Part shown: piece after piece, positions 1 through 64,000 of the stretch | Position numbering within the stretch: the first letter of the stretch is position 1 | Layout of the letters: each line of letters opens with the position of its first letter | Origin: Nesterenkonia lacusekhoensis | Lineage (GTDB): Bacteria; Actinomycetota; Actinomycetes; Actinomycetales; Micrococcaceae | Direction of reading: 5' to 3' | NCBI RefSeq assembly: GCF_017876395.1 | Contig: NZ_JAGINX010000001.1 | Span: forward strand, 1,984,001 to 2,048,000 | Length of the DNA stretch: 64,000 bases | Program-made: the position numbers and the translations under genes | Notes under the pieces: model-generated | What the model was told of the DNA's origin: nothing | Databases searched by the model: none | What the model saw: the letters and a program-made list of their open reading frames with translations, nothing else

Positions 1-1021
1 CCAGAGCGGCATCCTCGGCGGGCAGCTTCTCAATCTGGGCGATGCGTCCCGCGGCAGCGAGCCCCGACTGCAGCGTCGTCAGGTTCTGCGTCAGCTCCAT
101 CATCGGGCCCATGAGGCCCCATACGTAGAGCAGGAAGGCCACCAGAGTCGGCACGCCCATCTCCTCGATGCTGACCCGGTAGGCGCCGAAGCCGAGCACC
201 ACCACGATGGCCAGCTCCATGGCACCGCCGCTGATGGTCCACGCTGTGGCCTGAGTCCGCACAGAGCGCATGCTGTGGCGACGAGATTCCCCGGCGTGCT
301 CCATGACCGCCTCATAGCGGGAAGCCTCAGCGGAGGACGACTTCACCGTCTTGACCGCACGCACGGTTCCCTCCACCTGGGTCCCCAGGCCGGCGAGCGC
401 GGCCTGAGCCTTCTCCTCGGCCTTGGCGATCCGCGGCATGAGCACTGCGAAGCACAGGAACACCACGGCGACCGCGCCCAAAGTGGCCAGCAGCAGCGGC
501 AGGTCCAGCCAGGCCATGATCACCAGGGAGCCGACCAGCGTGACGGCACCGTTGATGAGCCCGATCACCGAACTGGAGGCGGCCTGGTTGAGCAGCACAG
601 TGTCACTGGTGGTCCGGGTGACCAGCTCCCCCGGGCTGTGCCGGAGCAGATCGAAGACGCGACTGCCCAGATAGCGCAGCACCATACGGCGTCGGGCGTC
701 ATAGACGATGTCCTCGGCCAGCCTTCCCAGCAGGACCCACTGATACCATCCGACGGCAGCGCCCACCACCAGCAGGCCCAGCAGGATCAGGACGGGGTTG
801 AGCAGCGAGCCGCCGACCTCCAATGTTTCGAGCACCCATTCGGTCACCAGGGGGCTGATCAGGGCCATGGCAGAGGTGAGCAGCCCCAGCAGCAGCGCGA
901 CGGCGAGCGCCGGCAGGTAGGGCCGGGCGAAGGACCAGAGGATGCGGACCCGCGCCGAGGTGGGCATGGAATCAGCCGCAGAGCCTGCAGGCTGGAGGGG
1001 AACGGATGATGCGTCAGTCAT
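1..1021 (-). CDS. ABC exporter, N-terminal transmembrane half (partial, runs off left edge)
   Basis: The reverse strand from about 1021 is open to the window edge (340 codons seen). The translation reads as an ABC type-1 exporter membrane domain: several hydrophobic spans, then a cytosolic coupling stretch with the RRMVLRYLGS...VTRTTSD pattern that precedes the nucleotide-binding domain contacts in MsbA/LmrA-like half-transporters. The ATP-binding domain must lie beyond base 1. ATG codons at 1027 and 1021 are in frame. A TTGACA-like -35 lies at 1053-1058 and an AT-rich -10 candidate at 1026-1031, so transcription would begin very near the start codon. It is divergent from a TetR gene 90 bp away, the usual arrangement for a repressor-controlled drug exporter. 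The substrate cannot be told. Confidence 0.85.
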   Translation of the reverse strand, partial: MTDASSVPLQPAGSAADSMPTSARVRILWSFARPYLPALAVALLLGLLTSAMALISPLVTEWVLETLEVGGSLLNPVLILLGLLVVGAAVGWYQWVLLGRLAEDIVYDARRRMVLRYLGSRVFDLLRHSPGELVTRTTSDTVLLNQAASSSVIGLINGAVTLVGSLVIMAWLDLPLLLATLGAVAVVFLCFAVLMPRIAKAEEKAQAALAGLGTQVEGTVRAVKTVKSSSAEASRYEAVMEHAGESRRHSMRSVRTQATAWTISGGAMELAIVVVLGFGAYRVSIEEMGVPTLVAFLLYVWGLMGPMMELTQNLTTLQSGLAAAGRIAQIEKLPAEDAAL

Positions 1022-1034
1022 AGTCATTATTGCG

Positions 1035-1044
1035 ACAGATCTGT
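1035..1044. promoter_or_regulatory. Candidate TetR operator (perfect palindrome)
   Basis: ACAGATCTGT is a perfect 10-bp palindrome midway between the divergent exporter and tetR genes. It sits between the TTGACA -35 (1053-1058) and the -10 candidate of the exporter, where a repressor would block transcription. Assignment to the adjacent TetR is inferred from position only. Confidence 0.4.
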
Positions 1045-1097
1045 ACCATTCTTGTCAATGATTGATTCACTACGGGACATTCACTTGCCGTTCTGGC

Positions 1098-1103
1098 TAT
1101 AGT
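1098..1103 (+). promoter_or_regulatory. -10 element TATAGT for the tetR gene
   Basis: TATAGT ends 8 bases before the ATG at 1112 and no Shine-Dalgarno sequence intervenes. The message would start at, or a base or two before, the start codon. Confidence 0.5.
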
Positions 1104-1111
1104 CTTGTGGC

Positions 1112-1690
1112 ATGCCACAGAACAGCTTCGCCGCCGAACGCACCCGACGCGCAATCCTGGAGGCCGGCATCGAGGTGCTCAGCGCCGACCCCAGCGCCCC
1201 GCTGTCCGAAATCGCCACCAAAGCCGGAGTCTCCCGCAGCACCTTCCATCGATACTTCAGCGACCGGGAAGCCCTGCGCAGCTCGGCCACCGACCTGGCC
1301 GAGCAGGCCTGGGACGAAGTGGCCGACCGGGCCCGCTTAGAGGAGGGCACCGGGTTTGAGGCCTACCGGCGACTGTGCACCGAGCTGCTGGACAGCCTGT
1401 CCGTGCTCGTCTGGTGGTGGGCGGCCACCTCAGAGAACGCGCAGCAGAACGTTGAGGAGCCTGACGAGACTGAGCAGCGCATCGGGGCGATGATCGCCCG
1501 TGGTCATGCCGACGGCAGCATGGACCCACAGTTGAGCATGGAATGGCTCAGCAGCTCCATGTGGGCCATGCTCTACATGGTCCACCACCTGCCCGGCGAG
1601 TCCGGCGGACGGATCAACGGCTTCGAAGCCCGGCAGCAGGCGATCCGCAGCCTGCTCAAGGCAGCCGCCGCGGACCCGTCCGCACACTGA
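1112..1690 (+). CDS. TetR family transcriptional regulator
   Basis: 192 residues. The N-terminus carries a TetR helix-turn-helix: RRAILEAGIEVLSA, then LSEIATKAGVSRSTFHRYFSDREAL (about residues 10-57), matching the TetR_N signature, where a YF pair closes the recognition helix. The C-terminal two thirds is an alpha-helical ligand/dimerisation domain, rich in Trp (VWWWA, WLSSSMWAM), which suggests a hydrophobic ligand pocket. It is divergent from the ABC exporter at 1-1021 and probably represses it and itself through the palindrome at 1035-1044. The ligand is unknown. Confidence 0.9.
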   Translation: MPQNSFAAERTRRAILEAGIEVLSADPSAPLSEIATKAGVSRSTFHRYFSDREALRSSATDLAEQAWDEVADRARLEEGTGFEAYRRLCTELLDSLSVLVWWWAATSENAQQNVEEPDETEQRIGAMIARGHADGSMDPQLSMEWLSSSMWAMLYMVHHLPGESGGRINGFEARQQAIRSLLKAAAADPSAH

Positions 1691-1691
1691 C

Positions 1692-2180
1692 CTATCCAGG
1701 CATGAGGCTGGCATGACGTCCGACGACTTTGAAGAGGTACACCGGCCCAAACCACCGTTGACGAGAATCAGCCACCGCGAGGTCGCATAGGCTGAGACCC
1801 GCCGCCACGATGTTCGCCGTCACCCGTCGACTCCGGGGCTTCATCTCGACCTGGTCGAGGGCAGCAGTGGACGCCACTGCTGCCAGGTGCCGACCAGCAG
1901 CAACCGTCCAGGAACCTTCTCCGGTGAGGGGCACGATGTAGGGCTGAACATGCAGCACCGGAAATGCCAGACGCCTCAGCCCAGTGCCGTCCGCGTACTT
2001 GCTGCGGGTCCCGGCGCATTGGAAGGCCACGAGACCACCCACCAGGTCGAACGCCTGGAAGCCCATCACCGCTCCGCGGAGTGGGCCTGCGCGCCGAACG
2101 GCCCGCAGACCCACCCCCAGAGCACTGTCCGCGGCGAAGGACAGAACGGCAGCCGACTGCGCAGGAGTCAGCTCGCCCAC
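1692..2180 (-). CDS. Hypothetical protein, probably membrane-associated
   Basis: 162 codons from a GTG at 2180 with a GGAG-containing upstream sequence. The product is Ala/Val/Leu-rich, with about four hydrophobic stretches (near residues 8-52, 70-86, 90-108 and 122-158) separated by short charged turns, so a small multi-span membrane protein is likely. Motifs such as HVQPYIVPL and WFGPVYLFKVV do not let me name a family. It stops one base after the convergent tetR stop and begins 99 bp downstream of the ABC permease gene on the same strand. Another frame is also open across this interval, so the coding call is moderate. Confidence 0.5.
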   Translation of the reverse strand: MGELTPAQSAAVLSFAADSALGVGLRAVRRAGPLRGAVMGFQAFDLVGGLVAFQCAGTRSKYADGTGLRRLAFPVLHVQPYIVPLTGEGSWTVAAGRHLAAVASTAALDQVEMKPRSRRVTANIVAAGLSLCDLAVADSRQRWFGPVYLFKVVGRHASLMPG

Positions 2181-2253
2181 GATGCTCCGCCAGAATCCCG
2201 CCGAGGTCGTCCTCCCTCACCTCTCTGGTCGACGTTGCTGCGCGCCAGACTGC

Positions 2254-2265
2254 CTCACGCGTGAG
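2254..2265. repeat. 12-bp perfect palindrome
   Basis: CTCACGCGTGAG lies between the ABC-2 permease stop and the downstream hypothetical gene and is flanked by CTGC on one side and GCAG on the other with a one-base offset. It could be an operator or a weak terminator stem for the drrAB-like unit. No T-tract follows. Confidence 0.3.
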
Positions 2266-2279
2266 CGCAGACGCCAGAC

Positions 2280-3143
2280 CTATCGGCTCAGGCTCTTGAA
2301 CTGCCGCACGGCAAGCGGCAGGAAGATCGCCATGATCACTGCGGGCCAGATGATCGCGCCGGCCAAGGCGTGCCCGTCGATCCAGTAGGCCGGCTCCAGG
2401 TACTCGATCCCCGGCGTCGCGAAGAGTTCGCGGATCGCCGTGGCTGTGGAGGAGACGGGGTTCCATGCGGCGACAGCACCCAACCAGCCCGGCATCATCT
2501 CCGGCGGCGTGAACACCGCAGAGATGAAGCCCAGTGGGAATGCCACGGCGAACAGGGATCCGGCCGTCTCGGTGTTCTTGATGCTCAGCCCCAAGAAGAT
2601 GCCCACGAATATCAGTGCCAGGCGCAGCCATAGCAGCAGGAGGAAGGCCAACAGTGTGGCCCCGATGCTCCCGCCCGAGCGCCAGCCGATCAGCAGCGCC
2701 ACTCCTGCGATCACCGCCAGATCCATGGCCGCCCGGATGACGTCAGCGACGGCCCGGCCGGTCACCGGCGCGGAGGTGGACATGGGCATGGAGCGGAACC
2801 GATCCATGAAGCCCTTCTCCTTGTTATGGGTGACCGCATAGGCGGTGTCCATAAAGCCCAGGGCCATCGTCATGGCGAACATGCCCGGCATCGCGAAGTC
2901 CACATAGCCCTCGCCCGCGCCCTGCCCGGTGACGTCCATGGCGGAGCCGAAGACGTAGACGAACATCAGGACCATCACTACGGGGAAGCCGATCTGCCAC
3001 CCGAAGGTCGAGGGCTGACGCAACAGGTGCGTGAACTCCTGGAGCACGATGGTCCAGCAGTCGCGCAGCGACCAGATCAGACCGGAGCCGGAGGCCTCAG
3101 GGGTACGGCTTCCGAAGAAGCTCGGTGTCGTCGTCGTTGTCAT
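2280..3143 (-). CDS. ABC-2 type transporter permease (DrrB-like)
   Basis: 287 residues. After about 30 N-terminal residues come six hydrophobic spans typical of the ABC-2 membrane family, including the conserved central stretch with PLGFISAVFTPPEMMPGWL followed by NPVSSTATAIREL, as in daunorubicin-type DrrB permeases. The ATG overlaps the stop of the ATPase gene (ATGA, 3140-3143), so the two are translationally coupled and form one exporter. Homologues export drugs, polyketides or lipids; the substrate here is unknown. Probably controlled by the divergent TetR at 4246. Confidence 0.9.
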   Translation of the reverse strand: MTTTTTPSFFGSRTPEASGSGLIWSLRDCWTIVLQEFTHLLRQPSTFGWQIGFPVVMVLMFVYVFGSAMDVTGQGAGEGYVDFAMPGMFAMTMALGFMDTAYAVTHNKEKGFMDRFRSMPMSTSAPVTGRAVADVIRAAMDLAVIAGVALLIGWRSGGSIGATLLAFLLLLWLRLALIFVGIFLGLSIKNTETAGSLFAVAFPLGFISAVFTPPEMMPGWLGAVAAWNPVSSTATAIRELFATPGIEYLEPAYWIDGHALAGAIIWPAVIMAIFLPLAVRQFKSLSR

Positions 3144-4141
3144 CGGGTCTCCTCAAGGGTCTTCGGCTCGTCCTGCTGGACGGCCTGCGGGGCAGCTCCC
3201 TGGCCACCGCCGGTCAGGTGCAGGAATGCTTCGTCCAAGGTGGGGCGGCGCAGGCCGATGTCTGCGATCTCCAACCCCTGGGTGCGGATCTCGGCCGCCG
3301 CCATGGTCAGTGCGGCCACCCCATCCGGCACGGGCACACTGACCCGCGATGCGGAAGCATCAGCAGAGACCTCGACGCCGGCCACCCTCCCGACCAGCTC
3401 GGCCAGCCGGTTCAGCTCAGCAGGGTCGGCGGCCACCACCTCCAGGCGCTCCTCCCCGATCCGCCGCTTGAGCCCGGCCGGGGTGTCCTCGACGAAGTTG
3501 CGGCCGTGGTCGATCACGCTGATCCGGTCACAGAGCTTGTCGGCCTCATCGAGATAGTGGGTGGTCAGCAGGACCGTGGTGCCCTGAGCGGCCAAATTCT
3601 CCACCGCCTCCCAGACCTCTCGGCGCCCGGCCGGGTCCAGCCCCGTGGTGGGCTCATCCAGGAACAGCACCTGGGGCGCCAGGATCATGGAGGCAGCCAG
3701 ATCCAGCCGGCGCCGCATACCGCCGGAGAACTTCTTGGGCGAACGGTCGGCGGCCTCCTCCAGGCTGAAGAGCTCCAGCAGCTCCTCCGCCCGCCGCCGT
3801 GCCTGCGCCTTAGGCAGCCGAAAGAGCCGGCCGAACATGGTCAGGTTCTGTCGCGCCGTCATCAGGTCGTCCACCGCTGTCTGCTGTCCGGTCAGCCCGA
3901 TGCTGCGCCGCACCTGGCGCGGCTGGGAGACTACGTCGTGGCCGGCCACGCGCGCCTGGCCGCCGTCGGGGATGGTCAGCGTGGCCAGGATCCGGACCGC
4001 TGTGGTCTTGCCGGCTCCATTGGGCCCTAACAGCCCATGGACGGTGCCGCTGGGGACAGCGAGGTCGACCCCGTCCAGGGCCACCTTCTCCTTGTATGTC
4101 TTGACGAGACCTTCGGCCTCGACTGCGGATTCAGAAGGCAT
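3140..4141 (-). CDS. ABC transporter ATP-binding protein (DrrA-like)
   Basis: 333 residues from the ATG at 4141, chosen because AGAGGA precedes it at a good distance; an upstream in-frame ATG at 4156 has no such site. Walker A GPNGAGKTT, signature FSGGMRRRLDLA, Walker B VLFLDEPTTGLDP, and switch His in LLTTHYLDEAD are all present. The C-terminal roughly 90 residues match the DrrA-specific regulatory extension (DUF4162-like: RVSVPVPDGVAALTMAA...RRPTLDEAFLHLTG). It powers the permease at 2280-3143, with a 4-bp gene overlap. The upstream region contains the GTAC operator cluster shared with the divergent TetR. Confidence 0.93.
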   Translation of the reverse strand: MPSESAVEAEGLVKTYKEKVALDGVDLAVPSGTVHGLLGPNGAGKTTAVRILATLTIPDGGQARVAGHDVVSQPRQVRRSIGLTGQQTAVDDLMTARQNLTMFGRLFRLPKAQARRRAEELLELFSLEEAADRSPKKFSGGMRRRLDLAASMILAPQVLFLDEPTTGLDPAGRREVWEAVENLAAQGTTVLLTTHYLDEADKLCDRISVIDHGRNFVEDTPAGLKRRIGEERLEVVAADPAELNRLAELVGRVAGVEVSADASASRVSVPVPDGVAALTMAAAEIRTQGLEIADIGLRRPTLDEAFLHLTGGGQGAAPQAVQQDEPKTLEETR

Positions 4142-4162
4142 CAGAAGTCCTCTCATATCTGA

Positions 4163-4218
4163 GTACGTTGTACGGCGTACGATGCACGCAGAACAGTACC
4201 GTACACTGTCCGCAGTAC
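4163..4218. promoter_or_regulatory. GTAC-rich operator cluster between drrA-like and tetR genes
   Basis: Six GTAC tetramers occur in 56 bp, at 4163, 4170, 4177, 4196, 4201 and 4215. The first three are spaced exactly 7 bp and form GTACG-N8-CGTAC (4163-4180). The second group contains ACAGT-N7-ACTGT (4193-4209). This is a likely two-site binding region for the adjacent TetR, covering both divergent promoters. Confidence 0.55.
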
Positions 4219-4245
4219 ACAATCCCCTGGATCCCACGAGGTGCC

Positions 4246-4995
4246 ATGAACGAGCAGAACCCGGTGGTGCAGAGTCTGAGGCTGCTCTGGGAAGGCCTTC
4301 CAGAGCCCAAGAAGGGCCCCAAACCCACACTGACGCTGGAACAGATCGTCCAAGCCGGTGTGGAGCTGGCTGACCAGGAGGGACTCGACGCCGTCTCCAT
4401 GCGGAAGTTGGCGCAGAAGCTCGGCGTCGGAGCGATGTCGCTCTACCGCTATGTTCCCTCGAAGACCGAGCTGCTGAATCTGATGCTCGATGCCGTCAGC
4501 GGCCCGGATCCCACCAGAGAGTCCGCCTTCGCGCGGGGGTGGCGCGCCGGGTTGGAAGCGGTGGGCCGCGGCGGACGCGCCCAGTACCTCACTCACCCCT
4601 GGCTGCTGCAGGTCAACTGGACCCAGCCGGTGCTGGGCCCGAACTCGATGGCAGACATGGAGCTGATCTTCGACGGGCTGCGCGAGATGCCGCTGAGCGA
4701 CCAGCAGAAGATGCAGGTGATCGTCGCCCTGGACTCCTACGTCACCGGTGCCGTGCGCCAGGAGATCCTCTCCAACCGAGCGGCCTGTGAATCCGGGATG
4801 ACTGATGATCAGTTCTGGGAGAGCCAGGCCCCGATGCTGGAGGCGATCTTCGCCAGCGGGCGATTCCCGGTCATGGCAGCGCTGTCCGAAGACACCTTCG
4901 CCGGAACCTGGGAGGAGCACTTCGAGCTGGGCCTCGACCTGCTGCTCGACGGCGTGGAGAAGCAGGTGGCCCGCCGGGAGGCCTCAGGGAGCTAG
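4246..4995 (+). CDS. TetR/AcrR family regulator with TetR_C-type domain
   Basis: 249 residues from the ATG at 4246; the reading frame is open to 4168 but that part lies in the operator region. The helix-turn-helix is TLEQIVQAGVELADQEG followed by VSMRKLAQKLGVGAMSLYRYVPSKTELLN. Length and C-terminal helices (WLLQVNWTQPVLGPNSM...) resemble the tetracycline-repressor C-terminal class often found beside DrrAB exporters. It is divergent from that exporter and a probable local repressor. Its last 12 bases overlap the convergent hydrolase gene (4984-4995). Confidence 0.9.
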   Translation: MNEQNPVVQSLRLLWEGLPEPKKGPKPTLTLEQIVQAGVELADQEGLDAVSMRKLAQKLGVGAMSLYRYVPSKTELLNLMLDAVSGPDPTRESAFARGWRAGLEAVGRGGRAQYLTHPWLLQVNWTQPVLGPNSMADMELIFDGLREMPLSDQQKMQVIVALDSYVTGAVRQEILSNRAACESGMTDDQFWESQAPMLEAIFASGRFPVMAALSEDTFAGTWEEHFELGLDLLLDGVEKQVARREASGS

Positions 4996-5856
4996 GAACG
5001 CGCGGATCCGAGATGCCACCCGCGGCCAGTCCGAGGCGAACCAGATCAGGTGATGCTCCGCCGAGGTCTCCATCAGGGTGGCCTGCGGCAGCATGGCCGC
5101 AAGCTCTTCGGCATGCGAGAAGGGAACAGAACCGTCTCTTCTGCTGTGGATGACCAGCGCATCCTGCTGCGGCCTCCACGCACGTGGACTGCGGAGCAGG
5201 TCGAGGTCGCGAAGAAACCCCCGTCCCGAGCGCAGCTGCGAGGCGGCCGCTGCCAGGTCTTCACGATTCTGCTGGGTGAGCGCGGTCACCGCTTGTTTCC
5301 CGGGCAGCGTGGAGAGCTGCCCCACCAAGGAAACCAGCCCGGCCTGCCGCGAAGTCTTCATCATGGCGCGCATGAATCCCCAGGTCAGCCGCTCCCCTCC
5401 TGGCCCAAGCGTCAGCCGAGCCACGGCCCTGGTGCGGGCATCAGGCCAGGGAGCCGGCCCCACAGAAGACTGCAGGATGAGCTTCTGGACCAGTCTCGGA
5501 TGCCGCTGGGCCATCGCCAGGGCAGTGGGCCCGCCCGCTGAGATCCCGACGGCGACCACTCGCCGGACCCTCAGCTGCTCACACAGCGAGTGCACGGCAT
5601 CGCAGAACCGTTCGACTTCTGCCGTGGGCGAGTCTGCTGAGGGTGGGGCCGACGTCGTGCGCCCATAGCCGGGACGGGTTACCGCGAGCACTGAGTATCC
5701 GAGGCCCGCGAAGCTCTCCTCCCCCACGGCGAAGCCGGCGTGCATATGACCACCGGGGAAGATCAGGGCCGCGTCCTCTCCCCGAGATTCATGCCGGTAT
5801 TCCACAGTGGCAGCACCCAGTTCGGCCACCTCGGTGGGGCGAGTCACGCCTGTCAT
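4984..5856 (-). CDS. Alpha/beta hydrolase
   Basis: 290 residues. Nucleophile elbow GISAGG with Ser106; oxyanion-region motif FPGGHMHAG near residue 35; acidic residue in HSRRDGSVPF; C-terminal catalytic His in AEHHLIWF. The family hydrolyses esters, lactones or related bonds, but the sequence does not fix the substrate. No signal peptide, so cytosolic. The start codon follows TACGCT (5868-5863) by six bases, so the message is probably leaderless. The 3' end overlaps the TetR gene by 12 bp. Confidence 0.85.
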   Translation of the reverse strand: MTGVTRPTEVAELGAATVEYRHESRGEDAALIFPGGHMHAGFAVGEESFAGLGYSVLAVTRPGYGRTTSAPPSADSPTAEVERFCDAVHSLCEQLRVRRVVAVGISAGGPTALAMAQRHPRLVQKLILQSSVGPAPWPDARTRAVARLTLGPGGERLTWGFMRAMMKTSRQAGLVSLVGQLSTLPGKQAVTALTQQNREDLAAAASQLRSGRGFLRDLDLLRSPRAWRPQQDALVIHSRRDGSVPFSHAEELAAMLPQATLMETSAEHHLIWFASDWPRVASRIRAFLAP

Positions 5857-5862
5857 GGCCTC

Positions 5863-5868
5863 AGCGTA
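5863..5868 (-). promoter_or_regulatory. -10 element TACGCT, leaderless start of the hydrolase gene
   Basis: TACGCT, six bases, then the ATG at 5856. No ribosome-binding site fits between them. Confidence 0.6.
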
Positions 5869-5979
5869 GGGCGCACCGCTGGGGAATCACAGTGTCGACT
5901 TCATAACGTGAAGGTTCAGCGTGGGCATCAGCCCTCGGGAGGAAGAGCTCCGGAGCATTCTCGGAACACCCCGCTTCCA

Positions 5980-5990
5980 CACTGGCAGTG
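5980..5990. promoter_or_regulatory. Small inverted repeat upstream of the FMN reductase
   Basis: CACTG-G-CAGTG is a perfect 11-bp inverted repeat 34 bp before the reductase start, in the divergent interval with the hydrolase. It could be an operator; no regulator gene is adjacent. Confidence 0.25.
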
Positions 5991-6023
5991 CACAGTTCCC
6001 CACACTGACCGGAGGAAGACACC

Positions 6024-6704
6024 ATGTCTGTCACTGAGAAGCCCACACTGGCCATCATCATCGGAAGCATCCGCCCCGACCGGTTCGGCCCGACGCCGGC
6101 TTCCTGGCTCGCCGAGGAGGCGCAGCTCCACGGCTCCTTCGACGTCGACCTCATCGACCTGGGCGACTACGCCCTACCCATGGAGCTCGCTGGCGATGAT
6201 CCCGCCGCCACCCCACCGGCTGGGGTCCTGCGGCTCGGCGAGCGCCTGGCCGCAGCGGACGCCTTCGTCCTGGTGACACCGGTCTATAACCGCAGCTACT
6301 CCGCGGCCCTGAAGACCGCCATCGACTGGTTCTATGCGGAATGGGCCCTGCGGCCGGTCTCCTTCGTCTCCTACGGAGGCAACACCGGCGGCCTGACCTC
6401 CATCGAGCACCTGCGCGGCATCTTCCCCGAGTTCCCCTCCGTGACGGTGAAGAACTTCATCTCTCTGCCCGACTTCTGGAAGCTCTTCGACCACGATGGC
6501 ACGCCTGTGGACCGCGAGGGGCTGCGCGAACGGGCAGCAGCAGTGCTCGATGAGCTGGCCTGGTGGGCCCCGATGTTGCGGGACGCCCGGGCCAGCCGTC
6601 CCTACCCGGGGCTGGACTTTGCGGCGGCGCCCAACGGCGAAGACCGCACTGACAGCGGTGAAGTTCAGGCGGCAGACCTCACACCCGCGGCGGCCTCGGC
6701 GTAG
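6024..6704 (+). CDS. NAD(P)H-dependent FMN reductase family protein
   Basis: 226 residues, flavodoxin-like fold. The N-terminal strand and phosphate loop TLAIIIGSIRPDRFGPTPASWL (residues 8-29) and the TPVYNRSYSAALKTAIDW segment (about 92-109) match NADPH-dependent FMN reductases/azoreductase-like proteins, in which the conserved NxSxxxxLKxAIDW region lies at the flavin site. The C-terminal 40 residues (DRTDSGEVQAADLTPAAASA) form an acidic tail not needed for the fold. A strong Shine-Dalgarno GGAGGAAG precedes the ATG, unlike many neighbours. Likely role: flavin or quinone reduction in redox defence. Confidence 0.88.
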   Translation: MSVTEKPTLAIIIGSIRPDRFGPTPASWLAEEAQLHGSFDVDLIDLGDYALPMELAGDDPAATPPAGVLRLGERLAAADAFVLVTPVYNRSYSAALKTAIDWFYAEWALRPVSFVSYGGNTGGLTSIEHLRGIFPEFPSVTVKNFISLPDFWKLFDHDGTPVDREGLRERAAAVLDELAWWAPMLRDARASRPYPGLDFAAAPNGEDRTDSGEVQAADLTPAAASA

Positions 6705-6819
6705 CGGAGCGCCATGTCATCACACCCCGCCTCCACCTGATCACCGACCCGGACAATGAGCCGGGCCAGGTTCAGGGGTGCTGCCCGAAAGGACGTCTGG
6801 CTGGGCTGCGGGCCGCGGA

Positions 6820-7239
6820 TCAGGACTTCGGCACCACGATGTCGTTGACCGGACCGGGCGCACAGGCGATCTCCCATCGGTATCCGTCCGGATCCCCGAA
6901 GTATCCGCTATATCCGCCCCAGCTGCGTCTCACCGCCGAGGAGACCGGCTCCGCACCGGCCTGCGCTGCCGCAGCCAGCACGGCGTCGACCTCCTCCTCG
7001 GAAGCCACATTATGCGCCATTGTCAGCGGAACGACGCCGGCTCCCGTGCGGATCGGCCCGACCTCCTCTTCGAACTCGTCAGTCGCCCAGAGCGAGAAGA
7101 GCAGGTGCTCCCCGGTGCGGATCATCACGACGCCGGGCGCCTCCAATTCGGGCGTCCATCCCAGTCCAGTGACATAGAACTCCCGCGAGCGCCCGACATC
7201 GGAGACGGCCAGAGTGATCAGTGAGATGCGCTGCTCCAT
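6820..7239 (-). CDS. VOC (glyoxalase/bleomycin-resistance-like) family protein
   Basis: 139 residues with two beta-alpha-beta-beta-beta repeats: ISLITLAVSDVGRSREFYVTGLGW at the N-terminus and GGYSGYFGDPDGYRWEIACAP near the C-terminus, the classic VOC end motif with a metal-ligand Glu in the WEI strand. The family includes glyoxalases, dioxygenases and drug-binding proteins; the substrate is unknown. The start follows TAGCGT by six bases, so it is probably leaderless. It is divergent from the MFS pump, with the heptamer array between them. Confidence 0.85.
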   Translation of the reverse strand: MEQRISLITLAVSDVGRSREFYVTGLGWTPELEAPGVVMIRTGEHLLFSLWATDEFEEEVGPIRTGAGVVPLTMAHNVASEEEVDAVLAAAAQAGAEPVSSAVRRSWGGYSGYFGDPDGYRWEIACAPGPVNDIVVPKS

Positions 7240-7245
7240 GGCTGA

Positions 7246-7251
7246 ACGCTA
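7246..7251 (-). promoter_or_regulatory. -10 element TAGCGT, leaderless start of the VOC gene
   Basis: TAGCGT, six bases, then the ATG at 7239. Confidence 0.6.
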
Positions 7252-7302
7252 GCGCCTGCGACTGCCCACCACCAGAGTCAGGCGGGCCCTGACCCCTCTC
7301 CC

Positions 7303-7353
7303 GTTCCGGTCACCTTCCGGTCCTCCGCCCCACACCCGGAACAGAACCGGAAC
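7303..7353. promoter_or_regulatory. Symmetric array of CCGGAAC heptamers, candidate SARP operator
   Basis: On the + strand CCGGAAC occurs at 7336-7342 and 7347-7353, an 11-bp period, with a weaker CGGGTAC at 7358-7364 in the same phase. The inverted form occurs at 7303-7309 (GTTCCGG) and 7314-7320 (CTTCCGG), again 11 bp apart. The two halves are inverted repeats (14 of 18 positions) separated by 15 bp. Eleven-bp-spaced heptamers overlapping the -35 region are the known binding pattern of SARP regulators, and a SARP gene lies at 8911-11877. The link is inference. Confidence 0.55.
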
Positions 7354-7375
7354 GTCCCGGGTACAGCCTGAGGCT

Positions 7376-8914
7376 ATGACTACTCGCACAGAGAACGACG
7401 CCGTCCCTGCGTCCCCGCCGCGGGCCACGCTGAAACAGTGGCTCGGCCTGATCATCATGGTGGTCCCGCTGTTCATGCTGGCCACTGATGTCACCGTGCT
7501 CTACCTGGCGATGCCGGCCATCTCAGCCGACCTGCTGCCGGCCGGCTCCCAGCAGCTGTGGATCCTGCATATCGGCGAGTTCCTCAGTGCGGCCACGATG
7601 ATCACCTTCGGGCTGCTGGCGCGCAGGATCGGTGCCCGCCGACTGCTGCTGGGCGCCGTCGCCGCCTATGCCGTAGCCTCCCTGCTGGCCGCCTACGCGG
7701 TGAACCCGGAGATGCTCATCGGCGGCCGCGCCCTGCTGGGCATGGCCGCGGCGGCCTTCACCCCGGCGGGCATGATTCTGATCCGCCGATCCTTCCGGGA
7801 CCCCAAGCAGTACAACATCGCCTTCGCCGCCTTTATGGCCGCCTTCACCGGAGGTGCTGCGGCCGGACCGCCCTTCGGCGGTCTCATCCTGGAGCATTTC
7901 TGGTGGGGCGCGGTCTTCCTGATCAACGTGCCCATCGCGGCCGTGCTGCTGATCGGCGGCCCTCTCCTGCTGGAGCGCAACAACGCAGACCGGAGCGTGA
8001 AGCTCGACGCCGCCTCCGTGGTCCTCTCCGTGGCCGCCATCCTCGCCCTGGTCTACGGGTTTCAGGAACTCTCCGCCGGCGAGTCCACCTGGCTGCCGCT
8101 GCTCTCCTCCAGTGTGGGAATCGGCCTGCTCATGCTGTTCATCCGCCGCCAGCGCACCGCCGAGCACCCGCTGCTGGACCTGGAGCTCTTCGGCAGCCGG
8201 ACCATGCGGCTGATGCTGGTGGTGCTCTTCGTCGGTATCTTCAGCCTCACCGTGGCCGAGATGCTGCTGCCCCAATACATGCAGCTGGTCAGGGGCCTCA
8301 GTCCGCTGGAGACCGGCATGGTGCTGCTGACCCCCGCATTGGGCGGGACGGCCGGAACCATGCTGACTCCCCTGCTCGCCCAGGCCAAGCACAAAGGCCA
8401 CGCCACAGCGGCCATGCTGGCGCTGTCCGCACTGCTGACCGCCGGGCTGATCCTGCTGCTGCCAGAGGCGAATCTGACCAGCCTGGTCATCGCCCTGACG
8501 CTGATCGCTCTGACGAGCTCGCCCTACCTGACCCTGGTCTCACAGATGCTGATCGGCGCTGCGTCGGAGGAGAAGACCGGATCCGCCTCCGCCCTCCAGG
8601 AGGTCACCGCCAGCCTGGGAATGGCCTCCTCGCTGGCCTTCCTGGGAGCCGGCGCACTGGCCTTCTACCGCTATATCCTCACGGCCCAGGCCAGCGGTGT
8701 CCCCGAGGACGCCGTGGAGACCGCCGGGGAGAGCCTGGGCGGCTCGGCCGCTGTGGCCGAGGGGCTCGGCGGGTCTGCCGGCCAGCGCTTGGCCGAGGCC
8801 GGCGAGATCGCCTTCACCGCAGTCACCCAGGCCGGCTACGGCGTGGGCGTGGTGGTCTTCCTGGGCCTGGCCGTGGTCTTCCTGGTCCTGCGCCGCCACG
8901 TGCAGCTGCACTAG
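7376..8914 (+). CDS. MFS transporter, DHA2 (14-TMS EmrB/QacA-type) family
   Basis: 512 residues with about 14 hydrophobic spans. The N-terminal LFMLATDVTVLYLAMPAISADL resembles DHA2 motif D1, ARRIGARRLLLG the loop 2-3 motif A, GRALLGMAAAAFTPAGMILIRRSF motif B, and GPPFGGLILEHFWWGAVFLINVPIA motif C of drug/H+ antiporters. Probable role: proton-driven efflux of a lipophilic cation or antibiotic. The heptamer array lies just upstream. The 3' end overlaps the convergent SARP gene by 4 bp (8911-8914). Confidence 0.92.
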   Translation: MTTRTENDAVPASPPRATLKQWLGLIIMVVPLFMLATDVTVLYLAMPAISADLLPAGSQQLWILHIGEFLSAATMITFGLLARRIGARRLLLGAVAAYAVASLLAAYAVNPEMLIGGRALLGMAAAAFTPAGMILIRRSFRDPKQYNIAFAAFMAAFTGGAAAGPPFGGLILEHFWWGAVFLINVPIAAVLLIGGPLLLERNNADRSVKLDAASVVLSVAAILALVYGFQELSAGESTWLPLLSSSVGIGLLMLFIRRQRTAEHPLLDLELFGSRTMRLMLVVLFVGIFSLTVAEMLLPQYMQLVRGLSPLETGMVLLTPALGGTAGTMLTPLLAQAKHKGHATAAMLALSALLTAGLILLLPEANLTSLVIALTLIALTSSPYLTLVSQMLIGAASEEKTGSASALQEVTASLGMASSLAFLGAGALAFYRYILTAQASGVPEDAVETAGESLGGSAAVAEGLGGSAGQRLAEAGEIAFTAVTQAGYGVGVVVFLGLAVVFLVLRRHVQLH

Positions 8915-11877
8915 GACGCGGCCGAGCCGGCTGCCGGCTGCAGCTCGGCAGGCAGCGCGTGCTCCCCCAGATAGCGCACCAGCGTGCGGCGGGCATCCTC
9001 CCGGTCCTCTGCGGAGAAGGCCGCAAGCACCTGCCGCGCATGATCGACGTCGCCGCGACGCTCGGCCAGCATGGCACCCACAGCCTCGCTGAGCGTGATG
9101 CAGTAGACGAAGGCGGTCCGCTGGGCCAGAGCGCGGGCCCGGGACAGCTGATCCTCGGCAGCATCCAGATCGTTACTGCGCAGGCTGGTCACCGACTGCA
9201 CCAGCATCCAGAAGGCCGACTCACCATCCAGGCTGAGCTCGGCACACAGGGCAGTCGCCTCATCGGCCCTCTGCTGTGCTTCCTCCGTGCGCCCTTGGGC
9301 CTCCGCCCAGAGATGCTGGATCCCGAGCGCCTGGGTCAGCCCATAGACGTCCCCGTGGGCACGGAGGATCTGTTCGGCGTCGTGCCCCTCCGGCAGCCCA
9401 GCGGGTGGGATGCCCCAGAAATCCAGCAGGAACCAGTCCCGCTGGGTGCTGGCGAAGGCCGCACCGCGCAGGTCGCCGGCCTGCAGCAGGTGGGCGATGG
9501 ACTCATCGGCCAACCGGCTGCCTTGGTCCCGATGCTCCAGGTCAGCGAACATCACCGAGGCCGCGAACCACTGGACCTGCATGCGCGCCAGCTGGCTCTC
9601 CTCATCCGGGGCGAAGCTCTCCAGGGCGGCCAGCACCTGTGTGACCTTCTGGCCCGGCCGGCGGTCAGCCACAGTCCGGGCCAGGACCAGCGTCTGAGCA
9701 TAGGCCCGCCGCTGCTCCGGACTCTCGCCCTGGTATGGGCAGGCCAGCACGGCAGGAAGCTCCTCGAGCAGCGTATCCACCCGTCCGGTCATCCACCGGT
9801 ACCAGAAGAGCGCGCGCACCAGCCCGACGCCGGCGGCCCCGTCCCCACGGTGCAGCGCCTCATCGATGGCATGGTTCAGATGAGGCCGGGCCTCATCCAG
9901 CCGTCTCACCCAGTCCCGGGCACGGGGCCCGAAGAGGTAGTGCTCGGCGCATTCCACCAGAGCCAGGTGGTAGTTCAGATGCCTGCCGGCCACCGCCTCC
10001 CGATCCCCTGAGACCGCCAGCTTCTCCGCAGCATAGGCCCCGACGGTCTCCAACAGCCGGTAGCGAAGCTCACCGTCGGCGCGCACCGTGGAGACCAGGC
10101 TGCGCTCCACCAGGGTGACCAGCGCCGGCAGCACCCGGCGCCGGGGCAGCTCGAGATCCGCGCAGATCTCCTCCACTGCGTCCAAGCGCCAGGAGACCGG
10201 GTGCACTGCCAGGCGGCGCAGCAGGATCTGTTCCTGCTCCTGGAGCAGAGACCAGCTCCAATCGAGCATCCCGCGCAGCGTCTGCTGCCGGCGGGGAGCG
10301 GCCCGGCCCGGACGCGCCAACAGATCCAGCCGGTCAGAGATCCTCTCCAGCAGCTGAGCCACCGAGAGGACATGGGTCTGGGCGGCGGCCAGCTCCAGGG
10401 CCAGCGGAAGCCCGTCCAGGCGGCGGCACAACTCGGCGGCCGAGCCTGCCGCCTCCGGATCGTCATCGATGGCCGCATCGACCGCGCGGGCCCGGGTCAG
10501 GAAGAACTCCACCGCCGGACTCTCGGTGTCCTGAGCAGTCAGCGGCGGCACGGTGAAGCGCTGCTCCTCCGGCAGGTTCAGGGGTTCGCGGCTGGTGGTC
10601 AGAATCCGCAGCTGAGGGGCTCGCCGCAGCAGCTGCGCGGTGAAGAATGCCACATCCTCGACGATATGTTCGCAGTTGTCCAGCACCAGCAGGGCGTCCC
10701 GGCCCTCCAGCGCCAGCACCAGACGCCGCAGGACATCCGAGCTCTCCTGCCACGGGGAGGTGAGGCCCAGGGCGGCCGCGGCCACGCCGATCAGCCGGCA
10801 GGAATCCTCTGCGCGGGCCTCCCCCACGGTGGAACCCTCGACCACCTCGGCGAGGTCCACGAACCACACCTCCGCACCGTTCTCCGCCTGCCCTTCGGCG
10901 GCACGCACGGCCAGCCGGGTCTTGCCCACGCCCCCGATCCCCAGCAGGGTCACCAGACGGTTCTCCGCCATCAGCTCAGAGACCTGCCGGACCTCGGCCG
11001 CGCGCCCCAGGAAGGGTGAGGGATAGGCAGGCAGGCGACTGCCTGCCTCGTCGGTGCCCTGCCCTTCCTGAACAGCCCCCGCCTGCGGCGAGCCGGCCTG
11101 TGCTGGTCCGGTCTGTGTTGGCCCCGCGGCGAGCTCGGGGTCCTGCCGGAGGATCTGCAGGTGCAGCCGCTGCAGCTCAGGGGTGGGATCTGCTCCGAAC
11201 TCCTCCGCCAGATGTCCACGCAGCCGCTCATAGGCCGAGAGCGCCTCCGGCTGGCGGCGGGTCCGGTAGTAGGCCAGCAGCAGGGGCGCAGCCAGCCCTT
11301 CCCGGGTGGGCTGTTGGGTGAGCAGCGGGGCCGCCGAGGTCACGGCCTGCTCCGGCCGGCCGATCTCCACCAGCGCCTCCGCACAGAGCTCGACGCCACG
11401 CAGTCTGGTCTCCTCAAGATCAGCGATCTCGGCGCCGAGCCACAGCTCATCGGCGAACTCGGCGTAGGGTCCGCCCCGCCAGAGGTCCAGGACGTTCTGG
11501 AGCAGCTCGACTCGGTGGCCATCGGCAGGCAGTTCGGCGGCACGTCCGACGGCGGAGCGGAAGGCGGCGGCGTCGAAGGTCTGCTCCCCCAGGCTGAGCC
11601 GGTAGCCGCCGGAGGACCTGTTCAACAGCTTCCGCCCACCCGGGGCCGCCTGATCCAGCAGGGCGCGCAGCTGCGACAGCTTGGCCTGCAGCACCCGTGA
11701 GGGGTTTCCGGGGAGATCCTCGCCCCAGACTCGACTGATCAGTGTTTCAGCGGGGACAGCTTCCCCGGCGCTGGCGGACAGAGCAGCAAGCAGCGCCCGG
11801 ACCTTGCGCTCCGGGACCTCCACGGCGTCGCCGCCTGCGGTGACCAGCCGGACCGGGCCCAGCACCTGTACCCGCAT
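8911..11877 (-). CDS. SARP/BTAD-type regulator with NTPase and TPR-like domains (AfsR architecture)
   Basis: 988 residues from the ATG at 11877 (MRVQVLGPV, the usual SARP opening; a GTG at 11892 is also in frame). Order: OmpR-like winged helix (about 1-95), bacterial transcriptional activation domain (about 96-245, ending EEFGADPTPELQRLH), a Pro/Gln-rich linker, then an NB-ARC/STAND ATPase with Walker A GIGGVGKTR, Walker B LLVLDNCEH and an RILTTSREPL sensor segment, a winged-helix region, and a C-terminal helical repeat region (about 640-988). Such proteins activate secondary-metabolite or export genes by binding direct heptamer repeats. It lies 21 bp after the ferritin gene and may be cotranscribed with it. 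No biosynthetic cluster is visible here. Confidence 0.92.
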   Translation of the reverse strand: MRVQVLGPVRLVTAGGDAVEVPERKVRALLAALSASAGEAVPAETLISRVWGEDLPGNPSRVLQAKLSQLRALLDQAAPGGRKLLNRSSGGYRLSLGEQTFDAAAFRSAVGRAAELPADGHRVELLQNVLDLWRGGPYAEFADELWLGAEIADLEETRLRGVELCAEALVEIGRPEQAVTSAAPLLTQQPTREGLAAPLLLAYYRTRRQPEALSAYERLRGHLAEEFGADPTPELQRLHLQILRQDPELAAGPTQTGPAQAGSPQAGAVQEGQGTDEAGSRLPAYPSPFLGRAAEVRQVSELMAENRLVTLLGIGGVGKTRLAVRAAEGQAENGAEVWFVDLAEVVEGSTVGEARAEDSCRLIGVAAAALGLTSPWQESSDVLRRLVLALEGRDALLVLDNCEHIVEDVAFFTAQLLRRAPQLRILTTSREPLNLPEEQRFTVPPLTAQDTESPAVEFFLTRARAVDAAIDDDPEAAGSAAELCRRLDGLPLALELAAAQTHVLSVAQLLERISDRLDLLARPGRAAPRRQQTLRGMLDWSWSLLQEQEQILLRRLAVHPVSWRLDAVEEICADLELPRRRVLPALVTLVERSLVSTVRADGELRYRLLETVGAYAAEKLAVSGDREAVAGRHLNYHLALVECAEHYLFGPRARDWVRRLDEARPHLNHAIDEALHRGDGAAGVGLVRALFWYRWMTGRVDTLLEELPAVLACPYQGESPEQRRAYAQTLVLARTVADRRPGQKVTQVLAALESFAPDEESQLARMQVQWFAASVMFADLEHRDQGSRLADESIAHLLQAGDLRGAAFASTQRDWFLLDFWGIPPAGLPEGHDAEQILRAHGDVYGLTQALGIQHLWAEAQGRTEEAQQRADEATALCAELSLDGESAFWMLVQSVTSLRSNDLDAAEDQLSRARALAQRTAFVYCITLSEAVGAMLAERRGDVDHARQVLAAFSAEDREDARRTLVRYLGEHALPAELQPAAGSAAS

Positions 11878-11898
11878 GCCGCCGCCAGCCACGCCGGA

Positions 11899-12420
11899 TC
11901 AGGCGGAGCTGGCCTCAGTGCCTCCGGACTGGCGAGCACCGAGAGCCTCATCGAGCTTGAGCAGGCCGGGGCCGTCGTCATCGATCAGGCGGATCTTGCC
12001 GATCAGTTCGGAGACCGTGGCCTCCTCCTCCAGCTGCTCCTCGATGAACCAGTTCAGCAGCGGCAGGGCGTCGATGTCGCCCTCCTGCTGGGCCAGTCGA
12101 TAGAGGTTGCGGATGGCTTCCGAGACCTTCTCCTCATGGGCCAGAGCAGCCTGGAACGCCTCCAGGACGCCGCCGGCCCGCACACTGACCGCCCCGATGG
12201 CCTGGACGCGTGGATGGGCGTCGCGGTCGGTCATATGGTCGATGAACCGATTGGCATGGACCACCTCTTCATCGGCCTGGGCACGGAACCAGGAGGCCAT
12301 GCCCGGCAGATCGAGCATGTCCATCTCGATGCCGAGCTGACGGTAGACCAGGGACGCTTCCAGCTCCAGGGTGACCTGGGCGTTGAAAGCCTCCTCCAAT
12401 GAGCCGGTGAGCTGTGCCAT
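11899..12420 (-). CDS. Ferritin (non-haem, BfrB/Ftn-like)
   Basis: 173 residues, four-helix ferritin. The ferroxidase-centre pattern is present: Glu19 in QVTLELEAS, Glu52 with His55 in DEEVVHANRF, and later helix glutamates in AHEEKVSEAI and IEEQLEEEA. It stores iron as ferric mineral in a 24-mer and protects against oxidative damage. The C-terminal tail GLLKLDEALGARQSGG resembles the extended tail of mycobacterial BfrB. First gene of a probable unit with the SARP gene; divergent from the aldo/keto reductase across a long inverted repeat. Confidence 0.93.
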   Translation of the reverse strand: MAQLTGSLEEAFNAQVTLELEASLVYRQLGIEMDMLDLPGMASWFRAQADEEVVHANRFIDHMTDRDAHPRVQAIGAVSVRAGGVLEAFQAALAHEEKVSEAIRNLYRLAQQEGDIDALPLLNWFIEEQLEEEATVSELIGKIRLIDDDGPGLLKLDEALGARQSGGTEASSA

Positions 12421-12469
12421 GAGGCGTCTCCTTCACGGGATGAGGTGTCGAGGGGACTTGGGATGCTTC

Positions 12470-12512
12470 TTCTCACCCTAGCCCCGCCGACGCCGCCTGG
12501 ATAGGGTGAGAA
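12470..12512. promoter_or_regulatory. Perfect inverted repeat in the divergent ferritin/aldo-keto reductase promoter
   Basis: TTCTCACCCTA (12470-12480) and TAGGGTGAGAA (12502-12512) are exact 11-base inverted copies with a 21-bp spacer. Each arm holds TAGGGT, a plausible -10 hexamer reading outward toward its own gene. The arrangement suggests one regulator controlling both directions. Nearby, TTCCGGG occurs twice at 12532-12538 and 12544-12550. Confidence 0.5.
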
Positions 12513-12574
12513 CACGCACGGCCCGGGCACCTTCCGGGCCGATTTCCGGGCAACTGATCAGAGAGCGAGCAAGC

Positions 12575-13576
12575 ATGGAGTTCCGATACCTGGGCAACAG
12601 TGGACTGAAGATCTCATCGATCACCTACGGCAACTGGCTGACCCATGGCTCCCAGGTGGAGAACGACGTCGCCACCCGCTGTGTCCACGCCGCCCTCGAG
12701 GCCGGGATCACCACCTTCGACACCGCTGACGTCTACGCCAACACTGTGGCCGAGCAGGTCCTGGGCGACGCCCTGGCCGGCCAGCGCCGCGAGTCCCTGG
12801 AGATCTTCACCAAGGTCTATTTCCCCACCGGCCCCAAGGGCCCCAACGACACCGGGCTCTCCCGCAAACACATCATGGAGTCCATCAACGGCTCGCTGAA
12901 GCGGCTGGGCACCGACTATGTGGACCTCTACCAGGCTCACCGCTTCGACTATGAGACGCCGCTGGAGGAGACCATGCAGGCCTTCGCCGATGTGGTGAGG
13001 CAGGGCAAGGCCCTCTACATCGGCGTCTCCGAGTGGACCGCAGACCAGATCCGCGCCGGCCATGCGCTGGCCCAGGATCTGGGGATACAGCTGATCTCCA
13101 ATCAGCCGCAGTACAACATGCTCTGGCGGGTGATCGAACCTGAGGTGGTGCCCACCTCTGAGGAGCTGGGAGTCAGCCAGATCGTCTGGTCGCCCATCGC
13201 TCAGGGCGTGCTGACCGGCAAGTACCTGCCGGGCCAACCGCTGCCGGAGGGGTCCCGCGCCACCGATGAAGAGGCCGGAAAGTTCATCCAGCGGTATATG
13301 GACGACGAGCTGCTCACCGCCGTCCAGAAGCTCAAGCCCATCGCAGAGGATCACAACCTCACCCTGGCCCAGCTGGCCATCGCGTGGGTGCTGCAGAACC
13401 CCAACGTCGCCTCCGCTCTGGTGGGGGCGTCCCGCCCCGAGCAGATCGCCTCCAACGTGGCCGCCGCCGGGGTCACACTGGACAGCTCCACGATGTCTGC
13501 CATCGATGCGGTGATCAGTCATCTGGCCCAGGACGACCCCGCGCTGACGACGTCTCCGGAGCAGCGACTGACCTGA
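12575..13576 (+). CDS. Aldo/keto reductase (KCNAB/YghZ-like)
   Basis: 333 residues from the ATG at 12575 (MEFRYLGNSGLK, the canonical start). TIM-barrel AKR tetrad: Asp49 and Tyr54 in FDTADVYANT, Lys80 in IFTKVYF, His122 in YQAHRFD. The NADPH-binding end WVLQNPNVASALVGASRPEQI is conserved. It belongs to the shaker beta-subunit-like branch of bacterial AKRs that reduce aldehydes such as methylglyoxal. Divergent from ferritin, which suggests a shared stress signal. Confidence 0.93.
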   Translation: MEFRYLGNSGLKISSITYGNWLTHGSQVENDVATRCVHAALEAGITTFDTADVYANTVAEQVLGDALAGQRRESLEIFTKVYFPTGPKGPNDTGLSRKHIMESINGSLKRLGTDYVDLYQAHRFDYETPLEETMQAFADVVRQGKALYIGVSEWTADQIRAGHALAQDLGIQLISNQPQYNMLWRVIEPEVVPTSEELGVSQIVWSPIAQGVLTGKYLPGQPLPEGSRATDEEAGKFIQRYMDDELLTAVQKLKPIAEDHNLTLAQLAIAWVLQNPNVASALVGASRPEQIASNVAAAGVTLDSSTMSAIDAVISHLAQDDPALTTSPEQRLT

Positions 13577-13616
13577 GATACGTCACAATCGTTATGAAAC
13601 TGTGCCCCTGCTCCCG

Positions 13617-13622
13617 TAGAAT
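13617..13622 (+). promoter_or_regulatory. -10 element TAGAAT of the LAETG surface-protein gene
   Basis: TAGAAT lies 30-48 bases before the two possible starts (13647 ATG, 13665 GTG), with a weak TGAAAC -35 candidate 16 bp upstream. The short leader carries AGAGGG at 13652-13657. Confidence 0.4.
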
Positions 13623-13664
13623 CGAGCGCAGTTCCGAGATTCCGAGATGACAGAGGGCAGACGC

Positions 13665-14915
13665 GTGACCAGCGCCAGCGATGACCTGCGGGGCACCGCA
13701 TCCTTGGGCGTGCGCGCCCGTACGACCCTCTGCGCCGCGGTGCTCGCCGGGGGCCTGGTCGCTGTGGGCACAGGGCCCGCCAGCGCCGCCACCGAACAGG
13801 CTCCCGAGGAGTCGCCCACCCCCACCACGGCGATCGATGCCGGGCAGCAGGACGACGCTGACCAGGAGGACGGCACGGACGAAGACTCCGAGGAGACTGA
13901 CGCCGAGCAGGGCGGCTCTGAGCCCAGCGAAATCGAGCAGAACGAAACCGGGCAGAGCACCAGCTCGGCGAGTCCGACCACCAGCTCCGCCCCGACGGTA
14001 TCCCAGGAGCCCACCCCTTCTGATCCTGCGCAGGAAGGTTCCACGCAGGAAGATCCCGGGCAGGAGACACAGGAGCCGGACACACCGGAATCCCCGAGCG
14101 CGCCGGAGACTCCCGGCGATCTGAACGACCCACAGGACGACGAGCCGAGCCCGGAACCTTCTCCCGCCCCGGATGAGGACTTCAACGCCGAGGACGAGCC
14201 CTCGGACCCCGGCGCCCCTGAGGCGCCGGAGAGTCCTGAGCAGGCACCGCAGGATCCAGCATCCGGCCCGGACGATGACGAAACCTCGACGCTGAACTGC
14301 AGCTCCACCACGGTGCCGGCCGGCGGCACCGGCAGCGTGCAGGTCGGCGGCGCCAGCGCACTGCAGATCAGCAATGGCGCGACCGGCGTCTACGGCGGAA
14401 CTGCTGAGATCTCCGGGACCTCCGTCGTCTACCACGCCTCCGCCGGCGGAACCGGCACCGATACCTTCGTGGTCGAGGATGCCGCGGCCGGCGACAGCTG
14501 CACCGTCTCCTTCACTGTGATCGGCAGTTCCGACGCCGACGGCGCTGCCAACCCGGGTGCCGGGTCGTCACCGGGTTCCGACTACAGCCTGCCCGGCACC
14601 CCCTCCAGCACAGCGGAGTCCCCGGCCGGCACCTCGACGCCATCAGCCACATCGGAGAACTCCCCGACCCTGCCGGGCTACACCATCCCCGGCAGCCCGA
14701 GTACAGAGGGCGACTCCCCGCAGGACTCCTCCTCGCAGGAGGCTGCTCAGGATGAGGGCTCTGAAGCTGACGAGGAAGAGACCGAGGACGAGGACGAGGA
14801 GAACCTCGCCGAGACAGGGATGGACTCGGCCAACACTCTCAGCGCCCTTCTGCTGGTACTGGGAGCAGTGCTCTCCGGCATCGCCGCCCTGATGGTCGCC
14901 CGCCGTCGCGCCTGA
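13665..14915 (+). CDS. Secreted acidic, Pro/Ser/Thr-rich surface protein with LAETG sorting signal
   Basis: 416 residues from the GTG at 13665, chosen for the AGAGGG site 7 bases upstream; an ATG at 13647 would add six residues. Signal peptide with a VLAGGLVAVG core and ASA-A cleavage region. Residues about 45-210 are low-complexity, dominated by E, D, P, S, T and Q. A compact beta-type domain with two cysteines (STLNCSSTTV and GDSCTVSFTV) follows, then a second low-complexity stretch, an EEETEDEDEEN run, LAETG, a hydrophobic helix and a RRR tail. LAxTG is the motif of class E sortases of high-GC actinobacteria. Likely covalently attached to the wall; function unknown. No sortase gene is in the window. 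Confidence 0.85.
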   Translation: MTSASDDLRGTASLGVRARTTLCAAVLAGGLVAVGTGPASAATEQAPEESPTPTTAIDAGQQDDADQEDGTDEDSEETDAEQGGSEPSEIEQNETGQSTSSASPTTSSAPTVSQEPTPSDPAQEGSTQEDPGQETQEPDTPESPSAPETPGDLNDPQDDEPSPEPSPAPDEDFNAEDEPSDPGAPEAPESPEQAPQDPASGPDDDETSTLNCSSTTVPAGGTGSVQVGGASALQISNGATGVYGGTAEISGTSVVYHASAGGTGTDTFVVEDAAAGDSCTVSFTVIGSSDADGAANPGAGSSPGSDYSLPGTPSSTAESPAGTSTPSATSENSPTLPGYTIPGSPSTEGDSPQDSSSQEAAQDEGSEADEEETEDEDEENLAETGMDSANTLSALLLVLGAVLSGIAALMVARRRA

Positions 14916-15470
14916 TCAGAAGACGTTCGGCGCAGGCTTCCTCGCAGACGGCAGCGCACTGCTGCGGCGCCACTGCGCCAGCTCCTCGCTCACGGTGAAG
15001 TCCTCGGGCATCTGGTGGCCCAGGTCTTCGATCATCTCGGCGATCTCCTCATTGCTGACGGGGCCCTGCTTGCCGACCAGCCGGCCGGCCACCACGGCAC
15101 GCACGTAGATCTCCCCGTCGACCACAGCGCGATGCTCGATGTAGAAGCAGCGGTCGTCCATACCGATCAGCCGGGTGTGGATCTCGAACTTGGTCATGAA
15201 GGTGACCGAACGGCGGAACGTGATCTGCTCGGCCTGGACCACCGGGTGCCAGCCGCGTTCCTTGGCGCCCTTCCACATGCCCGATCGCGCCATCAGGTCA
15301 TAGCGGCCCAGATCGAAGAGCGAGAAGTACTGCCCGTTGTTGATATGCATCAGGATGTCGATATCAGTGGGCAGCGCCCGCAGAGTGATGACATTCGTCT
15401 CCCACGGGGTCATCCTGGAGCGCCGACGGGCCTTGAGCAGTATCAGCAGAGTGCGGAATATCACATGCAT
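14916..15470 (-). CDS. Hot-dog fold acyl-CoA thioesterase
   Basis: 184 residues. The segment TDIDILMHINNGQYFSLFDLGRYDL carries the hot-dog signature (HxxNxxY/F followed by the central helix), as in 4HBT/THEM6-type thioesterases, and ITFRRSVTFMTKFEI is the next strand pair. The basic hydrophobic N-terminus (VIFRTLLILLKARRR) could be membrane-associated. Probably hydrolyses a medium or long acyl-CoA. It ends one base from the convergent LAETG gene. The start follows TAGGCT by six bases within a perfect inverted repeat. Confidence 0.85.
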   Translation of the reverse strand: MHVIFRTLLILLKARRRSRMTPWETNVITLRALPTDIDILMHINNGQYFSLFDLGRYDLMARSGMWKGAKERGWHPVVQAEQITFRRSVTFMTKFEIHTRLIGMDDRCFYIEHRAVVDGEIYVRAVVAGRLVGKQGPVSNEEIAEMIEDLGHQMPEDFTVSEELAQWRRSSALPSARKPAPNVF

Positions 15471-15476
15471 AGGCCC

Positions 15477-15482
15477 AGCCTA
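15477..15482 (-). promoter_or_regulatory. -10 element TAGGCT, leaderless start of the thioesterase gene
   Basis: TAGGCT, six bases (GGGCCT), then the ATG at 15470. ATAGGC-TGG-GCCTAT is a perfect inverted repeat running from the -10 to the start codon; the same sequence precedes the aminotransferase at 41649. Confidence 0.65.
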
Positions 15483-15492
15483 TACACATTCG

Positions 15493-16308
15493 CTACTCTT
15501 CAGTAACCTCCCCGGCAGCCTGTCCTTCCTGCGCAGAGGCATCTTCGGAGTCCGCACCAGGAGTGGGTGCCGGGCGCAGCACGTAGCCGGCCCCGCGGAC
15601 GGTGTGGATCATGCGCGGCATATCGGCCTCGAGCTTCTTGCGCACATAGCTGATGTAGAGCTCAACGATGTTGGCCTGGCCCGCGAACTCGTACTCCCAG
15701 ACCTGTTGGAGAATCTCCGATTTGGAGAGCACTGTGCGGGCGTGGCGCATCAGCAGGCGCAGCAGACGGAACTCCGTGTCCGAGAGGTCGATGTCCTTCC
15801 CAGCGCGGCGGACCGTCCGCGCGGCGGTGTCCAACACCAGGTCACCGACCTCCAGGCGTTCGCCCTCACGGCGCTCAGGCAGGCGCCCGGTCAGGAAGTG
15901 CAGGCGCCGGAGGGACTCATCGACGTCGATGGTCCCGACCATGTGGTCATCGACCGGGCGGCAGAGTCCGAAGATCTCGTCCAGGCCTGCGTCGGCGTCG
16001 AACCAGATCAGTGCCGCGGAGTGCTCACGGAGCCGGTGGAACTCTTCGACGATGTCATCCAACTGAGGGATGCGCCGACTGGCCCGGGCATCGACCACCA
16101 GGATCTCGGGGTCATCCTCCTCCGCGCTCTTAGAGGCGATCTCCCGGTTGGGAGCGTGGAGGACTTTGACGTCCAGCCCGCGCAGCCGCTGGGTCAGCTC
16201 AGAGACAGCAGGGGACGGACCGCCCAGGATGAGCACCGGAGAGGAGACGTGCAGGGACACAGGTGCGCCGCTTTCGCCCAGCGCCCCGCCTGCCGCTTGA
16301 ATACTCAC
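15493..16308 (-). CDS. Winged-helix (PhoB/OmpR-like) regulator with degenerate receiver
   Basis: 271 residues from the GTG at 16308, chosen for AGGAGGGAGG 7 bases upstream. C-terminal trans_reg_C domain (about residues 150-250): LDTAARTVRRAGKDIDLSDTEFRLLRLLMRHA, then LSKSEILQQVWEYEF and the recognition helix VELYISYVRKKL, ending VRGAGYVLRP. The N-terminal 20-135 is receiver-like: it keeps an Asp in EILVVDAR but lacks the acidic pair after strand 1 (VLILGGPSP). No histidine kinase is adjacent. It may work without phosphorylation, or by redox or protein contacts. The C-terminal tail is acidic. Confidence 0.85.
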   Translation of the reverse strand: MSIQAAGGALGESGAPVSLHVSSPVLILGGPSPAVSELTQRLRGLDVKVLHAPNREIASKSAEEDDPEILVVDARASRRIPQLDDIVEEFHRLREHSAALIWFDADAGLDEIFGLCRPVDDHMVGTIDVDESLRRLHFLTGRLPERREGERLEVGDLVLDTAARTVRRAGKDIDLSDTEFRLLRLLMRHARTVLSKSEILQQVWEYEFAGQANIVELYISYVRKKLEADMPRMIHTVRGAGYVLRPAPTPGADSEDASAQEGQAAGEVTEE

Positions 16309-16315
16309 GTTGAGC

Positions 16316-16324
16316 CTCCCTCCT
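16316..16324 (-). promoter_or_regulatory. Strong ribosome-binding site deciding the GTG start at 16308
   Basis: GGAGGGAGG, 7 bases before the GTG, supports this start over the upstream ATG at 16356, which lacks a site. Confidence 0.6.
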
Positions 16325-16339
16325 GATCTATCCTGCCGC

Positions 16340-16353
16340 ATCCGGCGCCGGAT
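16340..16353. promoter_or_regulatory. 14-bp perfect palindrome upstream of the PhoB-like regulator
   Basis: ATCCGGCGCCGGAT is a perfect palindrome about 32 bp before the regulator start, in its probable 5' leader or promoter. Autoregulation is possible but unproven. Confidence 0.35.
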
Positions 16354-16430
16354 CACAGGAACAACACAGCTTTCAGAGTATTCCAGAAGGGGCAGGATCG
16401 CCCAGTCGACCTGTCACGAGCCTCTCCTGC

Positions 16431-17039
16431 CTACTTCAGCGTGAGCATCTTCCAGATGAAGTACCCCGAGCTCAGCATCAGCATCCCGACCCCTACGAGG
16501 GTGAGGGCGGCAGTCTCTGCTCCCGTGATCGCGGGTAGAGCCATCCCCAGAGTGGTCATCGCCAGGGAGGCGGTGGTCCACACCATCAGCTGGGCACCGT
16601 TGCGATACTGACGCTGGACGTTGCGTTCATTGAGCTCACGCGGATAGTTGTAGATCCGCGGATACCTGGCCAGGACTGCGCAGCCGAGGGTGCCGACCAG
16701 CAGTCCGAGGACAGGCCAGATCATCGTCGCCGGGGAGCCATAGGTGACGTCACCGCTGAACCCCCACCGCACGGGAACCTCCTCCGACATGGAGGGGATC
16801 TGCAGCAGCGTGTAGACGCTCACCAGCACTGCGACAGCCACGGAGGACGCGAGCAGTCCACGGTGGAAGGGATCCATCCGCACTGCAGGCTGGGGGCGCG
16901 ACTTCGCCGTAGGGTAGACCAGCGTGCCGTGGTCGTCACGGAACGGCTTCCCGGTCCGCATAGCCTCAGTCCAACTGGTCTCCACCTCTGGATCGCGCCC
17001 CTCGAACTCCCGGCCCAGACCTTGCGACTTCTCCCCCAT
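16431..17039 (-). CDS. DUF1648-like integral membrane protein
   Basis: 202 residues from the ATG at 17039 (MGEKSQG), with AGGA upstream. The N-terminal 60 residues are soluble and charged; then four hydrophobic spans. The segment LLQIPSMSEEVPVRWGFSGDVTYGSP matches the DUF1648 pattern (a periplasmic loop with P...W....G). In Firmicutes such domains occur in SdpI-type immunity proteins, but that role is not shown here. It is the gene after the OsmC-ABC operon on the same strand, with a likely terminator between. Confidence 0.7.
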   Translation of the reverse strand: MGEKSQGLGREFEGRDPEVETSWTEAMRTGKPFRDDHGTLVYPTAKSRPQPAVRMDPFHRGLLASSVAVAVLVSVYTLLQIPSMSEEVPVRWGFSGDVTYGSPATMIWPVLGLLVGTLGCAVLARYPRIYNYPRELNERNVQRQYRNGAQLMVWTTASLAMTTLGMALPAITGAETAALTLVGVGMLMLSSGYFIWKMLTLK

Positions 17040-17162
17040 GCCTGCTGTCCTTCCTGTGCGCCCGAGCCTTCTTGGACACCACCCTGCCAGATCCTGGCAG
17101 CCCTTCGCCGATGGGTGGGCATGGAGCGTCACCACCCCGGATCACCCCGCCCACTTCCCGCA

Positions 17163-17206
17163 GATCGCCGAATTCAGCCCGAAACGAGGAAAAGCCCGGG
17201 GCGATC
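17163..17206 (-). terminator. Probable terminator of the OsmC-ABC operon; related to other intergenic repeats
   Basis: GATCGCC (17163-17169) pairs with GGCGATC (17200-17206), 28 bases after the ATPase stop. The right side holds AAAGCCCGGGGCGATC, 16 bases identical to the right arm of the inverted repeat at 45461-45530. Confidence 0.4.
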
Positions 17207-17233
17207 AGCACCGCGACGCCGAGACCTCGCCCT

Positions 17234-18016
17234 TCAGTCCGCCGCCGAGGTCAGCGACTCCAGCAGGTCTCGGCGCAGCCCGAGGTAATCCTCGCTGCAT
17301 TCCACTCCCTCACGGTCGCGGGGCCTGCCGAAGGGCAGCCGGATGTCCTGCTGGACCCGGGCCTCCGGACCGTGGGAGAGCACCAGGATACGGTCGGAGA
17401 GCATGAGCGCCTCGTCGACGTCGTGGGTCACCAGGACGAAGGTGCGCTTCTCCTGCTCCGAGAGGTGGAGAAGCTGCTGCTGCAGGGAGTGGCGGGTCAG
17501 CGCATCCAAAGCACCCAGCGGTTCATCCAGCAGAAGAACGTCGGGCTCCAGAGCGAAAGCCCGGGCGATGCCCACTCGCTGCTGCATACCGCCGGAGAGC
17601 TGACCGGGCTTCTTTTCCGCCGCTTCGGTGAGGTGGACCAGGTCCAACCACTTCTCAGCCAACTCCTCCGTCTGCGCGACACTGCGGCCGGAGCTCCCAT
17701 CGGCGGTGAGGGCGAAGATGACGTTCTGCTTGGCAGTCAGCCAAGGCAGCAGCACATGCTGCTGGAAGACGACGCCGAGCCGCCGGCTGGGCCCGGCGAT
17801 AGGTCGCCCCTCCAGGGAGACGCTGCCGGTGTCGGGCTGCTCCAAGCCTGCCAGCATCTTGAGCAGCGTGGATTTCCCCGAACCCGAAGGCCCGATGATG
17901 GTGACGAACTCCCCCTCCTCCACGGAGAAGGAGATCTCCCCCAGCACTGGCTGGAAGCCGCGCCTGCGGTGGGAGAACCCCTTGGTGACGGCGTCAATGG
18001 TCAGCTGTTCGGTCAT
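17234..18016 (-). CDS. ABC transporter ATP-binding protein, nitrate/sulfonate/taurine type
   Basis: 260 residues. Walker A GPSGSGKST, Q-loop VFQQHVLLPWLT, signature LSGGMQQRVGIARAFA, Walker B VLLLDEPLGALDALTR, switch His in LVTHDVDEALML. The PWLT and DALTR motifs are typical of SsuB/TauB/NrtD ATPases. Last gene of the five-gene operon, 18 bp after the permease. Confidence 0.93.
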   Translation of the reverse strand: MTEQLTIDAVTKGFSHRRRGFQPVLGEISFSVEEGEFVTIIGPSGSGKSTLLKMLAGLEQPDTGSVSLEGRPIAGPSRRLGVVFQQHVLLPWLTAKQNVIFALTADGSSGRSVAQTEELAEKWLDLVHLTEAAEKKPGQLSGGMQQRVGIARAFALEPDVLLLDEPLGALDALTRHSLQQQLLHLSEQEKRTFVLVTHDVDEALMLSDRILVLSHGPEARVQQDIRLPFGRPRDREGVECSEDYLGLRRDLLESLTSAAD

Positions 18017-18034
18017 GATGTGTCCTCTTATGCC

Positions 18035-18859
18035 TCAGGCATTGGGGGTCAGGCGGTGCAGCTGGGCGATGGACCTGTCCAGGACGAACCCGACGACGCC
18101 GATGATCAGGATGGCCACCACGATGCTGTTGACGTTCATCGCGTTCCACTCAATCCAGACGAATGTTCCCATCCCCCGACTGCCGACGATCATCTCCGCC
18201 GCCACGATCACCAGCCAGGCGGTGGAGAGTGCAGTCCGCAGACCGGTCACGACGCCGGGCAGCGCAGCCGGCAGCAGCACCTTCAGCGTCCGATTGGCCC
18301 AGGTGGCTTCCAGCGACCGGGCCAGGTCCAGATAGAGCGGGTTGACCCGCCGGACCCCGTCGATGGTGTTGATCAGGATCAGCCACAGTGAGGCCATGAA
18401 GATCACGAAGACCGCAGTCCATTCGGCGTCGCGCAGCACGGCCAGGCCGATGGGCAGCCAGGCCAATGGGGAGACAGGGCGCAGCACTTGGATGAAGGGG
18501 TCCAGGGAGTCGTTGATGACCCGACTGGTGCCCAGCAGCACGCCCAGCGGAATGGCGATCAGCGCGGCCAGGCCAAAGCCCAGCAGCACCCGTTGCAGAG
18601 AGGCCAGCAGGTGGAAGAAGATACCCACCTCATTGGGCGGATTGTGCACGAAGGCGGTGGAGAGCACCTCCACGAGGCGGTCCCAGCTGGCCGCCGGAGT
18701 GGGCGCCAGCCCACCGTCGTCGAATCCCGCAGTGACCAGCTGCCACAGCCCCAAGAAGACGACAGCGAAGGCAAGGAGAAGCCCCGCGGTCTTCAGCCGG
18801 TAGCCGGCTCGCTCCTTCGCGGCGCGTTGTTGAAGCACCTGCGGTGTCGATATGGTCAC
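18035..18859 (-). CDS. ABC transporter permease, nitrate/sulfonate/taurine type
   Basis: 274 residues, about six spans. The binding-protein-dependent inner-membrane motif lies in SLEATWANRTLKVLLPAALPGVVTGLRTALSTAWLVIVAAEM, with the EA...G/LP coupling loop, typical of SsuC/TauC. Its ATG overlaps the stop of the binding-protein gene (18856-18859), giving translational coupling. Confidence 0.93.
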   Translation of the reverse strand: MTISTPQVLQQRAAKERAGYRLKTAGLLLAFAVVFLGLWQLVTAGFDDGGLAPTPAASWDRLVEVLSTAFVHNPPNEVGIFFHLLASLQRVLLGFGLAALIAIPLGVLLGTSRVINDSLDPFIQVLRPVSPLAWLPIGLAVLRDAEWTAVFVIFMASLWLILINTIDGVRRVNPLYLDLARSLEATWANRTLKVLLPAALPGVVTGLRTALSTAWLVIVAAEMIVGSRGMGTFVWIEWNAMNVNSIVVAILIIGVVGFVLDRSIAQLHRLTPNA

Positions 18860-20112
18860 TGGGTCACCTGCTCATTCCACTCTGCGGGGTTCTGCGGGTC
18901 AAAGGTCTCACCCAGGACGGTCTCCGCGGCCCGTTCCTCAGTCACGCCGCCCAGCTCTTCGAGCACCTCGTGGGCGGCCTCCGCGTCGAAGACCGCTTCG
19001 ACGGCGGCGGAGTAGTCCTCCGCGGTGCTGAAGCTCTGATCCCCGGTCAGGCCCCAGCGCTGCATGGCATCCACCATCCAGACGCCGTAGGACTCATGCG
19101 GGTAGGGCTGGAAGCCGATGCGGTCCGGCACCGAGCGCTGCTGACCGGTGCCGTCGGGGAACTCACCGGTCAGTACGGCGGTCAGCACCGGCTCGGGAAG
19201 TCCCAGATAAGCCGGCTGGGCCATCAGAGAGGCGGTGTCGGCCCGGTGGTCCGGGTCATCGATGTAGAGGGCGGAGTCCCCGATCGCGCGCAGCAGGGCG
19301 GTGTAGGTGTTCGGGTTGGCCGCCGCGAAATCATCGGCCACGGCGAAGCTGCAGCAGGGATGATCCCCCCAGAGGTCCTTGGTGAGGGTATGGATGAACC
19401 CGGCACCTTCGGCCACGGCCCGCTGGTTGAACTGGTCCGGCAGGCAGAAGGCATCGATCTGGCCCACGGAGAGCGCGGTGACCATATCCGCCGGGCGCAT
19501 GATGCGCAGGTCCACGTCCTCATCCGGGTTCAGCCCGCCGGAAGCCAGATAGTCCCGGGACAGCAGGTTGTGCACCGAGTAGTCGAAGGGCAGCCCCAGG
19601 CGCAGCCCGGCGAAGTCTTCGGGTCCCTCCACTTGGCCCTGCAGCTCCTGGGAGACGCTGATGCCGTTGCCGTTGATGTTGGTGACATAGGGCAGCCGGG
19701 TGTCGCGCTGGCCGTCGGCGAATCCGTGATGGATGGCCAACGGCATAGGCGCCAGGAACTGCGTAGCGTCCAGCTCACCGGCAACATAGGCGATCCACAG
19801 CTCCGCCCAGCCGGTGAACCGGCGCAGCGTGACGTTGAGCCCGTAGTGCTCGTAGATGCGCAACGCCGCGGCGTTGACGATCGGTGAGGAGCAGGTGATC
19901 GGCACGAAGCCGATGGTGATGTCACGCTGCTCCAGACCGTCGGGCGCCGGCAGCGCGGGCTCGAACTCGGGCGCGTGCACGGCGGAGCTGCTCCCCGCCC
20001 GCCCACAGGCGGCCAACAGGGCGGCGGCCGACGCGCCGGCACCCAGACCGACCAAACGGCGTCGTGTCAGCGCGCGGACCGAGGGCACGGCCGCAGCCGA
20101 ACTCCTGTGCAT
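18856..20112 (-). CDS. Substrate-binding lipoprotein, CmpA/NrtA-like
   Basis: 418 residues. The N-terminus has a twin-arginine stretch (TRRRLVG) and lipobox LLAAC with Cys36, so it is probably a Tat- or Sec-exported lipoprotein. The body follows the NrtA/CmpA layout: DITIGFVPITCSSPIVNAAA, MRPADMVTALSVGQIDAFCLPDQFN, DDPDHR, and a late PYPHESYGVWMVDAMQRWG. Known relatives bind nitrate, bicarbonate, sulfonates or pyrimidine precursors. The operon partners (OsmC, acyl-CoA dehydrogenase-like) favour an organic substrate here, by inference. Confidence 0.9.
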   Translation of the reverse strand: MHRSSAAAVPSVRALTRRRLVGLGAGASAAALLAACGRAGSSSAVHAPEFEPALPAPDGLEQRDITIGFVPITCSSPIVNAAALRIYEHYGLNVTLRRFTGWAELWIAYVAGELDATQFLAPMPLAIHHGFADGQRDTRLPYVTNINGNGISVSQELQGQVEGPEDFAGLRLGLPFDYSVHNLLSRDYLASGGLNPDEDVDLRIMRPADMVTALSVGQIDAFCLPDQFNQRAVAEGAGFIHTLTKDLWGDHPCCSFAVADDFAAANPNTYTALLRAIGDSALYIDDPDHRADTASLMAQPAYLGLPEPVLTAVLTGEFPDGTGQQRSVPDRIGFQPYPHESYGVWMVDAMQRWGLTGDQSFSTAEDYSAAVEAVFDAEAAHEVLEELGGVTEERAAETVLGETFDPQNPAEWNEQVTQ

Positions 20113-20120
20113 GACAGCGC

Positions 20121-21224
20121 CTACTTCCCCTCGGCCAGCTCCCAGCGCAGCTGTGCCTCCGAGGGCGACTGCACGGGGATGAAGGTGGCCTCGCGGAAGC
20201 GGCGGTTGGGGGCCGAGTCGGCGATGAAGCCCTTGCCGCCGGCAGTCTTGACTTCCAGCGTGGCCAGGGCGACGGCCAGCCGACCGGCCTCCAGGCGCAG
20301 GGCCAGCACGTCGCGGCGACCCGGCGGCTCCTCACCCGCCACGCGTACGGCGAAGTCGGCCAGCTGCTCCTTGGCCGCGCCGAGGTCATGACCGAGCTGC
20401 ATGAAGTCTTCCTCGAAGACTTCATTGAGCCCGGGCAGATTGGCGCGCGCCTGACGGAAGCTCTCCGTGGCCAGGCCCAGGCAGAAGCTGGACTGCAGCA
20501 CCGCGAAGGTGGGCCGGCAGCGGCCCATGAACTCGTCGAAGTCCTCGGTCAGGATCTGCTGGGACTCCAGGCGCAGGCCCTCGACCTTCACAGAGGTGGA
20601 GGTGGTCCCCTGCAGGGCCAACAGATTCAGGTCTCGACCGACCTCCACGCCCTCATCGGAGATCCGGAAGGCGAGGATGAGCTTCTTGCGCTCCCCCGCG
20701 GCGTCGAGGTCATCGGCGGGCCCGTAGGCGGCCGAGAGCACGACGGCATCGGGGTACAGGTTGGACGCCCAGGGCAGGCGCCCGGAGAGGGTGAGCCCGC
20801 CGTCTTCAGCCCGGTCCACGGTGAGATCCAGCGATCCGGCCCCGGCGTAGGTCTTGAAGGCAGAGGCCATTCCGGAGACGCCGGGGACCTCACCGGTGCG
20901 CAGCTGAGCCAACAGCCCCTCGGCGTACTCGCCGCCGGCGGCCGCCAGGTACTCGATGCTCATCCGGTGACCCCACAAGGCGAAGGCGGTGGAGAGCGAA
21001 CGCTCCGCCAGCGCCTCCACCACAGCGGCCTGGCGCAGCAGCTCACCGCCTGTGTTCGCCGGAGCGCCCAGATCGATCAGACCCGCGGCGGCCAACGCCG
21101 GGAAAACCTCACGCGGATGGGCTTCCCCGGCATCTACGGCCGCGGCGGCCGCGCTGACCCGGGTCAGCAGCTCATGCGGGATCCCGGCCTCAACCAGCGG
21201 GTTCTCAGCCGCGGTGACGCTCAT
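20121..21224 (-). CDS. Acyl-CoA dehydrogenase-like flavoprotein (possible SfnB/DszC-type monooxygenase)
   Basis: 367 residues from the ATG at 21224, which overlaps the OsmC stop by 4 bp. The acyl-CoA dehydrogenase fold is recognisable: N-terminal helices, a middle beta domain (GLTLSGRLPWASNLYPDAVVLSA) and a C-terminal helical bundle. The usual catalytic Glu region is not obvious, and there is no CoA pathway gene in the operon. Members of this fold beside sulfonate-type transporters include flavin monooxygenases for sulfones, thiophenes and amines. A genuine dehydrogenase cannot be excluded. Confidence 0.8.
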   Translation of the reverse strand: MSVTAAENPLVEAGIPHELLTRVSAAAAAVDAGEAHPREVFPALAAAGLIDLGAPANTGGELLRQAAVVEALAERSLSTAFALWGHRMSIEYLAAAGGEYAEGLLAQLRTGEVPGVSGMASAFKTYAGAGSLDLTVDRAEDGGLTLSGRLPWASNLYPDAVVLSAAYGPADDLDAAGERKKLILAFRISDEGVEVGRDLNLLALQGTTSTSVKVEGLRLESQQILTEDFDEFMGRCRPTFAVLQSSFCLGLATESFRQARANLPGLNEVFEEDFMQLGHDLGAAKEQLADFAVRVAGEEPPGRRDVLALRLEAGRLAVALATLEVKTAGGKGFIADSAPNRRFREATFIPVQSPSEAQLRWELAEGK

Positions 21225-21760
21225 CCGCCCACGGCCAGGGTGGACTCGTAGCTGGCCGGACGGGTGAAGGTGTTCAGCACCGGGGACCACTTGAGTGCGG
21301 AATCGGTGATCTCCTGCAGTGTGGCCTGATCGGCGTCGCCGTCGAGGTTCACGTTGATGCGCAGGTGGGACACACCCAGGCGCTTGTCCTCGTCGAGGTC
21401 GCCCACACCCCAGGTGGCGGAGATGTCGATGTCGCCCTCCACGTCCACCTCGATCTTCGAGAGCGTGACGCCGCGCTTGGTGGCGTTGGCCATCAGGCCC
21501 ACGGAGATGCAGGAGCCCACAGCCCCCAGGGCGATCTCAGTGGGGTTGGGAGCCTCGTCGTCGCCGAGCAGCTTGTGAGGCTCGGAGATCAGGAAGGGCT
21601 GGTGATCCCGGACGTAGTTCTGGTTGCGGAAGCCTGACTCGCAGACGGTCTTGGCCTTGACGACCTTGTGGCCGTGCTCGGGCTTCTCGATGTTCTTGGC
21701 AGCGAGATTCTCGAGACCCTCGGCGTCGATACCGCCGAGCGAGGCGTTCTCAGTAGACAT
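21221..21760 (-). CDS. OsmC/Ohr family protein
   Basis: 179 residues from the ATG at 21760, with GGAGGAG upstream. OsmC fold with PNPTEIALGAVGSCISVGLMANATKRGVTLSKIEVDVEGDID around the helix that carries the second peroxidatic cysteine; an earlier Cys occurs in KTVCESGF. Members reduce organic hydroperoxides. First gene of the operon OsmC, acyl-CoA dehydrogenase-like, binding protein, permease, ATPase, with overlaps or gaps of 18 bp or less throughout. Confidence 0.88.
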   Translation of the reverse strand: MSTENASLGGIDAEGLENLAAKNIEKPEHGHKVVKAKTVCESGFRNQNYVRDHQPFLISEPHKLLGDDEAPNPTEIALGAVGSCISVGLMANATKRGVTLSKIEVDVEGDIDISATWGVGDLDEDKRLGVSHLRINVNLDGDADQATLQEITDSALKWSPVLNTFTRPASYESTLAVGG

Positions 21761-21893
21761 ACCGGTGCTTCTCCTCCGTGTCAGGCGGCCCGCAGGTCCA
21801 CCGTTCGACATGCTTATGCGTCACTGATGCTACGTCGTGACCAGAGGGAAGGCACCAGGTCCAGACACAAAGCGAAACACGCCGGCTGCGTCG

Positions 21894-23000
21894 TCAGGAG
21901 AAGCTGAGGAGTCTGCCCGGAACCGGGACGAAGTAGTGGTCGATCAGCTCCTCGTCCGCCTCCTCCAGCGTGGCCGGCTGCCACTGCGGGTCACGATCCT
22001 TGTCCACCAGCTGCGCCCTGATCCCCTCACGGAAGTCGTGCGAGCGCAGCGCGTGGACTCCGATGGTGTACTCCTGCATCAGGGCGCCTTCCAGACTCAG
22101 CTCAGCGGCACCGCGGATGGAACGCAGGGCCAGCTTCAGCGAGGTCGGCGACTTCGTCCGCAGCGTGTCCGCAGCCTCAGCAGCCGCAGGGATGTCAGCA
22201 CCGAACTCGTCCAGACGAGCCAGGATCTGTTCGAAAGTGACGCCGGAATAGGCCTGCTCGATCCAGGGAGCGGCCTCAGCCAAGGCCGACTGCTCGGGCT
22301 CCACCACAAAACGCGGCAGAGCCTGCTCCACCGGTTCCTCAGAGAGCACCTGAATCAGCTCGTCCATCGATTCGGAAGCGATCTGCGCATCAGCAAGGCC
22401 CAGGGCGCGCGCATCGGCAGCATCGAGATGAGCCCCGGTCAGCCCGGCGTGCAGGCCGAGATTCTGCGGGGCACGGGCGAGCAGATAGCTCCCGCCGACG
22501 TCCGGGGCGAATCCGATGGTGGTCTCCGGCATTCCGGCACGGGTCCGCTCGGTGACCAGACGGTGGGAACCATGCGCGGAGATGCCGATGCCCCCGCCCA
22601 GGACCAGTCCATCCATCAGGGCGATATAGGGCTTGGGGTAGGCGGCGATATAGCGATTCATCGCGTACTCCACGGAGAAGAACCGCTCGCCGGCGAAGTC
22701 AGCCTGATAGGCCGGGGTGCCCTCAGGCAGCAGAGCCCCTCCATCCTGAGGCTGCTTCTCCACCATGTCGTGATAGACCCCGACGACGTCACCTCCAGCA
22801 CAGAGTCCGCGGTCCCCCGCCCCTCGGACGAGGACCTGCAGGACGTCGTCGTCCTCAGCCCACTCCTGAAGTTGGATCAGGACCGACTCACACATCAGCT
22901 CCGTCAGCGAGTTGACAGCCTTGGGCCGGTTCAGCGTGATGATCCCCAAGCGGCCGCGGTGTTCGAAGGCCACATCGCCTGCGAAAGTCTCTTTTCCCAT
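21894..23000 (-). CDS. 3-hydroxyisobutyryl-CoA hydrolase / enoyl-CoA hydratase family
   Basis: 368 residues. Crotonase fold: GRLGIITLNRPKAVNSL, oxyanion-hole segments DRGLCAGGDVVG and LVLGGGIGISAHGSHRL, and catalytic Glu in AGMPETTIGFAPDVGGSYLLAR. The length and ETTIGF...DVG pattern fit HIBCH of valine catabolism better than a short enoyl-CoA hydratase. That agrees with the BCKDH operon 3 kb away. The start lies seven bases after TAACGT, so it is probably leaderless. Confidence 0.9.
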   Translation of the reverse strand: MGKETFAGDVAFEHRGRLGIITLNRPKAVNSLTELMCESVLIQLQEWAEDDDVLQVLVRGAGDRGLCAGGDVVGVYHDMVEKQPQDGGALLPEGTPAYQADFAGERFFSVEYAMNRYIAAYPKPYIALMDGLVLGGGIGISAHGSHRLVTERTRAGMPETTIGFAPDVGGSYLLARAPQNLGLHAGLTGAHLDAADARALGLADAQIASESMDELIQVLSEEPVEQALPRFVVEPEQSALAEAAPWIEQAYSGVTFEQILARLDEFGADIPAAAEAADTLRTKSPTSLKLALRSIRGAAELSLEGALMQEYTIGVHALRSHDFREGIRAQLVDKDRDPQWQPATLEEADEELIDHYFVPVPGRLLSFS

Positions 23001-23007
23001 GCCAGAG

Positions 23008-23013
23008 ACGTTA
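23008..23013 (-). promoter_or_regulatory. -10 element TAACGT, leaderless start of the HIBCH gene
   Basis: TAACGT, seven bases, then the ATG at 23000. Confidence 0.55.
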
Positions 23014-23116
23014 CCTCTCGCACGGTCTCCTCGGTAGCGTTCACACGCCGCCCTCGATCGCCGCCGGTGATCAGGGAACCCTGTCGGCGTGTTCTCTCAG
23101 GCCCCCAGGGGGTTGC

Positions 23117-23962
23117 TCAGGCGTTCCAGAGACCGTAGGAGTCGGCGAGGGAAGCGATCTTGCGGGCTCGGGTCAGACGCGGCAGATAGGAGCCGTCGCC
23201 GATGGAGGCACCGGACTCGTGCGCCTCGATGAGCTCGCGAGCCCACTTCAGCTCGTCCTCCGAGGGGCTGAGCCCCTGGTTCACAGCTTCGACCTGAGCA
23301 CGGTTCAGCGAGAGTTTGCCGGTCATACCCATAGATGCGGTGACCTCGCAGGCCTCCGCAGTGGCGGCGTCGTCGGCATCCGCCGGAGTGGGGCCGTCGA
23401 TGGCACCGGGCAGACCACCCACGCGGGAGGCGATGACCAGTCGGGAACGGGCATAGGCCAAAGCCATGGGATCCGCCGAGACACCCACGTCCTTACGGAA
23501 GTCGTTGGTGCCGAAGGCAAGACGGAACGTGCCCGGGGCCGAGGCGATCTGCGTGGCGTTCTCCACGCCCAGAGCTGACTCCACCAGAGCGATGACCGGG
23601 GTGCCGGCTTTCAGACGCATCGCTGTGTAGGTCACCTGGTCCGGCCGCTCGGTCTCAGCGAGCATGACGCCGCGCAGACCGTCAGCCTTCGACAGGGCGG
23701 CGACGTCGTCCTCCCAGTGCTCCGAGGTGGTGGGACTGATGCGCACCCAAGCCGTCATACCGCCGTTCAGCGCCTCCATGACAGAGTCCCGGGCACGGGC
23801 CTTCTGGTCATCCGGGACGGAAGCCTCGAGGTCGAAGATCACCGAGTCCGCCTCACTGGCCAGACTCGGGGCGAAGTCCCCTTCCTTGGCGGCGTTGATC
23901 AGCAGCCAGGAGCGGGAAAGCTTGGCAGGGAGTGCGGCGGCGCGACGGTTCCGAATCGGCAT
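23117..23962 (-). CDS. HpcH/HpaI aldolase / CoA-ester lyase (CitE-like)
   Basis: 281 residues from the ATG at 23962; a GTG at 23968 is also in frame. TIM-barrel CitE family: SWLLINAAKEGDFAPSL, DSVIFDLEASVPDDQKARAR (metal-binding Asp/Glu region), AWVRISP, GVMLAETERPDQV, IALVESALGVENA, LAFGTNDFRKDVG. Relatives cleave malyl-, methylmalyl- or citryl-CoA. Its place near HIBCH and BCKDH suggests short-chain acyl-CoA metabolism. The start follows TAGGCT by six bases. Confidence 0.87.
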   Translation of the reverse strand: MPIRNRRAAALPAKLSRSWLLINAAKEGDFAPSLASEADSVIFDLEASVPDDQKARARDSVMEALNGGMTAWVRISPTTSEHWEDDVAALSKADGLRGVMLAETERPDQVTYTAMRLKAGTPVIALVESALGVENATQIASAPGTFRLAFGTNDFRKDVGVSADPMALAYARSRLVIASRVGGLPGAIDGPTPADADDAATAEACEVTASMGMTGKLSLNRAQVEAVNQGLSPSEDELKWARELIEAHESGASIGDGSYLPRLTRARKIASLADSYGLWNA

Positions 23963-23968
23963 AGACAC

Positions 23969-23974
23969 AGCCTA
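23969..23974 (-). promoter_or_regulatory. -10 element TAGGCT, leaderless start of the CoA-ester lyase gene
   Basis: TAGGCT, six bases (GTGTCT), ATG at 23962. ATAGGC-TGT-GTCTAT is a one-mismatch version of the inverted repeat seen at 15470 and 41649. Confidence 0.65.
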
Positions 23975-24095
23975 TCGTCCGCGGCCGCTATGTTTCCGAT
24001 TCAGACGTGTTGAGAAGGGCACAGGCGCTGACCCCGCACTTTCCGGACGGTTGACCGCAGCCGAGCTGCGATTCGTCCTGGCGAGCCGCAGCTCG

Positions 24096-24101
24096 TATTC
24101 T
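24096..24101 (+). promoter_or_regulatory. -10 element TATTCT, leaderless start of the lipoprotein gene
   Basis: TATTCT, six bases, then the ATG at 24108. A TTCGTC -35 candidate lies 18 bp upstream (24072-24077). Confidence 0.6.
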
Positions 24102-24107
24102 GGAACG

Positions 24108-24824
24108 ATGAGTTCCCGCCCCCTCCGACTCACCGGCGCGGCCGCGGCTCTGACACTCATCCTGACTGGCTGCGGCTGGGGTGACGAGGATCAGACCGAG
24201 AACGACAGCCCGGCCAACACCATTCCGCAGCCTGAGTTCGAGGACGACGACACCATCCGACTGCCGGTGGCCATGGTGACTCCCGACGGACATTCCGAAG
24301 GCGCGCCACTCGGTGACGATGGGACGCTCGAAGGCACAGAGGCTCCAGGCGCCCCGGTGGACGAAGAAGGCAACGAGCTCTTCGAAGCCGATCCGGACAA
24401 GACCCACCAGATCGAAGTCGCGCGGACAGACCAGTTCGGCTGCGAGGATACCGCCAGCGTGATCCGAACGGTCCCCGTGGTGACCGACGATCCCGCCCAG
24501 GCGGCACTGGAATACCTGATCAATGACCCGCTTTATTATCACGGCGACCCAGCGTTCATCAATGCTCTCGCCGCCTCGGCGGACTTTGCTGTGGACTCCG
24601 TGGAGACCGACGGCGAGACCGTCACCGTAGAGCTCAGCGGAGACCCCGCGCCCCGCAGCGGTTGCGAATCCTGGCAGGTCCTGGCTCAGGTGGAGACCAC
24701 CGCCCGCATGGCCACCGGCGCCGAGGTCAGCGAGGTGCTGCTCAACGGCGCTCCCCTGGCCGAAGAGCTCGACCTCCCTCCGATGGATGCCCCGCTGGAG
24801 ATCCACGAGGTCACTCACCACTGA
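24108..24824 (+). CDS. Putative lipoprotein, possibly GerMN-type
   Basis: 238 residues. Lipobox LILTGC with Cys22, followed by an acidic linker to about residue 95. The C-terminal 140 residues (AALEYLINDP..., VDSVETDGETVTVELSGDPAPRSGC, VLAQVETTARMATGAEVSEVLLNGAPL) read like a GerMN domain, where a beta strand is followed by a helix and an LNG turn. Cell-surface location expected. The domain assignment is moderate; role unknown. Confidence 0.75.
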   Translation: MSSRPLRLTGAAAALTLILTGCGWGDEDQTENDSPANTIPQPEFEDDDTIRLPVAMVTPDGHSEGAPLGDDGTLEGTEAPGAPVDEEGNELFEADPDKTHQIEVARTDQFGCEDTASVIRTVPVVTDDPAQAALEYLINDPLYYHGDPAFINALAASADFAVDSVETDGETVTVELSGDPAPRSGCESWQVLAQVETTARMATGAEVSEVLLNGAPLAEELDLPPMDAPLEIHEVTHH

Positions 24825-24930
24825 ACGCGCGCATATCGCTATCGGTATAGACGCCGAAGCCGCCCGGCTCCCGCGGGCTGTCTGCCGCGGAGGGTTCTCA
24901 TCAATTCGAGAAGAAAGTCCTTTCTGAGGG

Positions 24931-24959
24931 TTCCGCTCCTGCAATTCCCGTGATAGTTT
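24931..24959 (+). promoter_or_regulatory. Promoter candidate for the small ORF at 25006
   Basis: TTCCGC (24931-24936) and TAGTTT (24954-24959) are spaced 17 bp and would give a roughly 40-base leader. A palindrome AGAAAG-TC-CTTTCT lies just upstream (24912-24925). Confidence 0.35.
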
Positions 24960-25005
24960 CGTGATTGTCACTGTACGGAGCGAGCCTGCTGGAAGGAGGG
25001 GCACC

Positions 25006-25122
25006 ATGAAGTTCACATCCATGAAGACCGCGGAGAATATGATCCTGCGGACTGTAGGCGCCGCCACTGCGGACCGACCCCTCTTCACCGGTCGCTTCCA
25101 TCTCTCTGTCGCCGCCCACTGA
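25006..25122 (+). CDS. Small ORF, 38 residues, unknown
   Basis: ATG at 25006 preceded by an excellent Shine-Dalgarno (GGAAGGAGGGG) 5 bases upstream, stop at 25120-25122. The peptide begins MKFTSMKTAENMILRTVG and ends FHLSVAAH; it is mildly basic with no membrane helix. The strong ribosome-binding site, unusual in this leaderless-rich window, is the main reason to call it. It may be a real small protein or a leader ORF; the downstream 74-residue ORF begins 260 bases later. I do not recognise a family. Confidence 0.45.
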   Translation: MKFTSMKTAENMILRTVGAATADRPLFTGRFHLSVAAH

Positions 25123-25209
25123 GCCGCACAGACACAGGACTCTCCTCGGCATCTGAGCCTCCGCCTCACCGCGCCCTCGCGCTCTGACCTGCCTCACCGC
25201 ATCCACCCA

Positions 25210-25226
25210 TGACCTTCTGAAGGTCA
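25210..25226. repeat. Stem-loop between the two small ORFs
   Basis: TGACCTTC-T-GAAGGTCA is a perfect 17-base inverted repeat (a six-pair stem with a five-base loop in RNA). No T-tract follows. The interval from 25123 to 25381 otherwise holds no ORF I can support. Confidence 0.35.
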
Positions 25227-25381
25227 GCCGGACCGGAGAGCTCTGGGCCATGGCAGAGAATCCTCAGCAGCCGATCCTTCTTCCGTCCGTCACACGGAAT
25301 GCATCAACCTAGATAACCCATTCTTTTGCGGGTCATAACCCTATTTCGTCCTGCCATTTTTCGACATTCATGAGGACACGT

Positions 25382-25606
25382 ATGTCTATCAGCAGTCACC
25401 CTGTTCCCGCCTCAGCCGTGTACCGGCTCGTCGTCACCCTGGGCACGTCGCTGGTGGAATGGGCGCAGACCCGCGCCGAGCGCTCAGAGCTCCGTGCACA
25501 GCAGCGCAGGGAGCGCGCCCTCCTGACGCGCGAACACCGCCTGGCGGCCGAACGGCGTCGCGAGGAGGTTCTGCTGGAGCATGCCCAGTGGACGCACCTG
25601 TTCTGA
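25382..25606 (+). CDS. Small basic coiled-coil-like protein, 74 residues
   Basis: Start at 25382 chosen for AGGA about 6 bases upstream; an ATG at 25370 is also in frame. A short N-terminal hydrophobic segment (AVYRLVVTLGTSLVEWA) is followed by one long amphipathic helix rich in Arg, Glu and Ala (RAERSELRAQQRRERALLTREHRLAAERRREE), ending HAQWTHLF. The upstream 60 bases are AT-rich compared with the surroundings. Convergent with the E2 gene, 11 bp apart. No family recognised; possibly a peripheral membrane or nucleic-acid-binding small protein. Confidence 0.5.
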   Translation: MSISSHPVPASAVYRLVVTLGTSLVEWAQTRAERSELRAQQRRERALLTREHRLAAERRREEVLLEHAQWTHLF

Positions 25607-25617
25607 GCGGCTGAGCC

Positions 25618-27126
25618 TCAGTCCAGGAGTAGTCCCGGCTGCTCCAGGACTGAGGCGACGTCGGAGATGAATCGACCCGCATGCTCGCCGTCGATCAGAC
25701 GGTGGTCGAAGGAGCCGCCGATGGTCATGATGTCCCGAGGCACGATCTGCCCGTCCACCACCCAGGGCTTCTTCTGGACCCGCCCCAGGGCCACGATCGA
25801 GGCCTGGCCCGGGGGCAGGATGGGCGTCCCCCCGTCCAGCCCCAGGCTGCCGACGTTGGTGATGGAGATGGTTCCGCCCTGCATCTCGGCCGGAGTGGTC
25901 CGCCCGTCGCGGGCGTCGACGGTCAGCTGGGTGATCGCCGCTGCCAGCCCGCGGGTGTTGAAGGTGTGTGCCTCGTGGATGACCGGCACCACCAGACCAC
26001 GGGGCGTGGCGGCGGCGATGCCGAGGTTCACATAGTTCTTCAGCGTGTAGTGGGTGTCATGCCAGGAGGCGTTGACCTGGGGGTTCCGCCGTGCGGCCCA
26101 GATGATCGCCTTGGCGGCGAAGAGCATCGGGGACACGCTCAGCCCTTCGAAGGAGGGGTCCTTCTTCAGCGCTTCGCGCAGCTCCATAGTCCGGGTGACG
26201 TCCACCTCTTTGAAGACCGAGACATGCGGCACATTGGCCGCCATATGGGAGACGTTGGCGGCTGTGGCCTTGCGGACCCCCCGGACCTGGATCTTCTCCT
26301 CCCGCGGACCCTCATAGAGCAGTCCCTGCTCGGCCGGAGCCGGAGGCCGCGGCGAGGCGGTCACCGGCAGGCTGCGAGCAGGAGCTCCTCCGGCAGAGCG
26401 CCGAGCCTTCTTCTCCTCAGCCTGGCGTTCGACGTCGTCGCGGGTGATCTTGCCGTTGCCGCCGGATCCGACCAGCTCCCAGACCGCGACGCCGAGTCGC
26501 TTGGCCAGCGCCCGCACCGGCGGGCTCGCCTTGGAGACGATGTCAGCGATATCCGGAGCCGATGAGCTGGTTCCCCCGCCCTCCAGCGGAAGCACGGGGT
26601 CCGGCAGGCCCAGGTCGGAGACGTCCACCGACTCCGGCTCAGCATGGCGGGTCCTGGGGCGGCGCACGGCCGCGTCGGCCTTCGGCCCCGAGCCGACCAA
26701 GGCGTCGCCCTCGGCGTCGGCGGGCTTCTCTCCTGCGGCCTTGGCGGCGCTCCTCTGCTGCTGACCCTTCTTCTCCGAGGCCTTCCGCTGACCCTTCTGC
26801 GGCTTCTGCTCCTTCGGCTCCGGCTGAGCCTGCTCAGCCTCGGCAGCTGGGACCTGGGATGCCGAGTCTTGCGCCGCAGACACCTCGCCCTCGGCGGCGA
26901 TGCGGATCAGCGGGCTTCCGACCTCGATGGTCTCGCCCTCGGGCACCACCAGCTCCTCGACGGTGCCGGCGAAGGGAATCGGAAGCTCCACCAGCGACTT
27001 GGCGGTCTCGATCTCCACCACGATGTCGTTGACGCCCACGGTATCCCCGACGGCGACCCGCCAGGCGACGATCTCGGCCTCTGTGAGGCCCTCGCCGACG
27101 TCGGGAAGGTTGAAGGTCTCAGCCAT
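25618..27126 (-). CDS. bkdC: Branched-chain 2-oxoacid dehydrogenase E2 (dihydrolipoamide acyltransferase)
   Basis: 502 residues. Lipoyl domain 1-80 with Lys43 in EIETAKSLVELP; a Lys/Ala/Gln-rich linker (about 85-175); peripheral-subunit-binding domain SPPVRALAKRLGVAVWELVGSGGNGKITRDDVE; catalytic acyltransferase domain ending with FDHRLIDGEHAGRFI (active-site His and Asp). Transfers the branched acyl group from E1 to CoA. Last gene of the hisC-like, E1 alpha, E1 beta, E2 operon; no E3 in the window. Confidence 0.93.
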   Translation of the reverse strand: MAETFNLPDVGEGLTEAEIVAWRVAVGDTVGVNDIVVEIETAKSLVELPIPFAGTVEELVVPEGETIEVGSPLIRIAAEGEVSAAQDSASQVPAAEAEQAQPEPKEQKPQKGQRKASEKKGQQQRSAAKAAGEKPADAEGDALVGSGPKADAAVRRPRTRHAEPESVDVSDLGLPDPVLPLEGGGTSSSAPDIADIVSKASPPVRALAKRLGVAVWELVGSGGNGKITRDDVERQAEEKKARRSAGGAPARSLPVTASPRPPAPAEQGLLYEGPREEKIQVRGVRKATAANVSHMAANVPHVSVFKEVDVTRTMELREALKKDPSFEGLSVSPMLFAAKAIIWAARRNPQVNASWHDTHYTLKNYVNLGIAAATPRGLVVPVIHEAHTFNTRGLAAAITQLTVDARDGRTTPAEMQGGTISITNVGSLGLDGGTPILPPGQASIVALGRVQKKPWVVDGQIVPRDIMTIGGSFDHRLIDGEHAGRFISDVASVLEQPGLLLD

Positions 27127-27159
27127 GGTGGACTCTCCTCGGATAGGTGGTGAGCGGAC

Positions 27160-28173
27160 TCAGTAGCTGAAGCTGCGGTCGACGGCTTCGAGCATGCGGT
27201 CGATGTCCGGCAGGTAGCGGTGCTCCTGCTTCGACGGCGGATACGGCATGTGGAAGCCGCCCACCCGCAGCACCGGCGAACGCAGCCGGCCATGGGCCTT
27301 CTCTGCGACCCGGGCTGCGACCTCTGCGCCGAATCCGCCGAAGGTGGGTGCCTCATGGGCGACCACGAGCCGACTGGTCTTCGCCGCCGAACGGGCGATC
27401 GTCTCATCGTCCAGGGGGCTGATGGATCGGATGTCGACGACCTCGATGCTGCGACCGTCCTGGGAGGCGGCCTCAGCAGCGGCCAGAGCCACCGGGACCA
27501 AGGGGCCGTAGCAGGCGATGGTGGCATCGGTCCCCTCGCGGACCACCTGGGCGCTGAAGGCGTCCGGGGCCGGGTTCTGCCGATCCACCGGGCCCTTGAG
27601 CCAATAGCGCCGCTTAGGTTCGAGGATGATCACCGGGTCCTCGCAGACGATGGCCTGACGGGTCATCCAATAGGCGTCATGCGGGTTGGACGGGGTCACG
27701 ATCCGCAGTCCGGCGGTGTGGGCGAACAGCGCCTCCGGGGACTCCGAATGATGCTCGATGGACCCGATGGACCCGCCATAGGGCAGCCGGATGGTCACCG
27801 GCACGGTGATGGCGCCGTTGGACCGGTTGTGCATCTTGGCCAGCTGAGTCGTGATCTGGTTGAAGCCGGGGAAGACGAATCCGTCGAACTGGATCTCAGC
27901 GACCGGCCGGTAGCCGCGCATGGCCATCCCGATGCTGGTGCCCACGATCCCGGATTCGGCCAGCGGCGAATCGATCACGCGGTCGGTGCCGAAGCGGGCC
28001 TGCAGCCCGTCGGTCACCCGGAAGACCCCTCCGAGAGCTCCGATGTCCTCCCCGATCAGGAGAGTCTTCTCATCGGCGGTGAGCTCATCGTGCAGGGCGG
28101 CGTTGATGGCCTTGGCCAGCACCATCTCCTCAGGCTGCTGTGCCTGCTGCTCTGTGCTCAGCTCAGCGCTCAT
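27160..28173 (-). CDS. bkdB: Branched-chain 2-oxoacid dehydrogenase E1 beta subunit
   Basis: 337 residues. Transketolase pyrimidine domain: LLIGEDIGALGGVFRVTDGLQ, PLAESGIVGTSIGMAMRGYRPVAEIQFDGFVFPGFNQI, followed by the C-terminal transketolase domain (RSIEVVDIRSISPLDDETI, VVAHEAPTFGGFGAEVAA). Forms the alpha2beta2 E1 with the gene before it; the ATG overlaps that gene's stop (28170-28173). Confidence 0.94.
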   Translation of the reverse strand: MSAELSTEQQAQQPEEMVLAKAINAALHDELTADEKTLLIGEDIGALGGVFRVTDGLQARFGTDRVIDSPLAESGIVGTSIGMAMRGYRPVAEIQFDGFVFPGFNQITTQLAKMHNRSNGAITVPVTIRLPYGGSIGSIEHHSESPEALFAHTAGLRIVTPSNPHDAYWMTRQAIVCEDPVIILEPKRRYWLKGPVDRQNPAPDAFSAQVVREGTDATIACYGPLVPVALAAAEAASQDGRSIEVVDIRSISPLDDETIARSAAKTSRLVVAHEAPTFGGFGAEVAARVAEKAHGRLRSPVLRVGGFHMPYPPSKQEHRYLPDIDRMLEAVDRSFSY

Positions 28174-29288
28174 GCCTTATCCCCGTCCTCGGCGAAGCCC
28201 GCCTCATAGTCCTTCAGCCAGGCCTTCTCCACCTCGACCTGCCGGTGCGGTTCGGCATAGACGGTGTCGAAGACCTCCTCCAACGGCTGCGCCTGGATGG
28301 CCAGTGTGGCCCGGCGCAGCTCGGCGGCGAGATCCGCGGCCTCCTCGTCCACCTGGTCGTAGAAGCTCTCGCCCGCGGTCTCGTGGGCGGTCAGCCAGTT
28401 CCGGTATCGATCCACCGGATCCTGGGCCTTCCACCGCTCCACCTCATCGGCGCTGCGGTACTTGGTGGGGTCATCGGCGGTGGTGTGAGCGCCGATCCGA
28501 TAGGTCACCGACTCGATCAGCTTGGGGCCCTGGCCTGCGCGGATCTGCTCAGCCATATGGGCGGCCACGGCGTAGCTTCCCAGCACGTCGTTGCCGTCCA
28601 CCCGCACGCCCTCGAAGCCGTAGCCGCCGGCGCGGGCGGCCAGCGGAGCCTTGGACTGGGTGGAGCTGGGCACAGAGATGGCCCAGTGGTTGTTCTGGAT
28701 GAAGTAGAGCATGGGCAGCCCGTAGGAGCCGGCGAAGACCATGGATTCGTGGACATCACCCTGGCTGGAGGCGCCGTCACCCAGGCAGGCCAGGACGATC
28801 TCATCCTCCTGGCGACCGCGAGGCACCGATCCGGTGCGCTGGTCCTGGGCGATGCCCATGGCCCAGCCGGCCGCATGCAGAGTCTGTGCACCGAGGACCA
28901 CCGTGTACAGGTGGAAGTTGTACTTCTCGGGGGTCCAGCCGGCGTGGGCCACCGCGCGGAACTGAGTGATCAGCTCCACCGGTGTGATGCCCCGGTAGAG
29001 CGCCATCGCGTGCTCGCGGTAGGTGGGGAAGACCATGTCGCTGCGCTTCAGCGCGGCGATCGTGCCGACCTGGGCACCCTCCTGACCCAGGGCGGGGACC
29101 CAGAGGGCGAGCTGTCCCTGCCGCTGCAGGGACGTAGCTTCGGCGTCGAGACGACGCTCCAGGGCCATGTTCCGGTAGAGGCTGCGGAGGTCGTCGTCGC
29201 TGAGCGCGGCGATGTAGGGGCTGTAGGTCTCGTCCTCGACGAGGTTCCCCTCGGGCGCGAGTAGCTGTATGGGCTGCACAGCGTTCAT
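28170..29288 (-). CDS. bkdA: Branched-chain 2-oxoacid dehydrogenase E1 alpha subunit
   Basis: 372 residues from the ATG at 29288 (MNAVQPIQLL), 14 bp after the aminotransferase stop. Thiamine diphosphate motif GDGASSQGDVHESMVFAG...LYFIQNN is complete, and the phosphorylation-loop-like HTTADDPTKYRS is present. Decarboxylates the 2-oxo acids from Val, Leu and Ile and passes the acyl group to E2. Confidence 0.94.
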   Translation of the reverse strand: MNAVQPIQLLAPEGNLVEDETYSPYIAALSDDDLRSLYRNMALERRLDAEATSLQRQGQLALWVPALGQEGAQVGTIAALKRSDMVFPTYREHAMALYRGITPVELITQFRAVAHAGWTPEKYNFHLYTVVLGAQTLHAAGWAMGIAQDQRTGSVPRGRQEDEIVLACLGDGASSQGDVHESMVFAGSYGLPMLYFIQNNHWAISVPSSTQSKAPLAARAGGYGFEGVRVDGNDVLGSYAVAAHMAEQIRAGQGPKLIESVTYRIGAHTTADDPTKYRSADEVERWKAQDPVDRYRNWLTAHETAGESFYDQVDEEAADLAAELRRATLAIQAQPLEEVFDTVYAEPHRQVEVEKAWLKDYEAGFAEDGDKA

Positions 29289-29302
29289 TCTGTCAGCTCC
29301 GT

Positions 29303-30388
29303 TCACTCTGCGCGTGTGTAGCCAGTGCACAATGCGATCAGGCGATCGTTGGCCTCAGGCTCACCGATGGTGACCCGCACGCCGTCGCCGTCGAAGGCCC
29401 GCACCGCCAGCGCCTGCACCCCGGCCTCATGCGCAAAATCAAGGGACCTCTCCCCCAGCGGGAGCCACAGGAAATTGCCCTGGGCCTCCGGGATCCGCCA
29501 CCCGGCCTCCAGCAGGGCAGTGTGGACTCTTTGTCGCTCCTCTACAAGGTGGGCGACCCGCTCCTCCACCTGGTCCAGATGCTGCAGAGAGGCGACGGCG
29601 GCGGCCTCCCCCACAGTGGAGACGGTGAAGGGCACGGTCACCACGCGCAGGTGCTGGGTGATCTCCTGGTTCGCGATGGAATACCCCACCCGCAGCGTGG
29701 CCAGACCGTGGGCCTTGGAGAAGGTGCGCAGCACCGCCACGTTCGGATGGCTGCGGTAGAGCGCCAGAGAGTCCAGCGGATCCTCGATCCGCACGAACTC
29801 CTGATAGGCCTCATCGATGACCACCACGACATCCTCAGGCACCTGAGCCAGGAACTCAGCGACCTCCGTGTGAGTCAGAGCCGGCCCGGTCGGATTGTTG
29901 GGGGTGCAGAGCAGGATGACCCGGGTCTCGTCCGTGATGGCTTCCAGCATGGCCGCCAGGTCATGACGCCCGTCCTCGGTGACCGGGATCATGACATCCT
30001 TGGCACCGGCGGTGCGCACCACGATCGGATAGGCCTCGAAGGACCGCCAGGCGTAGATGACCTCATCCTGGCCGCCGTCGGAACGGGTGCCGGCGAAGGT
30101 GCTGATGATCTGGCTCAGCGCTCCCAGGCTGCCGGTGCCGACCACCACGTCCTCCGCGTCGACGCCATAGGTGGTCGCGATGGCTCCCCGCAGGCTCTCC
30201 GCTGTGGGGTTCGGGTACCGGTGCAGGGTGTCCACGGCGGCGATGGCCTCAGCCACTGCGGGCACCGGCCCCAGCGGGTTCTCGTTGGAGGAGAGCTTAT
30301 ACGGGGTCAGGCCCTCTGCCGGCGTCGGCGGCTTTCCGGCGGCGTAGGCAGGCAGGGTCTTCAGCGTCTCCCGCGGGGTGACGGGCAT
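29303..30388 (-). CDS. Histidinol-phosphate/aromatic aminotransferase family (HisC-like)
   Basis: 361 residues. Fold-type I PLP enzyme: YKLSSNENPLGPVPAV N-terminus, CTPNNPTGPALT, DEAYQEFVR, and PLP-Lys in RTFSKAHGLATLRVGYS. HisC and aromatic aminotransferases are hard to tell apart by sequence. First in the BCKDH operon, so it may be an aromatic or broad-range transaminase feeding 2-oxo acids rather than a histidine gene; no other his gene is present. AAGGAG ribosome-binding site. Confidence 0.85.
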   Translation of the reverse strand: MPVTPRETLKTLPAYAAGKPPTPAEGLTPYKLSSNENPLGPVPAVAEAIAAVDTLHRYPNPTAESLRGAIATTYGVDAEDVVVGTGSLGALSQIISTFAGTRSDGGQDEVIYAWRSFEAYPIVVRTAGAKDVMIPVTEDGRHDLAAMLEAITDETRVILLCTPNNPTGPALTHTEVAEFLAQVPEDVVVVIDEAYQEFVRIEDPLDSLALYRSHPNVAVLRTFSKAHGLATLRVGYSIANQEITQHLRVVTVPFTVSTVGEAAAVASLQHLDQVEERVAHLVEERQRVHTALLEAGWRIPEAQGNFLWLPLGERSLDFAHEAGVQALAVRAFDGDGVRVTIGEPEANDRLIALCTGYTRAE

Positions 30389-30412
30389 GGGCCGGTCTCC
30401 TTCTCAGAGTCT

Positions 30413-30431
30413 TCTCACACAGCACGTGAGA
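30413..30431. promoter_or_regulatory. Inverted repeat between hisC-like and holin-family genes
   Basis: TCTCAC-N7-GTGAGA lies in the divergent promoter interval, just before the + strand start at 30434; a further GTGAGA starts at 30443. Candidate operator. Confidence 0.3.
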
Positions 30432-30433
30432 TC

Positions 30434-30835
30434 ATGTGTCCTGTGAGAATCCTACTGGCGATCATCCTCAACGCACTGGCTCTCGGAGCGGCCGCCTTCC
30501 TGGTTCCCGGCATCGGGATCCCTCAGGGTGCGGGCGACACCGGGACCCTGATCCTGTCCTACCTGGCCGTGGGCGCAGTCTTCGGGCTGGTCAACGTGAT
30601 CATCAAACCGGTGGTCTCGCTGCTGGCCCTGCCGATCACCTGCCTGACGCTGGGGCTCTTCGCCCTGGTGATCAACGCCGCGATGCTGATGCTGACCGGC
30701 TGGCTGACCTCTCTGGTCTCGCTGATCCCGACCTTCCAGGTGCCCAGCTTCTTCTGGGACGCCGTCCTCGGCGGCATCATCGTGGCGCTGGTCTCCGCGC
30801 TGCTGAACCGGTTCGTGGTCTCGTCCCGAGCCTGA
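30434..30835 (+). CDS. Phage-holin superfamily IV (4-TMS) membrane protein
   Basis: 133 residues with four hydrophobic helices: ILLAIILNALALGAAAFLVPGI, LILSYLAVGAVFGLVNVIIKPVVSLLALPI, LGLFALVINAAMLMLTGWL and FFWDAVLGGIIVALVSALLNRF. This is the PF04020-type layout (YvlD-like), common in chromosomes and unrelated to lysis in most hosts. The start could be the GTG at 30443. No phage genes surround it, so it is a housekeeping membrane protein of unknown role. Confidence 0.85.
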   Translation: MCPVRILLAIILNALALGAAAFLVPGIGIPQGAGDTGTLILSYLAVGAVFGLVNVIIKPVVSLLALPITCLTLGLFALVINAAMLMLTGWLTSLVSLIPTFQVPSFFWDAVLGGIIVALVSALLNRFVVSSRA

Positions 30836-30845
30836 GGCGTCTTCT

Positions 30846-32222
30846 TCAGCCGGCAGGTTCCGTCTCAGTCTCTGCGGCGGCCTGTTCCCAGTCCGCTGAG
30901 AAGACGTAGGTCTGCGCCTGACCGGAGTAGAGCTGTCCGAACTCGGCGAGCATGGCCTGCTCCTCCGGACTCAGGTGCTCCTGAGGGGTCTCCTCCAGGC
31001 GTCCGATCGCCTCCATGTGGTGCCCATAATCGTGAGCCCCGCCGAAGGGACCGGCCCAGCCGACGTCCTCATTGTGGAAGTCGTAGGTGATGGCCAGACG
31101 ATCGCTGGACTCCTGATGGGCCTGCCCCAGGATGTGATTGACCGGATCCCGACTGTCCTGGAGATGGACCACAGAAGTGCCTGCCGGCAGCGTGCGGGAC
31201 TGCCCCGCGGCGCCGATCGTGCTGACTGCCCGGAGGTTGTAACGCTCCCGCAGAGTCCGGCTGGCCGCCAAGTTGGTGGCACCGATCCCTCCGAGGCTGT
31301 AGCCGCTCAGCGCCACGGCCGCGCCCGGATCCGCTCCGACCTCGGCCAGCGCCTGATCGACGACTCCGGCCAGCTGGTCAGAATCATTCAGGGCGGCGTC
31401 GAGGTATCCCAGATATCCGCGCCCATCCTCCCGATTGATATCGGTGGGGTCCACGTCCAGACCGGGCAGATAGACCATATAGACCGGTTCGCCCGCCGCA
31501 TCCCGGGTGACCGTCACGGCCACGTCACCCTGCGCGCTGACCTGGCCCATCTCCTGATAGAAGTGCTGGATGGACTGATCACCCTGATGCTCGAACGCGG
31601 TGGTCTGCTCACCCAGCTGCAGATGGTGGCTCTCCAGCTCCTCCTGGGCCAAGGCGTCCTGACTCAGCTGCTGCCCCATCCGGACCAGCGGCCACGCGCC
31701 TCCGGCGTGCTGGTGGAGCATCCCGCCGCCCAGCACAGTGGCGGCGGTGGCCCAGTCGTAGGCCACCCACGGGTCACCCATGCCCAGTGGAGCGCCCGCG
31801 AGATTCTGCAGGACGAATCCGGCGTCGCTGACCAGAACGCCCAGGTCCATCCACCGCCGCGCCGCACCCTCCGCTCCCCGGTAGACCTCATGGGCGGTGT
31901 CCACTGCGATGCGCCCCTGCTCCACCGCCTCCTTGACCGCGATCATCCGAACGCCCAGCAGGCTCATCCGTGTTGCGAACAGCGGGATGCGCCAATGCAG
32001 CGGAAGCGGCGCGGTCGCCAGCTGCCCGGCCGCGCTCTGGACAGTGCTGAGCTGCTCACCGCTGATGTGCGTGGCCTCGCCCAGATGGGTCGTGGCACTG
32101 AGCAGCTGCTCCCAGGCGAGATTCACCTGAGTGGGGCCGCCGGAGCTGGTGACGCTGAACCCGGAGGCCCCAACGTGCGGGACCATCACGGTTCCGGGCG
32201 CCTGGGCGTATTCGACGGTCAT
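30846..32222 (-). CDS. Large alpha/beta hydrolase-like protein paired with a WXG100-like protein
   Basis: 458 residues. The N-terminal roughly 200 residues are mostly helical (LAWEQLLSATTHLGEATHISGEQLSTVQSAAGQL...), like WXG/PE-PPE-associated helical regions. The C-terminal half has hydrolase features: VYMVYLPGLDVDP, nucleophile GYSLGG in VALSGYSLGGIGATNLAAS, an Asp in HLQDSRDPVNH, and late His residues (GGAHDYGHHME). No signal peptide. The gene lies 49 bp downstream of the small WXG-like gene, so the two look like a type VII secretion-style helper/effector pair. A cell-wall or lipid target is possible. Confidence 0.7.
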   Translation of the reverse strand: MTVEYAQAPGTVMVPHVGASGFSVTSSGGPTQVNLAWEQLLSATTHLGEATHISGEQLSTVQSAAGQLATAPLPLHWRIPLFATRMSLLGVRMIAVKEAVEQGRIAVDTAHEVYRGAEGAARRWMDLGVLVSDAGFVLQNLAGAPLGMGDPWVAYDWATAATVLGGGMLHQHAGGAWPLVRMGQQLSQDALAQEELESHHLQLGEQTTAFEHQGDQSIQHFYQEMGQVSAQGDVAVTVTRDAAGEPVYMVYLPGLDVDPTDINREDGRGYLGYLDAALNDSDQLAGVVDQALAEVGADPGAAVALSGYSLGGIGATNLAASRTLRERYNLRAVSTIGAAGQSRTLPAGTSVVHLQDSRDPVNHILGQAHQESSDRLAITYDFHNEDVGWAGPFGGAHDYGHHMEAIGRLEETPQEHLSPEEQAMLAEFGQLYSGQAQTYVFSADWEQAAAETETEPAG

Positions 32223-32271
32223 GCTCTCTCCTGTCTCATCGTGGAGCGGTCAGGCCTGCAGGCCCGGAAGT

Positions 32272-32739
32272 TCAGTCGGTCCCCGGCAGGGAGGAGATCA
32301 GTTCCTCGAGCGTGTAGAGCACCGGGGGAACTCCGCCGTGCTCCTCCAAGAAACGGATGAAGCTGACCGGGTCCCCCACTGCGTCAGCAGCCCGTGTCAC
32401 AACGTCGGGCAGCAGATCCACCGCGACGCCGACGGCGGCCCCCACCAGGTGGGCCACCGTTCTGGCCAGCTCGGCAGCCTCGCGCAGCTCCCCGGCGATG
32501 GTCCGCGCCTCCTGGGCCAGCTCCGCAGCCTCCCCGCCGACGAAGACTCCCTCTCCTCTGACGAAGCCCACTGCCGCGCTGAAGGCCTCCCCTGCGCTGG
32601 AGTCCCAGGCGCAGCCCTCCGCCCGGGCCACCGCCGAGTCGTAGGGACCGGCCAAGGCGTCCACCCTCCCCAGAGCAGCGGCCATCTCCTCATAGACCGA
32701 GGCGGTCCGGTCCAACTCCGTGGCGGCGTAGCTCAACAT
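32272..32739 (-). CDS. WXG100-like helical protein
   Basis: 155 residues. N-terminal helix LSYAATELDRTASVYEEMAAALGRVDALAGPYDSAVARAEGC, turn AWDSSAGEAF (Trp45, Gly50 of the W-x-G type), then a second long helix (AAELAQEARTIAGELREAAELARTVAHLVGA). The WXG100/ESAT-6 hairpin is followed by about 40 further residues. It precedes and is probably cotranscribed with the hydrolase. No ESX secretion genes are in the window. Confidence 0.65.
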   Translation of the reverse strand: MLSYAATELDRTASVYEEMAAALGRVDALAGPYDSAVARAEGCAWDSSAGEAFSAAVGFVRGEGVFVGGEAAELAQEARTIAGELREAAELARTVAHLVGAAVGVAVDLLPDVVTRAADAVGDPVSFIRFLEEHGGVPPVLYTLEELISSLPGTD

Positions 32740-32904
32740 GCTCTGGCCCCTTCTGTCGATGCGCCTGATCCGCTGGTCTCTCCGCCCTCCACGCTAGAGA
32801 GCGCGGACCGGACCGCAGCCGGAGACGCCCGGTTCTGTGGAGGACCGGGCGCGGCGTCGTGACTCAGCCCAGGGGTGTGGAGGAAACGTGACAAAATGAG
32901 CCGC

Positions 32905-34341
32905 ATGGCCAACTCCACTGCTCTCTCTGCTGACCAGGACCGCGTCTCCCTCGCCGCGGCCGAGCCCACGATCGCCCTCGGCGCGCTGGACGGGCGCTAC
33001 CGCAGCGCCGTCGCGCCTCTGGTGGACCACCTCTCCGAAGCCGCGCTGAACCGCAACCGCATCCACGTGGAGGTCGAGTGGTTCATCCATCTCTGCCGCG
33101 AGCAGGTGCTGCCCGGGCTGCCGGAGCTGAGCTCGGATCAGATCGATGGGCTGCGCGGGATCGTCACCAGCTTCGGCTCCGAGGAGATCGCCGAGCTCGG
33201 CATGATCGAGGCTGAGACTGTCCACGATGTGAAGGCTGTGGAGTACTTCATCGCCCGTCGTCTGGACGGCCTGGGGCTGGGCGAGCTGACCCCGCTGGTG
33301 CACTTCGCCTGCACCTCCGAAGACATCAACAACCTCTCCTACGCCGTGGGCATCCGCGACGCCGTCGAGCAGGTCTGGCTGCCCGCCGCCCGGCAGGCGC
33401 TCGACGGGCTCTCCAGCCTCGCCGAGCAGGCCGCCGAGGTGCCGATGCTCTCGCGCACCCACGGCCAGCCCGCCACTCCCTCCACGCTGGGCAAGGAGAT
33501 CGCCGTGTTCGTCCACCGGCTGGGCCGCCAGGTCCGCCGGATCGAACAGCAGGAATACCTGGGCAAGATCAACGGCGCCACCGGCACCTACGCAGCACAC
33601 CTGGCGGCCGCTCCCGAGGCCGACTGGCCCGGCATCGCCCAGCGGTTCGTGGAGACGCTGGGACTGACCTTCAACCCGCTGACCACCCAGATCGAGTCCC
33701 ACGACTTCCAGGCCGAGCTCTACGCGGACATCGCCCGGTTCAACCGGATCCTGCACGGACTGTGCGTGGACATCTGGTCCTACATCTCCATCGGCTTCTT
33801 CAAGCAGATCCCCGTGGCTGGCGCCACCGGCTCCTCGACGATGCCGCATAAGGTCAACCCGATCCGGTTCGAGAACGCTGAGGCCAACCTGGAGATCTCC
33901 AACGCTCTGCTGGATGCCCTGGGCTCGACCCTGGTGGAGTCCCGCTGGCAGCGCGACCTCACCGACTCCTCCGGCCAGCGCAACATCGGCACCGGGCTCG
34001 GTCATTCGGTGCTGGCGCTGTCCAATGTGACCAAGGGCCTCAAGCAGCTGGATGTGGCCGATGAGGTCATCGCCGCAGATCTGGACTCCAACTGGGAGGT
34101 CCTCGGCGAGGCCATCCAGACCGTCATGCGTGCCGAGTCCATCGCCGGCGTCGAAGGTTTGGAGAACCCCTACGAGCGGCTCAAGGAGCTGACCCGCGGC
34201 CGCCGTGTGGACGCTGAGAAGCTCAAGGAGTTCGTCTCCGGGCTGGGTCTCTCCGCCGAGGCCGAGGAGCGGCTGAAGCACCTGACCCCGGATCAGTACA
34301 CCGGGCTGGCGGCGTCGCTGGCCAAGCAGTTCAGCCGCTGA
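32905..34341 (+). CDS. purB: Adenylosuccinate lyase
   Basis: 478 residues from the ATG at 32905 (MANSTALSAD; 32896 also in frame). Fumarase/aspartase superfamily: TSEDINNLSYAVGIRD, MLSRTHGQPATPSTLGKE with catalytic His, and signature loop GSSTMPHKVNPIRFENAE. The length and SRTHGQPATPST wording match the E. coli-type PurB branch. Cleaves SAICAR and adenylosuccinate in purine synthesis. CAAAAT lies seven bases upstream of the start, so it may be leaderless. It ends at a long hairpin shared with the convergent gene. Confidence 0.95.
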   Translation: MANSTALSADQDRVSLAAAEPTIALGALDGRYRSAVAPLVDHLSEAALNRNRIHVEVEWFIHLCREQVLPGLPELSSDQIDGLRGIVTSFGSEEIAELGMIEAETVHDVKAVEYFIARRLDGLGLGELTPLVHFACTSEDINNLSYAVGIRDAVEQVWLPAARQALDGLSSLAEQAAEVPMLSRTHGQPATPSTLGKEIAVFVHRLGRQVRRIEQQEYLGKINGATGTYAAHLAAAPEADWPGIAQRFVETLGLTFNPLTTQIESHDFQAELYADIARFNRILHGLCVDIWSYISIGFFKQIPVAGATGSSTMPHKVNPIRFENAEANLEISNALLDALGSTLVESRWQRDLTDSSGQRNIGTGLGHSVLALSNVTKGLKQLDVADEVIAADLDSNWEVLGEAIQTVMRAESIAGVEGLENPYERLKELTRGRRVDAEKLKEFVSGLGLSAEAEERLKHLTPDQYTGLAASLAKQFSR

Positions 34342-34356
34342 GGCTCAGCCCTTCAG

Positions 34357-34430
34357 GCGATTCGAGCGGGGTTTCAGCCCTTTTGGAGGCTCCAGACGGC
34401 TCATAAGGGCCTAAACCCCGCTCGAATCGC
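34357..34430. terminator. Long perfect inverted repeat, bidirectional terminator candidate
   Basis: GCGATTCGAGCGGGGTTT (34357-34374) is the exact reverse complement of 34413-34430. A second inner stem GCCCTT/AAGGGC (34377-34382 and 34405-34410) extends the hairpin. It lies between convergent purB and the Pr6Pr gene, and the right arm encodes the last residues and stop codon of the latter. Confidence 0.6.
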
Positions 34431-35121
34431 AGGTCCCACGCCGGGACAGCAACCGGTCGAGGCCCCAGAGCAGCAGTCCGATCAGCACGTACGCCGCGAT
34501 GATCCAGACCAGGTAGACCCCGACGCCGGCATAGCCCATCCGCGGCACGTCGAGGATCTCGTAGGGGTACCAGTCCAGCGCCGGGCCGCGTGCCAGAGTC
34601 GCGCCCAGCCAGGCCATCGGGACCAGCAACGAGAGCAGCATCGCCCGGCCGCCGATCCGTCCGTGCGGACCGATGACCACCCACACCAGAGGGACCAGCA
34701 CCGGCACAATCAGGTGCAGCACGGTGTCATTGAAGAACTGGGCGCCGCGCAGCACGTCATCGCCGCGCAGCAGCAGGTTGAACACCCCGCCGGTGATGAT
34801 CACGCACACCACTGCGGCCAGGCGCAGGGCGTGGAACGCGGCTGAGCGGATCTGCGGCCGCCACGCCAGCACCGCCGACGTCGCCGCAGCCAGCAGCCCG
34901 GAGACGAAGGTGAAGTAGGCCAGCTGGTTGAGCATATGGTCCCACCCGGCCGAGAATCCCCCGGCGAATCCGGCGCCCGTGGGGAGATCGGTGCCCCGTG
35001 TCCACCCGAGGTAGAGCGAGCTGGTCAGCCCGGCCGCACAGAGCAGCGCCACCGCGGCGTGGACCAGACGGACCGGCGTCGTGCTCTGCGAGGGTTTCGG
35101 TGTGGTCTCAGCGGTGCTCAC
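34411..35121 (-). CDS. Pr6Pr family membrane protein (paralogue 1)
   Basis: 236 residues from the GTG at 35121, six bases after a CAGAAT -10. Six hydrophobic spans with the family motifs MLNQLAYFTFVSGLLAA, FHALRLAAVVCVI, FFNDTVLHLIVPVLVPLVWVVIGPHGRI and DWYPYEILDVPRMGY. Function unknown; relatives in actinobacteria are called Pr6Pr, distantly FAR-17a/AIG1-like. A paralogue sits at 35797-36546. Confidence 0.8.
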   Translation of the reverse strand: MSTAETTPKPSQSTTPVRLVHAAVALLCAAGLTSSLYLGWTRGTDLPTGAGFAGGFSAGWDHMLNQLAYFTFVSGLLAAATSAVLAWRPQIRSAAFHALRLAAVVCVIITGGVFNLLLRGDDVLRGAQFFNDTVLHLIVPVLVPLVWVVIGPHGRIGGRAMLLSLLVPMAWLGATLARGPALDWYPYEILDVPRMGYAGVGVYLVWIIAAYVLIGLLLWGLDRLLSRRGTCDSSGV

Positions 35122-35127
35122 GTGGAG

Positions 35128-35133
35128 ATTCTG
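35128..35133 (-). promoter_or_regulatory. -10 element CAGAAT, leaderless GTG start of Pr6Pr paralogue 1
   Basis: CAGAAT, six bases, then the GTG at 35121. Confidence 0.45.
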
Positions 35134-35158
35134 CCACGGGCACTTCTGCGAGACTGCG

Positions 35159-35656
35159 CTACCCGCCGAAGCCGAGGATCTCGACGCCGGCCGAGGTGGC
35201 GTAGGCGGCCACCACGCACCAGAGCACTGTGCCGGCGCTGACCCAGAGGAACGACGAGGTGGCACGCACACCCAGGCCCACAGCGACCACGGCCGAGACC
35301 TGGGTGCCCAATCCCACCGGGCCCACCAGAGCCAACAGCGGGAGCCCTCCGCGGTCCATGACCTTCTCGATCCGAGCCCGTCGCTTCAGCGCTTTGGCTC
35401 GGCGGTGTGCCTCCGCCTCCACGTCGAGCTGCCGACGGCGGCGCTCTCGGCGACGGGAGAACCAGCTGCGCATCGCCTCGCCGAAGTACGCGGCGATGCC
35501 CACGGTCAGCAGGTTGCCGATGATCGCGGCCAGCAGCACCGGCGCTGCAGGAAGGCCCGCGATCAGGCCGGCGGGGATGACGATGGGAGCCTCCAGCCAA
35601 GGAGTCGCTCCGCCCAGGAAGATCCCCAGGATCCCCCACCACTCTGCAGCGCTCAT
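35159..35656 (-). CDS. Small multidrug export-like (COG2426 type) membrane protein
   Basis: 165 residues from the ATG at 35656, preceded by GAGGAG. N-terminal spans LGIFLGGATPWLEAPIVIPAGLIAGLPAAPVLLAAIIGNLLTVGIAAYFGE, a very basic cytosolic loop (SRRRERRRRQLD...RRAKALKRRARIEK), then DRGGLPLLALVGPVGLGTQVSAVVAVGLG and a last span. The P-GLGT...AVALG layout matches the putative small multidrug export family. Transport function is not demonstrated for most members. It sits between the two Pr6Pr genes. Confidence 0.75.
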   Translation of the reverse strand: MSAAEWWGILGIFLGGATPWLEAPIVIPAGLIAGLPAAPVLLAAIIGNLLTVGIAAYFGEAMRSWFSRRRERRRRQLDVEAEAHRRAKALKRRARIEKVMDRGGLPLLALVGPVGLGTQVSAVVAVGLGVRATSSFLWVSAGTVLWCVVAAYATSAGVEILGFGG

Positions 35657-35717
35657 CGCACACTCCTCACCCACGGCACTGACGACGGCGGACGGGCACT
35701 CTGCAGAGGGCCCAGAA

Positions 35718-35736
35718 ACTATACCAATCGTACAGT
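35718..35736. promoter_or_regulatory. Promoter -10 TATAGT inside an imperfect palindrome
   Basis: The 19-bp segment ACTATACCAATCGTACAGT is an imperfect palindrome (ACT-x-TAC ... GTA-x-AGT) that overlaps a TATAGT -10 (35723-35718, reverse strand), about 60 bp before the gene start at 35656. It resembles a GntR/TetR-type operator; no regulator is adjacent. Confidence 0.4.
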
Positions 35737-35796
35737 TAAGTCAGCCTGAGGGCGATCCGGAGTCGGCCTCGGCAAGGGCGGGGGCCGGCGTCGGAC

Positions 35797-36546
35797 TCAG
35801 GTGGTCTCTCCGGGCCGGATCTCCAGGCGGCCCACATAGCGGTACATCATGCGGTCCACCTTCCAGATGATCCAGGCCACAGCAAGGAAGACCGCCAACA
35901 CACCTGCGGCCACACCGAGCACGGCCGGGTAGCCCAGGCGGGGCACGTCGAGGATCGAGTACGGGTACCAGTCCAGGCCGGGGCCCCGCACCAGAGTCAT
36001 GATGAACCAAAGGGTCGGCGGCACCGGCGAGAGCAGCACGACAGTGCCGGTGATCCGACCGTGGGGCCCGCCCATCAGCCACACCAGCGGGACCAGCACC
36101 GGCAGCATCAGATGGTAGATCGAATCATTGACCAGCTTGACCCCGTCCAGCAGGTCCGGAGTGCGCAGCAGCAGATTCCAGAGGAAGCCGCTGAGGATCA
36201 TGCAGACGATGCCGGAGAGCCGCAGTGCATGGAAAGCGGTCCCCCACCGGGTGCCACAGCCGATATGGGGGCGCAGCATCAGCGCCAGAGAGGTGGCGAA
36301 GACCATCGCGGCGGAGATGAACGTGAAGTGCACCGGCTGGTTGAGGATATGCATCCATCCGGCGGGGATCCCGCCTTCGAAGGTGGCGCCGGTGGGGATG
36401 CCGGTGGGGTGGTGCCACCCGATCCAGAACGACGTCACCAGCCCGACGCCGGTCACTGCCGCCAGAACTCCGTGGACAGCACGGCCAGCAGGCGGCGCCG
36501 GTTCGACGCGTCGGCGCACCTCTTCGCTGTGCGGCTCGTCCCCCAT
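35797..36546 (-). CDS. Pr6Pr family membrane protein (paralogue 2)
   Basis: 249 residues, about six spans. The same motif order as 34411-35121: SFWIGWHHPTGIPTGATFEGG, ILNQPVHFTFISAAM, FHALRLSGIVCMI, LVNDSIYHLMLPVLVPLVWLMGGPHGRI, DWYPYSILDVPRLGYP. The shared loop text shows a duplication, now separated by the small-multidrug-export-like gene. Function unknown. Confidence 0.8.
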   Translation of the reverse strand: MGDEPHSEEVRRRVEPAPPAGRAVHGVLAAVTGVGLVTSFWIGWHHPTGIPTGATFEGGIPAGWMHILNQPVHFTFISAAMVFATSLALMLRPHIGCGTRWGTAFHALRLSGIVCMILSGFLWNLLLRTPDLLDGVKLVNDSIYHLMLPVLVPLVWLMGGPHGRITGTVVLLSPVPPTLWFIMTLVRGPGLDWYPYSILDVPRLGYPAVLGVAAGVLAVFLAVAWIIWKVDRMMYRYVGRLEIRPGETT

Positions 36547-36607
36547 ATGAGCCCCTTTCCTTCTCCCCGGAGCATAGCGGAATGCTCACACTGCTGTCCT
36601 GATCTCG

Positions 36608-36613
36608 TACACT
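36608..36613 (+). promoter_or_regulatory. -10 element TACACT for the erm leader transcript
   Basis: TACACT, seven bases, then the ATG of the leader-peptide ORF at 36621. The transcript would begin at the leader peptide itself. Confidence 0.5.
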
Positions 36614-36620
36614 GAGCGTC

Positions 36621-36689
36621 ATGGGCATTCATGCAATCTTTCAGCAGGTCGCGCGTCCTTGGACGGACGCCGCGGCGCCGCACTGCTGA
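36621..36689 (+). CDS. Leader peptide ORF upstream of the erm-type gene, 22 residues
   Basis: ATG at 36621, stop at 36687-36689. The peptide begins MGIHAIFQQV, which resembles the stalling leader peptides of inducible erm genes (ermC leader starts MGIFSIFVI). It lies 218 bases before the methyltransferase start, in a region that can fold into several hairpins. A role in macrolide-sensing attenuation is inferred from position, length and the MGI-x-x-IF resemblance. Confidence 0.5.
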   Translation: MGIHAIFQQVARPWTDAAAPHC

Positions 36690-36906
36690 TCTCTCTTCCG
36701 CGATCCGCCGGAGCACTCGCCGTCTGATCTGCCGCTGAGGCCTCTCAGCGCCGTCAGTCGAGCTCTTCTGAGGCTCCCGCTGCTCTGGGGCACCCACACC
36801 TGGGGTGCTCGCCTGCCCGTGCGTCGCCGCACCAGCTCACCGAACAGCTGGGCGGCACCTCTGATCGTGCCTGCCCGGGGACATCTTCAGCATTCCGGGA
36901 GAACCG
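36690..36906 (+). promoter_or_regulatory. Structured 5' leader (attenuator candidate) of the erm-type gene
   Basis: No gene is supported between the leader ORF and the methyltransferase. The stretch holds at least three stable inverted repeats: CGCTGAG/CTCAGCG (36733-36739 with 36744-36750), GCACCC/GGGTGC (36790-36795 with 36803-36808) and CCAGCT/AGCTGG (36832-36837 with 36846-36851). This is the expected layout of ribosome-mediated control, but pairing alternatives were not computed. Confidence 0.45.
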
Positions 36907-37719
36907 ATGCGCACCTATACCGACGGCCGTCATGAGCACGGCCAGAACTTCCTCCGCGACCAACAGACCATCCGCCGGATGACCGATCTGGCCGCCCGAA
37001 CTGAGGGACCGATCCTCGAGGTCGGCCCGGGCCGCGGCGCCCTGACCTTCCCTCTGGAAGAGCTGGGGCGACCCATGACCGCTGTGGAGATCGATCAACG
37101 ACTCGCTCAGCGTCTCAGCCGACACTGCGGGGGCGAAACGTCAATCATCCATGGAGACTTCCTGCGTCACCGGCTCCCCGAGACGCCGCATACCGTGGTC
37201 GGCAACCTCCCCTTCCACCTGACCACAGCGATCCTTCGCAGACTGCTCCACCACCCCCACTGGGAGCAGGCCGTCCTGATCACACAGTGGGAGGTCGCTC
37301 GGCGTCGTGCAGGAGTGGGCGGGTCCTCGATGATGACGGCTCAATGGGCTCCTTATTACTCGTTCGAACTGCAGGGCCGAGTTCCCGCGCAGGCCTACTC
37401 CCCAGCCCCAGCGGTGGACGGCGGCATCCTCACAGTCACCCGCCGGCGCGATCCCCTGCTGCCGTGGAAGCATCGCAGCGCCTACGCGGGATTCGTCCAC
37501 CGGCTGTTCACCGGACCCGGACGAGGAATCGGCCAGATTCTCCAGCGGACACACGGTCTGACCCGTGTTCAGGCGGGCAGAAGGCTTGGCGAGGCCAGCA
37601 TCCAAGCCTCGGCCCTGCCCAAGCACCTCACCGCTGAACAGTGGGTCAGACTCTTTCAACGGTGCGGAGCCGACGCCCGCCCCGCCCGCAGTCCGAAAGG
37701 CCTCAGCCGAGGAAGATGA
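36907..37719 (+). CDS. erm: 23S rRNA adenine N-6-methyltransferase, Erm family
   Basis: 270 residues. Rossmann methyltransferase: HGQNFLRDQQTIRRM N-terminus, SAM motif I ILEVGPGRGALTFPL, acidic motif II AVEIDQRL, motif IV VVGNLPFHLTTAILRRLL (N-L-P-F), and a C-terminal segment FTGPGRGIGQILQRTHGL typical of actinobacterial Erm rather than KsgA. Dimethylation of A2058 would give macrolide-lincosamide-streptogramin B resistance. Weak GGGAGAAC site before the ATG. The 3' end overlaps the convergent YdcF gene by 17 bp. A housekeeping KsgA is less likely because of the motif IV and C-terminal wording and the regulatory leader. Confidence 0.85.
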   Translation: MRTYTDGRHEHGQNFLRDQQTIRRMTDLAARTEGPILEVGPGRGALTFPLEELGRPMTAVEIDQRLAQRLSRHCGGETSIIHGDFLRHRLPETPHTVVGNLPFHLTTAILRRLLHHPHWEQAVLITQWEVARRRAGVGGSSMMTAQWAPYYSFELQGRVPAQAYSPAPAVDGGILTVTRRRDPLLPWKHRSAYAGFVHRLFTGPGRGIGQILQRTHGLTRVQAGRRLGEASIQASALPKHLTAEQWVRLFQRCGADARPARSPKGLSRGR

Positions 37720-38725
37720 CGAAGAAGTAGACGGCCAGCGCGATGAAGGGGGCGAAGAGCAGCGCGTGCAGGAACACGTGGCCCCGCAGAATGGCCGCGA
37801 ACTCCCGCAGGAACGCGCTGGGCACGTAGTAGCCGGCTGTGCGGGCCCCGACCACTTCGGCGTCGAGCTTCAGCCGGCGGGCCAGCAGGGCGGCGCGCAG
37901 CACGTGATAGTTGCTGGTGGCCACCAGCAGCGGACCCGGCTGAGCCGCACCGCGCCGGACGGCGTCGTCATAGATCGGCACAGAGAACCGAAGGTTCTGC
38001 TCTGTGTTGGCCGCTCGGGTCTCAGCGATGATGTGGCTGGGGTCCGCACCGTGGTCGATCAGGTACTCGGCCATTCCCTCACCCTCGGAGCGGGATTCGT
38101 CCTCGCCCTGACCACCGGAGGGGATCAGCAGGGGCTTGGGCTCAGGAGTCTGACGGTAGATGTCCAAGGCCCGGTCCAGCCGCGAGGCCAGCAGCGGCGG
38201 CACCCTGCCCTCGATCAGCTGGGATCCCAGCACCACGACGGCGGCGGGCCGGGTCTTATTCCGAGTTCTGCCATAGATCACCGCGTAGGTCAGGAAGATC
38301 AGGAAGACCAGGCCCAGATAGCCCACCCCGAAGAAGATCAGCACTGCCAGCGGCACGGTGACCACGGCCAGGTGCGTGCCCGCGTTGAGCAGGTTGATCA
38401 CTGCCAGCGGAGAGACGAAGATGCCGAGTCCCGCCAGCAGGGAGAGCAGGTTGCCCAGGCTCCTGCCCTCGCGTCGGGCCATGGTGATGCCGTTGACGAT
38501 CAGGAAGACGCCCAGCAGCAGCATGCCGGCCAGCGCCAGGAGGATGGCCTTGGCCAGCAGCCACTGCAGAGCGGGGATCTCCTCCCAGAGCAGGTCCAGT
38601 GTGCCGGCGAGGACCAGCAGGACACCGACGACCAGCGCGACGCCGTTGCGCAGCATGCGCCGGTCCTGACGGCGGAAGACGACGTAGAGGAGCAGGCTGA
38701 GGAGTCCGAGGCCGAGGAGGATCAC
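37703..38725 (-). CDS. YdcF/SanA (DUF218) family membrane protein
   Basis: 340 residues. About four or five N-terminal spans (1-155), then a DUF218 domain: RPAAVVVLGSQLIEGRVPPLLASRLDRAL, LLIPSGGQGEDESRSEGEGMAEYLI, ETRAANTEQNLRFS, LLVATSNYHVLRAALLARRLKL, and a C-terminal helix. Members act in envelope metabolism; the biochemical role is mostly unknown. Start GTG at 38725. Confidence 0.85.
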   Translation of the reverse strand: MILLGLGLLSLLLYVVFRRQDRRMLRNGVALVVGVLLVLAGTLDLLWEEIPALQWLLAKAILLALAGMLLLGVFLIVNGITMARREGRSLGNLLSLLAGLGIFVSPLAVINLLNAGTHLAVVTVPLAVLIFFGVGYLGLVFLIFLTYAVIYGRTRNKTRPAAVVVLGSQLIEGRVPPLLASRLDRALDIYRQTPEPKPLLIPSGGQGEDESRSEGEGMAEYLIDHGADPSHIIAETRAANTEQNLRFSVPIYDDAVRRGAAQPGPLLVATSNYHVLRAALLARRLKLDAEVVGARTAGYYVPSAFLREFAAILRGHVFLHALLFAPFIALAVYFFVIFLG

Positions 38726-38780
38726 AGCTCTCAGCCTGCCCAGAGCCTCCCCACTCTCTCCCCGCTCCCGCGGGAATTGC

Positions 38781-38864
38781 GTACCCGATTCTCGACAATG
38801 GGGTACTCGGCCCCCGCATTCTCAACGACCAGGTACACGATTCCGCCGGTACGCGATTTCTCGA
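38781..38864 (+). promoter_or_regulatory. GTAC-CG-ATT repeats upstream of modA
   Basis: GTACCCGATTCTCGA (38781-38795) recurs as GTACGCGATTTCTCGA (38849-38864), with GTACACGATT between (38833). GTACCC and GGGTAC (38781-38786, 38801-38806) also form an inverted repeat. This fills the 160-bp gap before modA and may bind a regulator; it does not look like the E. coli ModE site. Confidence 0.4.
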
Positions 38865-38873
38865 GCGCAGATC

Positions 38874-38879
38874 TATGCT
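38874..38879 (+). promoter_or_regulatory. -10 element TATGCT, leaderless start of modA
   Basis: TATGCT, seven bases, then the ATG at 38887. Confidence 0.5.
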
Positions 38880-38886
38880 GGAGGTC

Positions 38887-39651
38887 ATGCCGATTCTGAA
38901 GGGCACCGCCCTGGCCCTGACGTGCGCCGGGGCGCTGACGCTGACCTCCTGCGGAACCGACGCCACCGAGGAGCGCATCACGGTCTACGCGGCGGCCAGC
39001 CTGCACGAGGTCTTCGAGGAGATCGGCGATCTCTACACCGAAGAGACCGGCACCGCGGTGGAGTTCAGCTTCGCCGGATCGGCCGATCTGCTGGCCCAGC
39101 TGGAGCAGGGCGCCCCGGCCGACGTGCTGGTCACCGCCGATGAACAGACGATGAGCCGAGCCGCGGAGGACGAGCTGCTGGCCGAGACTCCGCAGGTCTT
39201 CGCCGCCAACACCCTGGCGCTGGCCACCCCGGCAGGCAATCCCGCCGGAATCACCGGCCTGGAGGATCTGGAGCGCGAGGACGTGATCTCCGTGCTCTGT
39301 GCTCCCCAGGTCCCCTGCGGGGCGCTGAGCCGGGAACTGACCGCAGCAGCCGGCGTCGAGCCTGTACCGGCCAGCGAGGAGAATTCGGTCACCGATGTGC
39401 TGGGCAAAGTGCGCTCGGCTGAGGCCGACGCCGGCCTGGTCTACGCCAGCGATGTTCAGGCCGCCGGTGAGGACGTGGAGACCATCGAGATCGACGACGC
39501 CGAGGATCACCTCAACCGCTATCCCGGTGCCGTGCTGGAGTCGGCTGAGGTTCCCGAGGAAGCCGCTGAGTTCCTCGCCTTCCTGGCCATGCCCGAGGCG
39601 ACCGAACTGCTCCACGAGGCTGGTTTCCGGACGGGTGAAGACGGCTGGTGA
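38887..39651 (+). CDS. modA: Molybdate ABC transporter binding lipoprotein
   Basis: 254 residues from the ATG at 38887. Lipobox LTSC with Cys22. ModA pattern: [92 protein letters not shown]. Binds molybdate or tungstate outside the membrane. The stop overlaps the GTG of modB. Confidence 0.92.
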
Positions 39652-40490
39652 GCTCCGCTGCGACGCCGAACCGCCCGTTGCGCGCACGCAGGCGAGCGAC
39701 TCGCGGTCCACTGACTCCCTCAGGGCTGCCCCGGTGGCTGCTGCTGCCGGCTGGGCTCGGGGCGCTGCTGGTCCTGCTGCCCGTGGCTGCCATGTTCCTG
39801 CAGGTCAGCTGGTCAGATCTGCCTTCGCTGCTGACTTCAGAGTCTGCTGTGGATGCTCTGCTGCTGAGTCTGCGCACTGCGGCTTCCGCCACGGCGCTCT
39901 GCCTACTGCTCGGCGTCCCGTTGGCAGCGGTCCTCGCCCAGGCACGCTTCAGAGGGGTGGGCCTGTTGCGTGGGCTGGTGCTGCTGCCGCTGGTGCTGCC
40001 GCCGGTGGTCGGCGGCATTGCGCTGCTGACCGTCTTCGGCCGGCAAGGTCTGCTGGGCGGTGCCCTGGAGGTGCTGGGCATGCAGATCGCCTACTCCACC
40101 GTGGCCGTGGTGCTGGCTCAGACCTTCGTCTCGCTGCCTTTCCTGGTGGTCACTGTGGAGACGGCGCTGCGCGACCTGGACCGGCAGATGATCGAGGCTG
40201 CCGTGATGGACGGTGCCGGGCGGACCATGGTGCTGCGTGCCGTGGCGCTGCCGCTGATCCTGCCCAGCCTGGTCTCGGGAGTGATCCTCGCCTTCGCCCG
40301 ATCCCTGGGAGAGTTCGGGGCCACCATCGCTTTCGCGGGAAGCCTCCAGGGCGTCACCCGGACACTGCCGCTGGAGATCTATCTGCAGCGGGAGACGGAC
40401 CCGCAGGCGGCCGTGGCACTCTCGCTGCTGCTGGTGCTGGCCGCGCTGCTGGTCATCGGGCTGGCCGGCTCGCGGCGTGGAAGGCCTTGA
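39648..40490 (+). CDS. modB: Molybdate ABC transporter permease
   Basis: 280 residues from a GTG (39648) that overlaps the modA stop. Five or six spans; coupling motif [51 protein letters not shown] is the ModB/CysT signature. The C-terminus runs 38 bp into the convergent aminotransferase gene. No modC follows, which is unusual. Confidence 0.92.
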
Positions 40491-41649
40491 TCCGGCGCAG
40501 ACCCTCCTCCACCGCCTCCTTGCCCGGTGCCAGGGAGAGCCGCACCCACTGGTCACCGTGGACCGGGTCGAAATCTGTGCCGGGCACCACGGCGACGCCG
40601 GCCTCCTCCAGCAGCGCCGCGCAGTAGTCCTCTGAGCTGTCGAAGCGCTGAAGATGCTCCCCGAGATGGGCGTAGACGTAGAAGGCGCCGTCGGCCGGGG
40701 CCACGCGGCCCCATCCGAGGTCGTCCAAGGCATCCAGGACCAGGTGACGGGCAGCGGCATACTCGGCCACCTGTGACTGCGCGAAGTCCATGGATTCTGC
40801 GCCGAAGGCCTCCACGGCGGCGATCTGGGAGCCGTGCGGTGCACACAGCGCGATGTTGCCGCCCAGCCGGGCCACAGGGTCCACCAGGTACTCGGGCAGG
40901 ACAGTCCAGCCCAGCCGCCAGCCCGGCATGCCCCAGTATTTGGAGAAGGAGGAGATGATCACGGCGTCGTCGGTGACTTCGGCTGCGCTGACGGCCGGCT
41001 CACCGAAGCTGATGCCGTGGTAGATCTCGTCACTGATCAGCTGGGCGCCGTGGTCTGTGCACCACTGGGCCAGGCTGCGCAGCTGTTCCCGGCCGATCAT
41101 CGTGCCGGTGGGGTTGGCCGGTGAGGCGATGATCAGCCCATCCAGCGGACCGTTCTGGGCGACCTCTGCCTCCAGCTGCTCCACCGTGGGCTGGAAGCGG
41201 ACTTCCGGGCCGCAGTCCAGGTCCACGACTTCGATGCCCAAGCTGGCCAAGATGTTGCGGTAGGCCGGATAGCCAGGACGGGCCAGCGCAACGCGTGCCC
41301 CAGGGTCGAAGGCGGCCAGGAAGCTCAGCACGAAGGCCCCGGAGGATCCGGTGGTCACGGCGATCCGCTCAACCGGCAGCTCGACGCCGTACCAGCTGCG
41401 GTAGTGCTCGCCCAGAGCCTCGCGCAGCGGCAGGATCCCGAATCCCGCGCTGTAGTTGAGCACCGTGTTGTCTTCATGGATCTGTGCGGCCGCCCGGTTC
41501 ACCGCCGGCGGGGCGCCGGATCCCGGCTCCCCGGCGGTCAGCGAGACAACATCACGCCCGGCAGCCCGCATACGCTCCAGCTGAGCGACGATGCTCATGA
41601 CCTTGAATCCAGGCACATCAGAACGGGCGGCGGCAGAGCGGCGGGTCAT
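40453..41649 (-). CDS. Class I/II aminotransferase (AspC/AlaT-like)
   Basis: 398 residues. PLP fold-type [57 protein letters not shown], Schiff-base Lys in [15 protein letters not shown], and the C-terminal [12 protein letters not shown]...VRLSLA. Probably a broad aspartate/alanine-type transaminase; exact amino donor unknown. The start follows TAGGCT by six bases inside a perfect inverted repeat. Confidence 0.9.
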
Positions 41650-41655
41650 AGGCCC

Positions 41656-41661
41656 AGCCTA
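41656..41661 (-). promoter_or_regulatory. -10 element TAGGCT, leaderless start of the aminotransferase gene
   Basis: TAGGCT, six bases (GGGCCT), ATG at 41649: the same 15-base inverted repeat ATAGGC-TGG-GCCTAT as at 15470. Confidence 0.65.
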
Positions 41662-41677
41662 TCGGCACCGGCGTGCA

Positions 41678-42640
41678 TCAGCGGGCGGCGTCGGGCTCTC
41701 TGACGCGAACGATCTGAGCCAGCAGCGCCAGGATGGGCAGCTCGATCAGCGGGCCGATCACCAGAGCCACGGCGATCAGCGGCCGGTCCGGGAAGGCCGC
41801 CACCGCCAGCGCCAACGCAATGGGCGAGTTGCGCGCCACCGTGGTCATGATCAATGTGACCCGGCGGTCGGCAGGCAGCCGGAGCGCCTTCCCGACGCCG
41901 GCGGAGAGCAGCGGAAGCGCCGTGAAGAAGATCAACAGCGGAGGAAGCAGCAGGAGCAGCGCATCCCAGTGTTCGGCGACCGTGTGAGCATGGGCGGCGA
42001 ACATCGCTCCCACTGCCAGACAGAGCAGCGGGATCACCGCGGCTGAGGCTGGGGCCGTGACGCGGCGCTGCATGGCCTGGCGTCCGATGATCCGTGGCAG
42101 GCCGCGACGCAGGATGCTGGCAAGAACAGCAGGGAAGAACAGGACCAGCAGCACCGCTTCAAAGAGCAGACGCCAGTCCAACCCCACACCCTCCCCGCCG
42201 AGCAGGAGGATGTAGAGCGGCAGCAGCGCCAGCTGCAGGACCAGGTTGATCGGCAGCAGAGCAGCGGCGATCCCGGTGTGGCCGCGCGCCACGGCAGTGA
42301 ACACCAGATACCAATCGGTGCAGGGCGTGACCAGCAGCAGAAGCAGCCCGATCCGCAGATCCGGCTCCGCGCCCAGCAGCCCCGCACCCAACGCCCAGGC
42401 CAGACCGGGAGTGACCACGAAGTTCAGCACCAGACTGGCCGCCACCAGGCTCTTCGCCCGGGCCGCCGCGGCGAACTGCGCCAGGTCGATCTGCAGGAAG
42501 ATCGCAGCGAGCATCACCAGCAGCGCCGGCAGCACCACATGCTCGGCCAGCTGGGCCTGCGGGAACATCAGGCCCGCGCAGAGCCCGACGACGGCAGCCA
42601 GGGCGACGAAGATGCTCTGGAACCGCTCGGCCAGGCTCAT
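41678..42640 (-). CDS. ACR3-like arsenic resistance / bile acid:sodium symporter family transporter
   Basis: 320 residues, about ten spans. The TPCTDWYLVFTAVARGHTGIAAALLPINL segment is the family's conserved cysteine region; RRVTLIMTTVARNSPIALALAVAAFPDRPLIAVALVIGPLIELPILALL is the BASS-type second repeat. Many such proteins export arsenite, but no arsR or arsC is adjacent and the substrate is unproven. The ATG overlaps the stop of an upstream leaderless 14-codon minigene (42637-42681). Confidence 0.8.
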   Translation of the reverse strand: MSLAERFQSIFVALAAVVGLCAGLMFPQAQLAEHVVLPALLVMLAAIFLQIDLAQFAAAARAKSLVAASLVLNFVVTPGLAWALGAGLLGAEPDLRIGLLLLLVTPCTDWYLVFTAVARGHTGIAAALLPINLVLQLALLPLYILLLGGEGVGLDWRLLFEAVLLVLFFPAVLASILRRGLPRIIGRQAMQRRVTAPASAAVIPLLCLAVGAMFAAHAHTVAEHWDALLLLLPPLLIFFTALPLLSAGVGKALRLPADRRVTLIMTTVARNSPIALALAVAAFPDRPLIAVALVIGPLIELPILALLAQIVRVREPDAAR

Positions 42641-42681
42641 GGAGCCGCCCCCACGACGGCGAACAACCAGTACCAGACCAT
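42637..42681 (-). CDS. Leaderless 14-codon minigene coupled to the ACR3-like gene
   Basis: TAGGAT (42693-42688), six bases, ATG at 42681, encoding MVWYWLFAVVGAAP, with the stop TGA overlapping the ATG of the transporter (ATGA, 42640-42637). The transporter gene itself has no clear ribosome-binding site at that start, so its translation may depend on ribosomes finishing the minigene. The peptide is hydrophobic and probably has no function beyond coupling. Confidence 0.55.
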   Translation of the reverse strand: MVWYWLFAVVGAAP

Positions 42682-42687
42682 CTCAGC

Positions 42688-42693
42688 ATCCTA
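42688..42693 (-). promoter_or_regulatory. -10 element TAGGAT for the minigene-transporter message
   Basis: TAGGAT, six bases, then the minigene ATG at 42681. Matches the leaderless pattern used by neighbouring genes. Confidence 0.55.
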
Positions 42694-42732
42694 CCGACCG
42701 GCGTCGGGCCCTCACCCGGCGATACGCAGACA

Positions 42733-42805
42733 CGTTGTGTGGGCACTTTCTGACGGAATGAGAGCGCTGCCGGCGCTCATAACACCGTAAAGTGCCCACA
42801 CAACG
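42733..42805. repeat. 17-bp perfect inverted repeat with inner hairpin
   Basis: CGTTGTGTGGGCACTTT (42733-42749) and its exact reverse complement (42789-42805). Inside, GAGCGC/GCGCTC (42762-42767 with 42773-42778) forms a second stem. It lies 40 bp after the stop of the baeRF gene, so it may act as its terminator. It shares CGTTGTGTGGGC with the repeat near 47432. Confidence 0.6.
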
Positions 42806-42844
42806 CAGCTGAGGGTCTGCGCCAGAGGCTCGACAGTCCGGGAG

Positions 42845-43933
42845 TCAGCTGATCTGGTCGACCGGGGCTTCGTAGCGGAGGGTGGCGGCGATGTCGCCGC
42901 TGACCGAGGCACCGACCAGGCCTACCTGGGCGTCGATCTCGGCGGCCTGTCGCAGCAGCTCGTCCTCCTCCTCACCGCGGGTGCCGTAGCGCAGCAGCAG
43001 CGTCTCGACTGCGCCCAGCTGCACGGCCTTGCGGATCTCCTCAGCTCCTTCCACGGCTCGGCCGGCCGCCTGGAGCTCGTGGAAACGATCGGTCTGCTGC
43101 TGAGCACGGGCGATGACGATCTCACGCGCCACAGCGCCGAGATCCTCCACCAGGGAATCCTCGGCACCGCTGTCGGCGCTTCCCGAGGGGATGCCGCCGC
43201 CGGACTCGACCTCTTCAGCAATGGTTTTCAGATCGTCCGGCAGCTCTTCCTGCAGCCGCTTGCGGCCTTGGACCTCACCGGCGATCACCACGACGTCGGG
43301 CTGCCAACGGTTGGCCACTGACGAGAGTCGCTCGACGACATCACGGATGTTCTGCTTGGCGGCTTCATCAGCGGTGCGTTGGATCTGCTTATGGCTCAGT
43401 GCACCTTCACGAGGCTTGTGCACCGACTCCACCGCCGACCCGGAGACGCTCTCCTCAGCACCCTCGTGCAGGACTTCTGAGGAGGTCAGCACGAAACGGC
43501 GGAGCACCGCGCCCTCCTGGTCGGCGACAGCGACCAGCGCCCGCACCGAACGGAGACGCTCGCGGAGGTAGGAGCCGAGCTCGGCCGGCTCGCCGAGGAC
43601 CGCATAGTCACCGCGGCCCAGTGCCGCATCCCAGTGCTCCTCCAGGAGCAGACCGTCCTGGTTGGCAACCAGCACGCGCCCCTCGGTCTGGACTTCGGTG
43701 ATGTTCTCGATGAGCAGGGCGTCCTCCAGCGCTGCCACGGCCTGCTCGTGCGCCCCGGCGTCGCTGAGTTCACGCTTCAGGGCGTCCCAGCGCAGCCGCA
43801 CCTGGTCCGCGGCATCCTCAGAGGGGTCACGGGCCTCCAGGTAGACCGTGGCGAAGGGTCCTTGAGCCTCGTAGACAGGACGGAACCTGCTGAGTTCGAT
43901 CCCTGTACTGGCGTGTGCTGCTTCGGCCTGCAT
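42845..43933 (-). CDS. baeRF family (Rv2629-like) protein
   Basis: 362 residues. Release-factor-like three-part layout: N-terminal domain with FATVYLEARDPSEDAADQVRLRWDALKREL, a middle domain with DVVVIAGEVQGRKRLQEELPDDLKTIAEEVESGG, and a C-terminal eL30-like domain (IRKAVQLGAVETLLLRY). These bacterial/archaeal eRF1-related proteins, such as mycobacterial Rv2629 of the dormancy regulon, are thought to act on stalled ribosomes. GGAAAGGAGC ribosome-binding site before the ATG. Confidence 0.8.
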   Translation of the reverse strand: MQAEAAHASTGIELSRFRPVYEAQGPFATVYLEARDPSEDAADQVRLRWDALKRELSDAGAHEQAVAALEDALLIENITEVQTEGRVLVANQDGLLLEEHWDAALGRGDYAVLGEPAELGSYLRERLRSVRALVAVADQEGAVLRRFVLTSSEVLHEGAEESVSGSAVESVHKPREGALSHKQIQRTADEAAKQNIRDVVERLSSVANRWQPDVVVIAGEVQGRKRLQEELPDDLKTIAEEVESGGGIPSGSADSGAEDSLVEDLGAVAREIVIARAQQQTDRFHELQAAGRAVEGAEEIRKAVQLGAVETLLLRYGTRGEEEDELLRQAAEIDAQVGLVGASVSGDIAATLRYEAPVDQIS

Positions 43934-44113
43934 GGTGCTCCTTTCCGGGGAGGACCTCGCCTCCCCAAGGGATTCGGCGACAGCGAGGGGGCCTTCCCCC
44001 GAACCTAGTCAGTGTCCCCGAGCCGGTGCAACAGCCCGGGCCCGCAGGATGCGCTCATCACAGCTGAGCAGGGACAGGTCTGAGCGCAGGCTCAGATGTG
44101 ATGGAATTGCTCG

Positions 44114-45445
44114 GTGCTCGATCTCCTGAACCCCGTGATCCTCTCTGTCCTCACCCTGGTCGCGCTGAGTCTGCTGCGCGTCAATGTGGTCATCGCTCTG
44201 CTGATCGCCGCCGTCGTGGGCGGGCTGACCGGCGGACTGTCCTTGGAAGGCACCTTCGACACGATGATCGAAGGGCTCGGCGGCCAGGGAGAGACCGCAC
44301 TGAGCTACATCCTGCTGGGCACTCTGGCAGTCATGGTGGCCCGTTCCGGGCTGACCCGTAAGCTCATCCGCCGGGTCATGCCGCTGCTGCGCGGGCCCCG
44401 AGCCGTGGTGCTCTTCGCCATTGCGGGGCTGGCCTGCTTCTCACAGAACCTGGTGCCGGTGCACATCGCTTTCATCCCCATCCTGATCCCGCCGCTTCTG
44501 GCTGGCTTCGACCGGATGAAGATCGACCGCCGCGGTATCGCGGTGGCACTGACCTTCGGGCTGAAGGCGCCCTATTTGATCGTGCCGCTGGGCTTCGGAC
44601 TGATCTTCCAGGGGATCATCGTCGACTCCATGCAGGAGCACGGCATGGAGATCTCTCTGGGCCAGATCCCGCTGGCGATGGCCTTCCCCGTGGCGGCCAT
44701 GGCCGTGGGCCTGGCCATCGCGATCCTGGTGACCTACCGCAAGGACCGCGACTACGTCCCCGGCAGGCCGCTGGCCGGGATGGACGGCTCACCACTCGAG
44801 ATTCTGGACTCGGAGGAGGAGCTGCACTGGACTCGCCAAGACGTGGCCGTGCTGCTGGGGCTGGCCGTGACTCTGGTGCTGCAGCTGGTCTACGGATCCC
44901 TGGTGATGGCCGCGCTGGCCGGCGTCGTGGTGATCTTCCTGCTGCGCGGCGAGCGGTGGACCGACGGCGACCCGATCGTGGACCGCGGTGTCGGCATGAT
45001 GGGCACCATCGCCTTCATCATGCTGGTCGCCTCCGGCTACGCCACAGTGCTGACCGAGACCGGCTCTGTCGACGACCTGGTCTCCTCGGCGGCGGGCTGG
45101 ATCGGTGACAGCCAGATCCTCGCCGCAGTGGTCATGATGACCGTGGGGCTGCTGGTGACCCTGGGCATCGGCACCTCCTTCGGCACAGTGCCGGTGCTTG
45201 CGGCGGTCTTCGTGCCGCTGGCGGCCACCGTCGGGTTCAGCCCGCTGGCCACGGCTGCGCTCATCGGCTCCGCCGGTGCACTCGGCGACGCCGGCGCGCC
45301 GGCCTCAGACTCAACGCTCGGCCCGACCTCAGGCCTGAACGCCGACGGACAGCACCACCACATCTGGGACACCTGCGTGCCCACGTTCCTGCACTACAAC
45401 GTGCTGATCTTCGCCGGCGGCATCGTCGCCGCGATGGTGCTCTGA
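44114..45445 (+). CDS. Na+/H+ antiporter family protein (NhaC/YuiF-like)
   Basis: 443 residues from the GTG at 44114. About 11-12 spans; CFSQNLVPVHIAFIPILIPPLL, TFGLKAPYLIVPLGFGLIFQ and GSAGALGDAGAPASDSTLGPTSGLN are the family's conserved membrane motifs. A TGGAAT hexamer lies six bases before the start, an imperfect leaderless pattern. Probable ion or amino acid exchanger (the GDAGAPASDSTLGPT wording is typical). Terminated by the inverted repeat at 45461-45530. Confidence 0.8.
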   Translation: MLDLLNPVILSVLTLVALSLLRVNVVIALLIAAVVGGLTGGLSLEGTFDTMIEGLGGQGETALSYILLGTLAVMVARSGLTRKLIRRVMPLLRGPRAVVLFAIAGLACFSQNLVPVHIAFIPILIPPLLAGFDRMKIDRRGIAVALTFGLKAPYLIVPLGFGLIFQGIIVDSMQEHGMEISLGQIPLAMAFPVAAMAVGLAIAILVTYRKDRDYVPGRPLAGMDGSPLEILDSEEELHWTRQDVAVLLGLAVTLVLQLVYGSLVMAALAGVVVIFLLRGERWTDGDPIVDRGVGMMGTIAFIMLVASGYATVLTETGSVDDLVSSAAGWIGDSQILAAVVMMTVGLLVTLGIGTSFGTVPVLAAVFVPLAATVGFSPLATAALIGSAGALGDAGAPASDSTLGPTSGLNADGQHHHIWDTCVPTFLHYNVLIFAGGIVAAMVL

Positions 45446-45460
45446 GGGAGAGACCGAGAC

Positions 45461-45530
45461 GAGATCGCCCCGGGTTTCTCCCGCCCAGCGCCTCTCAGGA
45501 GCTGACCGTGGGAAAGCCCGGGGCGATCTC
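45461..45530. terminator. Inverted repeat between convergent genes, bidirectional terminator candidate
   Basis: GAGATCGCCCCGGG-TTTC (45461-45478) pairs with GAAAG-CCCGGGGCGATCTC (45512-45530) with one bulged base. It lies 15 bp after the antiporter stop and 18 bp before the DUF3817 stop. Its right arm shares 16 bases with the element at 17191-17206. Confidence 0.55.
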
Positions 45531-45548
45531 AATTCTGGCCGAACCCGA

Positions 45549-45953
45549 TCAGCCCCGGGGCTTGACCTTCCCGGTCTTCGAGTACCAGATCTCCAGCGGA
45601 ATGGTGCCCAGCGGAGGCACCGCCGCCGCGAGAGCCACCAGGGCTTCTCTGATCCTCCACCGGAAGGTCCAGGCGGCCAGGACCACCACGCCGCAGAAGA
45701 CCATGAACGCAACGCCGTGGAGCATGCCCCACAGCGGCACCGGGTCGGCCTCTTCACCCACGCCCACGATGTAGCGCATCCACATGCCGTACAGCAGCCC
45801 GGTCCAGGTGATGGCCTCGACGATGGCCACCACGTGGAAGGCGATCCGCATGAACCTCTGCCAGCCCAGGCCTCCGCGCGGGGCCTTCCGGGCAGCGGCC
45901 GGCGCAGCGCCCTCCGTCTGGGCAAGGGCCTGTTCGGTCACAGTCTCAGTCAT
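45549..45953 (-). CDS. DUF3817 integral membrane protein
   Basis: 134 residues. Soluble N-terminus (about 30), then three spans: FMRIAFHVVAIVEAITWTGLLYGMWMRYI, LHGVAFMVFCGVVVLAAW and EALVALAAAVPPLGTIPLEIWY. The HGVAFMVF and PLG-PLEIW segments identify DUF3817. It follows rlmN on the same strand, 57 bp apart. Function unknown. Confidence 0.85.
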   Translation of the reverse strand: MTETVTEQALAQTEGAAPAAARKAPRGGLGWQRFMRIAFHVVAIVEAITWTGLLYGMWMRYIVGVGEEADPVPLWGMLHGVAFMVFCGVVVLAAWTFRWRIREALVALAAAVPPLGTIPLEIWYSKTGKVKPRG

Positions 45954-46010
45954 CAGAGTCCTTCTGCTCGGTGCCGGCGCCTGTAGGTGCAGATCCGCCG
46001 GCAGGGTGTC

Positions 46011-47399
46011 TCAGTCTTCGGCGGCGGCCAGCTGACCGCAGGCCCCGTCGATCTCTTTGCCGCGGGTGTCGCGCAGCGTGGTGGGAACACCGGCACCGTT
46101 GAGGCGGCGCAGGAACTCCCGCATGACCTGCGGCTCGGAGGAGGTCCACACGGAGTTCGGAGTGGGGTTCAACGGGATCGGGTTCACATGCACCCAGCCG
46201 CGACCGCGAGCGTTGAGCTTCTCCGCCAGCAGGTCGGCGCGCCACGGGTGATCGTTCATGTCCTTGATGAGCGCGTACTCGATCGAGACCCGGCGCCCGG
46301 TGGTCTTGTAGTAGTAGTACGCGGCGTCGATGGCCTCATCGGCCTTCCACCGGTCGTTGACCGGGATGAGCTCGTCACGCAGCTCGTCATCCGGTGCGTG
46401 CAGGCTCAGCGCGAAGGTGATCGGCAAGTTCTCATCGGCCAGCTTCCGGATGGCTGGGACCAGGCCAACAGTGGAGATGGTGATGCCGCGGGCGGACATG
46501 CCCAGGCCTTCCGGGGCCGGGTCGACCATCCGGCGCACGGCGTTCATCACGCGCTTATAGTTGGCCAGCGGCTCGCCCATTCCCATGAACACGATGTTGC
46601 CCACCCGCTGAGGACCGGAGGGAGAGTATGACGACGGCGTGCCCTCGCCTTCGGCGAAGTCGGCCTCCTCGCCCAGCCCGGAGTGGTCGGCCTCCTCCGC
46701 GATCTCCTGCGCGTTGGGCGCGTCCAGCTCGCCGGCGGCGATCACCCGGTTGGCCTGGACGATCTGGTCCACGATCTCAGCGGTGGACATGTTGCGGGTC
46801 AGCCCGTTCTGGCCGGTGGCGCAGAAGGGACAGTTCATGCCGCAGCCGCACTGGGAGGAGATGCACAGGGTGATGCGGTTCTTGTACCGCATCAGCACCG
46901 ACTCCACCAGGGCTCCGTCGAAGAGCCGCCAGAGGAACTTGATGGTGGCGCCGTCGTCGGTCTTCAGCCGGCGCACCTCGGTGAGCAGCGGAGGAAGGAA
47001 CTCCTCCACCAGCTTCTCCCGCTCGGCGGCGGGCAGGTCGGTCATCTCTGCCGGGTCGGCGGTGTAGTGCTGGAAATAGTGCACCGAGAGCTGTTTGGCC
47101 CGGAAGCCGGGGATGCCCATCTCTTTGGCCTTGGCGATCCGCTCATCCAGGGTCATATCCGCCAGGTGCTGCGGAGGCTGCTTGACCCGCTTGGACTGGG
47201 CGAACTGCAGCTTGGGGCGACCTTCGGCGTCGACCGCCTGCGTCCACCCCTCTGCTTTGGGCCTGACCTGGGGCCGGGCGTCCTGGGAGGGGGCGGCCGG
47301 TGCGGGAGCGCCTGCCGCCTTGCGGGCAGCGGCCATCTTCGGGGCAGAGATGCGGGGTTCGCCGCCCTGCTCGGGCGACGGGTTCTTCGAAGTCGACAT
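46011..47399 (-). CDS. rlmN: Dual-specificity 23S rRNA/tRNA adenine C2-methyltransferase
   Basis: 462 residues from the ATG at 47399 with GGAAGGG just before it. Radical-SAM motif CGMNCPFC (three cysteines), [58 protein letters not shown], and a C-terminal cysteine in DGACGQLA needed for methyl transfer. An acidic insert (about 238-265) lies before the [13 protein letters not shown] strand, and an Ala/Pro-rich N-terminal extension of about 65 residues is typical of actinobacteria. Methylates A2503 in 23S rRNA and A37 in tRNA. Confidence 0.94.
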
Positions 47400-47437
47400 C
47401 CCTTCCAGTGTCCCATGTTCCGGCGTCCTCACGTTGT

Positions 47438-47498
47438 GTGGGCGGAGAACGCACGAATCCGGCCGAAATCAGCGTCCTTTCATGCGTTCTTCGCCCAC
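47438..47498. repeat. Imperfect 20-bp inverted repeat in a divergent promoter region
   Basis: GTGGGCGGAGAACGCACGAA (47438-47457) matches the reverse complement of 47479-47498 at 18 of 20 positions. It lies between divergent rlmN and pepN, so it is not an ordinary terminator. CGTTGTGTGGGC at its left edge is shared with 42733. Confidence 0.55.
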
Positions 47499-47555
47499 CT
47501 GACTCGAGGTCAGACCCCGGAGGCCTCCCGCTCCGCCGCGGTGCCGCCCGCGCAA

Positions 47556-47561
47556 TAGACT
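47556..47561 (+). promoter_or_regulatory. -10 element TAGACT, leaderless start of pepN
   Basis: TAGACT, six bases, then the ATG at 47568. Confidence 0.6.
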
Positions 47562-47567
47562 GATCCC

Positions 47568-50201
47568 ATGAGCGCAGCCGAGAACATCCGCCGTGAACAG
47601 GCCCAGGAGCGGGCCTCCTTCATCACCGTCAGCGAGTACCGCGTGGAGCTGGACCTGAGCCGGCAGGAGGAGGGCACCACCACCTTCGGGTCGCGCACCA
47701 CGGTGGAGTTCTGCGCGGAGGGGGACGCCATCGCGCTGGCCGCGGGGACATGGAACGACTTCATCGCCGAGTCCCTACAAGAAGTCACCCTGAACGGGGA
47801 GCGGCTGGACCCGGCGGAACTCTACGACTGCACCCGCCTGCAGCTGCCACATCTGAAGGAGCACAACGTCCTGACCGTGGAGGGGACCGCCTTCTACTCC
47901 TCCACCGGGGAGGGCCTGCACCGCTTCACCGACCCGGCCGACGGCGAGGTCTACCTCTACACCCAGTTCGAGGTGCCGGACTCCCGCCGGGTCTTCGCCG
48001 TCTTCGAACAGCCGGACCTCAAGGCCCACTTCAGCTTCTCCGTGACCGCCCCGGAGCATTGGCGGGTCATCTCCAACTCCCCGACGCCGGCCCCCACCTC
48101 CGCGGGCGAGGGGCTCTCCCGCTGGGACTTCTCCCCCACCCCCGTGCTCTCCAGCTACGTCACCGCGATCATCGCCGGACCCTACCGGGGCACGGAGTCC
48201 ACGCTGACCAACTCGGAGGGCCGGGAGATCCCACTGGGCGTCTACGCCCGAGCCTCGCTGGCCGAACACCTCGACGCCGAGGACATCCTGAAGGTCACCC
48301 GCGAGGGCTTCGCCTTCTATGAGAAGCAGTTCGGCGTCCCGTACCCCTTCGAGAAGTACGACCAGATCTTCGTCCCGGACTTCAACGCCGGTGCCATGGA
48401 GAACGCCGGCGCGGTCACCTTCCTGGAGAACTACGTCTTCCGCTCCGCGGTCCCGCAGGCCATGGTCCATGCCCGGGCGATCACCATCCTCCACGAGCTG
48501 GCCCACATGTGGTTCGGTGACCTGGTGACCATGCGCTGGTGGAACGACCTGTGGCTCAACGAATCCTTCGCCGAGTTCACCTCCACCCTGGCAGCGGCCG
48601 AGGGAACCGAGGACTTCACCGAGGCCTGGAACGCCTTCGCCGCCCTGGAGAAGAACTGGGCCTATAAGCAGGATCAGCTCTCCTCCACCCACCCGGTCAT
48701 GGCTGAGATCCGCGACCTCGACGACGTGGCGGTCAACTTCGACGGCATCACCTACGCCAAGGGTGCTTCCGTGCTGCGCCAGCTGGTGGCCTGGGTGGGC
48801 CAGGAGAACTTCATGGCGGGAGTCCGCAGCTACTTCGAAGAGTTCGCCTGGTCCAACACCGAACTGCCGGATCTGATGCGCCACCTCACCGCGGCCTCGG
48901 GCCGCGATCTGGAGACCTGGACCCAGGCCTGGCTGCAGTCCCCGGGTGTGAACACAGTGGTCACCGAGGTGGAGACCGACGACGCCGGGCTCATCACCTC
49001 GCTGCGGCTGCGCCAGCTCCCCGACGCCGCCGACGGCCTGCTGCGTCCGCACCGGGTCGGCGTCGGGATCTACGGAACCGGTGAACACGGCCGACTGGTG
49101 CGCACCGGCTATGCCGAGCTCGATGTGGACGGGGCGCTCACCGAGGTGACCGAGCTGGTGGGGTCTCACCGTGGTGAGCTGATCCTGCCCAACGACGGCG
49201 ACCTCGGCTACTGCCGGATCCGTCTGGATGAGCAGTCGGCCGCGGCAGCGGCGGCGCGGCTCAGCGAGATCGCCGACTCACTGCCGCGGACGCTGCTGTG
49301 GACCTCCTTCTGGGAAACGGTCCGCGACGGCATGATGCCGGCCAGCGAGTTCGTGGAGCTGCTGATCAGGCACCTGCACGCGGAGACCGACTCCTCAGTG
49401 ATCCGCACGCTGCTGCGCCAGTCCGAGACCGCTGTGGGCCTCTACGTCCACCCGGAGAAGACCCAGCAGGTCCGCCGTCGGCTCTCCGCGACTCTGAAGG
49501 AGCTGCTGGAGACCGCCGAGCCGGAATCGGACCGCCAGCTGCAGTACCTCAAGGCGCTGATGGTCCATGCCGAGGGTGAGCAGGTGCAGTTCCTGCAGGA
49601 CCTCGCCTCCGGTGAAGCCGTGATCGCAGGGCGCACGCTCAGCGGGGCTGAGGCGGATACGGATCTGCGCTGGGAGCTGCTGACCGCTCTGGCCTCGCAC
49701 GGCATCGACGGAGCCGAGGAGCTGATCGCTGAGGCCGCAGAGCAGGACGCCACGGCCAACGGGCACCTGGCCCGGGTGGAGGCGCTGGCCGCCCGGCCGG
49801 ATGCCCAGGTGAAGGCTGAGGTCTGGGAGGCCGCCGTCGTCGGGCTGACCCGCTCACATTCTGAGCAGCCTGACGCCGATTCTGAACAGCCTTACACAAA
49901 CTCGGAACAGCGCAGGGCCGTGGCCGGATTCAAGCGGGTCCAGGACAAGGAGCTGCTGGCGCAATACGCTCCGGCCTTCTTCGAGCAGGTGCCCACCGTC
50001 TGGGCCGAAGCCTCCAAGGAGCTGGCGATGACCGTGGTCACCGCCCTGTTCCCCACCTGGGCTGCCTCGGAGGAGACGCTGACGCTGGCGGAGACCACCA
50101 TCGACGAGGTCCAGGAGGAGCACCCCTCCCTGGCCCGCATGCTGGGTGAGGGTCGCGATGAGCTGCAGCGTGCCCTGCGCGCCCAGCAGCGCGACTCCTG
50201 A
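47568..50201 (+). CDS. pepN: Aminopeptidase N (M1 family)
   Basis: 877 residues. N-terminal beta domain, exopeptidase motif GAMENAG, zinc site HELAHMWFGD with the second Glu in LWLNESFAEF, then Tyr-containing GITYAKGASVLRQL. The C-terminal half is the ERAP1_C helical domain. Cleaves N-terminal residues from peptides in the cytosol. A 21-bp tandem repeat (49858-49920) inserts DSEQPxx units in the C-terminal domain. The start follows TAGACT by six bases. Confidence 0.95.
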   Translation: MSAAENIRREQAQERASFITVSEYRVELDLSRQEEGTTTFGSRTTVEFCAEGDAIALAAGTWNDFIAESLQEVTLNGERLDPAELYDCTRLQLPHLKEHNVLTVEGTAFYSSTGEGLHRFTDPADGEVYLYTQFEVPDSRRVFAVFEQPDLKAHFSFSVTAPEHWRVISNSPTPAPTSAGEGLSRWDFSPTPVLSSYVTAIIAGPYRGTESTLTNSEGREIPLGVYARASLAEHLDAEDILKVTREGFAFYEKQFGVPYPFEKYDQIFVPDFNAGAMENAGAVTFLENYVFRSAVPQAMVHARAITILHELAHMWFGDLVTMRWWNDLWLNESFAEFTSTLAAAEGTEDFTEAWNAFAALEKNWAYKQDQLSSTHPVMAEIRDLDDVAVNFDGITYAKGASVLRQLVAWVGQENFMAGVRSYFEEFAWSNTELPDLMRHLTAASGRDLETWTQAWLQSPGVNTVVTEVETDDAGLITSLRLRQLPDAADGLLRPHRVGVGIYGTGEHGRLVRTGYAELDVDGALTEVTELVGSHRGELILPNDGDLGYCRIRLDEQSAAAAAARLSEIADSLPRTLLWTSFWETVRDGMMPASEFVELLIRHLHAETDSSVIRTLLRQSETAVGLYVHPEKTQQVRRRLSATLKELLETAEPESDRQLQYLKALMVHAEGEQVQFLQDLASGEAVIAGRTLSGAEADTDLRWELLTALASHGIDGAEELIAEAAEQDATANGHLARVEALAARPDAQVKAEVWEAAVVGLTRSHSEQPDADSEQPYTNSEQRRAVAGFKRVQDKELLAQYAPAFFEQVPTVWAEASKELAMTVVTALFPTWAASEETLTLAETTIDEVQEEHPSLARMLGEGRDELQRALRAQQRDS
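49858..49920 (+). repeat. 21-bp tandem repeat (three copies) inside pepN
   Basis: Three in-frame, decaying copies begin ATTCTGAGCAGCC (49858), ATTCTGAACAGCC (49879) and ACTCGGAACAGCG (49900). They encode the sequence SEQPDADSEQPYTNSEQ, a polar loop around residues 764-784, and are less GC-rich than the neighbouring codons. Confidence 0.55.
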
Positions 50202-50226
50202 GTTGGATCGGGCTGATCCGGCTCAG
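50198..50226. terminator. Hairpin overlapping both stop codons of pepN and the SIP gene
   Basis: CTGAG-TT-GGATC, a five-base loop, then GATCC-GG-CTCAG: 12 stem positions counting two G-U pairs on the + strand. It covers the pepN TGA (50199-50201) and the convergent stop (50223-50225). No T-tract on either side. Confidence 0.5.
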
Positions 50227-51209
50227 GCGCTGGCTCGGCCCTTCTTCCAGTAGCCCATGAAGGAGACCTGCTTCTTGCTCAGGCCGATCTCCTTGACCAG
50301 GTGGCGGCGCAGGCCGGTGATGGCTCCGGCCTCACCGGCCAGCCAGGCGTATTCGCGGAACCCGTCGGGCTCGGCGACCTCCCAGAGCTGCTCGTCCGGG
50401 CCCAGCTCTTCGTAGCCGGAGGAGCCGGCGGGAGCACCCACCGGGGTGAGCCCAGGTGCCCAGGCGGCGCGGCGGGCCTCGAAGATGATCTGGCGGCGTC
50501 GGCCCCAGTCGCGGACAGCATGGCCGAGCATCTCCCCCAGCGGGGCGCCGTCGCGGGGCAGCCAGCGGACCACGACGCCCGAGGGCGCGTCGACCTCGAG
50601 GATGTCCTCCGCGGTGGGGACCTCGATGTAGGTCTCCCCGAAGAAGACCTTGGCCTCCTCGGAGGCGGCCAGGCCTTCGAGGATCCCGCAGATCGCCGGC
50701 GCGGCGGTCTCATCGCCGGCCAGCAGGACCTCACGGGCCGTGCCGGGGTTCCATTCGATGCCGCCGCCGGCCTGCTCGGCCCGGACATCAGGGCCGATGA
50801 CGATCAGCTCATCACCCAAGGCGGCGCCGATCGCCCAGGCCGAGGCCGGCCCCTCGGTGCCGTGGACCACGAAGTCCACGTCGATCTCCGAGTCCGCCGG
50901 CCGGATGTCCCGGACCGTATAGGTGCGGATGGGGTTGCGCTCGGCCTCATCCAGCAGACGCCACTGCTGGTACCACTCCATCATCGAGGGCTGAGGCTCC
51001 CGCCCGAAGCCCACGTCCGGCACAGTGCCGTCCGCGCGGGGCAGGAAGAGCTTGATCCGCTGGTCCATGCCGCCCGGGTCGAAGAGGTGCAGGTCCTCGG
51101 CCCAAAGGGTGAAGCGGATGAAGTGTGGGGAGAGCCGGCGGATCCCGGTCACGCGTGTGAAATAGGCGCGGTAGGGGGTCACCGCCGTCGCAGTGGCGCT
51201 ACTGGTCAT
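50223..51209 (-). CDS. Siderophore-interacting protein (FAD ferric-siderophore reductase)
   Basis: 328 residues. FAD domain with YFTRVTGIRRLSPHFIRFTL, flavin-binding RTYTVR and IDVDFVVHGTEGPASAWA; NAD(P)-binding C-terminus with VLLAGDETAAPAICGILE and a terminal VSFMGYWKKGR. ViuB/SIP family: reduces imported Fe(III)-siderophore to release iron. Its start overlaps the end of the binding-protein gene by 11 bp, so the two are coupled. Confidence 0.92.
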   Translation of the reverse strand: MTSSATATAVTPYRAYFTRVTGIRRLSPHFIRFTLWAEDLHLFDPGGMDQRIKLFLPRADGTVPDVGFGREPQPSMMEWYQQWRLLDEAERNPIRTYTVRDIRPADSEIDVDFVVHGTEGPASAWAIGAALGDELIVIGPDVRAEQAGGGIEWNPGTAREVLLAGDETAAPAICGILEGLAASEEAKVFFGETYIEVPTAEDILEVDAPSGVVVRWLPRDGAPLGEMLGHAVRDWGRRRQIIFEARRAAWAPGLTPVGAPAGSSGYEELGPDEQLWEVAEPDGFREYAWLAGEAGAITGLRRHLVKEIGLSKKQVSFMGYWKKGRASA

Positions 51210-52194
51210 CCAGTGCTTCCTCGATCATCGGGGTCAGTTCTTCCAGTGCATATTCCTTGGCCGCCGGAGTGCCCAGGGAGAAGGCATCGGAGATCTCACC
51301 GTCGACGACGACGGCGCGCTCCTCCTCCACGGCCTCGATGGAGTTCCAGCCGGCGTCCTCGGTGATCTCCTCGGTGTCGATCCAGATCGGGAAGGCGACG
51401 ATGAGGTCGGCGTCGAAGACATCGATCTGCTCATCCGAGAGCTCGACGCTCCACTCATCCTCCTCGCTGAGCTCCTCGATCTCCGGGTTGTTCGTGAAGC
51501 CCAGGTCCTCCAGGAACTCCACGCGGCCGTCATGGGTGTAGGCGCCCCAGCCCTCGGAGGTGCGGGTGGCAACGGTGACGTCCCGATCCGCCCACTCGGG
51601 GTGGGCCTCGGCGACCTCGGCGAAGGACTCGTCCAACTCGGCCTGGATCTGCTCGGCCTCCTGCGTCCTGCCCAGGGCCTCACCGATCATGCTCAGCTGC
51701 TCGTCACCATCAGTCATGTAGTTCGCACCCCCTGGCCCGACGCCGACGGTGGGCGCGATGGACTCGAGGCGCTCGTAGCGCTCCTGGTCCCCGGAGCTGT
51801 TCACATCGAGGATGAGATCAGGCTCCAGCTCGGCCACCGCCTCATAGGAGAGCTCCATGGTGCCGAGGATCTCCGGGGACTCCGAATAGCCCTCCTCCAT
51901 CCAGGGGCCCAGGCCGTCCTCATCCTCGAAGCCGACCCAGTCGGCCGCTCCCACAGGCTCCACGCCCAGCTGCAGGGCGATCTCAGCATCGCCCCAGCCC
52001 AGGGCCACGACGCGCTCGGGCTCCTCCTCGATCACCACGTCCCCGAACTCGGTGGTGACCGTGGCGAAGGCATCCTCGGAGTCCTGAGCTCCGCCGGCGT
52101 CACCCTCACCGCAGGCGCTGAGCGCCAGCAGGCCGACGGCTCCTGCGGCCAGGCCGGTGTACAGGCGAGTATGGGGTGTCAGCGCAGCGGACAT
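51199..52194 (-). CDS. Iron-siderophore ABC transporter binding lipoprotein (FecB/FepB-like)
   Basis: 331 residues. Lipobox LALSAC with Cys28, acidic linker, then the type III periplasmic-binding layout: FATVTTEFGDVVIEEEPERVVALGWGDAEIALQLGVEPVGAADW, MELSYEAVAELEPDLILDVNS, and C-terminal DLIVAFPIW. GAGGAGACC ribosome-binding site. It is divergent from the FecCD permeases across an iron box. Siderophore identity unknown. Confidence 0.92.
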   Translation of the reverse strand: MSAALTPHTRLYTGLAAGAVGLLALSACGEGDAGGAQDSEDAFATVTTEFGDVVIEEEPERVVALGWGDAEIALQLGVEPVGAADWVGFEDEDGLGPWMEEGYSESPEILGTMELSYEAVAELEPDLILDVNSSGDQERYERLESIAPTVGVGPGGANYMTDGDEQLSMIGEALGRTQEAEQIQAELDESFAEVAEAHPEWADRDVTVATRTSEGWGAYTHDGRVEFLEDLGFTNNPEIEELSEEDEWSVELSDEQIDVFDADLIVAFPIWIDTEEITEDAGWNSIEAVEEERAVVVDGEISDAFSLGTPAAKEYALEELTPMIEEALDDQ

Positions 52195-52240
52195 AGGCGG
52201 TCTCCTCGAGAAGAATAAACGTCAGCGTAAGATGCGACTA

Positions 52241-52259
52241 TCAAGTAAGGCTAGACTAA
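52241..52259. promoter_or_regulatory. DtxR/IdeR-type iron box
   Basis: The reverse strand reads TTAGTCTAGCCTTACTTGA, matching 13 of 19 positions of the DtxR/IdeR consensus TTAGGTTAGGCTAACCTAA. It overlaps the TAGACT -10 (52252-52257) of the + strand permease gene and lies 47 bp before the divergent binding-protein start. Repression by iron-loaded DtxR/IdeR in both directions is expected. Confidence 0.65.
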
Positions 52260-52266
52260 TCCAGGC

Positions 52267-53352
52267 ATGAACGCACCATCAGTCCCTCCCGCGAGCAGTC
52301 CGCGCGGCTCAGCGCGTCGCGGCCGGATCCAGCGCCGCGCCGGCCAGAACAGTGCGCCTCGGCGTCACTGGCTCGCCCTCGGCGCGGGTCTGGCTCTGGT
52401 GATGGTCCTGGCCCTGGTCAGCGTGGCGGTGGGCAGCCGTGCCGTACCGCCGAGCACCCTGTGGGAGATCTTCTCCGGCGGGAGCGTCCCGAGCCCCGAC
52501 CACCACGCGGTGATGGGGCTGCGCCTGCCGCGGACCGTCGCGGCCGCCGTCGTCGGAGCCGCTCTGGCCGTGGCCGGTGCGCTCATGCAGTCGCTGACCC
52601 GCAACCCGCTGGCTGAACCCGGACTGCTGGGCGTCTCCGCCGGCTCGGCCTTCGCCGTAGCCATGGCCATAGCCGTCTTCGGGATCACCAGCGCGGCCGG
52701 CTACATCTGGTTCGCGCTCTTCGGAGCCCTGGTGGCCACTGTGGCGGTGGCGCTGATCGGTGGGACGGGCACCGGCCGCATCGATCCGATCCGACTGGTC
52801 CTGGCCGGCGTCGCGCTCTCAGCTGTGCTCTCCGGGATCATCGGTGCGCTGCGCCTGTCCGATCCGCAGACCTTCAATGCGCTGCAGGTCTGGGAGGCCG
52901 GGATGCTGGCCGGCCGAGACCTGGAGATCACGCTGACCGTGCTGCCGCTGATCCTGCTCGCCCTGCTGGTCGCCCTTCCGCTGGGCAAATCGCTGAACAC
53001 GCTGGCCATGGGTGATGAGCTGGCGGCGTCGTTGGGGGTCTCTCTGGTGCGGACCCGCGTGCTGGCCATCCTGGCGATCACGGTTCTGGCCGGCGGGGCC
53101 GCGGCCATCGCCGGGCCCATCGCGTTCATCGGGCTGATGGTCCCGCATGCGGCCCGGTGGATCGCCGGCGCGGATCAGCGCTGGGTGCTGCGGCTCTCCC
53201 TGGTCTTCGGCCCGATGCTGATGATCTTCGCCGATGTGCTGGCCCGCCTGCTGGTCTGGCCCGGGGAGATGCCGGTGGGACTGGTCAGCGCCCTGGTGGG
53301 CGCCCCGGTGCTGGTGATGCTGATCCGCCGGCGGAAGGCGCTGCGGCTGTGA
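52267..53352 (+). CDS. Iron-siderophore ABC transporter permease (FecCD family), subunit 1
   Basis: 361 residues; a basic N-terminus of about 35 residues then some nine or ten spans. Family motifs: RLPRTVAAAVVGAALAVAGALMQSLTRNPLAEPGLLGVSAGSAFAVA, and GPIAFIGLMVPHAARWIAGADQRW near the C-terminus. TAGACT lies nine bases upstream of the start. The stop overlaps the GTG of subunit 2. Confidence 0.93.
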   Translation: MNAPSVPPASSPRGSARRGRIQRRAGQNSAPRRHWLALGAGLALVMVLALVSVAVGSRAVPPSTLWEIFSGGSVPSPDHHAVMGLRLPRTVAAAVVGAALAVAGALMQSLTRNPLAEPGLLGVSAGSAFAVAMAIAVFGITSAAGYIWFALFGALVATVAVALIGGTGTGRIDPIRLVLAGVALSAVLSGIIGALRLSDPQTFNALQVWEAGMLAGRDLEITLTVLPLILLALLVALPLGKSLNTLAMGDELAASLGVSLVRTRVLAILAITVLAGGAAAIAGPIAFIGLMVPHAARWIAGADQRWVLRLSLVFGPMLMIFADVLARLLVWPGEMPVGLVSALVGAPVLVMLIRRRKALRL

Positions 53353-54365
53353 CTCCTCGAACGTCTGCGGCCCTCAGCCGCCCAACGGTGGTCGGAGCCG
53401 CCTTGGCCGCGGCCACCGCAGCGCTGGTGGTCCTGGCGCTGGGCCTGGGCGACTATCCGCTCTCCCCGGCGGAGGTGCTGAGCGCCCTGATCGGGCCGCT
53501 GGTCTCCGACTCCCCCGACTTCTCCTCCACTGTGGTGCTCGAATGGCGGCTGCCGCGGATCACCGCCGCCGTGGTCTTCGGGGCCGCACTGGCCGTGGCC
53601 GGCGCACTGTTCCAGACGCTGACCCGCAACCCGCTGGGCTCTCCGGACATCATCGGCTTCTCCACCGGGGCCTACACCGGGGTCATCCTGGCGACAGTGG
53701 TCTTCGGCGGGGCCTTCGTGGGCACCACCGGCGGAGCGATCCTGGGCGGACTGGGCACCGCGCTGCTGGTCTACCTGCTGGCCTACCGCAAGGGCGTCCA
53801 GGGGTATCGGCTGATCATCGTCGGCATCGGGGTGACCGCTGCGCTGCACGCGGTGAACTCATGGATCCTGATCCGCGCCGAGACCGAGGTGGCGATGAGC
53901 GCCGCCATCTGGGGTGCGGGCTCGCTGGGCCTGACCAGTTGGACGGATGTGGTGCCGGCAGTCGGCGTCGTGCTGGCTGCGCTGCCGCTGCTCCTGGCCA
54001 GCGTACGGCCTATGCGGCAGCTGGAGCTCGGCGACGAGGTCGCTTCCTCCCACGGTGTGAAGGTCGAACCCACCCGGCTGCTGATCCTGGGGGTGGGCGT
54101 GCTGCTGACCGCGCTGGTCACCGCCACGGCCGGACCCATCGCCTTCGTGGCGCTGGCCGCTCCGCAGATCGCCCGCCGGCTGGCCCGCTCCACCGGCATC
54201 CCGCTGACCCATTCGGCGCTGACCGGGGCGTTCCTGCTGCTGGGAGCCGATCTGGTGGCCCAGCAGGCCCTGGCCCAGCCGATCCCGGTGGGCATGGTGA
54301 CGGTGATCCTGGGCGGCGCCTACCTGTGCTTCCTGCTGATCAGCGACGGGCGCCGCGAGCGCTGA
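53349..54365 (+). CDS. Iron-siderophore ABC transporter permease (FecCD family), subunit 2
   Basis: 338 residues from the GTG at 53349, which overlaps the first permease's stop (GTGA). The same frame is open upstream, but the overlap fixes the start. Motifs: RLPRITAAVVFGAALAVAGALFQTLTRNPLGSPDIIGFSTGAYTGV and GPIAFVALAAPQIARRLARSTG. Forms the heteromeric membrane channel with subunit 1; the ATPase is at 58073-58858, not adjacent. Confidence 0.93.
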   Translation: MTPRTSAALSRPTVVGAALAAATAALVVLALGLGDYPLSPAEVLSALIGPLVSDSPDFSSTVVLEWRLPRITAAVVFGAALAVAGALFQTLTRNPLGSPDIIGFSTGAYTGVILATVVFGGAFVGTTGGAILGGLGTALLVYLLAYRKGVQGYRLIIVGIGVTAALHAVNSWILIRAETEVAMSAAIWGAGSLGLTSWTDVVPAVGVVLAALPLLLASVRPMRQLELGDEVASSHGVKVEPTRLLILGVGVLLTALVTATAGPIAFVALAAPQIARRLARSTGIPLTHSALTGAFLLLGADLVAQQALAQPIPVGMVTVILGGAYLCFLLISDGRRER

Positions 54366-54375
54366 GCCACGGGCC

Positions 54376-55911
54376 TCAGAGAGCTTCGAAGGTGAACCGG
54401 CCGCCCACCAGGGTCGCCGCCACAGGCATGGTGCGCAGTTGCGCGCCGCCGTCGGTCAGCAGCGCCGGGTCCAGCGGGTCGGCATCGACCACGGCCAGAT
54501 CCGCCACGTCCCCTGCACTCACCTCCACCCGACCACGGGTGCTGGCAGCCAGGGCAGAGCGGGAAGAGATCCGCTGCTCCGGATGCCAGGGCTCCCGGCC
54601 GTCGCGGCTGCGGGTGACGGCTGCGGCCAGGGAGACCCAGGGGTCCAGAGGCGCGACCGGCGCATCCGAGCCCAGGCGCAGCACAGCTCCGGACTCCTCG
54701 AGCGTCTTCAGCGCGAAGGCCCGGTCAGTCCGTCCCTCCCAGAACCGGTCGGCGACGTCGCGGTCGTCCATCGCATGCTCGGGCTGGACGCTGGCGGTCA
54801 GCCCCAACTGGGCGAACCGCGGGATGTCTGACTCGCGCAGCAGCTGAGCATGCTCGACGGCGCCTGTCATGCCCAGGCTCTCGAAGGTGTCCAGCACTGC
54901 TGTGTTGGCGCGGTCGCCGATGGCGTGGATGGCCGCGGTCAGCCCGCCGTCGCGGGCGGTCCGCATCAGGGACTCCAGCTCCGCGATCGGCACCGCCTCC
55001 ACCCCGCAGGCATGCCGATGACTCGGGTCCATCCCCGGATAGGGGTCCCAGCACCAGGCGGTGCGCGTGTTCAGCGACCCGTCCACGATCACCTTCAGCG
55101 GCCCCATGGTGACCAGTCCGCGCTCATCGAGCGGATCGCCGCTCTTGACCCCTCGGGCCAGCGCGTCCTGCAGCTTATCCGGCCACACGGAGACCTCCAC
55201 GCGCAGCTGGTCCACGCCCTCGTCCACGCGCTGCGGCCAGGCCGTGATGTTGTCGGTGTTCTCGAACTCCACGACGCCGACCACTCCCCTGCGCGCCGCG
55301 GCCTCGGCAGCCGCGCGGTAGTCGGCGGTGCTCAGCGCCGTGCCGTTCTGCAGACGCTCCATGGCGGGGAACCAGGCGTCCTCCCGGACCAGCCCGGAGT
55401 CGTCGGGCTGGGCCTGCATCAGCTGAGAGGCTGCGGTGTTGAGCCAGCCGCAGTGCAGGTCCCCGCTGATCAGCACCACCGGGTGGTCACCGGAGACGGC
55501 GTCGAGCTCGGCCACGCCAGGCTCATCGGGCCAGAGGCCGTCGCGGAAGCCGTAGCCCACCAACGGTGTGGGTGCGCTGGGACCTGAGCCGCCGGCCTCG
55601 GGAGCGGCCAGGGCCTCACGCACCAGCTGGAGTACCTCGGCCGCACTGGTGGTGCCACCCAGGTCCAGGCGCTGCCGCTGGGTGGTCCACTGGGAGAAGT
55701 GCACGTGGTTGTCCCACAGCCCGGGGAGCAGGAAGCGGCCCCCGAGGTCACGGACCTCCGCCGCGGCCGGGGAAGACTCCCCCGCGGGGAGGACAGCGCG
55801 GACCGTGCCGTCCTCCACCAGGACGTCATAGCGCCCCTCCCGCCCGGGGAGGGCCGCATCCCTGAGCAGCAGACCCGGTGCGGCGGATCGGGCATCAGGG
55901 GTATCAGTCAT
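54376..55911 (-). CDS. Amidohydrolase, YtcJ-like (amidohydrolase 3 family)
   Basis: 511 residues from the ATG at 55911 (55914 also possible), overlapping the PaiB-like stop. Metal-dependent hydrolase: LLPGLWDNHVHFSQW (the H-x-H pair), LISGDLHCGWLNTAA, DGSLNTRTAW, AAIHAIGDRANTAVLDTFE, EHAQLL, and GSDAPVAPLDPW with the conserved Asp. Relatives include exoenzymes for formamides and other amides; substrate unknown. Probably cotranscribed with the PaiB-like gene. Confidence 0.9.
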   Translation of the reverse strand: MTDTPDARSAAPGLLLRDAALPGREGRYDVLVEDGTVRAVLPAGESSPAAAEVRDLGGRFLLPGLWDNHVHFSQWTTQRQRLDLGGTTSAAEVLQLVREALAAPEAGGSGPSAPTPLVGYGFRDGLWPDEPGVAELDAVSGDHPVVLISGDLHCGWLNTAASQLMQAQPDDSGLVREDAWFPAMERLQNGTALSTADYRAAAEAAARRGVVGVVEFENTDNITAWPQRVDEGVDQLRVEVSVWPDKLQDALARGVKSGDPLDERGLVTMGPLKVIVDGSLNTRTAWCWDPYPGMDPSHRHACGVEAVPIAELESLMRTARDGGLTAAIHAIGDRANTAVLDTFESLGMTGAVEHAQLLRESDIPRFAQLGLTASVQPEHAMDDRDVADRFWEGRTDRAFALKTLEESGAVLRLGSDAPVAPLDPWVSLAAAVTRSRDGREPWHPEQRISSRSALAASTRGRVEVSAGDVADLAVVDADPLDPALLTDGGAQLRTMPVAATLVGGRFTFEAL

Positions 55912-56644
55912 CATCGGCCTCCAGCTTCTGGGCGTTCACACGCTCCATCCGATCGGCGAGCGCGGCATCGGCATAGGGGCCGTCTCCGCGCAGGTGCCCG
56001 ATGACGCTGCGCACCGAGTCGGCCGGCTTGTCCTGGTTCATCTTCTCCTTGGCCTCGATATGGGTGATCCGCATTCGGAAGCCCACTGTGCCGCGTACGA
56101 TCCGGTAGGCGTAGTCGCTGTTCTCCTCGGTGGCGTGCAGCAGGTGAGGACCGGGCAGCACCTTCTCGAAGTGCTCCACCAAGCGGTCCAGCACAGCGAG
56201 GTTCTCGGCGTCCGGAAGCATCTCCGGAATCCCGCTGAGGTGGGCGACGGCGAAGTTCCAGGTCGGGACGTTGGGGCGGGTTCCGTACCAGCCCGGGGAG
56301 ATGTAGCCGTGCGGGCCCTGGATGACGGCCAGGAGCTCATGTCCGCCCAGCTGGTGCCTCTGCTCATCGGGCCGGCCGACGTGACTCAGCAGCACGATCT
56401 CATCAGCAGAGTCGCACGTTCCCGCGCGCTCGGGAAAGACGTCCTCCTCCAGCATGACCGGGTAGTGGGAGGCCACCAGGCTGGGCCTCTCTCCCAGGCC
56501 GGGCCCGTCCCCCGGGGCAGCGCTCTCCCCTTGAACAGGGGGAACGTGAGAGACAAAGGTGCACCAGGGGTTCTCCCGGATGAGGTCCTTCACCATGCCG
56601 ATCAGCTCGGCGCCGTCGACGGCGTAGTCGGGGTTGTGCCGCAT
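55904..56644 (-). CDS. FMN-binding negative transcriptional regulator family (PaiB-like)
   Basis: 246 residues from the ATG at 56644 (MRHNPDYAV), preceded by GGAGGG; an ATG at 56668 adds eight residues. PaiB signature: IRENPWCTFVSH, SHYPVML, LLSHVGRPDEQ, LAVIQGPHGYISPGWYG...VPTWNFAVAHLSGIPEML, and the C-terminal MRITHIEAKEKMNQDKPADSVRSVIGHL. Split-barrel FMN-binding fold. Despite the name, the regulatory role is known mainly from B. subtilis. The distance to the divergent peptidase start is 29 bp. Confidence 0.9.
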   Translation of the reverse strand: MRHNPDYAVDGAELIGMVKDLIRENPWCTFVSHVPPVQGESAAPGDGPGLGERPSLVASHYPVMLEEDVFPERAGTCDSADEIVLLSHVGRPDEQRHQLGGHELLAVIQGPHGYISPGWYGTRPNVPTWNFAVAHLSGIPEMLPDAENLAVLDRLVEHFEKVLPGPHLLHATEENSDYAYRIVRGTVGFRMRITHIEAKEKMNQDKPADSVRSVIGHLRGDGPYADAALADRMERVNAQKLEADDD

Positions 56645-56673
56645 CCTCTGGCCCTCCGGTAGTCTCATCCTCT

Positions 56674-58131
56674 GTGTCTGAGGAGGTCCGCATCATCGAG
56701 GAGATACTGTACCGCGCGGCGTCGGTCCCGGAGTTCAGCGGCTATCCCACCGTGGACGCCCTGCTGGCCGAGCTGGAGGCGCTGCGCGATCGGCATCCCG
56801 AGCAGCTCACCGCACAGCGGATCGGCACCTCCCGGCTGGGCGAACCCATCCATCTCTATACCCTCACCCCCGCCGGAGAGGGCAGCTCGGCGGGAGATGA
56901 ACGGCTCTCCGGCCTGCTGGCCGGGGGCGTGCACCCCAACGAGCCCATCGGCTCCTGGACCATCGTGCACCTGGTCCGCGAGCTGACGGAAGACGCGGAC
57001 CTGGCCCGCCGGCTGGGGACGGTCTGGCACCTGGTCCCCTGCGCCGACCCGGACGCCATGCGGCTGAACGAGGGCTGGTTCGCCCGCCCCGAGGACCGTG
57101 AGACCTATTTCCGGAACTTCTACCGCCCCGCCGGGCGCGAGCAGGTGGAATGGACCTTCCCCTTCTCCTATAAGCGCGCCTACTTCGACGCCATGATGCC
57201 TGAGACCCAGGCCCTCCAGCGGGCGATCGACCTGACCCGTCCGGACTTCTACGTCCCCCTGCACAACGCCGAGTCCGGAGGCGCCTACTACTACCTCTCC
57301 GAACCTGCGCCCGAGCTCTACGGGATCCTACACCGGCTGCCCGAACAGCTGGGCATCCCGCTGCACCGCGGGGAGCCGGAGGCCGGCCACTTCGAAGAGC
57401 TTGACGACGGCATCTTCGCCATGGGCAGCCTGGAGGCCGTCTACGACTGGATGGAAGAGCTGGGCCTGGACCCCGTCCATCCCGGCGCCGCCGGGGAGGC
57501 CTCCACCGGCTATGCCCGCCGCTACGGCAGTCTCTCGCTGATCGCGGAGATGCCCATATGGACCCATGCCCAGGCCGATGACACCGCCGAGACCCAGGAG
57601 AGCTACTCAGCACTGCTGGAGCAGGAGAGCGTGGCCCTCCAGGAGGCTGGGGACATCCTGACCGGGCTGCTGGCCCGGGCCGAGGAGCATCTGAGCATGG
57701 AGACCCCGTTCCTCCGCGCCAGCCGTTCCTTCCTGCCGACGCTGACCCGGGCGGCTGAGGGCCACCGGGCCCGGGCGGCCCAGCCGGAGAGCCGGCGTCC
57801 GGCCACCGTCTCCGAGAAGCACAGTCTGCGCGGCTTGCTGCATATGCTGCGGCTGCGCTTCGGCGCGATCTTCCTGCGCGCGGTCCAGGCTGAGATCGCC
57901 GCCGGCACCGCCCCCGCGGCGCTGCGCCGCGTCGGAGAGGAGACCGAGGAGGTCTTCAGCCGCTGGCTGGCCGAGACCGATGCTGACGAGTCCGGAGACT
58001 TCCAGCCGCTTCCGGTCAAGGACGTGGTGGGCCTGCAGTACGGGGCCGTGCTGGCCCTGGCCGACCACTGCCTCAGGCGGCGGGCGCGCGCGGGATCATC
58101 AGCGGCTTGCCGGTCTCCGGGTCCTCGATGA
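56674..58131 (+). CDS. M14 family zinc carboxypeptidase
   Basis: 485 residues from the GTG at 56674, eight bases after TAGTCT. Zinc ligands: HPNEP (His and Glu of HxxE) in LLAGGVHPNEPIGSW and a later His in FYVPLHNAESGG; catalytic Glu in SLSLIAEMPIWTH. No signal peptide, so cytosolic. The first 290 residues are the peptidase; the rest is helical. The last 20 residues are encoded antisense to the convergent ATPase gene (59-bp overlap), suggesting loss of an earlier stop. Confidence 0.85.
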   Translation: MSEEVRIIEEILYRAASVPEFSGYPTVDALLAELEALRDRHPEQLTAQRIGTSRLGEPIHLYTLTPAGEGSSAGDERLSGLLAGGVHPNEPIGSWTIVHLVRELTEDADLARRLGTVWHLVPCADPDAMRLNEGWFARPEDRETYFRNFYRPAGREQVEWTFPFSYKRAYFDAMMPETQALQRAIDLTRPDFYVPLHNAESGGAYYYLSEPAPELYGILHRLPEQLGIPLHRGEPEAGHFEELDDGIFAMGSLEAVYDWMEELGLDPVHPGAAGEASTGYARRYGSLSLIAEMPIWTHAQADDTAETQESYSALLEQESVALQEAGDILTGLLARAEEHLSMETPFLRASRSFLPTLTRAAEGHRARAAQPESRRPATVSEKHSLRGLLHMLRLRFGAIFLRAVQAEIAAGTAPAALRRVGEETEEVFSRWLAETDADESGDFQPLPVKDVVGLQYGAVLALADHCLRRRARAGSSAACRSPGPR

Positions 58132-58858
58132 CCCGGGAGTCCACCCCGAAGACCTCGCGAATGGTCTCCTCGGTCCCCACCTGGTGGGCCGTCCCCTCCG
58201 CGGCGATCCGCCCGTCCTTCATCGCCACGATGTGGGTGGCGTAGCGCAGCACCTGGTTGATGTCATGCAGCACGGCCACCAAGGTGCGGCCCTCGCGTTG
58301 CAGGCGGGCGCAGAGTTCGAGCACCTCGATCTGGTGGGCGATGTCCAGGTAGGTGGTGGGCTCGTCCAGCAGCAGCAGCGGGGTCTGCTGGGCCAGGGCC
58401 ATCGCGATCCAGGCGCGCTGACGCTGCCCGCCGGAGAGGGAGTCGACCTCGCGGGAGGCCAGCTCGGTCATCTGAGTGTCCTCCAGGGCCCGGCGGACCG
58501 CCTCCTCATCCTCCGCGCTCCAACGCTTGAACATGCTCTGATGCGGGTGCCGTCCGCGGGAGACCAGATCAGAGACGGTGATCCCCTCCGGGGCGATGGC
58601 CGACTGCGGCAGCAGGCCCACTGTGCGGGCCAGCTCCCTGGTGGGCATTGCTGAGATGGAGGCCCCATCGAGGAGGACCTGCCCGTCGCTGGGCTTGATC
58701 AGCCGGGCCAGACTGCGCAGCAGTGTGGATTTTCCGCAGGCGTTGGGGCCCATGATGACGGTGAAGGAGCCGTCCGGGATGACGATGTCGAGCTCCGCGA
58801 GGACGGCACGTTCGTCATAGCCGGAGCTGAGCCGCTCAGCGGCGAGGCGGTAGGTCAT
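58073..58858 (-). CDS. Iron-siderophore ABC transporter ATP-binding protein (FecE/FepC-like)
   Basis: 261 residues from the ATG at 58858, seven bases after TACTAT; an ATG at 58867 overlaps that -10 and is less likely. Walker A GPNACGKST, signature LSGGQRQRAWIAMALAQ, Walker B LLLLDEPTTYLDIAHQIEVLEL (typical FecE wording), switch His in AVLHDINQVLRYATH. Probably serves the FecCD permeases at 52267-54365, 4 kb away. Confidence 0.92.
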   Translation of the reverse strand: MTYRLAAERLSSGYDERAVLAELDIVIPDGSFTVIMGPNACGKSTLLRSLARLIKPSDGQVLLDGASISAMPTRELARTVGLLPQSAIAPEGITVSDLVSRGRHPHQSMFKRWSAEDEEAVRRALEDTQMTELASREVDSLSGGQRQRAWIAMALAQQTPLLLLDEPTTYLDIAHQIEVLELCARLQREGRTLVAVLHDINQVLRYATHIVAMKDGRIAAEGTAHQVGTEETIREVFGVDSRVIEDPETGKPLMIPRAPAA

Positions 58859-58865
58859 GGCGACC

Positions 58866-58871
58866 ATAGTA
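58866..58871 (-). promoter_or_regulatory. -10 element TACTAT, leaderless start of the FecE-like gene
   Basis: TACTAT, seven bases, then the ATG at 58858. Confidence 0.5.
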
Positions 58872-58895
58872 GAACCTCGTGCTGAATTAGAGCAT

Positions 58896-59678
58896 TCACC
58901 CGTGACGGAACTCTCCGGGAGTCATCCCGGTGACCCTCCGGAAGGCCACTCCGAAGGCAGAAGTCGTCGCATAGCCCACGGTGCGGCCCGCCTCGGCCAC
59001 ACTGGCTCCCTCGGCCAACGACTCGATGGAGCACTTCACCCGGGCGGTGGTCACCCAGCCGCGGAATCCCAGGCCGGTCTCGCTGCGGAACAGACGGGTC
59101 AGGGTCCGGGAGCTCACACCCAGGCGCTCCGCCCAGCTGTCCAACCCGTGGGAGGCCGAAGGGTCGGCCAAGATCTCCTCCGCGGCACCGGCGATCAGCT
59201 CATGGGTGGGCATCTGCAGGATGACCGGCTGCGGGACCGGCTTGACCAGATCCATCACCACCGCCTCAGCACGGTGGCGCTCGCCGTCGTCGAGGTCCTC
59301 CGTGCGCAGATGCTCCAGCAGCTGACCCAGCAGAGGGGTGATCTCCACGCTGGCCGGCTCCTCGCTGCGCGCAGGAGTGTGCTCCGGATCGAAGAACGTC
59401 ACCCGGGAGGTGACACCGGCGGGCACCGTCCCGGAATAGACGGTCCCGGCGGGGATCCACAGGGCCTGCGACCCGGCCACCGTCCAGAGCCTGCGGCCCA
59501 CCAGCACCGTGATCGCTCCGCCGTGGGCCCACAGCAGTTCGTGGGTGGGGTGGAAGTGATCCGGCCAGCGGGTCTCCTCGCTGTGCTGGTCCAGCTCGCC
59601 GAAGATCCGCCCCCACGGGAACCGGTAGGGCTGCTCCTGAGGGGCAGCGACGAGGTCCGGGGTTCTGGGCAGGCTCAT
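58896..59678 (-). CDS. AraC family transcriptional regulator
   Basis: 260 residues from the ATG at 59678 (MSLPRTPDL), nine bases after TATGCT. N-terminal cupin-like sensor (HFHPTHELLWAHGGAITVLVGRRLWTVAGSQALWIPAGTVYSG), C-terminal double helix-turn-helix: LDSWAERLGVSSRTLTRLFRSETGLGFRGWV and SVAEAGRTVGYATTSAFGVAFRRVTGMTPGEFR. It lies directly upstream of the FecE-like gene on the same strand, so it may control siderophore uptake in response to a ligand or siderophore; inferred from position. Confidence 0.9.
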   Translation of the reverse strand: MSLPRTPDLVAAPQEQPYRFPWGRIFGELDQHSEETRWPDHFHPTHELLWAHGGAITVLVGRRLWTVAGSQALWIPAGTVYSGTVPAGVTSRVTFFDPEHTPARSEEPASVEITPLLGQLLEHLRTEDLDDGERHRAEAVVMDLVKPVPQPVILQMPTHELIAGAAEEILADPSASHGLDSWAERLGVSSRTLTRLFRSETGLGFRGWVTTARVKCSIESLAEGASVAEAGRTVGYATTSAFGVAFRRVTGMTPGEFRHG

Positions 59679-59746
59679 GGTCCATCCAGCATAAGAGGTC
59701 TCCCTGAGCACGCCCTCATCCGCAGGGTCCGAGAGCCTGCGCCCAG

Positions 59747-59752
59747 TAGCCT
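59747..59752 (+). promoter_or_regulatory. -10 element TAGCCT, leaderless start of the tag gene
   Basis: TAGCCT, six bases (GTGATG), then the ATG at 59759, which decides among the three adjacent start codons at 59753, 59756 and 59759. Confidence 0.6.
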
Positions 59753-59758
59753 GTGATG

Positions 59759-60370
59759 ATGAGCCTCTCCGCTGAGACCACCGCCTCCGACGGCCTGTCG
59801 CGCTGCCCCTGGAGCACCGGCGCCCCGGAACTGACCGCCTATCACGACGCCGAATGGGGCTTCCCCGTGGGCGAGGACCAGCGGCTCTTCGAGAAGCTCT
59901 GCCTGGAGTCCTTCCAGTCCGGGTTGAGCTGGCGGACCATCCTGAACAGGCGGGAGGCCTTCCGCGCAGGATTCGCCGGATTCGAGATCTCCGCGGTGGC
60001 CCGCTTCGGGGAGGAGGACCTCGCCCGCCTGCTCTGCGATGCCGGCATCGTGCGCAACCGCGCCAAGATCGAAGCCTGCATCGGCAACGCCCGGCGGGCC
60101 GAGGAGCTCATCACCCAGGAGGGCTCCCTGGCGGCCTTCCTCTGGCGGTTCGAGCCGCCGGCCGAGGAGCTGGCCGAGCCGCAGACGCTGACGGTCTCGC
60201 CCTCCTCCACCGCGATGGCGAAGGAGCTGAAGAGGCGGGGCTGGCGGTTCTTCGGGCCGACTACGGCCTTCGCCTTCATGCAGTCCATGGGCCTGCTCAA
60301 CGACCACGTCCACGGCTGCATCCTCCGCGAGCCGGTTCAGCGGGCGCGGGCAGAGTTCACCAGGCCCTGA
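59759..60370 (+). CDS. tag: DNA-3-methyladenine glycosylase I
   Basis: 203 residues from the ATG at 59759. Family motifs: RCPWSTGAPELTAYHDAEWGFPVGEDQRLFEKLCLESFQSGLSWRTILNRREAFR with the Cys, the Glu of AEWG and the zinc-binding outline, and the C-terminal GPTTAFAFMQSMGLLNDHVHGC. The final His and Cys ligands of the zinc snap are present. Removes 3-methyladenine from alkylated DNA. Confidence 0.95.
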   Translation: MSLSAETTASDGLSRCPWSTGAPELTAYHDAEWGFPVGEDQRLFEKLCLESFQSGLSWRTILNRREAFRAGFAGFEISAVARFGEEDLARLLCDAGIVRNRAKIEACIGNARRAEELITQEGSLAAFLWRFEPPAEELAEPQTLTVSPSSTAMAKELKRRGWRFFGPTTAFAFMQSMGLLNDHVHGCILREPVQRARAEFTRP

Positions 60371-60414
60371 GCGGGGAGGACTGCAGAGGTGCGGGATGCA
60401 GGATGCACCCCTGT

Positions 60415-60420
60415 TACAGT
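60415..60420 (+). promoter_or_regulatory. -10 element TACAGT, leaderless GTG start of the Nudix gene
   Basis: TACAGT, six bases, then the GTG at 60427. Confidence 0.6.
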
Positions 60421-60426
60421 GCACGG

Positions 60427-60855
60427 GTGGATCTCAGAGTCGCCGCCTATGCCGTGATCACCGACGACGCCGGCCGCATGCTGCTGCCTCATTGGCACCA
60501 GGGGCCCGGCGGATGGACTCTGCCCGGCGGCGGCATCGACCCGGGCGAGGACCCGGCCGACGGCGTGATCCGAGAGATCCGCGAAGAGACCGGCTATGAG
60601 GCAGAGGTGCTGGAGCTGCTGGGGATCGACAATATGGTCATCCCGGGCGACCGCCGCCTCTCCGAGGAGAAGAAGGGCACGCCCATGCAGGCGCTGCGGA
60701 TCATCTACCGGGCACGGATCACCGACGGTGAGATGACCGCGGAGCAGGACGGGTCCACCGATGACGTCGCCTGGTTCACTCCGGAACAGATCGAGGGACT
60801 CAAGCGCGTCTCCCTGGTGGATGTGGGACGCCGCATGGCGGGGCTGATCAGCTGA
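60427..60855 (+). CDS. Nudix hydrolase
   Basis: 142 residues from the GTG at 60427. Nudix box GGGIDPGEDPADGVIREIREETGY (residues about 36-59) has all catalytic glutamates (GX5EX7REUXEEXGU). The N-terminal YAVITDDAGRMLLPHW strand and C-terminal DDVAWFTPEQIEGL are standard. Likely cleans up modified nucleotides or hydrolyses NDP-X; substrate unknown. Downstream of tag with its own promoter. Confidence 0.93.
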   Translation: MDLRVAAYAVITDDAGRMLLPHWHQGPGGWTLPGGGIDPGEDPADGVIREIREETGYEAEVLELLGIDNMVIPGDRRLSEEKKGTPMQALRIIYRARITDGEMTAEQDGSTDDVAWFTPEQIEGLKRVSLVDVGRRMAGLIS

Positions 60856-60902
60856 GCTTGCTGGGCGGTCGGCCCTGCTGGAGCCTCAGCTCTGCCGCGT
60901 CC

Positions 60903-61541
60903 TCAGCTCTGCCCGCCGGCCGGACGCCACATGCCGATCAGCGGCGTGGTGCCGTACGCTGGGATCTCGCTGATCTCCGCGAAGCCGTAGCGCGCATAGA
61001 TCGGCACGTTCTCCGGCTTGGAGGACTCCAGGTAGACCCCGACGCCGGCTCGGTCGGCCTGGGCGAGCCCATGGCGGATCAGCGCTGAGCCGGCTCCCCT
61101 CCCCCGCGCTTCGGGGGCAGTTCCGATCACCTTCAGGTACCAGTGGGGAGCTTTGGGCCGGTAGCGGGCGACCTCGCGGTAGGTCCGCTTCACGTCCTTG
61201 AACCGGCGGCCATAGATCCGTCGCATCGCCACAGCCTCAGTGAGCTGTTCGCGCCATCCCGCCTCCTGACCGGGCGCGCCCCAATAGGCCACACCCAGCG
61301 GTTCCGCGCTGGTGTCGGCGCCGTCCACAGCCACGTAGACGTGACCGCCGGTGCGCAGGTTGCTCAGCGCCTCGAAGCGGAACATCTGCTCCATACGGTC
61401 CTGCCTGCGGTCCTGCGGCAGCAGTCCGGCGATATGCGGGTCATCGCCGAAGGCACCGGCGAGGACCCGGGCGGCGGCGTCGGCGTCGGCCTCCGCGGCG
61501 GGACGGATGATCACGGAAGAAGCGGCTGGATCGATTCCCAT
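60903..61541 (-). CDS. GNAT family N-acetyltransferase
   Basis: 212 residues from the ATG at 61541, inside the end of the LysE gene (31-bp overlap). GNAT motif A: HWYLKVIGTAPEARGRGAGSALIRHGLAQADRAGVGVYLESSKPENVPIYARYGF, with the R/Q-x-x-G-x-G/A acetyl-CoA loop (RGRGAG). The N-terminus begins VIIRPAAEADADAAARVLAGAF. Acceptor unknown. Confidence 0.9.
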   Translation of the reverse strand: MGIDPAASSVIIRPAAEADADAAARVLAGAFGDDPHIAGLLPQDRRQDRMEQMFRFEALSNLRTGGHVYVAVDGADTSAEPLGVAYWGAPGQEAGWREQLTEAVAMRRIYGRRFKDVKRTYREVARYRPKAPHWYLKVIGTAPEARGRGAGSALIRHGLAQADRAGVGVYLESSKPENVPIYARYGFAEISEIPAYGTTPLIGMWRPAGGQS

Positions 61542-62131
61542 GTCTCTATGATCGCAGGGACCACTGACACCACCAGCAGCCCGGCCATGACGATGTTGAA
61601 GATCCGCATATGACGCGGCCGCGCGATCAGCCTGCCGGCGCCCACGCCCAGCACCGTCCAGGCGATGGTGCATGGGGCCCCGAAGACCAGAGCGAAGGCT
61701 GCGATCACCAGGACTTCGGTGAGGAAGGAGTCCCAGAATCCGGTGAAGGTCGACAGTGCGGCCAGAGCCAGAGTCCAGGCCTTGGGGTTGACGTACTGGA
61801 ACAGCGCCATCTGCACGAAGCCCGGCGGACTTCCCTCCCGCCGAGCCTTCAGGTCGGTGGGGCCGGTGCCGATCCTCCAAGCCAGCCACAGCAGGTAGGC
61901 CACGCCCAGCGGGCGGATGATGTCCAGCAGGAAGGGCCACTGGGCCAGGACCCCGCCCAGGCCCAGACCCACCAGCACGATCATGACGGGGAACCCGACG
62001 TTGATCCCGGCGATGGCCGGCACGGACTTCCGGAAGCCGAAGACAGCCCCGGAGGCCATCACGATGGTGTTGTTCGGCCCCGGAGTTCCGGCCCCGGCCA
62101 CGACGAACAGGATCAGCGACAGAAAGGTCAT
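61511..62131 (-). CDS. LysE/RhtB family exporter
   Basis: 206 residues. Six spans, with the family N-terminal signature VAGAGTPGPNNTIVMASGAVFGFRKSVPAIAGINVGF and later QMALFQYVNPKAWTLALAAL. Exports amino acids or related metabolites. The start follows TAGATT by six bases; the GNAT gene begins within its last codons, so the two form one unit. Confidence 0.92.
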   Translation of the reverse strand: MTFLSLILFVVAGAGTPGPNNTIVMASGAVFGFRKSVPAIAGINVGFPVMIVLVGLGLGGVLAQWPFLLDIIRPLGVAYLLWLAWRIGTGPTDLKARREGSPPGFVQMALFQYVNPKAWTLALAALSTFTGFWDSFLTEVLVIAAFALVFGAPCTIAWTVLGVGAGRLIARPRHMRIFNIVMAGLLVVSVVPAIIETWESIQPLLP

Positions 62132-62137
62132 GAGGAG

Positions 62138-62143
62138 AATCTA
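62138..62143 (-). promoter_or_regulatory. -10 element TAGATT, leaderless start of the LysE-family gene
   Basis: TAGATT, six bases, then the ATG at 62131. Confidence 0.6.
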
Positions 62144-62189
62144 CTTGCTCGGGTTGTGTGGTGCGGGCGCGAATCCCGCCGGGCTGCGC

Positions 62190-62407
62190 TACAGTTGAAA
62201 GCGTCTTTGTTCCCGACCACGAGGTGCCCGTTGAAGTTCTGAGGTCTGAGACCTGCGCAGTCTGCCCGCGACGTCCTGATGGCGTCCGGCCCGGCGCTGT
62301 GCTCTCCGACCGATCAGAAGTTCACGATTCTCCGCCGTTCCGGCTGCACCCGTGGCATCTGCGCAGCGTCTCCACGCGTCATCGACCGCTTCTGCCTGTG
62401 GAGACCT
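62190..62407 (+). promoter_or_regulatory. Promoter and structured 5' leader of the ABC-F gene
   Basis: A TACAGT -10 lies at 62190-62195, leaving a leader of about 205 bases. It contains the palindrome AGGTCTGAGACCT (62242-62254), and GCGGG/CCCGC (62163-62179) lies just upstream of the -10. Short ORFs are possible: a TTG at 62207 reads LFPTTRCPLKF and stops just before the palindrome. An in-frame extension of the ABC-F ORF begins upstream (ATG near 62279) but lacks ABC-F-like sequence. Long leaders with attenuators are common for ribosome-protection genes. Confidence 0.4.
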
Positions 62408-64000
62408 ATGCCTGCCCCCATACTTGCCACACATTCCTTGTCCTATCGCCTGCCCGAAGGTCGCACCGTCCTGGACCAGGTCAGCTTCGGACTGACGCCC
62501 GGCCGGCACGCTCTGATCGGTGACAACGGCGCCGGGAAATCGACCCTGCTGAAGCTCATCACCGGTGAGCTCACGCCCTCCTCCGGGACGGTCCAGCTCG
62601 ACGGCGACCTCGCCCACCTTCAGCAGAACCCGGCCGTGGATGAACACGTCCCCGTGGCTGAGCTGCTGGGCGTCCAGCAGACGCTGGACGCCCTGGCGGC
62701 CATCGAAGCCGGATCGGTGAGGGAGGAGCACTTCGACGCCGTCGGAGACGACTGGGACATCCGCGAACAGATCCTCGCCTCCCTAGCACGTGCCGGACTG
62801 GAGGGGATCGAGCTCTCCCGCACGGCCAGAAGCCTCTCCGGAGGCGAGCTGATCCTGCTCAGCCTCACCGGACTCGTCCTGCGTCGACCATCGCTGCTCA
62901 TCCTGGACGAACCCACCAACAACTTGGATGCGCACGCCCGACGGCGACTCAGCGACATCCTCGATCAGTTCTCAGGAACTGTCCTGGTGGTCAGTCATGA
63001 CCGTGACCTGCTCGAAGAGGTCGACTCCATCGGGGAGCTGCGCCGCGGATCGCTGCGCTGGTTCGGCGGCGGACTCTCGCTCTACGAGGAGATCATCGCC
63101 GCTGAGTCCGAAGCCGCCGCCCAACAGGTGGCCCAGGCCAAGGCTGACGTGAGGAGGCAGCGCCGCGAGCTGACCGAACAGCGGCGCAGGCACGCCGCCC
63201 GCGACCGCCAGGGGAAGCAGAGTGCCCAGAGCATGCCCAAGATCCTGGCCAATGCCCGGAGGTCCAAGGCTGAGGCCAACGCCGGCAGAGCCTCGGCGGC
63301 CCACCACACCCGGCTGGAAGAGGCGCGGAAGTCACTGGAACAGGCCGAGGAGCAGGTCCGTAAGGATCAGCAGATCCATCTCGATCTCCCTGGCGCCGAG
63401 GTGCCCAAGGGTCGCGAGGTGTTGGAGGTGGTCGGACTGCGCCCGCCGCACGGCACCGCTGTGGTCGACCTCCACCTGCGCGGACCGCAGCGCGTGGCGC
63501 TGACCGGGCCCAACGGCGTCGGGAAGACCTCAGTGCTGCGCTGCATCACGGGGGAGGCGCAGCCGCTGGAGGGCAGCGCCGGCGTCGCGGTGCCGTTCCG
63601 CTGTCTGCCGCAGAATCTGCAGCTGCTCGACGACGGTGCCAGCGTCCTGGAGAATATGCAGGGCTTCGCGCCGACCACGACGCCGGTTCAGGCTCGACAT
63701 CGACTGGCCCAGTTCCTGATCCGCGGCGACGCCGTCCACCAGCCGGCCGGGTCGCTCTCCGGCGGGGAGCGTTGGCGGGCCACACTGGCCTGCCTGCTGC
63801 TGGCCGAGCCGACGCCGCAGCTGCTCATCCTGGATGAGCCCACCAACAACCTGGACCTGGCCAGCGTGGCTCACCTGACCCACGCTCTGCAGGCCTACTC
63901 CGGTGCGCTGCTGGTGGTCAGCCACGATGAACGGTTCCTGCGTGAGCTGCAGCTGGACCAGCGGGTGGACCTGCGGGAGCCGGAGGAGATGGAGGCTCCA
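62408..64000 (+). CDS. ABC-F family ATPase (ribosome protection type), partial at right edge
   Basis: 531 codons seen from the ATG at 62408, no stop before the window end. Two nucleotide-binding domains with no membrane spans: Walker A GDNGAGKST and GPNGVGKTS; signatures SLSGGE in both; Walker B LLILDEPTNNLD in both; switch His SHDRD and SHDER. Between them is a charged coiled-coil linker (about 225-315: AAQQVAQAKADVRRQRRELTEQRRRHAARD...), the domain that reaches the peptidyl-transferase centre in Vga/Lsa/Msr proteins. Either antibiotic resistance or a housekeeping translation factor; the long leader favours the former. Confidence 0.88.
   Translation, partial: MPAPILATHSLSYRLPEGRTVLDQVSFGLTPGRHALIGDNGAGKSTLLKLITGELTPSSGTVQLDGDLAHLQQNPAVDEHVPVAELLGVQQTLDALAAIEAGSVREEHFDAVGDDWDIREQILASLARAGLEGIELSRTARSLSGGELILLSLTGLVLRRPSLLILDEPTNNLDAHARRRLSDILDQFSGTVLVVSHDRDLLEEVDSIGELRRGSLRWFGGGLSLYEEIIAAESEAAAQQVAQAKADVRRQRRELTEQRRRHAARDRQGKQSAQSMPKILANARRSKAEANAGRASAAHHTRLEEARKSLEQAEEQVRKDQQIHLDLPGAEVPKGREVLEVVGLRPPHGTAVVDLHLRGPQRVALTGPNGVGKTSVLRCITGEAQPLEGSAGVAVPFRCLPQNLQLLDDGASVLENMQGFAPTTTPVQARHRLAQFLIRGDAVHQPAGSLSGGERWRATLACLLLAEPTPQLLILDEPTNNLDLASVAHLTHALQAYSGALLVVSHDERFLRELQLDQRVDLREPEEMEAP

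Follow-up and report, generated by a model that had tools for sequence, protein, structure and literature searches.

Gene organisation of the operon

What compound is taken up and transformed by an operon in which an OsmC-family protein, a flavoprotein of the acyl-CoA dehydrogenase (ACAD) fold and an importer of the NitT/TauT (NrtA/CmpA) type are encoded together? Such an arrangement is present in the window, a stretch of 64,000 nucleotides of the Nesterenkonia lacusekhoensis genome, where a five-gene operon on the minus strand (17234-21760) was confirmed. Its genes are as follows:

21221..21760, minus strand: OsmC-family protein (179 aa; PF02566)
20121..21224, minus strand: ACAD-fold flavoprotein (367 aa; catalytic Glu of the SCAD/MCAD or IVD type absent)
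18856..20112, minus strand: lipoprotein-like substrate-binding protein, NitT/TauT (NrtA/CmpA) type (PF13379; HPCC motif)
18035..18859, minus strand: ABC permease, NitT/TauT type (PF00528; TIGR01183 ntrB)
17234..18016, minus strand: ABC ATPase, NitT/TauT type (PF00005; TIGR01184 ntrCD)

In gene order from OsmC, the first two genes overlap by 4 bp, 8 bp separate the ACAD and binding-protein genes, the binding-protein and permease genes again overlap by 4 bp, and the ATPase gene follows after 18 bp; this reproduces exactly the tight packing described in the first-pass annotation. The ACAD gene starts at the ATG inside the ATGA overlap with the OsmC stop codon, giving the 367-aa product; a longer mechanical reading frame begins at a GTG, and the searches were run with a 365-aa form from 21218. 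Inspected by eye, the regions upstream of six loci have the ribosome-binding stretch in common but no operator.

Conservation and distribution

The identical five genes occur in identical order in Nesterenkonia cremea, N. sphaerica, N. massiliensis, a Nesterenkonia MAG and one Brevibacterium, and genes for OsmC and ACAD, or for ACAD and the ABC importer, are repeatedly found together in different phyla. The order of the operon is therefore not due to chance, and neighbourhood conservation, which had been suggested as a check on the system, is borne out. The module is patchy, being present in five of 296 genomes of the phylum, and has also been found in Cyanobacteria, Proteobacteria, Deinococcus and Thermomicrobium.

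Comparisons were made over 84 distinct loci: 87 were tallied, L111 was dropped for want of an ACAD, the duplicates L069, L119 and L116 (of L006, L008 and L043) were removed and L139 was added. Gene presence was called by tblastn at an E-value of 1e-5, with which diverged genes or genes past contig ends may be missed. Plasmid records were inspected for 9 of 53 ACAD matches, 2 of 21 matches to the Agrobacterium copy, 7 of 113 OsmC matches and 2 of 100 cyanase matches; of the 21 matches to the Synechococcus copy none was inspected as a match, and the plasmid pANL was examined by accession. Across the 84 loci the slot before the ACAD is occupied by OsmC (50 loci), DUF4242 (23) or a carboxymuconolactone-decarboxylase-like (CMD) protein (7), and is empty in four (L080, L081, L117, L121).

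The importer

The transport genes of the window encode an NMT1_2-type binding protein (PF13379, 212 bits), a BPD permease and an ATPase, which together make up a NitT/TauT importer. The earlier claim that such an importer is joined to an ACAD-fold flavoprotein is supported by these Pfam matches (PF13379, PF00528, PF00005) and by the similarity of the binding protein to the solved structures of CmpA (2i48, E 9e-32) and NrtA (2g29, E 1e-30). Matches of the binding protein to NrtC, CmpC, CmpA and NrtA range from E 1e-30 to 1e-43, whereas taurine-binding proteins reach only 2e-5, and its score against the SsuA/TauA-like family model TIGR01728 is 62.9 bits, below the cut-off of 163.5. The curated NCBIfam cut-offs for the nitrate importer NrtABCD are not reached either by the permease (TIGR01183 ntrB, 197.5 bits, just below 209.05) or by the ATPase (TIGR01184 ntrCD, 261.5 bits, below 291.8).

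An HPCC motif (C253, C254) is present in the binding proteins of 15/15 relatives; the second one at the Pseudonocardia locus, which is without it, is left out of this count. NrtC and CmpC, the two proteins compared for this motif, have QPKK/HPGK instead. The transport gene of the module is an ABC importer in some lineages and a formate/nitrite channel (FNT) in others: an anion-type transporter lies near the ACAD in 75 of the 84 loci (42 with an NrtA/CmpA-like binding protein and 33 with FNT), and nine have neither.

The ACAD-fold flavoprotein

The product of 20121-21224 belongs to the ACAD fold. Ordinary acyl-CoA dehydrogenases head its matches in the fold search, by which no monooxygenase was singled out. 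Nitrososynthase DnmZ and 3-sulfinopropionyl-CoA desulfinase are among the listed fold matches, which proves nothing. The comparison with SCAD/MCAD and IVD, made by sequence alignment, uses what we take to be their catalytic Glu positions, and at neither does the window protein have a Glu. No Glu or Asp occurs at positions 349-352 and 238 in 23/23 family members, and HMMER places Q350 on the Tyr preceding the SCAD catalytic Glu. The suggestion that the flavoprotein is not an ordinary acyl-CoA dehydrogenase was strengthened both by these empty positions and by a flavin reductase in the operon of three relatives. The ACAD tree, in which 14 of 21 inner branches are open and long branches are flagged, is not used for any claim of history.

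The ACAD-fold protein is proposed to be a flavin-dependent oxygenase. Two-component flavin monooxygenases of the HpaB/HsaA/DszC/SfnB type share its fold and have an HpaC/HsaB-type flavin reductase as partner, as do the three relatives, but the window protein has distinct conserved motifs and matches none of these groups in Pfam or NCBIfam. At 7 of the 84 loci, the window not among them, the cluster includes a flavin or rubredoxin-NADH reductase: HpaC/HsaB-like flavin reductases in the operons of L015, L065 and L070 (there fused to FNT), rubredoxin fused to NADH reductase in L112 and L113, and homologues in L139 and, without rubredoxin, L109. Two flavin reductases are encoded outside the operon in the window's own genome.

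The single-cysteine OsmC protein

The OsmC protein (21221-21760) matches PF02566 at 66 bits; among NCBIfam models it scores best against NF041052, for an OsmC-related (seleno)protein (47.5 bits, below the cut-off of 95). Its sole sequence match among solved structures is 2opl, with which it shares the SPV.NT stretch. It has the fold family and the first cysteine of the OsmC/Ohr thiol peroxidases (C84, invariant in 8/8 aligned relatives across phyla); this cysteine was found in 49/49 OsmC matches at the loci, some of which are duplicates. At the position of the second cysteine, in contrast, there is a Ser (S159), again in 8/8 aligned relatives, and the window protein therefore lacks the pair of catalytic cysteines by which OsmC/Ohr peroxidases are defined. 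A peroxidase role was rejected on this absence, and the earlier view of OsmC as a remover of peroxide by-products is not supported, its place being taken by DUF4242 or CMD in other clades. Distant OsmC relatives occur among other neighbours, as in the Pantoea locus L138 (31.5% identity).

Cyanase and sulfur genes in relatives

Of the 50 distinct OsmC-type loci, 21 have a cyanase gene no more than 6.5 kb from the ACAD. Eighteen of these are mycobacterial, mostly ordered OsmC-cynS-ACAD, and, coming from related species, count as few events; the others are from Acetobacter, Marinobacter and Caballeronia, where cynS follows the reductase or ABC genes. Within the same distance cyanase is absent from the 23 DUF4242, 7 CMD and 4 partnerless loci. 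Any cyanase was found in 18 of the 296 genomes of the phylum sample. ACAD-positive genomes encode one in 5/19 cases and ACAD-negative genomes in 15/291 (Fisher p 0.004, relatedness ignored), and only one of the former five (G150) lies inside the cluster. The window's own genome gave no match to cyanase PF02560, in a search for which the control was positive only in S. elongatus. At the Moraxella locus L140 a cyanase lies beside FNT, and the module is absent. Cyanase also accompanies the carbonyl sulfide (COS) pathway and is hence no proof of a cyanate route (PMC5328954).

Sulfur genes surround several copies. On plasmid pANL of S. elongatus the module, there made up of DUF4242, ACAD and ABC genes, lies near two cysK genes, a serine acetyltransferase gene and the SrpI encapsulin with its cysteine desulfurase. 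A cysR mutant of S. elongatus PCC 7942 reportedly fails to grow on thiocyanate, which is not counted here as evidence. Expression of srpI is raised by sulfur starvation according to PMC8049743, and no report of a sulfur response of the pANL module itself was found in the literature searched. A rhodanese gene follows the ACAD in two Rhodobacterales loci (L108 and L109), and the Pseudonocardia copy has a DmoA/NtaA-type monooxygenase, a second ABC system and a rhodanese nearby. Sulfite reductase-type genes and rhodaneses are encoded in the window's own genome.

Proposed function and alternatives

The cyanase genes in operons of relatives, the sulfur-gene surroundings on pANL and the nearby rhodaneses suggest that the substrate is an inorganic anion, thiocyanate being the likeliest. 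The small organosulfur or organonitrogen compound proposed in the first-pass annotation, together with its flavin-dependent oxygenation, was close, although the context favours an inorganic substrate. We infer that the operon imports thiocyanate and, by flavin-dependent chemistry, oxidises it to cyanate and a form of sulfur that the cell can use, a reading to which we give about an even chance. The anion-type transporters, the reductases in some clusters, the NitT/TauT importer of published thiocyanate hydrolase clusters and the sulfite reductase-type, rhodanese and flavin reductase genes of the window's own genome also speak for it. Against it stand the negative cyanase search in that genome, the absence of cyanase near the DUF4242, CMD and partnerless loci, the small number of clusters with a reductase, and the fold matches to ordinary acyl-CoA dehydrogenases. 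The NitT/TauT importer, or the FNT-family channel in relatives, would bring the small monovalent anion SCN- into the cell, although a different anion could be the ligand of the binding protein. A flavin reductase or rubredoxin-NADH reductase would provide reduced flavin to the ACAD-fold protein, which would oxygenate the sulfur of thiocyanate to yield cyanate together with sulfur in an oxidised or sulfane form. The single-cysteine OsmC, or DUF4242 or CMD elsewhere, would most likely accept or relay sulfur or a reactive intermediate. Cyanate would pass to cyanase where present, or else be lost by slow hydrolysis or export, and the released sulfur may be taken up by sulfite reductase or rhodaneses.

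Organosulfur scavenging, in which a small sulfonate- or sulfinate-like compound would be imported and its C-S bond cleaved or oxygenated as by DszC, SfnB and SsuD, with cyanase an unrelated companion in some lineages, is unlikely but deserves consideration. The binding protein falls within the wider SsuA/TauA-like family, albeit below the TIGR01728 cut-off, and the pANL sulfur genes, the rhodaneses and the genes near the Pseudonocardia copy would all be in keeping with it; nevertheless, the binding protein is far closer to NrtC/CmpC/CmpA/NrtA than to taurine-binding proteins, and neither cyanase in the operon nor FNT channels would be expected for sulfonates. Metabolism of cyanide or cyanate, whether by a flavoprotein turning cyanide into cyanate or by a module devoted to cyanate import and handling, appears improbable. 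It would account for the cyanase linkage, and a CynABD importer with cynS and a sigma-54-dependent regulator is known (PMC6627978), sigma-54-interacting regulators adjoining the module at L113 and L139. However, neither an oxygenase nor OsmC would be needed for cyanate, and many copies, including that of the window, are without cyanase nearby. Cyanide would not call for an importer, since HCN passes membranes without one.

A pathway resembling that of nitroalkane oxidase, in which an ACAD-fold oxidase would free nitrite for export by FNT and OsmC would remove hydrogen peroxide, is very improbable: nitroalkane oxidase does have the ACAD fold and FNT lies near the ACAD in 33/84 loci, but the aligned catalytic acid position is Ser, Ala or Thr in 23/23 members, OsmC has no second Cys, and cyanase and flavin reductase would be left unexplained. 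An ordinary acyl-CoA dehydrogenase beside an importer by chance is scarcely credible and was rejected, given that neither catalytic Glu position is filled, identity to the listed solved enzymes is 13-21% and an anion transporter is nearby in 75/84 loci.

Comparison with known systems

Thiocyanate hydrolase is a cobalt enzyme and a relative of nitrile hydratase; NHase-alpha (PF02979) gave no match in the window's own genome, nor in any control genome. The Rhizobium AB2/73 locus L111, which has an OsmC homologue and no ACAD, was first read as scnABC and has been set aside, as it may encode a three-chain nitrile hydratase: with its alpha-like chain, the model for nitrile hydratase alpha gives 249.9 bits (cut-off 249.85) and that for thiocyanate hydrolase gamma 222.1 (cut-off 291.45).

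Only two enzymatic thiocyanate routes, one hydrolytic (thiocyanate hydrolase) and one oxidative (the copper enzyme TcDH), are named in PMC5328954, which also lists heterotrophs of five genera that grow with thiocyanate as nitrogen source. A NitT/TauT importer is encoded in published thiocyanate hydrolase clusters, and that of Thiobacillus thioparus includes cyanase as well (PMC5328954). The T. thioparus scnABC cluster (carbonyl sulfide pathway) thereby resembles the window in its importer and some relatives in having cyanase beside the enzyme, but that enzyme is thiocyanate hydrolase, whereas the window encodes an ACAD-fold flavoprotein. TcDH of Thioalkalivibrio (cyanate pathway) shares the products proposed here, cyanate and oxidised sulfur, and has ABC genes nearby, although TcDH depends on copper and carries a Tat signal (PMC5328954) and the window ACAD is a flavoprotein without a leader. 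The cynABDS genes of P. pseudoalcaligenes combine an ABC importer with cynS and a sigma-54-type regulator (PMC6627978) such as is also seen at some module loci; they include neither OsmC nor ACAD, and the window's genome is without cyanase. Among the best-listed matches in open-licence papers, no description of a module combining OsmC, DUF4242 or CMD with an ACAD and an importer was found.

Implications

More tentatively, and with somewhat less than an even chance, the module may represent a third and widespread means of breaking down thiocyanate, dependent on flavin and not on cobalt or copper, in Actinobacteria, Cyanobacteria, Proteobacteria, Deinococcus and Thermomicrobium. An ACAD-fold oxygenase would activate SCN-, the single-cysteine OsmC or its DUF4242 or CMD stand-in would accept the sulfur, perhaps as a persulfide, and cyanate would go to cyanase. 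If true, a third, flavin-dependent thiocyanate route would be spread over several phyla, a function would be provided for many proteins now annotated as 'acyl-CoA dehydrogenase' and 'OsmC', and a gene block on the plasmid of a model cyanobacterium would be accounted for. Such a route would also be relevant to the removal of thiocyanate from mining waste and to bacteria living where hosts secrete thiocyanate.

Organisation and distribution of the operon

The first-pass annotation had proposed that an unusual, undescribed operon in the window imports a small organosulfur or organonitrogen compound and oxygenates it by flavin chemistry, with OsmC removing peroxide. The operon is indeed unusual, and it is undescribed as far as open-licence papers show, no description having been found in that literature of the module, which comprises an acyl-CoA-dehydrogenase-fold flavoprotein (ACAD), a partner protein and a transporter. 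The genes concerned are:

17234-21760, minus strand: one block of five genes in the order OsmC, ACAD, NMT1_2-type binding protein, permease, ATPase (the last three a NitT/TauT-type ABC importer)
21894-23000, minus strand: 3-hydroxyisobutyryl-CoA hydrolase gene, ending 133 bp upstream of OsmC

Within the block the first two genes overlap by 4 bp (ATGA), the second and third lie 8 bp apart, the third and fourth again overlap by 4 bp, and 18 bp separate the last two; the binding protein leader reads as twin-arginine/lipoprotein-like. In a related locus (L003) an aldo/keto reductase gene takes the place of the hydrolase gene. The closest named relative found, Nesterenkonia cremea, has an ACAD 98% identical to that of the window, and the family is absent from G359, a genome of the same genus. 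Counting the genome containing the window, the ACAD family occurs in 5/296 genomes of the phylum, 15/297 of the order and, at a stricter cut-off, 13/345 of the class, a patchy distribution as for an accessory pathway; plasmids carry it too.

Architecture of related loci

Among 84 distinct loci, the ACAD partner is OsmC in 50, DUF4242 (PF14026) in 23 and a carboxymuconolactone-decarboxylase-like protein (CMD, PF02627) in seven, with none found in four; within 6.5 kb there is an NrtA-type binding protein in 42, a formate/nitrite channel (FNT) in 33 and neither in nine. Most mycobacterial OsmC-type loci run from OsmC through ACAD, a gene for an ECF sigma factor and a small gene after it to FNT, about half of them having a cyanase as well, listed between OsmC and ACAD. 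Acetobacter (L112) and Caballeronia (L139) have a single cluster of OsmC, ACAD, a rubredoxin-type NADH reductase, ABC genes and cyanase; Marinobacter (L113) has the same set, but a regulator separates the ABC genes from the rest. Two Rhodobacterales have ABC genes, OsmC and ACAD, then rhodanese. At L070:5546-7087, adjoining OsmC-ACAD, a flavin reductase domain is fused to an FNT channel, an unusual pairing of soluble reductase with channel. In DUF4242-type modules, a single open frame encodes an ABC ATPase and an NMT1_2 binding domain (L077:8113-10044, L078:8106-10034, L079:8053-9960), which recalls the NrtC layout and raises the question of the membrane side of the binding domain. In Mycobacterium lepraemurium (L044:7956-9316) the ACAD and ECF sigma genes each give two separate tblastn matches and look broken.

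The binding protein is related by sequence comparison to NrtA and CmpA. An HPCC motif, replaced by QPKK or HPGK in NrtC and CmpC, is present in 15/15 relatives spanning the OsmC, DUF4242 and CMD kinds, and this shared motif argues for one substrate across the whole family. The single cysteine of OsmC is invariant in 49/49 locus matches, some of them duplicates, and C84 is kept in 8/8 aligned relatives. OsmC-type peroxidases are described in PMC5157978 as using a two-cysteine mechanism; peroxide removal is probably not the role of this OsmC, since serine (S159) occupies the second-cysteine position in 8/8 aligned relatives.

Thiocyanate as candidate substrate

The flavin chemistry first suggested is, in outline, predicted here too. 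A small-anion importer or channel, a putative flavin oxygenase with reductase, cyanase and a sulfur-handling protein together point to a small, sulfur-containing, cyanate-yielding anion, a profile that thiocyanate fits. The most likely function predicted for the operon is thiocyanate uptake and oxidation, to which an even chance is given. According to PMC5328954, known thiocyanate hydrolase clusters likewise include a NitT/TauT importer, and that of T. thioparus includes cyanase, as do some module loci.

Cyanase lies within 6.5 kb in 21/50 OsmC-type loci, in several lineages and at differing positions; none is near the DUF4242, CMD or partnerless loci. By comparison, a cyanase at any position was found in 18/296 genomes of the phylum. 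Co-occurrence with ACAD gives p = 0.004, a value that ignores relatedness, and the mycobacterial loci represent few events; 4/5 cyanases in the ACAD-positive genomes of that comparison are unlinked to ACAD. Some carriers of the module have their cyanase at another site: the Synechococcus elongatus control genome gave a cyanase match, and cyanase is far from the module on module-bearing plasmids from SC52, Burkholderia stagnalis, Paraburkholderia caribensis MBA4 and two Pseudonocardia. On a Moraxella osloensis plasmid (L140:3508-8450), nirBD, an FNT channel and cyanase adjoin, an FNT-cyanase pairing without ACAD. The first product could be other than cyanate, because cyanase by itself, as the same paper (PMC5328954) cautions, does not prove a cyanate pathway. 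Also counting against thiocyanate, a reductase lies within the cluster in only 7/84 loci. Thiocyanate oxidation is accordingly kept at evenly balanced confidence, given the few reductases, the unlinked cyanases, the kinship-blind p value, the cyanase-less DUF4242, CMD and partnerless loci and the lack of a cyanase in the window's own genome.

Sulfur surroundings and the host genome

On pANL, a plasmid of S. elongatus, the module comes after cysK and a gamma-glutamyltransferase gene, and its start is about 11 kb away from srpI, a gene induced by sulfur starvation according to PMC8049743. On a Pseudonocardia plasmid (L100:701-13559) the module has a DmoA/NtaA-type monooxygenase and a second ABC transporter on one side and an LLM enzyme with rhodanese on the other, a region that looks like a sulfur-acquisition island. 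On a Rhizobium plasmid (L111:2893-4249), an OsmC with 38-40% identity to that of the window accompanies a CbtAB gene pair and a three-chain nitrile hydratase/thiocyanate hydrolase-like set.

The 2.74-Mb genome containing the window has sulfite reductase-type genes near 2.06 Mb, adjoined by rhodanese, and two flavin reductases, so that the organism could exploit thiocyanate sulfur and produce reduced flavin. No cyanase was found in this genome, and thiocyanate would therefore more likely serve the organism as a source of sulfur than of nitrogen.
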